A stretch of 35,447 nucleotides of DNA from Sulfurihydrogenibium sp. (GTDB lineage Bacteria; Aquificota; Aquificia; Aquificales; Hydrogenothermaceae). The stretch is taken from contig NZ_JAPYVU010000016.1 in the NCBI RefSeq assembly GCF_028276765.1, positions 1 through 35,447 of the forward strand. The letters are read 5' to 3'. Shown here one piece after another: positions 1 to 35,447 of the stretch. The notes under the pieces are model-generated. The model had not been told where the DNA came from and searched no databases. It was given only the letters and a program-made list of their open reading frames with translations. The translations under genes and the position numbers were made by a program. Numbering within the stretch: the stretch's first letter is position 1; every line of letters begins with the position of its first letter.

Positions 1-224
1 CTTTATAACCCACACGGTTCAGATGTAACTCTTATTATTTAAAGAAAGTCCCAGAGCCGAACCTCCTTTATAACCCACACGGTTCAGATGTAACACAAGC
101 TGGCAAATAATTTAATTGTTATAACTGAATCTTTATAACCCACACGGTTCAGATGTAACCCTCATATACAAATGATAGAAATTTAAAAAAAAGAACTTTA
201 TAACCCACACGGTTCAGATGTAAC
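1..224 (-). CRISPR. CRISPR array 1 (29-nt repeat, partial, 4 repeats visible)
   Basis: Four identical 29-nt repeats at 1-29, 66-94, 131-159 and 196-224, separated by three 36-nt spacers. The leader lies to the right (225-850), so the array is read on the minus strand, where the repeat begins GTTACATCTGAACC and ends GGGTTATAAAG. The window starts exactly at a repeat, so the array probably continues to the left. The repeat can form a small AACC/GGTT hairpin. It is the same family as array 4, of the GTTAC subtype. No cas genes are present to assign a type. Confidence 0.95.
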
Positions 225-850
225 CCGTTAACTTTTAACTCAAAAATAAAATCGCTTACAACCTACTCTATCAATATTCTGATAATCATTATACCAAATT
301 TTTAAAAAACCTGCAAGTTGAAGTTTTTTGCAGCAAACCTCGATATACAGAAAATATATTATTATATTTTATCCTTTAACATCCCATCACAAACCAACCG
401 CTGAAAACCACAAACTCAGAAGCCCGCTGCAAATATCACTGATTAACTTCCCGATCTTGAAAAATTTTAAAATAAAAAATTACAAATTCTCAAAAAATTA
501 AGTATTAAAAATTTCAAAATTAAAAAGTTTAACTCATCAAATACTTACAACTACTCTTCAAAAAATCTCTTTCGAATATTTACTACACAAGCTCAAATCA
601 AACTTCAAAAAATAAAATCACATTACCAATACCTTAGCTTCACTGACTGCTGAATCATCTCACCAAACTATCACAAAATCAAACAAAAATAGCTAAGATA
701 TTGATAAACCAATCTCCAACGTCTCACTTCTCACGTCTCACGTTTCACGTAATATAAGCTTGTGCGGGCTAACCTATTCAATTGCCAAGGTACAGTTAAA
801 AAATTAAAAATTATGTAATAAGTATATCAAAAAAATTTTCTATCTGTCAA
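225..850 (-). promoter_or_regulatory. CRISPR leader L1 (~626 bp, two promoters)
   Basis: Minus-strand leader of array 1, near-identical over its whole length to L2 (3096-3717), L3 (8611-9234) and L4 (33550-34168). The distal promoter is TTGACA at 850-845, then an 18-bp spacer and TATACT. The proximal promoter is TTGCAG at 316-311, a 17-bp spacer and TATAAT at 293-288, ending 63 bp before the first repeat. Five heptad units of ACGTGAR type lie at 716-750. The 41-bp block 247-287 matches L4 and differs from L2/L3, in line with repeat type. Confidence 0.85.
586..764 (-). ncRNA. candidate structured leader RNA, copy in L1
   Basis: Minus-strand P1 is CACAAGCTTA (764-755) pairing with TGAGCTTGTG (595-586) through one G-U pair. 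P2 is 705-693 with 637-625, 13 pairs including G-U. P3 is TGATT (657-653), loop CAGC, AGTCA (648-644). The distance between P1 strands is 159 nt, as in the other three copies. The promoter at 850-845 would transcribe it. This is predicted from pairing alone; no expression data. Confidence 0.5.
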
Positions 851-860
851 GCAGATGTAA

Positions 861-1027
861 AGGGTGTTCCAAAATTTTTGTAAATTTACCTTTCCTTGTC
901 ATCCCGAGGCCGAAGACCGAAGGATCTCGTTTTTGGTTTTTTGATTTGAAAAAACAGGAGATTCTTCGCTTTGCTCAGAATGACATCTTTAAGGTCAAGA
1001 TTCTTTGCCGGCTGTAGAATGACGATT
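861..1027. repeat. dispersed palindromic element, copy a
   Basis: Contains the end motif GGGTGTTCCAAAATTTTTG, then a GTCATCC...GGATCTC arm and a GAGATTCTTCGC...GAATGAC arm, each a hairpin by itself and mutually complementary. It carries an extra half arm (approximately 999-1024, GATTCTTTGCCGGCTGTAGAATGAC). It lies 10 bp from the distal end of leader L1. Related copies occur at about ten other places in the window, always between genes. Confidence 0.8.
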
Positions 1028-1105
1028 TTGATTTTTGAGTTTAATTAATATTGGATAATCAATTAGACAAAAAGGTGAGCTGTGAAGCCCACCATTTGAT
1101 TTATA

Positions 1106-2812
1106 TTAATAAGTTCTTTCTTGTGGTTGATATTTTGTGATTTTTACTTCAGAGTATTCTACTTTTGGACCCTCCGGTGTGTAGTAAGCTAAGCTGTGTT
1201 TTAAGAAATTTTCGTCATCTCTGTTTGGGTAATCTCTTCTTGCGTGAGCACCTCTGCTTTCTTTTCTTAGTACTGCTGTTGTTGCAATAACCTCAGCAAG
1301 GTCTAAGAGATATCCAAGCTCTATGTAATTTACAAGAGCTGTATTGAAAATTCTTCCACTGTCACCCGGAGCAAGGAGTTTATATCTTTCTTTTAATTCT
1401 TTAATTTTTTCTATAGCTTCAAGCATTGGTTTTTCTTCTCTAAAAATTCCAACTTTATCCCACATTGTTTGAGCAAGCTCAATTCTGATGTTATGTATGT
1501 TTTCTTTGCTTTCTTTTTTAAGAAGTTGTTCAATTTCTCTTCTTGCTCTTTCTTCTTCTGCTTTTAAGTTAAAGTTATCTGCTGATTTGCTTCTTGCATA
1601 CTCAACTGCAGCAGCTCCAGCAGGTTTTCCAAATACTACTAAGTCAAGTAAAGAGTTTCCGCCAAGTCTATTTGCCCCATGAACGGAGACACATGCACAT
1701 TCACCAACTGCAAACACACCATTGACGCCTGTCATACTTGTTTTATAGTCTCTTACATCAATGCCACCCATAGAGTAGTGAGCTGTTGGTCTAACCGGGA
1801 TTGGCTCTTCTATTGGGTCAACACCCTCAAAGTCTATACACAACTGTCTAATCTGAGGAAGTCTTGATTTGATTTTTTCAGCTCCAAGATGTCTAAGGTC
1901 AAGGTGAACGTATGCCGTCATTCCTTCACCCCAACCTCTACCTTCAAGGATTTCTGTCTCTATAGCTCTTGCGACAAGGTCCCTCGGAGCAAGCTCCATC
2001 TTTTGTGGAGCATATCTTGCCATAAATCTTTCACCTTTATTATTGATTAAGTATCCACCTTCACCTCTTGCACCCTCTGTAACAAGTATACCGGTAGACC
2101 TTAATCCTGTTGGGTGAAACTGAACAAACTCCATATCTTTAAGCGGAATGCCCGCTCTGTAGCAAATAGCCATTCCATCACCGGTTGAACCTATAGCATT
2201 CGTATTTCTTACCCAATAAACTCTTGCATAACCACCTGTTGCAAAGATGATAGCTTTTGCTTTTATTGCATGCACTTCACCATTTCTTATATCTATAGCT
2301 ATAACACCTTTGGCTTCGTTGTTATCTATGATCAACTCTGTTACAAACCATTCATTTAAAAATTCAACATCATTTTTTAAGCATTGTTCGTATAATGTAT
2401 GTAAAATTACGTGTCCTGTTTTATCTGCTGCATAGCATGTTCTTGGAAATCCAGCACCACCAAAAGGTCTTTGTGCTATTCTTCCATCCGGCAATCTTGA
2501 AAATGGAACTCCTAAGTGCTCTAATTCGTATATTCTTTTTGGAGCTTCATAACACATAAATTCTATAGCGTCTTGGTCTCCAAGATAATCACTACCTTTT
2601 ACAGTATCAAAAGCATGAACTTCTGGACTATCTGATGGGTCAACGTTTGCAAGAGCAGCATTAATTCCACCTTGGGCTGCACCTGTGTGAGACCTTGTTG
2701 GGTAAACTTTTGTAATAACTCCCACTTTAACATCCTTTGCTTTGCTTGCTTCAAGTGCAGCCATTAATCCAGCTCCACCAGCTCCAACTATTAAAACGTC
2801 ATAGCTTAGCAT
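1106..2812 (-). CDS. sdhA: succinate dehydrogenase / fumarate reductase flavoprotein subunit
   Basis: 568 aa, the usual length for SdhA/FrdA, which interconvert succinate and fumarate in the respiratory chain or reductive TCA cycle. FAD-binding GAGGAG is at residues 10-15. The covalent-FAD histidine is H42 in TRSHTGAAQGG. Further family motifs are HPTGL, TEGARGEGGYL, RPTAHYSMGGI and GANRLGGNSLLDLVVFG. The protein is soluble with no signal peptide; the iron-sulfur and membrane subunits are not encoded nearby, so it is an orphan here. The ATG has a strong Shine-Dalgarno (AGGAGGAG about 6 nt upstream). SdhA and FrdA cannot be separated from sequence; in an Aquificales it may work as fumarate reductase in carbon fixation. 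A 19-bp operator palindrome lies just upstream. Confidence 0.95.
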   Translation of the reverse strand: MLSYDVLIVGAGGAGLMAALEASKAKDVKVGVITKVYPTRSHTGAAQGGINAALANVDPSDSPEVHAFDTVKGSDYLGDQDAIEFMCYEAPKRIYELEHLGVPFSRLPDGRIAQRPFGGAGFPRTCYAADKTGHVILHTLYEQCLKNDVEFLNEWFVTELIIDNNEAKGVIAIDIRNGEVHAIKAKAIIFATGGYARVYWVRNTNAIGSTGDGMAICYRAGIPLKDMEFVQFHPTGLRSTGILVTEGARGEGGYLINNKGERFMARYAPQKMELAPRDLVARAIETEILEGRGWGEGMTAYVHLDLRHLGAEKIKSRLPQIRQLCIDFEGVDPIEEPIPVRPTAHYSMGGIDVRDYKTSMTGVNGVFAVGECACVSVHGANRLGGNSLLDLVVFGKPAGAAAVEYARSKSADNFNLKAEEERARREIEQLLKKESKENIHNIRIELAQTMWDKVGIFREEKPMLEAIEKIKELKERYKLLAPGDSGRIFNTALVNYIELGYLLDLAEVIATTAVLRKESRGAHARRDYPNRDDENFLKHSLAYYTPEGPKVEYSEVKITKYQPQERTY

Positions 2813-2830
2813 TTTAGCTCCTCCTGATAA

Positions 2831-2875
2831 AATAAAACAATGTTTTATTATAAAACAATATAAAAATATTTTCCA
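2831..2875 (-). promoter_or_regulatory. sdhA promoter with perfect 19-bp operator palindrome
   Basis: On the minus strand, TGGAAA (2875-2870), a 17-bp spacer and TATAAT (2852-2847) form a plausible sigma70 promoter. The -10 overlaps by 3 nt a perfect 9-1-9 palindrome (2849-2831, AATAAAACANTGTTTTATT). The palindrome ends 18 nt before the ATG. The same -10/palindrome fusion, with the same 3-nt overlap, precedes nuoE at 6816-6837. This looks like a repressor operator over the transcription start; the regulator is unknown. Confidence 0.65.
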
Positions 2876-2940
2876 GTAGTTCTTATGTAAGATAAAGATA
2901 AATATTTGAGCTAAACCAAATAATACTCTCAGAGAAATGA

Positions 2941-3061
2941 GGGTGTTTCAAAATTTTTGTTAATTTACCTTTCCTCGTCATCCTGAGGCCGTAAGGGATC
3001 TTATCTTTTGATTTTTAACTTGAAAAGAAAACATGAGATTTTTTGCTTCGTTCAGAATGAC
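2941..3061. repeat. dispersed palindromic element, copy b
   Basis: GGGTGTTTCAAAATTTTTG end, GTCATCCTGAGGCCG arm, spacer, then GAGATTTTTTGCTTCG...GAATGAC arm. It sits between the sdhA promoter and leader L2, about 35 bp from the leader's distal promoter. The arms are degenerate relative to copies f and j. Confidence 0.75.
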
Positions 3062-3095
3062 AGTGTGGGTTTTTGAAACAGTTTCCACAAAAAGC

Positions 3096-3717
3096 TTGAC
3101 ATGTGAAAATTTTTTTGTATATTTATATTAACTTTTTAATTTTTAAAAGTACCTTGGCAATTGAATAGGTTACCCACACAAGCTTGTTTAACGTGAAACG
3201 TGAGACGTGAGAAGTGAGATGTTGAAAGTTTATTAATCAATATCTTAGTGATTTTTGCTTGATTGTTTGAATGCTTAGCGAGATGATTTAGAAATCAGTG
3301 AAGCTAAGGTATTGATAAAGTGGTTTTATTTTTTGAAGTTTGATTTAAGCTTGTGTAGTTTAGGCTTGAAAGGGATTATTTGAAGAGAGGTTTTAAGTAT
3401 TTGTTGAATTTGACTTTTTAATTTGAAAATTTTTTAATACTTAATTTTTTGAAAATTTGTAATTTTTTATTTTAAAATTTTTTGAGATCGGGAAGTTAAG
3501 GAGTGATATTTTCCGCCCCTTTCTGAGTTTTAGGTCTTCAGCAGTAGGCTTGTGATTGGATGTTAAAGGATAAAATATAATAATATATTTTCTGTATATC
3601 GAGGTTTGCTGCAAAAAACTTCAACTTGCGGATTTTTTAAAAATTTGGTATAATGTTTTACACATTGGCAATTGAATAAGGTTTTTACGAATTTGTTTTT
3701 GAGTTAAAAGTTAACGG
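3096..3717 (+). promoter_or_regulatory. CRISPR leader L2 (~622 bp, two promoters)
   Basis: Plus-strand leader of array 2. Distal promoter TTGACA (3096-3101), 16-bp spacer, TATATT (3118-3123). Proximal promoter TTGCGG (3626-3631), 17-bp spacer, TATAAT (3649-3654), 63 bp before the first repeat. Heptads lie at 3191-3225. The motif TTGGCAATTGAATA occurs twice, near 3154 and near 3664; the second copy is in the repeat-type-specific block 3655-3695. Together with L1, which is inverted, this copy brackets sdhA. Confidence 0.85.
3177..3355 (+). ncRNA. candidate structured leader RNA, copy in L2
   Basis: P1 CACAAGCTTG (3177-3186) pairs with TAAGCTTGTG (3346-3355). P2 ATCAATATCTTAG (3236-3248) pairs with CTAAGGTATTGAT (3304-3316). 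P3 TGATT (3284-3288), loop TAGA, AATCA (3293-3297). P1 strands are 159 nt apart. P3 base pair 4 is U-A here, C-G in L3 and U-G in L1 and L4, which keeps pairing. The heptads (3191-3225) lie between P1 and P2. Function unknown. Confidence 0.5.
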
Positions 3718-3946
3718 GTTTGTAGCCTACCTATGAGGAATTGAAATGTGATTGATTGATTGATTTTTTACACTCTAAAATTTAGTTTGTAGCCTACCTA
3801 TGAGGAATTGAAATACCTATCAATATTAACTTTATTTATTTCATCTTGTGTGTTTGTAGCCTACCTATGAGGAATTGAAATATAAAGTATATATCTATTC
3901 TGAAAAGTCTCTAATAAGTTTGTAGCCTACCTATGAGGAATTGAAG
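3718..3946 (+). CRISPR. CRISPR array 2 (30-nt repeat, 4 repeats, 3 spacers)
   Basis: Repeats at 3718-3747, 3785-3814, 3852-3881 and a degenerate last one at 3918-3946; spacers of 37, 37 and 36 nt. The repeat begins GTTTGTAGCCTACC and ends GAGGAATTGAAA, as in array 3, but position 30 is T instead of C in the first three repeats. The last repeat decays at the ATTGAA end, which is typical of the leader-distal terminus. The ATTGAAA-type 3' end resembles type I-B/III crRNA handles. A very short array: either young or trimmed. Confidence 0.95.
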
Positions 3947-4105
3947 CCTACCAAACATTTTTTGTCCATCATCTTTTGTCAATCTTCTTTCACTTCTCAA
4001 GCCAATAAAAAATCTCACATCTTTATTGCAGTATTACCTATACACAGACTTATTTTTTATGTAAAATAAATAAAGCCATTCAAATACTAATCAAGGACAC
4101 TAAAG

Positions 4106-5242
4106 ATGAGAGTTGAACTTTTAGAAAAAATCTTAAAAAAGAAAGATAAAATTAGAGAGTATTTACAGCAGAATATAGAAAAAATAAATGAAGAAGAGAT
4201 AAAATCAAAATGGACAGCATACAATCCAAATCCTAAACCAATTCACCATTTAGCAGCCGATGGGTCTTTTTATCAAAAATCTTACTTAGGCTTTAGCCTT
4301 ATCGTATTTGCCGGGTATGCAGAAAACACAAATCCAAACAGTGAAAATATAAGCAGTTTTACAATTGGAGATATATTTCCAACAGTAATTAAAAAAACAG
4401 AGCATGTTAAAACCTTAGCAACTCTTTTTATGTTTTTATGCGAAGCAAAAGCATTGCTTTATCTTGCCAAAAAAGAAAAACCAAATTTCATAATCTTTGA
4501 CGGAACAATCACATCAAGATTTATCATACCATTTCCACTTTCTAATTGGTTTACCGATAATGAAGTAGAAAGTCAAATTAATACTATCGTTAACGAGCTT
4601 TTTAAAGAAAACATAGAAAAAATAAAAGAAACAGATTTGTATTTTTTAAGAGATGATATTATCAAATCAATTTTTACAAAGTTAGAAAGCCCAAGAAAAG
4701 ATTATATAGAAGCCACAGTCTCAAAATTTGCTTATTATGAATATCTCTATACACTTTACAACATTTTCAAATTAGAGCATAAGCCATTAATCATAGGCTT
4801 GGCTAAAACTTCCACCGGTACAGATATATTAAATCATTCACTGCCAGACATAAAGTTATTTTTAAACTATATCGATGAGCTTGGATATTCTGAAAGCGTT
4901 GAGCAGAACTTAGAAAAACTAAAAACAAGCCTTGGAGAACTTCAGCTTATAGATGATAAAATCTTTAGCTTTTTATACGAGTTAAACATTGAGTCTTTTT
5001 ATGCAAAATATACTTTAAAAAATGCTATAAATCTTGTAGAAGTTTATCAAAATCCAGATTTTGGAACAATAAAAAAAGAGGATATATTAGACTACTTAGC
5101 AGATATGGACTACTTAGGCTACAACTACCCATTTAAGCTTAAAAAAGTTGATAACGAAGTTAGAATTACATCGTCAGATTTTGAGTTTATAGAAAAACAG
5201 TTTGGGCTTGAATTTTCAATTACAGGCAGAGAAGCACTATGA
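4106..5242 (+). CDS. nurA: NurA-family 5'-3' nuclease
   Basis: 378 aa. The N-terminal part has the NurA-type metal-binding aspartate in LAADGSFYQKS (residues about 49-59). A second conserved acidic strand is IIFDGTITSRF (about residues 131-141), followed by helices and LIIGLAKTSTGTDI. NurA is a Mn-dependent nuclease that works with the HerA translocase in DNA-end resection in archaea and some thermophilic bacteria; herA is not adjacent here. The ATG overlaps nothing upstream and has AAGGA about 9 nt before it. Its stop overlaps the comEA-like start (ATGA), so the two are probably co-transcribed. Family assignment is from motif recognition only. Confidence 0.72.
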   Translation: MRVELLEKILKKKDKIREYLQQNIEKINEEEIKSKWTAYNPNPKPIHHLAADGSFYQKSYLGFSLIVFAGYAENTNPNSENISSFTIGDIFPTVIKKTEHVKTLATLFMFLCEAKALLYLAKKEKPNFIIFDGTITSRFIIPFPLSNWFTDNEVESQINTIVNELFKENIEKIKETDLYFLRDDIIKSIFTKLESPRKDYIEATVSKFAYYEYLYTLYNIFKLEHKPLIIGLAKTSTGTDILNHSLPDIKLFLNYIDELGYSESVEQNLEKLKTSLGELQLIDDKIFSFLYELNIESFYAKYTLKNAINLVEVYQNPDFGTIKKEDILDYLADMDYLGYNYPFKLKKVDNEVRITSSDFEFIEKQFGLEFSITGREAL

Positions 5243-5559
5243 AAATAAACCAAAAGCTTTTATCATTTCAAAGCTTAATCATCGGATTGTTAATTTTATT
5301 CCTATTAACTTTAAAATCTATAAACATAAACCCAAAGCCAAAGTTTACAGAAAGTGATTTAAAAATAGATATAAACACCGCAGATATTATCACTCTTCAA
5401 AGAATTCCTTACATTGGAGAAAAAACAGCGGAGCTTATCATTGAAGACAGAAAGATAAGAGGCGGTTATACAGATATAAATCAGTTAAAATGGGTAAAAA
5501 ACTTTGATAAAATAAAACCATACATTAAAATAAGCGAGGAAGCAAAGTGGACAGAATAG
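5239..5559 (+). CDS. ComEA-like helix-hairpin-helix DNA-binding protein
   Basis: 106 aa. An N-terminal hydrophobic segment (residues about 8-25) should anchor it in the inner membrane. The C-terminal half has the ComEA-type HhH: DINTADIITLQRIPYIGEKT followed by AELIIEDRKIRGGYTDI and a short partner helix. Such proteins bind double-stranded DNA non-specifically at the surface during uptake. It is shorter than typical ComEA because the linker is minimal. Start overlaps the nurA stop by ATGA and its end overlaps the next gene by 13 nt, indicating translational coupling in a nurA-comEA-TPR-glycosyltransferase operon. Confidence 0.75.
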   Translation: MKINQKLLSFQSLIIGLLILFLLTLKSININPKPKFTESDLKIDINTADIITLQRIPYIGEKTAELIIEDRKIRGGYTDINQLKWVKNFDKIKPYIKISEEAKWTE

Positions 5560-5864
5560 AGCAGTTAAAAAAGGCATTAGAAAAAGACCCAAACAACCCA
5601 CTTGGATTATACGGGTTAGCGTTAGAGTTATACAAACAAGGTTTATATGAAGATGCTATCGTATACTTTAAAAAATATCTAAGTTTGTACGAAGACCAAG
5701 GAGCAGCATACAGAACGTTGGCACAATGCTACATAAACATTGGAGATATTGAGCAAGCTATAGAGACATACGAGAGAGGAATAGAAAAGGCAAGAAAGTA
5801 TAACCACCCAACAATAGTAGAAGAGTTTAAACAGGAGATAGAAAGATTAAAAACAATGATCTAA
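5547..5864 (+). CDS. small tetratricopeptide repeat protein
   Basis: 105 aa with about two and a half TPR units: residues about 15-48 (NPLGLYGLALELYKQGLYED) and 49-82 (AAYRTLAQCYINIGDIEQAI), then a capping helix. It starts with GTG inside the comEA-like gene; a GAGGAAG Shine-Dalgarno 5-10 nt upstream supports this. No signal peptide, so cytoplasmic and probably a protein-interaction scaffold. The partner is unknown. Its 3' end holds the ribosome binding site and possibly the start of the following glycosyltransferase. Confidence 0.8.
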   Translation: MDRIEQLKKALEKDPNNPLGLYGLALELYKQGLYEDAIVYFKKYLSLYEDQGAAYRTLAQCYINIGDIEQAIETYERGIEKARKYNHPTIVEEFKQEIERLKTMI

Positions 5865-5872
5865 AAATTTTA

Positions 5873-6820
5873 GTGATAAGATTTTCATCTCTTGGAGATG
5901 TTATTTTATCTTCTGTCGTTTTAGACCCTTTATATGAGAAAGGTTACGATATAGATTTTTTGACGTTTAAACCATTTAGCGATGTGTTTGAAAAAGATTA
6001 TAGAATAAAAAATCTTATTGCTGTCGATAAATCAAGGCTTAAAAGCATCTCAGATATTTACAATTTCACCAAATCCTTAGATAGATACGATTATGTTTTA
6101 GACCTGCATTCTAACCTACGGTCTTTTTTGATTGGATTTTTCTTAAAGCTGAGATACAATCCAAAGATTCTAAGATATAAAAAACAGTCTTTAAAAAGAA
6201 GATTAAAGATTTTAGACTCAAACTTCAATGTTTTAAAAGCATATCTTGAGCCGCTAAAAACACTTGGCATAGAAAACTTAAATTACAGACCGAAAGTAAT
6301 TATCACAAATCAAGAAGTTGAAAAAGTAAAAACCTTTTTGCCACAAAAATTTATATCTCTTGGAACAGGTGCAAGATATAAGAGCAAGGTTTATCCGTAT
6401 TATAAAGAACTATCAGAAATTTTACTTGAAAATGGATTTAATGTTGTTTTAGTTGGTTCTAAAGAAGATTTAGAGATGGATAAAAGTATCTATCCAAAAG
6501 AAGTTTTAGATTTAAGAGGAAAAATAAGCCTAAGAGAAACCATTGCTGTAATCTCACAAGGATTGGCAACTGTAAGCAACGACTCTGCCATAGCCCACAT
6601 GTCAAGAGCTGTTGGTGTTAAAGTTTTGATGATATACGGCTCAACCCATCCATACTTTGGATTTGCACCATTAAAAGATGAAGGAGATTATATCTTTAAA
6701 AACCTACCATGTCAACCTTGTTCACTTCATGGACAAAATAGCTGTAAGTATAAAACATTTGAATGTTTAACATCCATCTCTCCCCAAGAAGTTTATGATA
6801 GGCTGAAAAATTTGATATAA
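5873..6820 (+). CDS. glycosyltransferase family 9 (ADP-heptose:LPS heptosyltransferase-like)
   Basis: At least 315 aa. Family 9 signatures: N-terminal IRFSSLGDVIL, LGTGARYKSK in the sugar-nucleotide domain, VSNDSAIAHMSRAVGV, and the C-terminal cysteine pattern NLPCQPCSLHG...C...C. It should transfer a heptose to lipid A-core sugars at the cytoplasmic face. The GTG at 5873 has no Shine-Dalgarno and would delete the strongly conserved (M)KILV that the frame does encode upstream (LKILVIRFSS). The frame is open back to 5831 but contains no ATG, GTG or TTG; an ATT at 5846 lies 8 nt after AGGAG (5833-5837) and may be the real start. The stop overlaps the nuoE promoter. Confidence 0.82.
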   Translation: MIRFSSLGDVILSSVVLDPLYEKGYDIDFLTFKPFSDVFEKDYRIKNLIAVDKSRLKSISDIYNFTKSLDRYDYVLDLHSNLRSFLIGFFLKLRYNPKILRYKKQSLKRRLKILDSNFNVLKAYLEPLKTLGIENLNYRPKVIITNQEVEKVKTFLPQKFISLGTGARYKSKVYPYYKELSEILLENGFNVVLVGSKEDLEMDKSIYPKEVLDLRGKISLRETIAVISQGLATVSNDSAIAHMSRAVGVKVLMIYGSTHPYFGFAPLKDEGDYIFKNLPCQPCSLHGQNSCKYKTFECLTSISPQEVYDRLKNLI

Positions 6821-6837
6821 TAAAACAGTGTTTTATT
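6793..6837 (+). promoter_or_regulatory. nuoE promoter with perfect 19-bp operator palindrome
   Basis: TATAAT (6816-6821) overlaps the stop of the glycosyltransferase gene and runs by 3 nt into the perfect palindrome AATAAAACAGTGTTTTATT (6819-6837). The -35 is weak (TTATGA, 6793-6798, 17-bp spacer). The palindrome ends 17 nt before the nuoE start. Arms are identical to those in front of sdhA; only the central base differs. Confidence 0.65.
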
Positions 6838-6854
6838 AATTTTGAGGAAACAGC

Positions 6855-7337
6855 TTGGAATATACATACCTATCACCGGACATAATAAATAAGATTGAAG
6901 AGTATAAAAACGAATTTTTGACAAAAGACCAGGTTATCATACAAGCACTGCATTTAATATATTCTAAGTATAGAGACATAACCTTAGACCATATGTTAGA
7001 ACTATCTAACTATCTTGAAGTTCCTTTAAATCAAATTGAAGGAATCATCACTTTTTATGATATGTTTAGAGTTAAAAGAAATGCAAGGCATCATATTAGA
7101 GTTTGTAAAAATCTACCTTGCCATATTATGGGATATAAAAAACTTATAGAACTTTTTGAAAAACTAACAGGTGAAGAGAGAAATCAAGAAAGTAAAAACG
7201 GTAGATTTTACATAGAAACTGTTGAGTGTATAGGTGCATGCAGCGTTGCACCGGCGTTTATGATAGATGATGATTTATACGATGGAACAAAGATTACTGA
7301 GGAAAAGTTAAATGAAATCTTATCCAAATATACCTAA
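6855..7337 (+). CDS. nuoE: NADH-quinone oxidoreductase subunit E (NuoE-like, 2Fe-2S)
   Basis: 160 aa, the normal size. The thioredoxin-like [2Fe-2S] domain has all four ligands: C84-x4-C89 (VCKNLPC) and C125-x3-C129 (ECIGAC). NuoE passes electrons with NuoF from NADH to complex I; homologues also occur in formate dehydrogenases and hydrogenases, and only the neighbour nuoF is present here. The start is TTG at 6855, supported by GAGG at 6844-6847 with 7-nt spacing. The 3' end overlaps nuoF by 26 nt, a sign of translational coupling. The promoter carries the same palindrome as sdhA. Confidence 0.9.
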   Translation: MEYTYLSPDIINKIEEYKNEFLTKDQVIIQALHLIYSKYRDITLDHMLELSNYLEVPLNQIEGIITFYDMFRVKRNARHHIRVCKNLPCHIMGYKKLIELFEKLTGEERNQESKNGRFYIETVECIGACSVAPAFMIDDDLYDGTKITEEKLNEILSKYT

Positions 7338-8595
7338 TTTTCATACATACAGCAGCTTAAACTTACTCCTTAGAAGATGTAAAGAACCAAGAACTGTAGA
7401 CATAGAAGAGTATATTACAACCGGCGGATACTCAGCACTAAAAAAGGCTTTAAATAGATTTACACCGGAAGATATTATCGTTCTTGTAGAAGAAAGCACC
7501 CTTAGAGGAAGAGGTGGAGCAGGATTTCCAACAGGTAGAAAATGGCGTTTTGCAATATCAAACCCAAAGCCAAGATATTTAGTTTGTAATGCTGATGAAA
7601 GCGAGCCCGGAACGTTTAAAGATAGAATAATCATAGAAAGAGACCCGCATCTTTTGATAGAAGGTATGATTATTTCAGCCTATGCTATCGGTGCAGAAAG
7701 AGGATTTATTTATATAAGAGGAGAATATCCGGCAGGAGCAAAAATCCTTGAAAATGCTATAAAAGAAGCAAGAGATAGAGGCTTTCTTGGAAAAAATATA
7801 CTTGGAACAGATTTTTCTTTTGATATAAGCGTTTACAGAGGAGCAGGAGCATATATCTGCGGAGAAGAAACAGCATTGATAGAAAGCTTAGAAGGAAAAA
7901 GAGGACATCCAAGATTAAAACCACCATATCCAGTTTCAGAAGGACTTTTTGGAAAGCCTACCGTAGTAAATAACGTTGAAACATTGGCAAACATTCCTAT
8001 CATCGTAACTTACGAAAGCTATTATATGAATATAGGACCAGCAGGATATTTTGGACCAAAACTATTTCCTGTTAGCGGAAAAGTCAACAAACCCGGTGTT
8101 TATGAGCTTACGATGGATATTACACTTAGAGAATTGATTGATATAGCCGGCGGAATGAAAGATGGAAAAAAATTTAAAGCTGTTTTTGCAGGAGCACTTG
8201 GCGTATACTCTGAAAGAGACCTTGACATTCCAATGGATTACTCTCCGAAAGGTTTTGGTGGCACAGGAACAACTATAGTTCTTGCAGAAGATGATTGTAT
8301 CATAGACAGTTTAATTGTAATAGCTGAGTTTTTCCATCATGAAAGCTGTGGAAAATGTACGCCATGCAGAATTGGAACTTATGAACTTTTAAACATTCTT
8401 AAAAAATTTCAAGAAGGGACAGCAACAGAAAAAGATTTACAATATCTTGAACACTTGGGAAGAAACATACCGGTTGGGTCTATATGTGGTCTTGGATACT
8501 CTGCACCAAACGCATTAATGGATGCTTTAAAAAAATTCAAAGATGAATTTATAGCACACATAAATAAGCAATGCCCAGCTGGTGTATGTTTTTAG
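7312..8595 (+). CDS. nuoF: NADH-quinone oxidoreductase subunit F (NuoF-like, FMN/NADH/4Fe-4S)
   Basis: 427 aa. NADH/FMN-binding motifs are RGRGGAGFPTGRKW, CNADESEPGTFKDR and GAYICGEETALIESLEGKRG. The N3 [4Fe-4S] cluster ligands are C346, C349, C352 (ESCGKCTPC) and C392 (SICGLG), all present. It oxidises NADH and reduces the NuoE 2Fe-2S cluster. The C-terminus carries an additional pair of cysteines (QCPAGVC). The remaining complex I genes are not in the window, so whether this pair serves complex I or another NAD-linked enzyme is unresolved. A CRISPR leader begins 15 bp after the stop. Confidence 0.93.
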   Translation: MKSYPNIPNFHTYSSLNLLLRRCKEPRTVDIEEYITTGGYSALKKALNRFTPEDIIVLVEESTLRGRGGAGFPTGRKWRFAISNPKPRYLVCNADESEPGTFKDRIIIERDPHLLIEGMIISAYAIGAERGFIYIRGEYPAGAKILENAIKEARDRGFLGKNILGTDFSFDISVYRGAGAYICGEETALIESLEGKRGHPRLKPPYPVSEGLFGKPTVVNNVETLANIPIIVTYESYYMNIGPAGYFGPKLFPVSGKVNKPGVYELTMDITLRELIDIAGGMKDGKKFKAVFAGALGVYSERDLDIPMDYSPKGFGGTGTTIVLAEDDCIIDSLIVIAEFFHHESCGKCTPCRIGTYELLNILKKFQEGTATEKDLQYLEHLGRNIPVGSICGLGYSAPNALMDALKKFKDEFIAHINKQCPAGVCF

Positions 8596-8610
8596 ATATT
8601 ATTTTTCTGC

Positions 8611-9234
8611 TTGACAGGTAGAAATTTTTTTTGTATATTTATATTAGCTTTTTAAATTTTAACTGTACCTTGGCAATTGAATAGGTAAGCCAGCACAAGC
8701 TTATTTTACGTGAAACGTGAGACGTGAGATGTGAGACGTTAGAAATTGGTTTATCAATATCTTAGTGATTTTTGTTTGATTGTGCGATGGCTTAGTGAGA
8801 TGACTTGGCGGTCAGTGAAGCTAAGGTGTTGGTATGTGATTTTATTTTTTTGATGTTTGATTTAAGCTTGTGTAGTAAATATTTGAAAGGGATTTTTTGA
8901 AGAGTAGTTGTAAGTACTTGTTGAATTTGACTTTTTAATTTTGAAATTTTTAGTATTTAAATTTTTTGAAAATTTAGAATTTTTTATTTTAGAGTTTTTT
9001 AAGATCGGGAAGTTAAAGAGTGGTATTTGCAGCGGGCTTCTGAGTTTGTGGTTTTAAGCGGTTGGCTTGTGCTGGGATGTTAAAGTATAAAATATAATAA
9101 TATATTTTCTGTATATCGAGGTTTGCTGCAAAAAACTTCAACTTGCAGATTTTTTGAAAATTTGGTATAATGTTTTACACATTGGCAATTGAATAAGATT
9201 TTTACGAATTTATTTTTGAGTTAAAAGTTGACGG
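8611..9234 (+). promoter_or_regulatory. CRISPR leader L3 (~624 bp, two promoters)
   Basis: Leader of array 3. Distal promoter TTGACA (8611-8616), 17-bp spacer, TATATT (8634-8639). Proximal promoter TTGCAG (9143-9148), 17-bp spacer, TATAAT (9166-9171), 63 bp before the first repeat. Heptads at 8708-8742. The -35 of the proximal promoter is one arm of a CTGCAA/TTGCAG hairpin. Type-specific block 9172-9212 matches L2. It is the only leader here without a dispersed palindromic element at its distal side. Confidence 0.85.
8694..8872 (+). ncRNA. candidate structured leader RNA, copy in L3
   Basis: P1 8694-8703 (CACAAGCTTA) with 8863-8872 (TAAGCTTGTG), ten Watson-Crick pairs. P2 8753-8765 with 8821-8833 (CTAAGGTGTTGGT), all 13 positions paired when G-U is allowed. 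P3 TGACT (8801-8805), loop TGGC, GGTCA (8810-8814), with C-G at pair 4. Between-strand distance in P1 is 159 nt. Confidence 0.5.
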
Positions 9235-9793
9235 GTTTGTAGCCTACCTATGAGGAATTGAAACTAAGAAGGTTTAACCGAAGGTATTTCTAACCTGTAG
9301 GTTTGTAGCCTACCTATGAGGAATTGAAACGAAAATACAAAATCTTTACGTATGACAAGTAGGTGGGTTTGTAGCCTACCTATGAGGAATTGAAACTTTT
9401 TGGTCGGCCTTACAGACACAGGAATGCCTTTGGTTTGTAGCCTACCTATGAGGAATTGAAACAACAAAGAACAAAGAATATTCTTTGCCAAAACCTTTGG
9501 TTTGTAGCCTACCTATGAGGAATTGAAACACATCTGGATAGTATAGTTCATTTCTTGATTTCTCAGTTTGTAGCCTACCTATGAAGAATTGAAACTCTTT
9601 TTGGATTTGATTAGTTGTTAGAGTAGATGAGGTTTGTAGCCTACCTATGAAGAATTGAAACCCGTCTGCTTTATTATCTTTTTCTACGATGTAAGTTGTT
9701 TGTAGCCTACCTATGAGGAATTGAAAGTCTGGTAAGCGTTGCATTAGCTGTAGAATGACAATTGTTTGTAGCCTACCTATAAGGAATTGAAAC
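9235..9793 (+). CRISPR. CRISPR array 3 (30-nt repeat, 9 repeats, 8 spacers)
   Basis: Repeats start at 9235, 9301, 9367, 9433, 9500, 9566, 9632, 9698 and 9764. Spacers are 36-37 nt. The repeat is the 30-nt GTTTGTAGCC...ATTGAAAC type, with an ATTGAAAC end as in many type I-B/III systems. Variants: repeats 6 and 7 share a G-to-A change (ATGAAGAATTG), repeat 8 ends in G, and the last repeat has TATAAGG. Open reading frames across this region are artefacts of the repeat. The last spacer (9728-9763) resembles the dispersed element arm. Confidence 0.97.
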
Positions 9794-10046
9794 AGAAAGA
9801 TACTAAAAATTAGCATCTCAAAGATTTCTAACATCTATCTATCAAAAGAAAAAAATCCCTGAAAATGTCCTGAATTTATTTTTAAAATCAAGAAAGAACA
9901 GAACACCTCCATGAAAAAACAACTTTAAATCTTATAAAAATCCCTAATTTCCCATTCAAAAGATTTTCAAAAAATAGTATGACTAATACCTTTATTTTAA
10001 GAATGCTATAATAATATGCTATCTAAAAAACACTTAGGAGTAAGAA
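9794..10046. promoter_or_regulatory. AT-rich spacer with extended -10 promoter for 10047 gene
   Basis: No gene or further CRISPR repeat. An extended -10 element, TGCTATAAT (10004-10012), lies 34 nt before the ATG at 10047, which has AGGAG at 10036-10040. No convincing -35 was seen. The rest (9794-10000) is AT-rich and holds nothing I recognise. Confidence 0.5.
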
Positions 10047-10346
10047 ATGCTTGGAGATATTCTATTAAAGTATTGGAAAATTATACTTGGAGTTGGAATT
10101 GTTTTAGCTGTTGGAGGTTTATTTTTACAGCAAACTTTGCCGGTCATAGGAAAAATAGTTGAATTTATAGGGTTTTCGTTTGTTGCCATTGTTGCATACG
10201 TTCTTGGATATAAAAATGCATCAGATGAAGCTGAAAAGCAGATAAAAGCAGAAATAGAAAAATTAGCAAAACAAGACATAAGATACAAATTTGCAGCAGA
10301 TAGAGCTATAAAAAATATCAAAGCACCATTGACAGGTAAAAAATAA
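10047..10346 (+). CDS. small two-TM membrane protein, unknown function
   Basis: 99 aa. Two hydrophobic segments (residues about 13-29 and 36-53) separated by a short turn, then a charged helical tail (EAEKQIKAEIEKLAKQ) predicted cytoplasmic. No family recognised. The ATG is supported by AGGAG with 6-nt spacing, and an extended -10 promoter precedes it. It ends 18 bp before gatB, so it probably is the first gene of a small operon with gatB and purB. The antisense ORF over the same interval is a shadow. Confidence 0.65.
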   Translation: MLGDILLKYWKIILGVGIVLAVGGLFLQQTLPVIGKIVEFIGFSFVAIVAYVLGYKNASDEAEKQIKAEIEKLAKQDIRYKFAADRAIKNIKAPLTGKK

Positions 10347-10364
10347 AAATAAGGAGCTGAAAAG

Positions 10365-11813
10365 ATGGAGTCAGCAGTTTTGATTGATAAAGAGTTTGAC
10401 GTTGTTATAGGACTTGAGACCCATGTTCAAATGAACACTCAAACAAAAATGTTTTGTGGATGTAAAGTTGAGTTTGGAGCCGAGCCTAACACTAACGTAT
10501 GTCCAGTCTGCTTAGCACATCCAGGGACGCTACCGGTAATAAACAAAAGAGCCATAGAGTTTGCCATAAAAGCAGCTTTGGCGTTAAACTGCAAAGTTCA
10601 TAACCTTTCTATCATGGCAAGAAAAAATTATTTTTATCCAGACCTTCCAAAAGGTTATCAGATTTCCCAGTATGACAAACCACTTGCAACAGATGGATAC
10701 ATAGAAATCAAAACAGAAAACGGATTTAAAAAAATTAGAATTCATAGATTACACATAGAAGAAGACGCAGGAAAAACAATACACGAGGGAAGTTTTTCTT
10801 ATGTAGATTTAAACAGAGCAGGTACTCCACTGATGGAAATCGTCACTGAGCCGGATATATCCTCTGCAGAAGAGGCGAGAAAGTACTTAGAAAAATTAAG
10901 AAACATCATGAGATATCTTGGTGTATCTGATGCAGATATGGAAAAAGGACAGCTTAGATGTGATGTGAATATATCCTTAAAACCAAAAGGTTCTGAAAAG
11001 CTTGGCACAAAGGTAGAGCTAAAAAATATTAACTCATTTAGATTTATTGTAAAAGCAATAGAGTATGAGATAGAAAGACAGTCTAAGCTTCTAAGAAAAG
11101 GAGAAAAAATAGTTCAAGAGACAAGATTGTTTGACCCAAATACCGGAAAAACCTACACCATGAGAACAAAAGAAGAAGCACACGATTACAGATACTTCCC
11201 AGACCCAGATTTACTGCCAGTAATAATAAAAGACGAAGAAATCCAGCAGATTAAAAACTCACTTGTAGAACTTCCAGACCAAAAATATCACAGATACATT
11301 GAAAAACTTGGACTTCCTGAATATGACGCAGAAGTGTTAACATCTGATAAAGCCTTAGCAAACTATTTTGAAAAAGTAATAGAAATCTTTCCACAAAATC
11401 CAAAGCTTGTAGCAAATTGGATACTAAATGAACTTCTTGGAAAGCTAAACGAAAAAGGATTAGAAATAGAAAATTCTCCTATTTCTCCAAACTCTTTGGC
11501 AGAACTTTTATCGTTAATTACTGATGGCACAATCTCAGGAAAGATTGCAAAAGATGTGTTTGAAATAGCATTTGAGACACAAAAATCACCAAAACAGATA
11601 GTAGAAGAAAAAGGATTAAAACAGATTTCAAACGAAGATGAAATAAGAAAAATAGTAAAAGATACTCTTGCTAAATTCCCGGCAGAAGTAGAAAAATACA
11701 AATCAGGAAATGAAAAAATTCTTGGATTTTTAGTCGGACAGATAATGAAAGAAACAAAAGGAAAAGCAAACCCTCAGCTTGTAAATAAAATCATAAAAGA
11801 GGAGCTACAATGA
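10365..11813 (+). CDS. gatB: Asp/Glu-tRNA(Asn/Gln) amidotransferase subunit B
   Basis: 482 aa, full length. GatB phosphorylates and transamidates misacylated Glu-tRNA(Gln)/Asp-tRNA(Asn) together with GatA and GatC. Signature sequences: [79 protein letters not shown] and the C-terminal YqeY-like tail. Zn-binding cysteines C31/C33 and C46/C49 region visible near the N-terminus. Shine-Dalgarno AAGGAG about 8 nt upstream. Its stop overlaps purB's ATG (ATGA), so the two are coupled. gatA and gatC are elsewhere. Confidence 0.96.
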
Positions 11814-13126
11814 TAAAAAGATATACCCTTCCAGAGATGGGAAATATATGGAGTGAAAAAAACAAATTTCAAAAATGGTTAGATGTAGAGATAGCGGTTT
11901 GTAAAGCTTGGAATAAACTCGGAAAAATACCGGATGAAGCGTTAAAGGAAATCATAGAAAAAACACATATAGATGATGAAACATTAGAGAGAATTAACGA
12001 GCTTGATAAAGTTTATAATCATGATGTCCTTGCTTTTGTTAGCGCGGTGGCTGAGCAAGTAGGAGAAAATGGAAGATACATACACTTAGGACTTACATCA
12101 TCTGATGTTATTGATACAGCTTTAGCATTAATCATGAGAGAAAGCTTAGACTTGCTTATAAAAGATGTTGAAAGACTTTTAGAAGTTTTAAAAGAAAATG
12201 CATTAAAGTATAAAAATACAGTAATGATGGGAAGAACTCACGGAGTCCATGCAGAGCCTATGACCTTTGGGCTTAAATTTGTATTATGGTATGAAGAGTT
12301 TAAAAGAAACAAAAAAAGATTAGAAAATGCAAAAGAAGTTATATCTGTTGGAACAATATCAGGAGCAGTAGGAACTTATTCTAACATTCCGCCAGAGCTT
12401 GAAGAGCTTACATTAAAAGAGCTTAATCTAAAACCAGAACCAGTAGCAAATCAGGTTATCCAAAGAGACAGACATGCAGAGTATATGACAGCTTTAGCAA
12501 TAACAGCATCATCTTTAGAAAAAATCGCCGTTGAAATAAGACACTTGCAAAGAACAGAAGTTTTAGAAGCACAAGAACCATTTAAAAAAGGACAGCGTGG
12601 CTCATCAGCAATGCCACATAAAAAAAATCCAATCACCTGTGAAAGAATTACCGGGCTTGCAAGGGTAATAAGGTCAAACAGCTTACCTGCTATGGAAGAT
12701 ATAGCACTATGGCATGAAAGGGATATATCCCATTCATCGGTTGAAAGAGTAATACTGCCTGACAGTTCAATAGCTCTTGATTATATCTTAAATCTAACTA
12801 TCAACGTACTGAAAGATTTGGTTGTATATCCAGAGAATATGAAAAAGAACATGGATAAATCAAAAGGTTTATACTTCTCTTCTAAGGTTTTAGTAGCACT
12901 TGTAGAAAAAGGACTATCGAGAGACCAAGCTTATGATATAGTTCAAAGAAACGCAATGAAAGCATGGGATACAGAAAACTTAATGTTTAAAGACGCTTTA
13001 CTGCAAGACCCAGAAGTTATGTCTTATTTGTCAAAAGAAGAATTAGACAAAATATTTGATGTAAACGAGTTTTTAAAAAACATAGATTATATCTACAATA
13101 GAGTGTTTGGTAGAGAAGATAGTTAA
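11810..13126 (+). CDS. purB: adenylosuccinate lyase
   Basis: 438 aa. Catalyses two fumarate-releasing steps of purine synthesis (SAICAR to AICAR and adenylosuccinate to AMP). Fumarase/aspartase superfamily motifs: [28 protein letters not shown] with the catalytic histidine, and the signature loop [11 protein letters not shown] with its serine. The length fits the short bacterial PurB type. It overlaps gatB by 4 nt (ATGA) and is followed by a 270-bp intergenic region with a dispersed palindromic element. No anomalies seen. Confidence 0.96.
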
Positions 13127-13197
13127 TTTAAGCGAAATTATAAGGTTAAAGGAAGTTTAGACTGTAAGGTGCTTTAAAATCTTATTAATTAATATTT

Positions 13198-13294
13198 TCC
13201 TCGCCATCCTGAGGCTGTAAAGCCGAAGGATCTCATCTTTTGATTTTTTGATTTGAAAAAACAAGAGATTCTTCGCCGGCTGCAGAAATTGCGA
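13198..13294. repeat. dispersed palindromic element, copy c
   Basis: CGCCATCCTGAGGCTG...GGATCTCATC arm, AT-rich spacer containing TTGATTTGAAAAAAC, then GAGATTCTTCGCCGGCTGCAG arm, the distal end of which is degenerate. Lies between purB and miaB and could form a double hairpin in RNA. Confidence 0.7.
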
Positions 13295-13320
13295 TGTTGA
13301 TTTTAGAAACGATGTAAATC

Positions 13321-13348
13321 TTGAATATGTTTAAAAGCATTCTATATT
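13321..13348 (+). promoter_or_regulatory. candidate miaB promoter
   Basis: TTGAAT (13321-13326), 16-bp spacer, TATATT (13343-13348), 48 bp before the miaB ATG. Match to sigma70 consensus is moderate; prediction only. Confidence 0.4.
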
Positions 13349-13396
13349 ATTTTAAGTTTATGTAAAATAAAAATAAAAAATCAAAAGAGGTAGGAA

Positions 13397-14710
13397 ATGA
13401 AGTATTACATAAAAACTTTTGGATGTCAGATGAATGTAAATGACTCAGAAAAAATGGCAGGTATTTTACAAACTCTTGGATATACACCTACTGAAAATTG
13501 GGAAGAAGCAGATGTTATTCTTGTAAATACATGTTCAGTAAGAGAAAAACCAGACCAAAAAGTTTTATCAGCACTTGGAGAGTTTAAAAAAGTAAAAAAA
13601 CATAATCCAAATGCAGTCATTGGCGTTTGTGGTTGTTTAGCACAAAGGGCAGGATACGAAATTTATCAAAAAGCACCATTTATAGATATGGTTTTTGGAA
13701 CAACCAATATCCACCATCTTCCAAATCTTTTAGAAGAAGCAAAAAGTGGAAATAAAGCTATAGAAATTTTAGAAGAAATAGACGAGAACGAAAATCTTTT
13801 AGACCGGTTCCCAACTGTAAGAGAAAATAAATATACAGCATTCGTTACTGTAATTAGAGGATGTGATAAAAAATGTACCTACTGTATAGTTCCAACAACA
13901 AGAGGTAGAGAAAGAAGTAGAAGAATCGGCGATATTCTAAGAGAAGTCCAATACTTAGTTGAAGACGGAGTTAAAGAAATCCATTTAATAGGTCAAAATG
14001 TTACTGCTTACGGAAAAGATTTTGGAGATGTGAAGTTTTGGGAGCTTTTAAAAGCTGTGGCAGAGGTTGATGGAGTAGAAAGAATTAGATTTACAACAGG
14101 GCATCCAAAAGATTTAGATGAAGATACTATAAAAGTTATGGCAGACCTGCCGCAAGTCTGCGAAGCCTTACATCTGCCAATACAGGCAGGTTCAGACAGA
14201 ATATTACAAGCAATGGATAGAGGATATACTCAAAAAGAGTACTTGCAAAAAATAGAATTGCTTAAAAAATACATACCAAATATAGCATTGTCTACTGATA
14301 TCATAGTTGGATTTCCAGGAGAAACTTACGAAGATTATTTAGAAACAGTTAAAGTAATAAAAGAAGTAGAGTATGACCAAGTGTTTGCATTTAAATATTC
14401 ACCAAGACCAGGAACTCCAGCAGCAGATTTACCAATGACAGAGTCGCCAGAAGAGCTTTCAAAACGTTTAAATGACTTGATAAATTTACAAAAAGATATA
14501 ACTTTTAAAAAGAATCTTGAATATCAAGATAAAATAGTTGAAATCTTGGTAGAAGAGATAAACCAAGAGAATAAGTTAGTAGGCAGAACAAGGACTAATA
14601 AACTTGTTTATGCTGAAGGAAGCCCGGAGTATTTAGGAAAATTAGTAGATGTAAAAATTGAAAAAGTAAATAGATTTTCCTTAGAAGGAAGTATAATTGG
14701 AGGCGATTAA
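13397..14710 (+). CDS. miaB: tRNA-2-methylthio-N6-dimethylallyladenosine synthase
   Basis: 437 aa. A radical-SAM methylthiotransferase that modifies A37 of tRNAs reading UNN codons. The N-terminal UPF0004 domain has cluster ligands C10, C46 and C80. The radical-SAM cluster is C156-x3-C160-x2-C163 (GCDKKCTYCIVPTTRGRE). A C-terminal TRAM domain follows (about residues 370-435). All ligands are intact. The start has GAGGTAGG about 5 nt upstream. The BFN-domain gene begins 2 bp after the stop, so they are co-transcribed. Confidence 0.96.
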   Translation: MKYYIKTFGCQMNVNDSEKMAGILQTLGYTPTENWEEADVILVNTCSVREKPDQKVLSALGEFKKVKKHNPNAVIGVCGCLAQRAGYEIYQKAPFIDMVFGTTNIHHLPNLLEEAKSGNKAIEILEEIDENENLLDRFPTVRENKYTAFVTVIRGCDKKCTYCIVPTTRGRERSRRIGDILREVQYLVEDGVKEIHLIGQNVTAYGKDFGDVKFWELLKAVAEVDGVERIRFTTGHPKDLDEDTIKVMADLPQVCEALHLPIQAGSDRILQAMDRGYTQKEYLQKIELLKKYIPNIALSTDIIVGFPGETYEDYLETVKVIKEVEYDQVFAFKYSPRPGTPAADLPMTESPEELSKRLNDLINLQKDITFKKNLEYQDKIVEILVEEINQENKLVGRTRTNKLVYAEGSPEYLGKLVDVKIEKVNRFSLEGSIIGGD

Positions 14711-14712
14711 TT

Positions 14713-15195
14713 ATGGTTGAGATGGAAGTCCAAGGAATTACATTAGACCCAATAACAAACATGCCTGTGTTGTTATTAAAAAGTAAAGAAAATGATGAAA
14801 TTCTAACGATTTGGATTGGGGTATTTGAAGCAAACTCAATTGCTATATATTTAGAATCAATGACCTATCCAAGACCACTAACCTATGACTTATTTACAAA
14901 CATCTTAAACTCGCTCTCAACATCCGTTGAAAATGTAATAATCCATACTTTAAAAGATAACACTTATTATGCTTCAATCATCTTAAAAGACCAAGAAGGT
15001 AGAACTGTTGAAATAGATGCACGTCCAAGCGATGCTATAAACATTGCTCTAAGGTCTGGATGTCCAATATTGGTTTCAGAAGAAGTTTTAGCTGAAGCTA
15101 ATAATGGCAAAAAAGAAAAAATTGATGAAGAAGACCTAAAAGAATGGATAGAATCATTAAAGCCAGAGGATTTTGAGAAAAATATAGAATTTTAA
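14713..15195 (+). CDS. bifunctional nuclease (BFN, DUF151) domain protein
   Basis: 160 aa. Matches the DUF151/BFN family: VQGITLDPITNMPVLLLK, IWIGVFEANSIAIYLE, then DARPSDAINIALRSGCPI, the most conserved block. Family members in Thermotoga and plants are dimeric with RNase/DNase activity, but the bacterial role is not settled. No signal peptide. It follows miaB by 2 bp and converges on fabH. An acidic C-terminal tail after residue 130 is typical of the family. Confidence 0.88.
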   Translation: MVEMEVQGITLDPITNMPVLLLKSKENDEILTIWIGVFEANSIAIYLESMTYPRPLTYDLFTNILNSLSTSVENVIIHTLKDNTYYASIILKDQEGRTVEIDARPSDAINIALRSGCPILVSEEVLAEANNGKKEKIDEEDLKEWIESLKPEDFEKNIEF

Positions 15196-15254
15196 AAGAC
15201 TAAAGCCTTCATATAACAGGAAAAGATTGATCAATAAGAAAGGTTTATTATAGA

Positions 15255-15346
15255 TGTCACTCTGCAGCTGGCGAAAAATCTATTTTTTCTTTCTTTTCAA
15301 AAAACATTAAAAAATTAGATCCTTCACTACGTTGCCGGATAACGAC
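15255..15346. repeat. dispersed palindromic element, degenerate copy d
   Basis: GTCACTCTGCAGCTGGCGAAAAATC arm ... TAGATCCTTCACTACGTTGCCGGATAACGAC arm. Much mutated but with the same order and length as the other copies. Located between the convergent BFN and fabH genes, where a hairpin could also terminate both transcripts. Confidence 0.6.
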
Positions 15347-15388
15347 GAAAATAAAAAATCTCTTATTCTAATGTTTTTGAAAAATACT

Positions 15389-16321
15389 TTAAAATCTAAT
15401 TACTGCTGCACCCCAGGTTAATCCACCACCAAAGGCAGTTAAAAGAATATAATCTCCTTTGTTGAATCTTCCTTCTTTGTAAGCTTCATACATAGCAATT
15501 GGAATGGATGCAGCACTTGTATTTCCGTATCTATGAATATTGCTATAAACCTTTTCTAACGGTAATTCTAATTTTTCAGCCAATGCTTGAATGATCCTTA
15601 TGTTAGCTTGATGAGGAATTACTAACTTAATATCTTCTTTATTTATCCCGGCTTTTTGTAATGCTTTTAAGCAAGCAGTTTCCATGGATTTAATAGCTTG
15701 TTTAAAAGTTTCTCTTCCTTGCATTCTCAGCTTCTCACCAACCTGACAGTGTAAAAGATGACCATATGAACCATCAGACTTCATCACTGTTGATAAAATA
15801 TCGCTTGAAGAGTTAGATTTGGAAATAACAACAGCTCCGGCACCATCGCCAAATAGTACTGCAGTTGTCCTGTCAGTCCAATCGATTATTTTTGAAAAAA
15901 CTTCACTTCCAACTACAAGAACATTTTCAGCTTTCCCGGATTTTATAAAACTATCTGCTATTGTAATGCCATATATAAAGCCGCTACAAGCAGCTGAAAA
16001 ATCAAAAGCCATTGGATTTTTACATCCAAGTTTATCGGCTAATATACAAGCCGTAGAAGGAAATATATTGTCCGGAGTAGACGTTGCTACAATTATAATG
16101 TCTATGTCCTTTGGAGTTATTCCTGCATTTTCAATAGCTTCTTTTGATGCGCGAAAAGCAAGGTCGCTTGCCTTAACCCATTCATCCGCTATTCTTCTTT
16201 CTTTTATTCCGGTCCTTGTTGTAATCCATTCATCCGATGTATCAAGGATTTTTTCTAAATCATGGTTAGTTAAAACTCTTTCAGGAACATACATTCCTAT
16301 GCCTTTTATCTCACTGGACAT
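15389..16321 (-). CDS. fabH: 3-oxoacyl-[acyl-carrier-protein] synthase III
   Basis: 310 aa. Initiates fatty acid synthesis by condensing acetyl-CoA with malonyl-ACP. The active-site triad is visible: cysteine in [11 protein letters not shown] (about residue 111), histidine in [10 protein letters not shown], asparagine in GNTSAASIP. The GFGGG-type C-terminal loop is present as AFGGGLTWG. It overlaps the 3' end of plsX by 11 nt and is the last gene of the yceD-rpmF-plsX-fabH cluster. No membrane segment or signal. Confidence 0.96.
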
Positions 16322-17372
16322 TGTTTTCTCCGTAAACTTCTTCTTCTTTTCCTTTTATCAACTCTTGAGGAATTAGCGTGTTGATATTTTCAAGGAGTTT
16401 TTTATTAAAATCGTGATTTACAAATTCAGAAGCAAATCGTAATGCATTTTTTATAGCTTTTTCATCTGCTCTTCCATGAGTTATTATACATGTTCCCTTA
16501 GTGCCAAGCAAAGGAGCACCGCCATATTCCGTAAAATCTGCTTTTTTCTTAAATCTTTTTAAAGCAGGCAAAATTAAAGCTGCACCAATTTTAGATATAA
16601 TGCTTTTTTCTACTTCTTCTTTTATCATTTCAAGAATAATCATTCCGAGGCTTTCACTTGTTTTTAATACAACATTCCCAACAAATCCATCACAAACAAT
16701 AACATCAAAATCGCCGGTGAAAATATCTCTACCTTCTGCGTTTCCAATAAAATTTAGTTTTGTCATTTTAAGCAGTGGATAGGTATCTTTTACAAGCTCG
16801 TTGCCTTTTCCTTCTTCCTCTCCGATGCTTAAAATTCCCACTTTTGGATTATCAGATGTTTTAAGGATTTCTTTTACGTAAGTATGACCCATTACTGCAA
16901 AGTATAAAAGATGTCTTGGTCTACTGTCTACATTAGCACCAACATCAATTAGTACGGTTCTTGTTCCTTTTTTGTTTGGAAATGCTACTGCTATACCCGG
17001 TCTCTCAATTCCTTCTGCGGCTCCAATAATAAACTTTCCTATGCTCATTGCAGCACCGGTATTTCCGGCAGACACAAAAGCCTGAGCTTTACCTTCTCTG
17101 ACTAATTTACCTGCAATATGCATAGAAGAGTTTCTTTTTTTTCTTAGAGCTATGGATGGAGATTCGTGCATTTCAATGACTTCAGGAGCATCTACGATTT
17201 GAATCGGAAGATTTTCTATTGAAAGATTATTTTTTTTTATTTCCTCTTCTAAAACTTCTTTCTTTCCTACTAAATATACACCTATTTTATACTCTTTTGC
17301 AAACTCTATTGCACCTTTAATATTACAGAGAGGAGCATAATCTCCTCCCATTGCATCTAAAGCTATAAACAC
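16311..17372 (-). CDS. plsX: phosphate acyltransferase PlsX
   Basis: 353 aa. Makes acyl-phosphate from acyl-ACP, the substrate for PlsY in phospholipid synthesis. Family motifs: [12 protein letters not shown] at the N-terminus, [38 protein letters not shown], and [10 protein letters not shown] near the C-terminus. The start is GTG, placed directly after the rpmF stop codon (TAA then GTG), so translation is coupled to rpmF. Soluble peripheral membrane enzyme. Its end overlaps fabH. Confidence 0.95.
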
Positions 17373-17549
17373 TTATACGACCTCAATGACCTCTTTGTTT
17401 TTGTAATATCCACAGTGAGAGCAAACTCTGTGAGGAGCTTTTGGCTGACCACACTCAGGACAGATAGAAAGTCCGGGCATTTTTAATTTCCATTGTGCTC
17501 TTCTCATAGCTGTTTTTGCTTTAGATTTTTTCCTCTTAGGTACTGCCAT
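17373..17549 (-). CDS. rpmF: 50S ribosomal protein L32
   Basis: 58 aa, found by translating the minus strand between plsX and the DUF177 gene. It begins MAVPKRKKSKAKTAMRRAQW and has a zinc ribbon with C30-x2-C33 (CPECG) and C43-x2-C46 (CSHCG). That is the four-cysteine form of L32. The ATG has AGGAGG about 8 nt upstream. Its stop abuts the plsX GTG. Position between yceD and plsX is the classical bacterial arrangement. Confidence 0.95.
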   Translation of the reverse strand: MAVPKRKKSKAKTAMRRAQWKLKMPGLSICPECGQPKAPHRVCSHCGYYKNKEVIEVV

Positions 17550-17584
17550 ATTAAAAGCCTCCTTTTTTCAATTTTAAAGAATAT

Positions 17585-17593
17585 ATTATATCA
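17585..17593 (-). promoter_or_regulatory. candidate extended -10 promoter for rpmF-plsX-fabH
   Basis: TGATATAAT on the minus strand (TGN followed by TATAAT) between the DUF177 stop and rpmF, 36 nt upstream of the rpmF ATG. No good -35 seen. It would give rpmF-plsX-fabH a transcript in addition to read-through from the upstream gene. Confidence 0.4.
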
Positions 17594-17598
17594 AAAAT

Positions 17599-18126
17599 TT
17601 AAGATTTAAGAGACTCTAATTTAGCAAAAGGAGACAACTTTCTTCTTATTTTCTCTTCACAATCACACTGAGTAGCGTTCTTATCTGCTCCACAGTAAGG
17701 ACACAAACCTTTACAATCTTCATTACAAAGTAGCTTCATCGGAGTATTTACAAGGATTTCCTCTCTGATAAAATCATACACATCAAATTTTTCTTCATCT
17801 TCTAAGTATTCAGAGTATAACTCAGCCTCTGAAAGTTCCTGATGTTTTGGGTGTTTCTTTGTAAATAAAATACTTTCACTAATATTAAACTTTTGAGAAA
17901 ATTCAGTTAAACATCTATCACAGTGCATTAAAATAGATGTGTTGAAGATAGCTGTGATAACATAGCCATCCTTGTCTTTAAGTAAATGTAATTTTACAGA
18001 TACACTTTGCCCTTCTTTTACGATATACTCTTGTGGCAAATCTAACTCGTTCATGGGAATATTAAATTCAAGCTCTTTAAAAGGTTCTTTTTTAAGCTCT
18101 TCTTTTAGGTTTAAATATATTTTCAA
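17599..18126 (-). CDS. YceD/DUF177 family protein (RlyA-like, large-subunit rRNA accumulation)
   Basis: 175 aa when started at TTG 18126, which has GAGGT 8 nt upstream and gives MKIYLNLKEELKK; the longer frame up to 18189 would overlap the divergent dcd promoter and gene and is unlikely. The family lies before rpmF in most bacteria and is needed for normal 23S rRNA accumulation in E. coli and plants. The conserved cysteines are present: HCDRCLTEF and a C-terminal CNEDCKGLCPYCGADK followed by CDCEE. The last block looks like a zinc-binding knuckle. First gene of the minus-strand cluster. Confidence 0.85.
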   Translation of the reverse strand: MKIYLNLKEELKKEPFKELEFNIPMNELDLPQEYIVKEGQSVSVKLHLLKDKDGYVITAIFNTSILMHCDRCLTEFSQKFNISESILFTKKHPKHQELSEAELYSEYLEDEEKFDVYDFIREEILVNTPMKLLCNEDCKGLCPYCGADKNATQCDCEEKIRRKLSPFAKLESLKS

Positions 18127-18153
18127 TTTAACTACCTCATAAAAAAATTTTGT

Positions 18154-18167
18154 TATAATATAGTACA
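18154..18167 (+). promoter_or_regulatory. dcd -10 element, probably leaderless transcript
   Basis: TATAAT at 18154-18159 ends only 8 bp before the dcd ATG at 18168, and no Shine-Dalgarno lies between. Transcription would start at or next to the start codon. The -35 is not clear. Confidence 0.45.
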
Positions 18168-18710
18168 ATGATTTTAAATGACAAGACAATTAGAAAATAT
18201 ATAAGCGAAGGTTTACTTGAGATAAATCCTATTGATGACATCCAAATTCAGCCCTCTTCTGTTGATTTAAGGCTTGGAAATGAGTTTTTGATTTATCCAG
18301 AAGACATAGAAATAATAGATGTAAGAGACCCTTATTTTTCCAATAGACTTATAAAAGAGATAGCTACAGAAGAAGGGTTTATCATCAAACCAAAACAGTT
18401 TGTTCTTGCTACAACGATAGAGTATATAAAACTTCCGGACTTTTTGACTGCATTTGTAGAAGGAAGGTCTTCCTTAGGAAGACTTGGCTTATTTATTGAA
18501 AATGCCGGCTGGGTGGATGCTGGATTTGAAGGCAACATAACCTTAGAGTTTTACAATGCAAACAGTATTCCAATAAAAATTTATCCTGGAATGCGAATCT
18601 GTCAGCTTGTTTTTGCAAAAATGGAAGATAGGTCGGAAAAACCATATAGAGGTAAGTATCAAGGTCAAAGAGGAACAACAGCATCAAGAATATTCTTAGA
18701 CAAAGATTAA
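18168..18710 (+). CDS. dcd: dCTP deaminase
   Basis: 180 aa. Deaminates dCTP to dUTP for thymidylate synthesis (it could be the bifunctional dUMP-forming type, not distinguishable here). Motifs: IQPSSVDLRLGNEFL, VEGRSSLGRLGLFI with the catalytic-site SSLGR, AGWVDAGFEGNITLE with the catalytic glutamate, and C-terminal GKYQGQRGTTASR that closes over the triphosphate. The N-terminal MILNDKTIRKYI is standard for the family, so the ATG is right although no ribosome binding site precedes it. Confidence 0.95.
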   Translation: MILNDKTIRKYISEGLLEINPIDDIQIQPSSVDLRLGNEFLIYPEDIEIIDVRDPYFSNRLIKEIATEEGFIIKPKQFVLATTIEYIKLPDFLTAFVEGRSSLGRLGLFIENAGWVDAGFEGNITLEFYNANSIPIKIYPGMRICQLVFAKMEDRSEKPYRGKYQGQRGTTASRIFLDKD

Positions 18711-18740
18711 GGTTTTCGTTGATTAAAGTTAAAAACCATA

Positions 18741-18866
18741 TTTCTGAGCGAAGCAAAAAATCTCCTGTTTTTCTTTTCAAGTCAAAAAATCAAAAAGAGA
18801 TCCTTCAGCCTTTGGCCTCAGTAAGGCAAGGAAAGGTAAGTTTACAAAAATTTTGGAACATCCCCC
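18741..18866. repeat. dispersed palindromic element, copy e
   Basis: TTCTGAGCGAAGC...AATCTCC arm, spacer, GAGATCCTTCAGCCTTTGGCCTCAG arm and the inverted end motif ending TTTTGGAACATCCCC. The gene-less stretch 18711-19116 otherwise holds the promoter and 5' leader of the SBBP gene. Confidence 0.75.
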
Positions 18867-18916
18867 AACAGATTTATGATTTATATCATACTTTTTCCAA
18901 ATAACTAGTTTAAATT

Positions 18917-18946
18917 TTGTATAAAGATAAAATGATTGTGTATAAT
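18917..18946 (+). promoter_or_regulatory. candidate promoter of the SBBP gene
   Basis: TTGTAT (18917-18922), 18-bp spacer, TATAAT (18941-18946). Transcription from here would give an untranslated leader of about 160 nt before the ATG at 19117. Confidence 0.45.
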
Positions 18947-18970
18947 ATAAATTGACTCTAAAAAATAGCA

Positions 18971-19041
18971 AAAGAATAACCATTTGAGGGGAATAAAACC
19001 TACTTTGTTAAAGTATTCCAGCCATTCTTTGAAGGGGGGTT
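18971..19041 (+). promoter_or_regulatory. structured 5' leader of the SBBP gene (possible riboswitch-like element)
   Basis: Nested helices: AAAGAAT (18971-18977) with ATTCTTT (19024-19030); inside, GGAAT (18990-18994) with ATTCC (19015-19019); stacked on it after a 7-nt bulge, ACTTT (19002-19006), loop GTT, AAAGT (19010-19014). AACC (18978-18981) can also pair with GGTT (19038-19041) as a pseudoknot, next to a run of six G. It does not contain the GGGACGCAAAGCC core of the c-di-GMP-I class, and I do not match it to a known riboswitch. Confidence 0.4.
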
Positions 19042-19116
19042 AGCTGATTGAAGATTATTTTTTAATTGAAAGAGTTAGTTGTATTAAGTGGAAAAATTTT
19101 GCATGGAGGTTAAGTC

Positions 19117-19956
19117 ATGTCAAAAAAAGCGTTTTTAACTCTTGCGCTGATTGTAGGCTTGCCGTTTTTAGTTTGGTTTGCAGGCAGTCAATCAACTGCT
19201 TTGAGAAGCTTGGCTAAGACAAATCCTTCATCTACTCCTTCAATGCCTTCCAAGGAAGCTGTTTCTGCTAAGCTTGCTACCTTGGAGCGTGGATGGGTTA
19301 AAAACGAAGGACAGTGGGATCAAAGAGCTCTCTTTTCTGCTCCGGGATATTTTGGCACTACATGGGTGACTAAGGATGGTGAGCTTTTGCATGTAGCAGT
19401 CAAGAAAGAAGAATGTAAAGAAAAAACAGCAAAAATCAAAACATGTCCTACCAAAAGCTGGGTGGTTTCTGAACGCTGGGTAGATGGTAAGGTTCAAGCT
19501 ATAAAGGGAGAAGAGGAGCTTGGAACAAAAGTAAACTACTTTATAGGCAACGACCCTTCCAAGCACAAATCTGGACTTTCTACTTACAGGTATGTTTCTT
19601 TAGGTGAAGTATGGTCTGGAATAGAAGTAAAGCTGAAAGCTACTCAAAAGACAGTAGAAAGGTTATTTTACGTCAAGCCTGGTGCTGACCCTTCTAAAAT
19701 TCAAGTACAGCTAAATGGTGCAAAAGGTTTAAAGCTTTCCAAGGATGGAGAGATAATTATCAAAACTGATTTGGGAGATTTAAAGCTATCCAAGCCTGTA
19801 GCATGGCAGGAAAAAGACGGCAAAAAACTTCCAGTAGAAGTCTCATACAAGCTAATTGATAAAAACCGCTACAGCTTTGTGGTTGCAAAAGCAGACCCAA
19901 GCTTGCCTATTGTGATTGACCCAATCTTACAGTCTACATATTTGGGGGGGAAGTGA
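19117..19956 (+). CDS. SBBP-repeat secreted protein, N-terminal part (frame ends at G7 tract)
   Basis: 279 aa ending at TGA just after a run of seven G. Residues 1-20 are a signal peptide/TM (AFLTLALIVGLPFLVWFAG). Residues about 40-275 match the DUF7948-type domain found in front of SBBP propellers (WVKNEGQWDQRALF, NYFIGNDPSKHKSGLSTYRYV, VWSGIEVKLKA, VIDPILQSTYLGG). The following frame (19916-21751) continues the same protein: with six G the junction reads STYLGGSDGDTAYTLTIHP, an exact repeat unit. So this is one gene of about 878 aa broken by a 1-nt insertion, by phase variation or by sequencing error. GGAGG lies about 8 nt before the ATG. Its G+C appears higher than in neighbours. Confidence 0.8.
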   Translation: MSKKAFLTLALIVGLPFLVWFAGSQSTALRSLAKTNPSSTPSMPSKEAVSAKLATLERGWVKNEGQWDQRALFSAPGYFGTTWVTKDGELLHVAVKKEECKEKTAKIKTCPTKSWVVSERWVDGKVQAIKGEEELGTKVNYFIGNDPSKHKSGLSTYRYVSLGEVWSGIEVKLKATQKTVERLFYVKPGADPSKIQVQLNGAKGLKLSKDGEIIIKTDLGDLKLSKPVAWQEKDGKKLPVEVSYKLIDKNRYSFVVAKADPSLPIVIDPILQSTYLGGK

Positions 19957-21751
19957 TGGCGATACCGCATACACCCTTACTATTCATCCTACAACAGGTG
20001 ATATCTATGTGGCGGGAGTTACCTCTTCAACCAACTTTCCTAAAACTACCGGCGGAGCGCAGGGAAGCCTTGGTGGCGGAAGCATCGGTATCGATGCCTT
20101 TGTATCAAGACTAAACTCAAACCTTACTCAGATTATCCAGTCTACCTATCTGGGTGGGAGCGATTCCGATTTTGCCACTACCATTGCTATTCATCCTTCA
20201 ACGGGTGATATTTATGTAGCAGGATGGACTGATTCAAGCGACTTTCCTAAAACTACCGGTGGAGCACAGGGAAGTTATGCAGGCAATAGCGATGCTTTCG
20301 TTGCAAGACTAAACTCAAACCTTACTCAAATCATTCAGTCTACCTATTTAGGTGGAAGTAAGGATGATTGGATCAATGAGCTTATCATTCATCCCGCAAC
20401 GGGTGATATCTACGTAGTAGGAGGAACTGAATCCACTAATTTCCCCAACACTACCGGTGGAGCACAGGGAAGTTATGGTGGAGGCGTTAACGACGCTTTC
20501 GTTGCAAGATTAAATTCAAATCTTACTCAAATCATCCAGTCTACCTATTTAGGTGGAAGTAAGATTGATGTGGTCGGCTCCCTTGCTATTCACCCTTCAA
20601 CTGGTGATATTTATGTAGCAGGTTACACTAATTCTACCGATCTTCTCGCCACTGGAGCACAGAAAAGTAATGCTGGCAATAATGATGCTTTCGTTACAAG
20701 ATTAAACTCTAATCTTACTCAAATCATCCAGTCTACCTATTTAGGTGGAAGCAATGATGATATGGCTCTTGCCCTTGCTATTCACCCTTCAACCGGTGAT
20801 ATCTATATAACAGGAAAGACTAGCTCAACCAACCTTCCTAATACTACTGGTGGAGTACAGGGAAGCTTTGGTGGTGGAGATTATGACGCTTTCGTTGCAA
20901 GACTAAACTCAAACCTTACTCAGATTATCCAGTCTACTTACCTGGGAGGAAGCGATAAAGATAAGACTGATACCATTGCTATTCATCCTTCAACGGGTGA
21001 TATTTATGTAGCAGGATGGACTGATTCAAGCGACTTTCCTAAAACTACCGGTGGAGCACAGGGAAGTTATGCAGGCAATAGCGATGCTTTCGTTGCAAGA
21101 CTAAACTCAAACCTTACTCAAATCATTCAGTCTACCTACCTAGGTGGAAGCAATAATGATTGGGCTAATGCTCTTGCTATTCATCCTTCAACTGGTGATA
21201 TCTATGTAGTAGGAGGAACTTATTCCACCGACTTTCCTAATACTTCTGGCGGGGCACAGGGAAGCTTGGGCGGTCGCTATGACGCCTTTGTGGCAAGATT
21301 GTCTGCTGGTTTGACGTCTGGCTACATTCTGTTCATTAGTCCAAAACCTACAAACGGAAATGTTGCATCAAGCCCTGGGGGTATAAACTGTGGCTCCGGT
21401 GGCTCTGCATGCTCTATAGACTTCTCAGGTACAGTAGCACTGACCGCTACACCAAACACTGGCTATACCTTTGCAGGATGGACTGGTGATTGCTCTGGTT
21501 GTGGCACCAATACAACATGCAGCATAAACATCACCGCTAACAAAACATGCTCCGCTAACTTTACAGCAAGCAATAGTGGCGGTGGTTCTGGTAGCGGCTC
21601 TGGTACTGGCAGTGGTAGCACTTCTGGTGGTGGCGGTGGCGGATGTTCTATGGTTGGCTCCGTATCTCCTATGACAGGCCTGTGGAACATCTTTACATGG
21701 CTACTTGTCCCAACCTACGTGTTAGCAAGAAGAATAAGAAGAATGAAATAA
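19916..21751 (+). CDS. SBBP-repeat protein, propeller and C-terminal sorting region
   Basis: Continuation of the gene above; the nominal TTG start is not meaningful. It holds seven SBBP units of about 66 aa, each with IHPxTGDIYVxG, TTGGAQGS, DAFVxRLNSNLTQIIQSTYLGGS: the first unit straddles the G7 tract, so the seven-bladed propeller closes only in the repaired frame. Residues about 475-555 are an InlB B-repeat-like domain (GYTFAGWTGDCSGCG). A Gly/Ser linker leads to GGGGGGC (C577), a hydrophobic segment and RRIRRMK, which resembles a GG-Cys CTERM sorting signal. Blades 2 and 6 share 168 identical bases. The product is expected at the outer surface. Confidence 0.82.
   Translation: MTQSYSLHIWGGSDGDTAYTLTIHPTTGDIYVAGVTSSTNFPKTTGGAQGSLGGGSIGIDAFVSRLNSNLTQIIQSTYLGGSDSDFATTIAIHPSTGDIYVAGWTDSSDFPKTTGGAQGSYAGNSDAFVARLNSNLTQIIQSTYLGGSKDDWINELIIHPATGDIYVVGGTESTNFPNTTGGAQGSYGGGVNDAFVARLNSNLTQIIQSTYLGGSKIDVVGSLAIHPSTGDIYVAGYTNSTDLLATGAQKSNAGNNDAFVTRLNSNLTQIIQSTYLGGSNDDMALALAIHPSTGDIYITGKTSSTNLPNTTGGVQGSFGGGDYDAFVARLNSNLTQIIQSTYLGGSDKDKTDTIAIHPSTGDIYVAGWTDSSDFPKTTGGAQGSYAGNSDAFVARLNSNLTQIIQSTYLGGSNNDWANALAIHPSTGDIYVVGGTYSTDFPNTSGGAQGSLGGRYDAFVARLSAGLTSGYILFISPKPTNGNVASSPGGINCGSGGSACSIDFSGTVALTATPNTGYTFAGWTGDCSGCGTNTTCSINITANKTCSANFTASNSGGGSGSGSGTGSGSTSGGGGGGCSMVGSVSPMTGLWNIFTWLLVPTYVLARRIRRMK
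19944..19950 (+). other. homopolymeric G7 tract at the frameshift
   Basis: TTT followed by seven G and AAG. Seven G ends the frame at TGA within 9 nt; six G (or nine) restores the beta-propeller frame. Slippage-prone tracts of this kind switch surface proteins on and off in some bacteria. Confidence 0.85.
20179..20346 (+). repeat. 168-nt exact repeat inside SBBP gene (blade 2 copy)
   Basis: Identical to 20971-21138, exactly 792 bp (four blades) downstream. Other blades differ at many silent sites, so this identity reflects recent duplication or gene conversion. Confidence 0.9.
20971..21138 (+). repeat. 168-nt exact repeat inside SBBP gene (blade 6 copy)
   Basis: Second copy of the 168-nt identity (see 20179-20346). 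The first mismatch after it is at 21139 versus 20347. Confidence 0.9.
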
Positions 21752-21763
21752 AACCCTTAGAGT

Positions 21764-21785
21764 GTCCCCCTTTTCGGGGGGCCTT
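21764..21785 (+). terminator. rho-independent terminator after the SBBP gene
   Basis: CCCCC (21766-21770), loop TTTTC, GGGGG (21776-21780) then GCCTTTG. A strong GC stem just 15 bp after the stop codon; the U-tract is weak. Confidence 0.65.
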
Positions 21786-21988
21786 TGATAAAATCTTTTT
21801 GTTGAAAAAAATTAATTAACTATCATTTACGCTATAACAGCAATTCATGAATTGTCTCTAACTTTTACTTTCTTAAAAAAAGAAATTCTTCGAACTAAAG
21901 CCCCCATGATGACCGTCAAAGATAAACTTAAAACTTACTAAAATTTTACAGCACTTTCTAAATAGAGACTATTCCTAAAATCCACATT

Positions 21989-22103
21989 GTCATTCTGAGC
22001 GAAGCGAAGAATCTCATTTATTCTTATTTTAAAAAGAGGAGATCCTTCAGCTTACAGCTTCAGGATGACACGAAAAGGTAAGCTTACGAGAATTTTGGAA
22101 CAG
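21989..22103. repeat. dispersed palindromic element, copy f (well preserved)
   Basis: GTCATTCTGAGCGAAGCGAAGAATCTC arm (hairpin by itself), spacer, GAGATCCTTCAGCTTACAGCTTCAGGATGAC arm, then the end motif finishing GAATTTTGGAACA. Positions 21786-21988 otherwise show nothing recognisable. Confidence 0.85.
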
Positions 22104-22130
22104 TTTTGCACTCTCCATAGCGCATTTTTC

Positions 22131-22159
22131 TTGAATTTCTTATTATGTTATCATATTTT
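22131..22159 (+). promoter_or_regulatory. candidate leuA promoter
   Basis: TTGAAT (22131-22136), 17-bp spacer, TATTTT (22154-22159), 45 bp before the leuA ATG. Weak consensus match. Confidence 0.35.
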
Positions 22160-22204
22160 ATCTTTTATTAATAATGCTTTTTTATAACTTTATGGAGGAT
22201 CAAA

Positions 22205-23755
22205 ATGGAAAAGTTAATTATATTTGATACAACTTTAAGAGATGGTGAACAAGCACCTGGTTTCTCAATGACAGTTGAAGAAAAAGTAAAGATGGCTTTA
22301 CAGCTTGAAAAACTCGGCGTTGATGTTATTGAGGCTGGTTTTGCTGCTGCATCTGAAGGAGATTTTGAAGCTATTAAAAGAGTTGCCCAGGAAGTAAAAA
22401 ATGCAAAAGTTTGCTCCTTGGCAAGGGCATTAGAGTCAGACATAGAAAAAGCAGGAGAAGCCCTATCTCCAGCAGAAAACAGAAGAATTCATACATTTAT
22501 AGCAACATCTCCTATTCATATGCAGTATAAGTTAAGAATGAAGCCGGAGGAAGTTTTAGAAAGAGCTGTAAAAGCAATAAAGTATGCTTTAAAATTTACA
22601 GATGATGTTGAATTTTCTGCGGAAGATGCTTTTAGGTCTGAAAGAGAATTTTTGTATAGAGTTTTTGAAGCTGTTATAGATGCAGGAGCTAAGACGATAA
22701 ATGTTCCTGATACTGTTGGTTATGCTATTCCGGAAGAGTTTGGAAAGTTGATAGCAGATATTAAAAATAACGTCCCAAATATAGATAAGGCTGTAATTAG
22801 CGTTCACTGTCATAACGATTTAGGATTAGCGGTTGCAAACTCCCTCTCTGCTGTAAAAAATGGAGCAAGACAGGTTCACGCAACTATAAATGGAATTGGT
22901 GAAAGGGCTGGTAATGCTGCACTTGAAGAAGTTGTAATGGCTATAAAAGTAAGACATGATTACTTTAAAGATGTTTATACAACTATAAACACAAAAGAAA
23001 TTTACAAGACAAGTAGATTATTATGCAGAATTACAGGAAGTTTTGTGCAACCAAACAAAGCAATCGTTGGAGATAATGCTTTTGCCCACGAAGCAGGTAT
23101 ACATCAACATGGAATTCTTGCACATAGAGAAACTTATGAAATAATGAGAGCTGAGGATGTAGGTGTACCAAAATCTAAAATTGTTCTTGGAAAACACTCC
23201 GGAAGACATGCATTTAAAGCAAGATTGGAAGAGCTTGGCTATACAACCTTATCAGAAAGTGAAATAGACACATTGTTCCAAAAGTTTAAAAAACTAGCAG
23301 ACAAGAAAAAAGAAGTATTTGATGAAGATATAGAAGCTTTAATCTTAGAAGAGTTTTCAGAGTTTGACCAAGAGGCAAAACTAAAATACTTCCATGTAAT
23401 CAGCGGTGATAACGTTATTCCAACTGCGACTGTAAAGATAGAAAAGGAAGGGCAAGAGGTAATCTCAACCGCATGCGGAGATGGTCCGATAGACTGTGCA
23501 TTCAATGCTTTGGAAAAAGCTTTAAACATAAAAGGAAAGCTTATGGACTACACTATCAGGTCTTTAAGCTCAGGTAAAGATGCAATGGGTGAAGTGAGAG
23601 TTATTGTCAGATTCGAAGATTCTGAGCACATAGCCTCCGGAAAAGGAACATCTACAGACATAATAGAAGCAAGCATTAAAGCCTACATAGATGCTTACAA
23701 CAAATACATAGCAAGAAAATCTTTCTTAACAAGACAAATAAATGAAGGAGTGTAG
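22205..23755 (+). CDS. leuA: 2-isopropylmalate synthase
   Basis: 516 aa. First step of leucine synthesis: acetyl-CoA plus 2-oxoisovalerate. DRE-TIM metallolyase motifs: [16 protein letters not shown] near the N-terminus, [28 protein letters not shown] with the metal-binding HxN/H, and [12 protein letters not shown]. The C-terminal regulatory (leucine-binding) domain is present (residues about 395-510, [14 protein letters not shown] and [16 protein letters not shown]), so feedback inhibition is likely. GGAGG lies 7 nt before the ATG. leuB is 7 kb downstream; leuC/leuD are not in the window. The M23 gene begins at the base after its stop. Confidence 0.96.
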
Positions 23756-25063
23756 ATGAAAAAAAGCTTATTTTTAATCCTACTTATTTTAATAGGGTTT
23801 ATTATTTTATTCATCTTAGGAAAAATAAACTTTTCAAAGCCTGAGATTACAGTACTGAATAAAACCCTGTCTTTGGGAGAGAATGCTGTTATATCAGTTA
23901 AAGCCTCAGACGATAAGCCGGGTATAAGAGATTTAAAGGTATATATTTCACAAAATAATCATAAAATTAAAGTTTTTGAACAAAGTATGGATAATCAAAA
24001 AGAGGTATTTTTAAATGTAAATATTAAACCCAAGAGTCTTGGCTTGATTGAAGGAGATGCTGTTTTAGAGATAGAAGCAAGAGATGGTTCCGTACTTAAA
24101 AATACAAAAGTATTGACAAAAGATGTTAAAATTGATTTTACACCACCTTCAATTTCTATATTAGCATTCACTCAAAACTTAATAAACGGCGGAACAGGTT
24201 TTGTATTTGCTAAATCGTCCGAAGACTTAAAATCTTTAAACATAAAGATAGAAAATCTTAGTTTTAAATGTTTAAACTTAAATAACACTTATGTATGTCC
24301 TTTTAGCCTCCCTTATTTTTATAATGATAAAAAACCTATCTATTTAGAAGCATTAGACAATGCAGATAATAAAACAGTAAATTCAATTCCTTACAATTTC
24401 AAAAAAGTAAATTACTCACAATCCACTTTAGATATTGATGATAATTTTATAGACACAAAAATAAAGCCACTTTCAGATAAAGACATTCCGGATAAAATTG
24501 AATTGTTCAAGTATGTTAATACCGTTATAAGAAACAAAAATGAAAGCCTTATCCATAAGATTGCAAGTGAATGTAAAAATGTGTATCCGATGTTTGAAGG
24601 AGAGTTTATATATTTAGAAAATGCTGCAAAGCTTGGCGGTTTTGCTGATTATAGAAAATACAGATATAACGGTAAAATCATTGAAGGAGCAGATGCTTAT
24701 CATAAAGGGTTTGATTTTGCGTCTGTAAAAAATGCACCGGTTAAAGCATCTAACAACGGAAAAGTTGTTTTTACTGGATTTTTGGGTATATATGGCAATA
24801 GTATAATTATTGACCATGGTCTTTGTGTTTATACGTTATACTCTCATTTAAGTGAAATTGCAGTTAAAGAAGGTAAAACAGTAAAAAAAGGTCAGTATAT
24901 AGGAAAAACAGGAACGACAGGATTGGCTGTAGGAGACCATTTACATTACGGAGTTTTGGTTAACGGAATAGAGGTTAATCCGGTAGAATGGTTTGATATT
25001 AACTGGCTAAACACAAGATTTTATGAAAATTACAAAAACATAATAGGAGGTAATAATAAATGA
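23756..25063 (+). CDS. membrane-anchored M23 (LytM) family peptidase
   Basis: 435 aa. A single N-terminal TM (residues about 4-24) anchors a periplasmic protein. Residues about 30-130 look like an Ig-like/immunoglobulin-type region ([17 protein letters not shown]). The C-terminal LytM domain (about 315-425) has the zinc motif [37 protein letters not shown] and the catalytic HLHYG. All zinc and catalytic residues (H, D, HxH) appear intact, so it should cut peptidoglycan peptides or activate an amidase. It abuts leuA (Shine-Dalgarno inside the leuA end) and overlaps the transaldolase gene by ATGA. Confidence 0.9.
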
Positions 25064-25716
25064 AGTTTTTCATCGATACAGCAGATGTGAATGAAATTAG
25101 AGAAGCAAACAGATTACATTTTCTTGATGGAGTAACAACTAATCCAACATTAATCGCAAAGGTTAAAAAACCATTTTGGGATGTGGTAAAAGGCATATTG
25201 GCAGAAGTGCCGGATAGACCAGTTAGCTTGGAAGTTGCAAGCACAGATGCAGAAGGCATGATTAAAGAAGGCGAAAAGCTTGCAGAACTTGGTAAAAATG
25301 TTGTTATCAAGATTCCAATGACGCCGGAAGGTTTAAAGGCGGTAAGTTACTTTGAAAGTAAAGGAATAAAGACTAACGTTACATTGGTATTCTCTCCAGC
25401 CCAAGCTTTATTAGCTATGAAGGTTGGAGCATCTTATATATCTCCTTTTGTAGGCAGATTGGATGATATTAGCCATACCGGTATGGATTTAATAAGACAA
25501 ATCAAGCAAATCAAAGATAATTATAATTTTAAATCTGAAATTATTGTAGCATCTGTCAGAAATCCTGTTCATGTAATAGAATCCGCAATGATTGGAGCAG
25601 ATATAGCAACAATTCCATACAGTGTAATTGCACAACTGGCCAAACATCCACTTACAGATATTGGCTTAGAAAGATTTTTAAAAGATTGGGAAAGCGTTCC
25701 AGAAAAACCATTCTAA
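25060..25716 (+). CDS. transaldolase-like protein (TalC/FSA subfamily)
   Basis: 218 aa, the short form typical of TalC/fructose-6-phosphate aldolase-like transaldolases. [16 protein letters not shown] and [12 protein letters not shown] open the TIM barrel. The Schiff-base lysine is K84 in [13 protein letters not shown]. Further motifs: [29 protein letters not shown] and [11 protein letters not shown]. Transaldolase versus F6P aldolase cannot be decided here. Translation is coupled to the M23 gene (4-nt overlap). Confidence 0.93.
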
Positions 25717-25717
25717 A

Positions 25718-26008
25718 ATGAAATACAGAAAAAAAGGCGTAAAAAGAGAACACTCTATCATTGAGGATTTTGAAAAGGACTTGCAGGCTCTGGTAGAAAT
25801 GGGGCTTGCTAAGTCCGTAATACCAGGAAGAATATACACAAGTCCAAAGGCTCAAAAAGGGGATAAAATTATAAAATATCAGTATGACACTGAAACAGGT
25901 GCAAAGTTATTGCTAAAAAAAGGGTCAACAGTCCAAGAAGCGTTTGTCATTACAGATAAAAGACAAGAGTTAAGAGATTATCTTTCAAACCTGGGGCATG
26001 AAACATAA
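25718..26008 (+). CDS. DUF2103-like conserved hypothetical protein
   Basis: 96 aa. MKYRKKGVKREHSIIEDFEKDL, then residues 27-60 with IPGRIYTSPKAQ and a C-terminal helix DKRQELRDYLSNLG. It resembles the DUF2103 family, annotated as possible metal-binding proteins, but I would not assign function. The ATG follows the transaldolase stop by one base. No strong Shine-Dalgarno, so expression probably depends on translational coupling. Last gene of the leuA-M23-talC operon. Confidence 0.6.
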   Translation: MKYRKKGVKREHSIIEDFEKDLQALVEMGLAKSVIPGRIYTSPKAQKGDKIIKYQYDTETGAKLLLKKGSTVQEAFVITDKRQELRDYLSNLGHET

Positions 26009-26038
26009 GAAGTGAAACGTTTTTCTGTTACGGCTTAA

Positions 26039-26112
26039 GGGTGTTTCTAAATTTTCGTAAGCTTACCTTTCCGTGTCATCCTGAAAGACTTTAGTCTGAA
26101 GAGTGTTTTAAG
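26039..26112. repeat. dispersed palindromic element, half copy g
   Basis: End motif GGGTGTTTCTAAATTTTCG and one arm (GTCATCCTG...). A short AGACTTTAGTCT hairpin follows. The remainder of the 26009-26311 gap is AT-rich; no DnaA-box cluster seen. Confidence 0.65.
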
Positions 26113-26250
26113 TCGTTAAATTTTCTTAATGAAATAAACAAGATTTTTCAAGTAAAAATCAACCAAGTCTTTGTTAAACTTATATTTTTTCCAAATTATA
26201 TAATTTTATTTATTCTATCACAAAAATTTTAAAAGTCAAATAAAAAAATT

Positions 26251-26279
26251 TTTAAAATCTATCCAAAGGGAAATATAAT
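26251..26279 (+). promoter_or_regulatory. candidate dnaA promoter
   Basis: TTTAAA (26251-26256), 17-bp spacer, TATAAT (26274-26279), 32 bp before the dnaA ATG, which has AAAGGAGTGG just upstream. Confidence 0.5.
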
Positions 26280-26311
26280 GGATATCCCTAAAACGAATAA
26301 AGGAGTGGAGA

Positions 26312-27691
26312 ATGGATTTGAGTAAAAATAATGCTGAAAATATTTCAAACGTCAACATTACCGAGTCTAAACTTTGGCAATCTATTTTATATGACCTAAA
26401 GGGAAAAATTGATAACACATCGTATACAATACTAAATTCTCTTGAAGAGGTATACTACAACGAAGGAAATATATATATCTATACTCCAGACAACATTTAC
26501 AAAAGTTGGATAGAGACAGAAATGTTAGAAAATATAGAAATTTCAGCGAATAAAGTTGTTGGGAGAAACGTAAAAATCCATGTTATTTCTTTAAAGGATA
26601 ACTCTCTAAAAAAAGCAAAGAAAGACAAGAGTTTAAAAAACTTTGAAGAAGCAGATTTTTACCAATATTTATCATTAAATCCAAAATATACTTTTGATAA
26701 TCTTGTGGTTGGAAATAATAATAAAGTTGCATTTCAAGCTTGTTTAGCTGCTGCAGAAAATTTAGGAAAAATTTATAATCCACTTTTTATTTACGGAGAT
26801 GTTGGACTTGGTAAAACTCATTTATTACAGGGAACAGCTTATTATATCCTTGCAAAAAACTCAACAGCAAAAATCATTTACACAACAGCAGACACGTTTG
26901 CTTCTGAGCTCTTTTCATACTTAGAAAAAGGAATGATTTTAGAGTTTAGGAAAAAGTACAGAGAAGTAGACCTTCTACTTATTGACGATATACAATTTTT
27001 AGTTGGAAAGGAAAGAACACAAATAGAGTTCTATCATATTTTTAACGTTTTATACAGCCTTGGAAAACAGATCATTTTATCCTCAGACCAACCACCTTCT
27101 AAATTAAACGGAATAGAAAAAAGATTGATAAGCAGATTTAGCAGTGGGTTAATTGTTGAAATAACCAAGCCGGATTTAGAAACAAAGATTAACATAACAC
27201 TAAAGAAAATGAAAGAATTAAACATAGAGTTCTCAAGGGATGTAGTTCTATTTATTGCAAAAACAGTAAATACAAGCGTTAGAGAACTGGAAGGTTCGAT
27301 AAAAAGGTTGAAAGTTTACAGCGAAATAATGGGCAGACCAATAACTTTAGACGTTGCAAGAACTATATTAAAAGATGTATTAGAAGCAAATGAAGTACAG
27401 CCGTTAACTGTAGAGAGAATTCAAAATGAAGTATGTAATTATTTCAATATTGATATAAAAGAAATAGTTGGAAGCTCAAGAGATAAAAAATCTGTACTTG
27501 CAAGACAGATAGCAATATACTTGTCAAAAGAGTTAACTAATGAATCATTATCTTCAATAGCAAGACATTTTCATAGAAAAGACCATACAACAATTTTAAA
27601 CGCTGCAAATAAAATAAAGGAAATGATAGAAAAAGATAGAAAGCTAAAATATACTGTAGATTTGATTAAAGATAAGTTGCTTACTTTATGA
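26312..27691 (+). CDS. dnaA: chromosomal replication initiator protein DnaA
   Basis: 459 aa. Domain I (residues about 15-95, KLWQSILYDLKGKIDNTSY), a short linker, then the AAA+ domain with Walker A YGDVGLGKTH (K168), Walker B LLLIDDIQF, sensor I ILSSDQPP and arginine-finger region RLISRFSSG. Domain IV ends with SLSSIARHFHRKDHTTILNA, the DnaA-box-binding signature (usual GRxxRDHTTV is HRKDHTT here). dnaN does not follow, and no clear TTATCCACA boxes flank the gene, so the origin is not evident here. Confidence 0.96.
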   Translation: MDLSKNNAENISNVNITESKLWQSILYDLKGKIDNTSYTILNSLEEVYYNEGNIYIYTPDNIYKSWIETEMLENIEISANKVVGRNVKIHVISLKDNSLKKAKKDKSLKNFEEADFYQYLSLNPKYTFDNLVVGNNNKVAFQACLAAAENLGKIYNPLFIYGDVGLGKTHLLQGTAYYILAKNSTAKIIYTTADTFASELFSYLEKGMILEFRKKYREVDLLLIDDIQFLVGKERTQIEFYHIFNVLYSLGKQIILSSDQPPSKLNGIEKRLISRFSSGLIVEITKPDLETKINITLKKMKELNIEFSRDVVLFIAKTVNTSVRELEGSIKRLKVYSEIMGRPITLDVARTILKDVLEANEVQPLTVERIQNEVCNYFNIDIKEIVGSSRDKKSVLARQIAIYLSKELTNESLSSIARHFHRKDHTTILNAANKIKEMIEKDRKLKYTVDLIKDKLLTL

Positions 27692-27786
27692 CTGTATTAC
27701 AGAAAATTTAGAACTGTTAGCTATTTTTTTACAAAATTTCAACGTTTTCTAAAGGAGTAACGCCTCCGTTTACAAAAATCAACATT

Positions 27787-27813
27787 GTCATTCTGCAGCC
27801 GGTAAAGAATCTC
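27787..27813. repeat. dispersed palindromic element, half copy h
   Basis: GTCATTCTGCAGCCGG...AAGAATCTCC arm only. It shares the ATTGTCATTCTRCAGC stretch with the last spacer of array 3. Confidence 0.6.
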
Positions 27814-27888
27814 CATCCATTTTCTCTTACTCATTCATTACAACGGCAATTCATTAACTACTTATGCAAAGATAAACCTACAAAAGTT

Positions 27889-27917
27889 TTTACAGTGCTT
27901 TTTTGATATTATATAAT
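27889..27917 (+). promoter_or_regulatory. promoter of hemJ-nadC
   Basis: TTTACA (27889-27894), 17-bp spacer, TATAAT (27912-27917): five of six and six of six consensus bases. The hemJ ATG is 30 bp downstream. Confidence 0.65.
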
Positions 27918-27947
27918 AGATAAACAAACACACTTAGGAGTTTGCGA

Positions 27948-28376
27948 ATGTATCTATGGATAAAAGCTATACATATAATCTTTATGGTTTCTTGGATGGC
28001 GGTTTTATTTTATCTGCCAAGGCTTTTTGTCTATCATGCAGAAAACAAAGATAATAAAGAGTTTGTTAAGATTGTTAAGATAATGGAAAAGAGACTTTTT
28101 TATGTAATCGGAATTCCGGCGTTTGTCATTACTCTAATTACAGGCTTAAGCATGATATTTATGAACCCTGGGCTTTTTAAATCCGGCGGATGGCTTCATG
28201 CAAAGCTAACATTAGTGGCGATTTTGATAGCTTATTTCTTTCATAATGAATATGTTAGAAGAAGGTTTGAAAAAGATGCATGCGATAAATCCGGCAAATT
28301 TTTCAGAATATACAACGAAATACCAACAGTATTGTTAATTTTAATAGTGATTTTAGTAATTGTGAGACCGTTCTAA
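27948..28376 (+). CDS. hemJ: protoporphyrinogen IX oxidase HemJ-like membrane protein
   Basis: 142 aa from the ATG at 27948; the TTG at 27942 is only 1 nt after the AGGAG (27936-27940) and is unlikely. Four hydrophobic segments (about residues 4-24, 53-72, 83-100, 120-140). Signature WIKAIHIIFMVSWMAVLFYLPRLFVYH with the conserved histidines, and SGGWLHAKL. HemJ oxidises protoporphyrinogen IX in organisms lacking HemG/HemY, a penultimate step of heme synthesis for respiratory cytochromes. nadC starts 2 bp after its stop. Confidence 0.88.
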   Translation: MYLWIKAIHIIFMVSWMAVLFYLPRLFVYHAENKDNKEFVKIVKIMEKRLFYVIGIPAFVITLITGLSMIFMNPGLFKSGGWLHAKLTLVAILIAYFFHNEYVRRRFEKDACDKSGKFFRIYNEIPTVLLILIVILVIVRPF

Positions 28377-28377
28377 G

Positions 28378-29205
28378 ATGCTGGACAAAAATTTCGTAAG
28401 AAAAAAGCTTTTAGAGTTTTTAGAAGAAGATATAGGACACCGGGATATAACAACAGATAGTTTAGATACAGATAGATATATAGAAGCTTACATGATTGCA
28501 AAAGAAGAAGGAGTATTAGCCGGAATTGAGTTTGCAAAGGAAGTTTATAATTTGGTAGGTGGTTGTAAGCTTGAAAATTTTGTAAAAGATGGAGCGTCCA
28601 TAAAAAAAGGAGACATTTTAGCTATAGTCTATGGCAGTGGTAAAAGCATTTTAAAAGCTGAAAGATTAAGCTTAAACATCGTTCAAAGACTTTCCGGAAT
28701 AGCAACCTTAACAAACAAATACGTAGAAAAAATAAAAGATACAGGTGTTAAACTACTGGACACAAGAAAAACGACCCCAGGATTTAGAGCCTTTGAAAAG
28801 TACGCTGTAAAAGTTGGTGGTGGAGATAATCACAGATTTGCACTTTATGACATGGTAATGATAAAAGATAATCATATAGCTTTAGCCGGTTCAATAACAG
28901 AAGCAGTAAATCAGATTAAAAAGAAAGTCTCACCGATGGTTAAGATAGAAGTTGAAGTTTCAAACTTTGACCAGCTTGAAGAAGCATTAAAAAATCCTGT
29001 TGATGTTATCATGCTTGATAACATGTCTGCTGAAGATGTAAAAAAAGCAGTAAAACTTATTAATAAGTCAAAGCTTGTTGAAGTATCCGGAAATATAACA
29101 ATAGAAAATATAAGAGATTATGCATTAGCAGGACCGGATTTTATATCAACCGGAGCAGTAATTCATTCTGCCAAATGGCTTGATATTAGTTTAAAATTTA
29201 AATAA
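28378..29205 (+). CDS. nadC: nicotinate-nucleotide pyrophosphorylase (quinolinate phosphoribosyltransferase)
   Basis: 275 aa. Converts quinolinate and PRPP to nicotinate mononucleotide in de novo NAD synthesis. Signature LLDTRKTTPGFRAFEKYAV, KVGGGDNHRFALYDMVMIKDNH and IEVEVSNFDQLEEAL, ending in the IMLDNMS and FISTGAVIHSA blocks of the phosphate-binding barrel. Coupled to hemJ (1-nt gap). The 3' end (codons for DISLKFK and stop) is part of a 34-bp direct duplication that recurs just before leuB. Confidence 0.95.
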   Translation: MLDKNFVRKKLLEFLEEDIGHRDITTDSLDTDRYIEAYMIAKEEGVLAGIEFAKEVYNLVGGCKLENFVKDGASIKKGDILAIVYGSGKSILKAERLSLNIVQRLSGIATLTNKYVEKIKDTGVKLLDTRKTTPGFRAFEKYAVKVGGGDNHRFALYDMVMIKDNHIALAGSITEAVNQIKKKVSPMVKIEVEVSNFDQLEEALKNPVDVIMLDNMSAEDVKKAVKLINKSKLVEVSGNITIENIRDYALAGPDFISTGAVIHSAKWLDISLKFK

Positions 29206-29216
29206 AGTAGGAGGAT
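29183..29216 (+). repeat. 34-bp direct repeat, left copy (nadC end)
   Basis: ATATTAGTTTAAAATTTA through GGAGGAT, identical to 29390-29423. Includes the nadC stop and a ribosome binding site. The 173 bp between the copies carry a dispersed element. Confidence 0.95.
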
Positions 29217-29265
29217 GTATATACCTTGGGGTGAGAAATTAGTGGTTTTATAGAATTTAAAAAAA

Positions 29266-29360
29266 GAGATCCTTCGGCCTTACGGCCTCAGGATGACAGA
29301 GAAAGTGGAAGCATGTTAACAATTACCTTATTTGTCATTCTGAGCGAAGCGAAGAATCTC
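29266..29360. repeat. dispersed palindromic element arms, outward order, copy i
   Basis: GAGATCCTTCGGCCTTACGG...GGATGAC (29266-29297) and GTCATTCTGAGCGAAGCG...AATCTC (29334-29360). The arms are in the reverse order relative to other copies (ATGAC ends inside), as if two elements were joined. Confidence 0.8.
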
Positions 29361-29389
29361 ATACTTTTATTGAATTTTTAGCCCTAGGC

Positions 29390-29423
29390 ATATTAGTTTA
29401 AAATTTAAATAAAGTAGGAGGAT
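29390..29423 (+). repeat. 34-bp direct repeat, right copy (leuB ribosome binding site)
   Basis: Identical to 29183-29216. Contains AAGTAGGAGGAT, the Shine-Dalgarno of leuB, whose ATG is at 29428. Indicates that nadC and leuB were once contiguous. Confidence 0.95.
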
Positions 29424-29427
29424 TTAT

Positions 29428-30504
29428 ATGAAAAAACATTTTAAAATTGCAGTTTTACCCGGTGATGGAATTGGACCGGAGATTATTGACTCAGCATTAA
29501 AAGTTCTTGATGTAGTAGCTAAAAAATATGGATTAACTTTTGAGTACAAATTTGGGCTTGTTGGTGGTGCTGCTATTGATGAGACAGGAAACCCATTACC
29601 ACCGGAAACATTAAAGATATGTAAAGAAAGCGATGCAATTTTATTTGGTGCTGTAGGTGGTGAAAAATGGGACAACTTACCAACAGACAAAAGACCTGAG
29701 AAAGGATTGCTAAGAATCAGAAAAGAACTTGAGCTTTTTGCAAACATAAGACCGGCAAAATCATACGAACCTTTATTAGATGCTTCACCGCTCAAGCCAG
29801 AAATTATTAAAGGGGTTGATTTAGTAGTTTTAAGAGAGTTAACAGGGGATGTTTACTTTGGAGAACCAAGAGGAAGAGAAATTAGAAATGGTGAAAGAGT
29901 TGGCTATAACACAATGATTTATTATGAACACGAAGTCAAAAGAATTGCTAAGCTTGCTTTTGAACTTGCAAGAAATAGAAGAAAGAAAGTTACAAGCGTA
30001 GATAAAGCAAACGTTTTAGAAGTCAGCGGATTATGGAGAGAAGTGGTAAACGAAGTTCATGCTGACTATGCAGATGTAGAACTTGAGCATATGTATGTAG
30101 ATAACTGTGCTATGCAGCTTATCAGAAGGCCAAAAGATTTTGACGTGATAGTAACCGGAAACATTTTTGGAGATATTATATCTGATGAAGCCGGAGCTTT
30201 AACCGGCAGTCTTGGAATGCTTCCATCTGCAAGCATTGGAGAAAGATATGCATTTTATGAGCCAATCCACGGTTCAGCACCGGATATAGCAGGAAAAGGA
30301 ATTGCAAATCCAATAGCAACAATCTTATCTGCAGCAATGATGCTTGAAATAACATGTAAAGTTCCAGAAGCTGCAAGAGACATAGAAAGGGCAATAGAAA
30401 AAGTTCTTGAAGATGGATACAGAACAGGCGATATCTGGTCTCCCGGTACTAAAAGAGTAAACACTGCTGAGATGACAGAAGAAATAATTAAGAGAATAGG
30501 ATAA
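29428..30504 (+). CDS. leuB: 3-isopropylmalate dehydrogenase
   Basis: 358 aa, normal length. NAD-dependent oxidative decarboxylation of 3-isopropylmalate in leucine synthesis. Motifs: [12 protein letters not shown] at the N-terminus, [65 protein letters not shown], and [18 protein letters not shown] for NAD. The ribosome binding site AGGAGG comes from the duplicated 34-bp repeat. It probably was once co-transcribed with hemJ-nadC. Confidence 0.96.
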
Positions 30505-30517
30505 ATTACTTTTGTCC

Positions 30518-30614
30518 GTCATCCTGAGGCTGCAAAGCCAAAGGATCTCTTTTTTAATGTTATTTGAAAGGAATAAAGAGAAAAGAGGAGATTCTTCGCT
30601 ATGCTCAGAATGAC
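30518..30614. repeat. dispersed palindromic element, copy j (well preserved)
   Basis: GTCATCCTGAGGCTGCAAAG...GGATCTC arm, AT-rich spacer, GAGATTCTTCGCTATGCTCAGAATGAC arm. Sits just 14 bp after leuB and could act as its terminator. Confidence 0.8.
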
Positions 30615-30707
30615 GCCGCTTAGGAGTTTTTGTCAGTAAACAACAAACTGAAGAATTTTATAATTTTTTCCAAACTAACAGGACTTATACACAAAGAGGA
30701 TTAGGTA

Positions 30708-30863
30708 ATGAATGACGTAGATTTTATAAAACTTGTAATAATCCTTATCGTAGCATATTTAGTAATGAAATTAGTTGGTCTTGCTTTTAGAATCATTATA
30801 AAATTATTGATATTTATCGGAGTTTTGTATTTAATATTTCATTACTTAACCACACACGGCTAA
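30708..30863 (+). CDS. 51-aa membrane protein, unknown function
   Basis: Short frame MNDVDFIKLVIILIVAYLVM..., with hydrophobic residues about 8-26 and 29-46, so one long or two short TM helices. ATG at 30708 has GAGGA (30696-30700) with 7-nt spacing; the frame ends 3 bp before the TonB-like gene, which suggests an operon. No family recognised. Its position before tonB suggests an envelope role, but that is inference. Confidence 0.55.
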   Translation: MNDVDFIKLVIILIVAYLVMKLVGLAFRIIIKLLIFIGVLYLIFHYLTTHG

Positions 30864-30866
30864 AGT

Positions 30867-31643
30867 ATGCAAAACTCATTATACGAAGACAGGAAAATTT
30901 TAATAGTTGGAATTCAGGTATCGTTAATAATTCACATTACCTTATACATTTTTCTAAAAATCGTTCCATTTCCGACTTTAAGTATAGATACTCAAAAACC
31001 CATTGAGATTAAAATTGAGGAAATAAGAAAAGAGATAGAAAAAGTAGAAGTCAAAAAAATACCGGTTCAGACAAAAAAAGAAGAAGTAAAAGTTAAAAAT
31101 CCTATTGTAAATAAAGAGAAAAAAGATCTTCCGGTTAACAAGCCTCAAGTAAATCAAATAGAGAAAAAAGAGATTGTATCAAAAGCAACGCCGGCAGAAA
31201 AAATTCAAGATAAACATCAAGAATCTCATATAAAAAAAGAAACATTAAAGATTGAAGATGAAAATCTAAAACTTTTAAGCCAGATTGGTAAAAATCCGGA
31301 AGGGTCTGGGGTACAAAAATCAAACCAAGAAGAAAGTCTATCTTTTGGGCAAAAATTATCAGATATAGACAAATCAGTAGAAGGAACGGCATTAAGCAGA
31401 AGTTTATTATATAAGCCACCTCCACCAAAGCTTACGTCATCCATATCACAGCCATCAGTAAAAGCCAAAATATGGATTAGCCCATCCGGAAACGTTGAAA
31501 AAGTGGAATTAATCAATATTACAGGAGATACAGAGATAGATACAGCTGTTATAAAATATTTAAAAAAATGGAAATTTAATCCGATAAGTGCAAATGAAAC
31601 CCAATGGGCTATTGTGATGGTAAGATTTGGAAAAGGGGAGTAA
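30867..31643 (+). CDS. TonB-family energy transducer-like protein
   Basis: 258 aa. N-terminal TM (residues about 11-32), then a long Lys/Glu/Pro-rich periplasmic stretch (about 45-170) and a C-terminal TonB domain (about 175-258): SSISQPSVKAKIWISPSGN, VEKVELINITGDTEIDTAVI, YLKKWKFNPIS. The YP motif of classical TonB is replaced. It should transduce energy to outer-membrane receptors, or work as a TolA-like spanner; no exbB/exbD is adjacent. The start has no obvious strong Shine-Dalgarno. Its end overlaps the ribosome binding site of the FIST gene. Confidence 0.8.
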   Translation: MQNSLYEDRKILIVGIQVSLIIHITLYIFLKIVPFPTLSIDTQKPIEIKIEEIRKEIEKVEVKKIPVQTKKEEVKVKNPIVNKEKKDLPVNKPQVNQIEKKEIVSKATPAEKIQDKHQESHIKKETLKIEDENLKLLSQIGKNPEGSGVQKSNQEESLSFGQKLSDIDKSVEGTALSRSLLYKPPPPKLTSSISQPSVKAKIWISPSGNVEKVELINITGDTEIDTAVIKYLKKWKFNPISANETQWAIVMVRFGKGE

Positions 31644-31644
31644 G

Positions 31645-32781
31645 ATGATAGTAGAAGTTTTTTCTTCAAGCAAAAAATCTTTTTTCTTTGCTCTTAAAGA
31701 ATTAAAGGACAAGATAGATAAAAGATTTGATAGTTATGATTTTCTGATTTTTTCTATCCATCCAAAATATGGCTATAAAGATTTGCCTTACTTAATAGAA
31801 AAGATATTTCAAACAAATAATTATGCCGGCTTTCATGCTGTTAATGCTTTTGAAAATGAAAATATAGTTGATGGAGTTGTTGTAGCGGTAATAAAGTTTG
31901 AAAAAGAAGGAAAAATAAATCTTTTTTATGTAGAAGATATTGATAAAGAAGATGTATTAGAGAAAACTTCAAACTATCTAAATGCTTTTAAGGATAAGCT
32001 TCATGTGATAATTGGTGGTTTCTGTGAAGAAAAATTTGGACTTTTTATTGAAAAACTTTCAGAAAATCTAAATTATTGGCCTATAAAGAATATAATTGGT
32101 GGCATATCTTCTGGAAATAAAGAAAATAACGAAGTGTTAACCTATCAGTTTGTAGATAATACAGTGATAAAAAATGGTTTTTTTATTCTTACATTTGATA
32201 ATGTAAACTATAACATTGGCGTAGCTCTTGGTTTTAAACCCTATGGAATTACTTATGAAATTAAAAAAGCCGATGGATACAAACTTTACACTGTTGATGA
32301 TGGTAAAAATTTTTCTTACATAGTTCAAAACTTTTTGGGAAATTTTGAAAATCCAGATATCAAATATCTATGGTATTGTCCAATAAATATTCTTGATGAA
32401 GAAGATGGCTATGTTGCAACTTTAAGAACGTTTAAAGAAGTCAGTAAAGATTATGTAGAGTTTTTCGGACAAATAAAAGAAGGGCAACATTTTAAACTAT
32501 CCTTTGCAACGCCGGATGAACTTCTTGAAGAAGATCTAAAAATTGCAAAACAGATTAAAAGTATTATAAATCATCCAGATTTTGCAGTTAATTTTTCATG
32601 TATAGCAAGGCAGTATGTTCTTGAAGATAAACAAAACCAAGAACCAGAAATTTATACGTCAGTATTAAACTGTCCATTGTTTGGATTTTTTACATTTGGA
32701 GAAATAGGACCTGACAAATATTATAAAAAGCTAAAACTTTATAACGAAACTTCATTACTTTTGGCGGTGAAAGAAAGATGA
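31645..32781 (+). CDS. FIST-domain sensor protein
   Basis: 378 aa from ATG 31645, which has GGGGAG 4 nt upstream; a longer frame from 31627 lacks such a site. FIST_N covers residues about 1-210 (IGGISSGNKENNEVLTYQF, FILTFDNVNYNIGVALGFK). FIST_C covers about 225-370, ending in the diagnostic LNCPLFGFFTFGEIGP and LYNETSLLLAV. FIST domains are thought to sense small ligands such as amino acids. They are usually fused to signalling outputs; here the output GGDEF is the next gene (ATGA overlap), so this looks like a two-protein sensor. Cytoplasmic; no signal peptide. Confidence 0.85.
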   Translation: MIVEVFSSSKKSFFFALKELKDKIDKRFDSYDFLIFSIHPKYGYKDLPYLIEKIFQTNNYAGFHAVNAFENENIVDGVVVAVIKFEKEGKINLFYVEDIDKEDVLEKTSNYLNAFKDKLHVIIGGFCEEKFGLFIEKLSENLNYWPIKNIIGGISSGNKENNEVLTYQFVDNTVIKNGFFILTFDNVNYNIGVALGFKPYGITYEIKKADGYKLYTVDDGKNFSYIVQNFLGNFENPDIKYLWYCPINILDEEDGYVATLRTFKEVSKDYVEFFGQIKEGQHFKLSFATPDELLEEDLKIAKQIKSIINHPDFAVNFSCIARQYVLEDKQNQEPEIYTSVLNCPLFGFFTFGEIGPDKYYKKLKLYNETSLLLAVKER

Positions 32782-33371
32782 GGGAAGAAGTAAAAATAAA
32801 AATTCTCCAAAGCTTACTTAATGAAGTTACTAAAAAATACGATTATTTTATAGCTAACAGAGAAAGAGTCTATAAAGAAACATATGAAATGGCAGTAAAA
32901 GATTCTTTAACAGGTCTATACAATAGACAGTATTTTGAAGATTTTGTAGTTAAGTCAATTAAAAAAGGATTAAGAGAAAATAGAGATTTTTCAGTAATAT
33001 TTATAGACCTTGATAATTTTAAACCAATCAATGATAATTATGGGCATGCCAAAGGAGATGAGGTTCTTAAAAAGGTTGCAGAATTATTTAAACAAACATT
33101 CAGAGATTATGATATTATCGCAAGAATTGGCGGTGATGAGTTTGTTGTAGTTATTGAAAATCTTTCAAATAAAGACAGAATTGAAGAAGTTAGAAAAGTT
33201 TTTGAAGAAGCTTTTAAAGATTTCAATCTTTCTTTCAGCTATGGAGTAGTCAATTTAAAAGAAATAGAGCCAGAGAGTTTAAATGAAGAAGAAATTTTAA
33301 ATTTTATGCTAATCTTAGCTGATAGGAGAATGTATGAAGAGAAAATGGAAAGGAAAAGATGGAGGAAGTAA
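32778..33371 (+). CDS. stand-alone GGDEF diguanylate cyclase
   Basis: 197 aa. An N-terminal helical lead-in (residues 1-40) is followed by a GGDEF domain: DSLTGLYNRQYF, FIDLDNFKPINDNYGHAKGDEVL, active-site GGDEF at residues 118-122, and a product-inhibition I-site RxxD (R109-D112) five residues upstream. All catalytic residues are intact, so it should make c-di-GMP from two GTP and be feedback-inhibited. It has no sensor domain, but overlaps the FIST gene by 4 nt; regulation by FIST is the obvious inference. Confidence 0.92.
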   Translation: MREEVKIKILQSLLNEVTKKYDYFIANRERVYKETYEMAVKDSLTGLYNRQYFEDFVVKSIKKGLRENRDFSVIFIDLDNFKPINDNYGHAKGDEVLKKVAELFKQTFRDYDIIARIGGDEFVVVIENLSNKDRIEEVRKVFEEAFKDFNLSFSYGVVNLKEIEPESLNEEEILNFMLILADRRMYEEKMERKRWRK

Positions 33372-33399
33372 TCAATGAAACTGCTTGTAAAAATCAAGG

Positions 33400-33535
33400 T
33401 TGTTATTCTGTAGCTGTGCGAAGAATCTTATTTTTGTTCTTTTCTTCCTTTCAAATAACAATAAAAGAGGAGATCCTTCGGCTTACAGCCTTAGAATGAC
33501 ACGAAAAGGCAAGCTTACGAGAATTTTGGAACACT
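33400..33535. repeat. dispersed palindromic element, copy k
   Basis: TGTTATTCTGTAGCTGTGCG...AATCTT arm, spacer, GAGATCCTTCGGCTTACAGC...GAATGAC arm and the end motif finishing AATTTTGGAACACTC. It abuts leader L4 (12 bp before TTGACA), in the same relation as copy a has to L1. Confidence 0.8.
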
Positions 33536-33549
33536 CTTGTTTTTTCTAC

Positions 33550-34168
33550 TTGACAGGTAGAAAATTTTTTGTATATTATTAGCTTTTTAATTTTTTAACT
33601 GAATCTTGGCAATTGAATAGGTAATCTGCACAAGCTTGTTTAACGTGAGACGTGAAACGTGAGATGTGAGACGTTGGAGTTTGGTTTATCAATTATTTAG
33701 TGATTTTTATCTGATTGATTGATAACTTAGTGAGATGATTTAGAAGTCATTAAAGCTAAAGTATTGATAATGTGATTTTATTTTTTGATGTTTGATTTAA
33801 GCTTGTGTAGTGATAGTTTAGAATGGATTTTTTAAAAAGTAGTTGTAAGTGCTTGTTGAAATAGATTTTTTAATTTTGAATTCTTTAATGCTTAATTTTT
33901 TGAAGATTTGTAATTTTTTATTTTAAAATTTTTTGAGATCGGGAAGTTAAGGAGTGGTATTTGCAGCGAGCTTCTGAGTTTGTGGTTTTCAGCGGTTGGC
34001 TTGTGATGGGATGTTAAAGGATAAAATATAATAATATATTTTCTGTATATCGAGGTTTGCTGCAAAAAACTTCAACTTGCAGGTTTTTTAAATATTTGGT
34101 ATAATAGTTATAAAAATATTGATAGAGTAGGTTGTGAGCGATTTTATTTTTGAGTTAAAAGTTAACGG
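33550..34168 (+). promoter_or_regulatory. CRISPR leader L4 (~619 bp, two promoters)
   Basis: Leader of array 4. Distal promoter TTGACA (33550-33555), 16-bp spacer, TATATT (33572-33577). Proximal promoter TTGCAG (34077-34082), 17-bp spacer, TATAAT (34100-34105), 63 bp before the first repeat. Heptads at 33643-33677. Type-specific block 34106-34146 matches L1 rather than L2/L3. Confidence 0.85.
33629..33807 (+). ncRNA. candidate structured leader RNA, copy in L4
   Basis: P1 33629-33638 with 33798-33807, 159 nt apart. P2 ATCAATTATTTAG (33688-33700) with CTAAAGTATTGAT (33756-33768): pair 9 is U-A here versus C-G in the other copies, a compensatory change; pairs 7 and 8 are mismatched in this copy only. 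P3 TGATT (33736-33740), loop TAGA, AGTCA (33745-33749). Confidence 0.48.
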
Positions 34169-35316
34169 GTTCCATCTGAACCGTGTGGGTTATAAAGTCT
34201 CATCGCTAAGTCTATCTATCAACACAAACCTGCTTGTTCCATCTGAACCGTGTGGGTTATAAAGATTTGACAGTTCTTGTTCGGGTGGTTCTTGTTCTTT
34301 TCGTTCCATCTGAACCGTGTGGGTTATAAAGTCGGTAATACTTGCTCTGGCATTACAATAGCTTCTCTGTTCCATCTGAACCGTGTGGGTTATAAAGTTA
34401 CTAAGCATGGTACTAGGATTATTTTTTCTTGGAGTTCCATCTGAACCGTGTGGGTTATAAAGGCTATAGAGTTTAGTATGGTTATTTGTTTTTCTAGGTG
34501 TTCCATCTGAACCGTGTGGGTTATAAAGAAGATAAAGGTGAGTGAACTTGTGTATTCCATTTTTTGTTCCATCTGAACCGTGTGGGTTATAAAGAATAGC
34601 TTCCTTTTTGGCATTTTTAAGGTTTTTATTTGTTCCATCTGAACCGTGTGGGTTATAAAGGTTTTGGTAAAAACCTCTTGAGAACAAAAAAAACAGTGTT
34701 CCATCTGAACCGTGTGGGTTATAAAGTTAAGGTATAACGCACTTGATACAGCCTTCGCAAGCTGTTCCATCTGAACCGTGTGGGTTATAAAGAAAGGATT
34801 GCTAAGTCTTTTATGAAGTATAAGATAAGTTACATCTGAACCGTGTGGGTTATAAAGCATAAAATAAAGCTAAAAATTGATATAAAAACGATTGTTACAT
34901 CTGAACCGTGTGGGTTAGAAAGTATCAATTTTCAACCAAGACATACAACTTAACACCAGTTACATCTGAACCGTGTGGGTTAGAAAGGATTATCTCGGAC
35001 GGAAATTTTCTATTGATAGAAAAGTTACATCTGAACCGTGTGGGTTATAAAGAGTTTTCGTCTGAGTTTGGAGAAGATGTAAAGTATTCGTTACATCTGA
35101 ACCGTGTGGGTTATAAAGACACTGCAAGAGTATTATTATCTTTGAGAACTGTCAACGTTACATCTGAACCGTGTGGGTTATAAAGATGTTGTCTTGCCGC
35201 TACCGTCTATACCTTCTAATAGTTACATCTGAACCGTGTGGGTTATAAAGCCATCTTCTTTACCTCCTTAAAAATTTTTATTTACACGTTACATCTGAAC
35301 CGTATGGATTATAAAG
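34169..35316 (+). CRISPR. CRISPR array 4 (29-nt repeat, 18 repeats, 17 spacers)
   Basis: Repeats start at 34169, 34236, 34303, 34369, 34434, 34500, 34566, 34632, 34698, 34764, 34829, 34894, 34959, 35024, 35090, 35157, 35222 and 35288. Spacers are 36-38 nt. The ten leader-proximal repeats begin GTTCCATCTG; the eight distal ones begin GTTACATCTG, as in array 1. Repeats 12 and 13 (34894, 34959) end TTAGAAAG. The last repeat is degenerate (CCGTATGGATT). Spacer 35186-35221 encodes, on the minus strand, LEGIDGSGKTT, the thymidylate kinase P-loop. ORFs over this interval are artefacts. Confidence 0.97.
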
Positions 35317-35447
35317 TGATTATATGCTTTGTCCAATAATAGAAAATCATAGAATAGTCTATTTTTTTCTGCATACGTTTTATTGCTTTTCTTTAATTAA
35401 TTATACACTACGCTAATAATTATTCATTGTTAAAAACCTATTAATAA
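35317..35447. other. AT-rich tail after array 4, nothing recognised
   Basis: No repeat, gene or clear promoter. AT-rich sequence downstream of the degenerate terminal repeat, to the end of the window. Confidence 0.5.

Follow-up and report, generated by a model that had tools for sequence, protein, structure and literature searches.

The window analyzed here is contig C16 (35,447 nt) of a Sulfurihydrogenibium genome (G000; 84 contigs, 1.75 Mb, completeness score 100%). It carries four copies of a long CRISPR leader, which head arrays of either 29-nt repeats (family A) or 30-nt repeats (family B), and copies of a dispersed element:

1-224, minus strand: A array after L1, 4 repeats GTTACATCTGAACCGTGTGGGTTATAAAG, truncated by the contig end
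225-855, minus strand: leader L1, preceding A repeats
3091-3717, plus strand: leader L2, preceding B repeats
3718-3947, plus strand: B array after L2, 4 repeats GTTTGTAGCCTACCTATGAGGAATTGAAAC
8606-9234, plus strand: leader L3, preceding B repeats
9235-9793, plus strand: B array after L3, 9 repeats, 3' flank orthologous to contig C109 of G006 and to 855.9 kb in G003, with no spacer in common
33545-34168, plus strand: leader L4, preceding A repeats
34169-35317, plus strand: A array after L4, 18 repeats
861-1020, 2940-3061 and 33463-33539: dispersed element, with further copies elsewhere in the window

The window also holds a 611-aa reading frame with tandem repeats of ~200 bp (19916-21751).

The four leaders measure 624-631 nt, about 12 nt of which lie upstream of the start first assigned to them. 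Their pairwise identity is 83.6-87.7% (621-628 aligned columns), so that the description of these copies as near-identical over 619-626 bp was too strong; across all copies, identity is ~82-90%. The homology begins at a TTGACA ~620 nt upstream and runs to the first repeat, stopping at the junction, and the gap between leader and repeat is 0-1 nt in the full copies, the exception being C48:11116, where a degenerate first repeat lies in between. As is characteristic of CRISPR leaders, the sequence abuts the first repeat on the intact-repeat side of the array, with degenerate repeats at the distal end. At L030:11116-11180, the first repeat is an apparent B/A hybrid (GTTTGTAGCCTGCGCTGAACTCTACTTAGAAAG); after it, the leader end occurs once more, ahead of B repeats. 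A coding function for the leader was rejected, the longest reading frames being merely 50-78 aa. A check for structured RNA gave column-shuffle z-scores between about -2 and -3.5 for four leader segments out of five, with a control that breaks dinucleotides in AT-rich DNA.

A genome-wide search of G000 returned 42 leader matches, 25 of which are full copies of ~625 bp joined to arrays (14 A, 11 B). Two sister-species genomes used for leader comparison, G003 (closed, 1.84 Mb) and G006, contribute 13 more full leaders, for a total of 38 (24 A, 14 B). The original prediction of one leader shared by two repeat families therefore holds well beyond the window. The claim that the repeats themselves have no similarity fared less evenly: the A and B repeats of the window are identical at 15/30 positions (interior-shuffle p 0.22), with no similarity beyond their conserved ends, but in relatives the A and B repeats share 57-63% identity (interior-shuffle p 0.005-0.07), and the two families thus look like distant relatives.

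Leader anatomy and its relation to repeat family

The internal organization of the leader is illustrated by L2, with one feature of L1 for comparison:

3096-3123, plus strand: distal promoter-like site of L2 (TTGACA, 16 nt, TATATT), at the 5' end of the leader homology
3153-3167, plus strand: motif CTTGGCAATTGAATA of L2, pattern CTTGRCAAYWGAATA; in other genera it lies near the repeat in B-leaders and upstream in A-leaders
3576-3631, plus strand: most conserved block of L2, containing GAGGTTTGCTGCAAAAAACTTCAACTTGCGG, with counterparts in alpha-type leaders from other genera
3626-3654, plus strand: proximal promoter-like site of L2 (TTGCGG, 17 nt, TATAAT), ending 63 nt from the repeat
3664-3678, plus strand: second motif copy in L2, one mismatch, inside the proximal block of X type, which is typical of B arrays
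3696-3717, plus strand: terminal anchor of L2, TTTTTGAGTTAAAAGTTAACGG, alpha type, common to A and B arrays here
288-293, minus strand: proximal TATAAT of L1, first repeat 63 nt away

The promoter-like sites, candidate promoters for the array, stand at fixed spacing. An exact 63-bp distance from the proximal -10 to the repeat had been noted, and it recurs in all four window leaders and in 36 of 38 across the three genomes, the remaining two having 64. Conservation peaks at consensus positions 481-540 and is lowest at 561-590. The motif CTTGRCAAYWGAATA occurs at six sites in the window, all within leaders (0.02 expected); since it is also present upstream in the A-leaders of other genera, it is not B-specific. 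We considered whether the entire 5' end of the leader derives from the end of an ancestral B-leader and rejected this, because the pairwise alignment is no better than that of shuffled sequences (41/200 reach its score); the profile match to B-leaders is weak. The motif itself is clear, but as it also occurs in A-leaders, a shared motif alone is claimed.

Leaders do not separate cleanly by the repeats that they precede. The mean p-distance is 0.119 among A-leaders, 0.135 among B-leaders and 0.139 across the two families; the leader tree requires a minimum of 7 label changes (mean after shuffling, 11.6), and a single clade of A-leaders is rejected (AU p 1.3e-13; 4e-4 for the distal part alone). 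A 35-bp block between the TATAAT and the terminal anchor exists as two alleles, X and Y, with X in 13/14 B-leaders and 6/24 A-leaders (Fisher p 1e-4), so the leaders are not wholly family-blind; the association between leader and family is partial, with clear exceptions. All fully led B arrays in G000, G003 and G006 end in TTAACGG or TTGACGG, the alpha anchor described below.

Probable leader exchange, Cas genes and related genomes

Between species, the flanks of orthologous loci are mostly 94-97% identical (lowest 88%), yet the leaders at these loci share only 84-88% identity, and in no case is the orthologous leader the one that matches best in the other genome. Together with the mixing of families in the leader tree, this bears out one of the two explanations originally offered, the spread of leaders by recombination. 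The 3' flank of the L3 array is 97% identical to G006, yet the two arrays (8 and 17 spacers) have no spacer in common; in G003 as well as in G006, the two flanks of L3 and its array (8606-9793) correspond to separate loci, which implies either a rearrangement in G000 or a contig misjoin at L3. The L2 orthologue in G006 has A repeats, then a leader remnant with four B repeats, and the loci at 1561 kb in G003 (A) and on C216 in G006 (B) have both flanks in common, an apparent switch of repeat family at one locus. The sole B array of G003 has a decayed leader.

Spacer lengths are alike in the two families (means of 36.5 nt for A and 36.7 nt for B), and leader-proximal B repeats are intact while distal ones are degenerate. 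One A/B spacer pair from a common protospacer was found: spacers G0_C2:23550 (B, 37 nt) and G0_C63:3728 (A, 35 nt) have 34 nt in common, with the same 5' end and different 3' ends, as would be expected of separate acquisitions from one protospacer. No spacer matched the phage or viral collections searched for protospacers and PAMs.

The dispersed element, with ends GGAACA... and GTCATCCTGAGGC, directly adjoins the leader on its 5' side at 13/25 loci in G000 (0.009 expected per 45-nt window). Plain segmental duplication, which would carry leader similarity past the arrays into unrelated DNA, was nevertheless rejected: such an extension was looked for, the similarity was found to stop at the repeats and not to enter the flanks, and the 5' element is present at only about half of the G000 loci.

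A single Cas1 was found in G000, as in the closed genome G003 and in G006; all three have the alpha system described below and none the beta. The G000 copy lies on contig C36 in an operon cas6-cas8b(Cst1)-cas7(Cst2)-cas5t-cas3-cas4-cas1-cas2, with an HU-family gene just before it, and its cas4-cas1-cas2 genes (Cas1b) score above cut-off for TIGR00372, TIGR03641 and TIGR01573, as in a type I-B adaptation module. Contig C25 encodes III-B Cmr1-6 (Cmr3 scoring below the curated cut-off) together with one CARF and one SAVED-domain protein; this Cmr locus has no genes for adaptation. Only one Cas6 reaches the cut-off in G000. At L066:12833-15866, a SAVED-domain protein and two further genes adjoin the Cmr III-B module, an arrangement similar to the CalpL system that has been reported from Sulfurihydrogenibium.

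Across the family, Cas1 falls into two clades, alpha and beta. Alpha loci with a readable array adjoin A-type arrays (G001 754 kb, G007, G020, G022, G025 41 kb, G035), and beta loci adjoin B-type arrays (G005, G001 789 kb, G040 C20, G011 C57, G012, G032). The alpha systems are annotated as Cst-type I-B and have a leader ending TTAACGG; the beta systems are Csh-type I-B (G005, G001) with a different leader, which, where readable, has CTTGRCAAYWGAATA ~16 nt ahead of the repeat. In G001, the beta cas1 is broken into two frames that overlap (L213:5258-5966). Since relatives keep two separate Cas1, leader and repeat systems, the shared leader is derived.

Other genera have a separate leader on most B arrays, with the alpha leader on exceptions in G007 (C4) and G040 (C28). 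The B leader is kept at four readable B arrays of G007, an alpha-only genome, and the alpha leader occurs at one. In the mixed array of G040 C28 (L179), the alpha-type leader precedes four B-like repeats, behind which stand two degenerate A repeats. In G004, a MAG that is 89% complete, one A-like and one B-like array share an alpha-type leader, but the sole Cas1 found there belongs to beta, and this genome therefore lends no clear support to the model that follows.

Proposed capture of orphan arrays and its alternatives

We consider it probable that alpha adaptation captured the B arrays, orphaned by the loss of their own system, when its leader replaced theirs, and that the loci exchanged leaders afterwards. 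The family ancestor would have had two type I-B systems: alpha, with Cst1/Cst2/Cas5t, Cas1-alpha, A repeats and a leader ending TTAACGG, and beta, with Csh1/Csh2/Cas5h, Cas1-beta, B repeats and CTTGRCAAYWGAATA shortly before the repeat. Loss of beta in the lineage of G000, G003 and G006 would have orphaned the B arrays, which may then have received a leader of alpha type, terminal anchor included, most arrays keeping a motif copy near the repeat. Given this leader and anchor on B arrays, the surviving Cas4-Cas1-Cas2 presumably integrates spacers at both array types, and homologous recombination would later have swapped leader copies from locus to locus and from one family to the other. The order of these events is our reading of the present-day sequences, as is integration into B arrays by the alpha Cas1, and B crRNAs would be served by the alpha I-B or the III-B Cmr complex. 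Points against this reading are the association of the X block with repeat family, the decayed leader of the sole B array in G003, the beta Cas1 of G004, the lack of protospacer hits and the restriction of common A/B protospacers to a single case. The proposal of one apparatus for both families agrees with the single Cas1 of the three genomes, which presumably acts on both, and the two alternatives of the original prediction, shared adaptation and leader recombination, are both supported and belong together.

Gene conversion could instead homogenize leaders with no function for the B arrays, which would be fossils without spacer uptake. Some B arrays do look like this, being decayed and downstream of A arrays or having lost their leader (G3_c, G6_C53, G0_C45, G6_C198); however, the replacement of every spacer at the L3 orthologue, next to a flank that is 97% identical, the intact leader-proximal and degenerate distal B repeats, the exact 63-nt spacing in B arrays too and the protospacer common to an A and a B array make this unlikely. 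Also unlikely is that the leader is shared for transcription only, as a common promoter and operator, with adaptation specificity residing elsewhere: the leader does have two promoter-like sites, and several leaders of both kinds have the motif shortly 3' of a -10-like site, but the B arrays took on the alpha-type terminal anchor as well, which sits at the integration junction, and in relatives the leader type goes with the Cas1 clade.

It seems improbable that leader and array spread together as a cassette, whether mobile or segmentally duplicated, and perhaps along with the dispersed element. The abutment of this element on 13 of the 25 G000 leaders and the trailers common to subsets of arrays would fit such units, but homology ends at the repeats, both spacers and flanks vary from one locus to another, and many of the loci have orthologues in other species. 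Assembly gaps could hide a second adaptation module that serves the B arrays, considering that many of the 84 contigs end in leaders or arrays and that C36 stops right after cas2; the completeness of G000 with its one Cas1, and the presence of alpha only in closed G003 and in G006, make this very improbable.

Capture by leader replacement can be set against systems already described. Multi-locus CRISPR genomes with one leader in common, such as that of Methanocaldococcus jannaschii, likewise have a long leader at many dispersed loci, but are not known to have more than one repeat family. In Sulfolobales, which also have several loci per genome and leaders of 200-400 bp, Cas1, leader, repeat and PAM have been described to coevolve (review PMC4390879); in contrast, leader and repeat family are uncoupled here, and the leaders do not cluster by repeat family (AU p 1e-13). 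Thermus thermophilus HB27c (PMC7515739) is similar in its many arrays, leader clades, cas1 remnants and genomic I-B Cas1, but its type III arrays have identical repeats and need their own Cas1, not the I-B Cas1. A further precedent is a 2021 study (PMC8482600) reporting shared acquisition between I-B and type III systems with distinct repeats in 15 genomes. There, too, one I-B module was inferred to feed two repeat sequences (Vink category 2), and the type III system lacks adaptation genes of its own. G000 resembles this category in having one Cas1 with both A and B arrays. Here, however, the B repeats match the second I-B (Csh) system of relatives and the same long leader stands on 25 arrays, and leader replacement does not feature in the available text of that account. 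A keyword search with partial literature coverage found no paper on CRISPR leader replacement, exchange or swapping. Adaptation common to two repeat families is thus already known, while leader replacement as the route to it appears to be new.

More tentatively, Cas1-Cas2 integration may be set by the leader together with a minimal I-B repeat core, such that any array gaining the leader joins the memory. Leader replacement at many orphan arrays might then make good the loss of a system, and the ~25 long leaders may form a recombining pool that swaps arrays and perhaps rearranges the chromosome. If capture by leader replacement is correct, these bacteria would provide a natural experiment separating the contribution of the leader to spacer integration from that of the repeat, and would show a way for orphan CRISPR arrays to re-enter service. 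It would also cast doubt on assigning arrays to adaptation modules by repeat similarity alone.

Follow-up and report, generated by a model that had tools for sequence, protein, structure and literature searches.

A boxA-type element, a candidate anti-repeat and a nested hairpin in the long CRISPR leaders of Sulfurihydrogenibium

The window, by which we mean the whole stretch of 35,447 nucleotides that was analysed, comes from a Sulfurihydrogenibium-like genome of 1.75 Mb in 84 contigs. It contains four CRISPR arrays with their leaders, L1 to L4, in which promoter sequences, boxA-type motifs and a nested hairpin of three stems, P1 to P3, are found (Table 1). The leader, about 560 nt long, is present in about 27 long copies in its own genome; the close relative S. 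yellowstonense SS-5 (G006) has more, and G003 has two full copies. A search for extra copies on viral contigs found none. The distal promoter is kept in nearly all copies, L008 and L017 being without it. The initial annotation had placed a TTGACA-N16-18-TATA promoter in all four window leaders, and this is correct, the scan recovering it for L2 and L3 and inspection by eye for L1 and L4. By eye, the leader RNA could plausibly end at a terminator ahead of the proximal promoter; the scan finds none, and the candidate was dropped. Elsewhere in the window, a 393-399-bp tandem repeat of about 3.3 copies (19974-21274) lies within the open reading frame 19916-21751, which probably encodes a repeat-rich surface protein. 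In G003, the same transposase-like gene end is located upstream of a truncated CRISPR leader (L062/L205, at 1561 kb) and of the 16S promoter (L109), directly so at the leader.

Table 1. Positions of leader and array features in the window.
Feature	Position	Strand	Basis or remark
L1 CRISPR array	1..227	-	repeat 2; cut by window end
L1 nested hairpin	586..764	-	alignment row L016
L1 distal boxA-type element	773..788	-	motif search
L2 distal promoter (TTGACA, 16 nt, TATATT)	3096..3123	+	consensus scan 11/12
L2 distal boxA-type element (CCTTGGCAATTGAATAGG)	3152..3169	+	motif also before 16S, 23S, tRNA, tmRNA and CRISPR arrays in the family
L2 candidate anti-repeat (GT-T-ACCCACAC)	3169..3179	+	complementary to repeat GTTCCATCTGAACCGTGTGGGTTATAAAG; overlaps P1 5' arm
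L2 nested hairpin P1-P2-P3	3177..3355	+	fold and alignment analyses
L2 P1	3177-3186/3346-3355		outer span 179 nt, arms 159 nt apart
L2 P2	3236-3248/3304-3316		
L2 P3	3284-3288/3293-3297		
L2 proximal promoter (TTGCGG, 17 nt, TATAAT)	3626..3654	+	read from sequence; under scan threshold
L2 proximal boxA-type element (TTGGCAATTGAATAAG)	3665..3680	+	exact motif match; about 37 nt before array; mainly at repeat-1 arrays
L2 CRISPR array	3717..3947	+	repeat 1, 4 repeats
L3 distal boxA-type element	8670..8685	+	motif search
L3 nested hairpin	8694..8872	+	alignment row L006
L3 proximal boxA-type element	9182..9197	+	motif search
L3 CRISPR array	9234..9793	+	repeat 1, 9 repeats
L4 distal boxA-type element	33606..33621	+	motif search
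L4 nested hairpin	33629..33807	+	alignment row L025; two P2 mismatches
L4 CRISPR array	34169..35317	+	repeat 2; leader without proximal boxA

The nested fold reported by the initial annotation is found in all four window leaders where it had been placed, including the separation of the P1 arms and the two mismatches in P2 of L4. An alignment of 42 leader copies, drawn from three Sulfurihydrogenibium genomes, shows it again. Compared with dinucleotide shuffles, the 179-nt fold of these 42 copies is far more stable, with mean z values of -4.2 (leader strand) and -4.0 (opposite strand); the flanking stretches have z values mostly around 0, except for about 3480-3660, with a z of about -2.5. The RNA had been presented as conserved across leaders generally, which is too broad: P1-P3 is limited to these three genomes of a single genus, and all or part of it is missing from at least six natural leaders. 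Outside Sulfurihydrogenibium we did not find P1-P3; only the P1 edges recur in G020, as CACACAA and AAGCTTGTG, making about five pairs. A post-boxA hairpin conserved across all genera was considered and rejected, as the 100 nt following the boxA in other genera are generally not well folded. A search of the window against Rfam matched the CRISPR repeats only, with none for P1-P3. Heptamer repeats (ACGTGAG or ACGTGAA) are located inside the hairpin at 3187-3225 and in L045, L047 and L072; the same heptamers occur at many unrelated places in Sulfurihydrogenibium and G040.

Substitutions that preserve pairing had been taken as support for the fold, an argument that does not survive the larger alignment. 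Over the 42 copies, 96.1% of the cells pair, against 95.9% with shuffled partners, and 118 of 500 partner shuffles reach the same level; double changes are found in three pairs, where 2.0 are expected. In a tree-based test of the claimed pairs, using an APC-corrected G statistic, none exceeds background. The two pairs put forward as compensatory show the same: pair 9 of P2 (3244-3308) is CG in 23 copies, UG in 15, UA in 2 and unpaired in 2, with no association between its two sides, and pair 4 of P3 is UG in 29, CG in 12 and UA in 1, with changes nearly all one-sided. The P2 pair 3243-3309 is broken in 17 of the 42 copies, and permuting letters within columns hardly alters the folding energy (z -1.1). 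The stems vary little, so the power of the covariation test is limited.

A weaker signal is left in the substitutions that do occur. About 96% of all pairs are kept and P3 is never broken (100% of its pairs kept in the 42 copies). Columns in the stems exceed the rest both in conservation and in compatibility with pairing: among variant cells in stem pairs, 69% are still paired, against 35% under a null in which stem columns are swapped for non-stem columns of equal consensus letter, and none of 2000 such replacements reaches 69%. In stem pairs with a Watson-Crick consensus, read on the leader strand, variants to G-U number 58 and variants to A-C 20, where the null gives 41 and 55; the p-values, about 0.004 to 0.006, are approximate because copies from the same genome are related by descent, probably with conversion. 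Without the four window copies the counts are 70 and 20 (p = 0.004). Since a DNA palindrome would treat both kinds of change alike, the excess of G-U over A-C favours pairing of the leader-strand RNA, and we consider that the P1-P3 hairpin probably forms in RNA. Of the stand-alone structured RNA proposed initially, this leader-strand hairpin is the part that stands; a covarying new family is unsupported.

That P1-P3 might nevertheless be an independent structured leader RNA, a guide, regulator or decoy with the boxA beside it incidental, would agree with its stability, the retention of its pairs and the wobble bias just described, and a terminator-like hairpin with a T-run before the proximal promoter, seen by eye and not found by the scan, could end such an RNA. 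We regard this as improbable given the absence of covariation, the restriction to three genomes of one genus and the Rfam matches of the window to CRISPR repeats only; the flanking boxA and anti-repeat, described below, suffice to account for a conserved 5' edge.

Six leaders without all or part of P1-P3 are followed by arrays of only 1-5 repeats, whereas the arrays behind full leaders have 4 to 23 or more (p = 0.0003), a difference that connects the distal leader with the growth or maintenance of the array. These short leaders cannot single out P1-P3, because much else is deleted from them too, and some may be mere remnants. The short arrays would also fit inverted repeats that act as DNA, for instance as sites for Cas1-Cas2 or an architectural protein in spacer integration, as would the equally strong z on the opposite strand and the palindrome AAGCTT in the P1 arms, the 5' arm being itself palindromic (ACAAGCTTGT). 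Such a role is difficult to reconcile with the unequal G-U- and A-C-type changes and with deletions that extend far beyond P1-P3; moreover, P1-P3 is more than 350 nt from the first repeat, which integration signals usually adjoin. We therefore hold a DNA function of the inverted repeats to be improbable as well.

The P1-P3 fold begins 9 nt downstream of TTGGCAATTGAATA. This motif just upstream of P1, together with the anti-repeat overlapping the 5' arm of P1, is the broadly conserved element of the leader, overlooked in the initial annotation. The own genome contains 41 exact matches to TTGGNAANTGAATANG, 39 in CRISPR leaders, one at 16S (C66) and one at a tRNA-Asn gene (C59), and a reversed control pattern gives no match in any of 41 genomes. 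A phylum-wide pattern search with CCTTGGCAATTGAATAGG finds CRISPR leaders and, in G003 and G006, a site before 23S rRNA. At the rRNA locus of G003 (L109), a variant of the motif is located 57 nt before 16S and an exact copy 45 nt before 23S. The 23S copy lies within the rRNA operon, between the tRNA genes and 23S, which makes the motif an element of the transcript and no part of a promoter. Within the family, it is also present before 23S at L130, L134, L144 and L159, before tRNA-Arg at L123 and L127, and directly before tmRNA at L115; L140 and L143 complete, with the last three, a set of sites before tRNA-Arg, tmRNA and tRNA-Asn genes. In relatives it is found 30-280 nt before CRISPR arrays of several unrelated repeats. 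The classified matches are thus restricted to stable RNAs and CRISPR arrays, a few in the family being unclassified, some of them owing to their position at a contig end. In one further case (L079, G017:C175, reverse strand 1501-1540), the motif occurs in a CRISPR spacer (CTTGGCAATTGAATAAGTAAACGCAGGTGCAGG...), which may target either a CRISPR leader or an rRNA spacer, in its own species or a related one.

From its occurrence before rRNA, tRNA, tmRNA and CRISPR arrays, we read the motif as the rRNA-type boxA of the family, and it very likely acts as one. The name rests on genomic context, because the match to the proteobacterial boxA GTTCTTTAAAA is loose, about 6 of 11 positions compared by eye; by eye it resembles the TTTGAAAACTGAATA form from Gram-positive rRNA spacers.

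Two kinds of leader can be distinguished in the family, one with the boxA about 30-45 nt before the array, the other with the boxA farther upstream, at a distance of about 230-300 nt and ahead of a common core with GGAGGTTYRVTGCAAAAAAC. The window leaders look like the second kind, plus a second boxA near the array where this is of repeat 1. In the own genome, the distal leader is common to two unrelated CRISPR repeat families, and the proximal module largely tracks the type of repeat: a proximal boxA is present in 14 of 15 classified repeat-1 leaders versus 6 of 25 repeat-2 leaders, and 18 of the 25 repeat-2 leaders have an unrelated proximal sequence. The idea that the whole 560-nt leader is one conserved unit was therefore rejected; it is modular, and its proximal part goes by repeat type. 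The core contains, family-wide (L160-L181), AATAGAAAATATATTTCTG as a repeated element, and GGAGGTTYRVTGCAAAAAAC, which looks like either a ribosome site with a tiny ORF (MQKTSIC-like) or a hairpin. A conserved small ORF of this kind at GGAGGTTNNNTGCAAAAAAC was not retained, as it was recognized by eye only and its frame and length vary.

P1-P3 fills the gap between boxA and core. This gap has a length of about 350 nt in the window leaders, compared with about 95 nt in G020 and about 35 nt in G018. Such growth is what would be expected of a passive, lineage-specific insert kept by copying or conversion of leaders among arrays, and the recurrence of its internal ACGTGAG heptamers elsewhere in the genome and the lack of covariation point the same way. 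A passive insert would not explain why stem columns are more conserved and pairing-compatible, with twice the expected share of variant cells still paired, or why P3 is never broken, and we consider it rather unlikely.

In the rRNA operon of the family, the computed pairing of the strand following the boxA with the trailers amounts to -44.6 kcal/mol for 16S (shuffle -23.8) and -49.3 kcal/mol for 23S (shuffle -26.0). In the CRISPR leaders, the corresponding strand contains a degenerate match to the complement of the repeat, the anti-repeat. In L2 its duplex amounts to -15.1 kcal/mol (shuffle -8.6), and it is the best pairing site for repeat 2 in the whole leader. In a set of 19 leaders from 11 genomes, the antisense match to the own repeat is greatest directly after the boxA, with a mean z of 1.67, a pattern that was noticed before it was tested and in which leaders within one genome are not independent; in the same leaders, other offsets and the sense orientation give values of about 0. 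Two paralogous leaders of G004 precede arrays that differ in repeat, and each pairs better with the repeat of its own array (-19.6 versus -9.0 and -14.6 versus -6.8). Among the 42 leaders of the own type, pairing with repeat 2 is stronger in leaders that precede repeat-2 arrays than in leaders that precede repeat-1 arrays (p = 0.0008), and the two groups do not differ in P1 (p = 0.15). The anti-repeat was undetectable in the leaders of G013, G018 and G019. In G013 (L171, L179), the strand behind the boxA, GCTGAAAGGG, has a perfect complement in CCCTTTCAGC of the leader core, possibly another long-range helix. Taken on these pairing data, a function for the anti-repeat has, in our estimation, slightly less than an even chance.

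Whether the leader as a whole is an rRNA-operon-like transcription module, with a boxA, an attached hairpin and a strand that pairs with later RNA, we regard as evenly balanced. In such a module, for which Nus binding, tethering, transcription itself and any effect on crRNA output are what we infer, the distal promoter would start a transcript carrying the boxA within about 30-50 nt. The boxA would recruit a Nus antitermination complex, and the Nus-loaded polymerase could cross the long untranslated leader and the array without Rho termination. The post-boxA strand, kept tethered at the polymerase, would pair with RNA that is made afterwards: in the rRNA operon with the trailer, forming the leader-trailer helix, and in the CRISPR leaders of the family with the array repeats, through the degenerate anti-repeat. 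In the Sulfurihydrogenibium clade, the strand would also make P1, closing a 159-nt insert with P2 and P3, so that the 3' arm of P1 would be its first partner, ahead of the array repeat. P1-P3 is thus most likely a hairpin of the pre-crRNA 5' leader that competes with, or delays, leader-repeat pairing. The P1 and anti-repeat helices would compete because both use CACAC; taken by itself, competition between anti-repeat pairing and P1 is unlikely. The full proposal, that CRISPR arrays copy the rRNA logic, a boxA-tethered anti-repeat pairing with nascent repeats and the Sulfurihydrogenibium P1-P3 competing so as to switch pre-crRNA folding or processing, is offered tentatively, as somewhat improbable.

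BoxA elements upstream of CRISPR arrays are already known (PMC12691694): they precede natural arrays, and adding boxA to synthetic arrays raises pre-crRNA (PMC7862264). Both articles cite Stringer et al. 2020 (eLife 9:e58182) for boxA-mediated antitermination of bacterial CRISPR arrays. The window leaders share with that system, as it is described there, a boxA-type element between leader promoter and array that is common to rRNA operons. They differ from that description in that two tandem promoter-boxA units are possible in one 560-nt leader, in the presence of the motif also at tRNA and tmRNA genes, and in the anti-repeat and long hairpin downstream of the boxA, which appear to be new. In E. 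coli, boxC, which adjoins boxA, has been proposed to stay at the polymerase until the trailer emerges (PMC10250234). The pairing of a post-boxA strand with later RNA, seen in the 16S and 23S of the family, is alike, whereas in the CRISPR leaders the partner would be a CRISPR repeat or the 3' arm of P1 and there is no rRNA trailer. Leader-repeat hairpins have been described for type VI arrays (PMC13187072) and leader-first-repeat structures for type II arrays (cited in PMC12814883). They have in common with most leaders considered here, those of G013, G018 and G019 being the exceptions, a leader RNA complementary to its own repeat. In those systems the hairpin is made between part of the leader and the first repeat. 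The arrays here are of other types, and their complementary strand, placed behind the boxA about 230-550 nt before the first repeat, makes no local hairpin with it.

For the CRISPR leaders of the family, an rRNA-like boxA module that includes an anti-repeat is broader and better supported than a stand-alone RNA family. If it is correct, it would give a reason why these thermophiles have very long leaders in many copies, and boxA control, known for rRNA and CRISPR, would in one lineage also include tRNA and tmRNA. It also suggests that boxA tethering may be a general way for distant RNA strands to pair during transcription.
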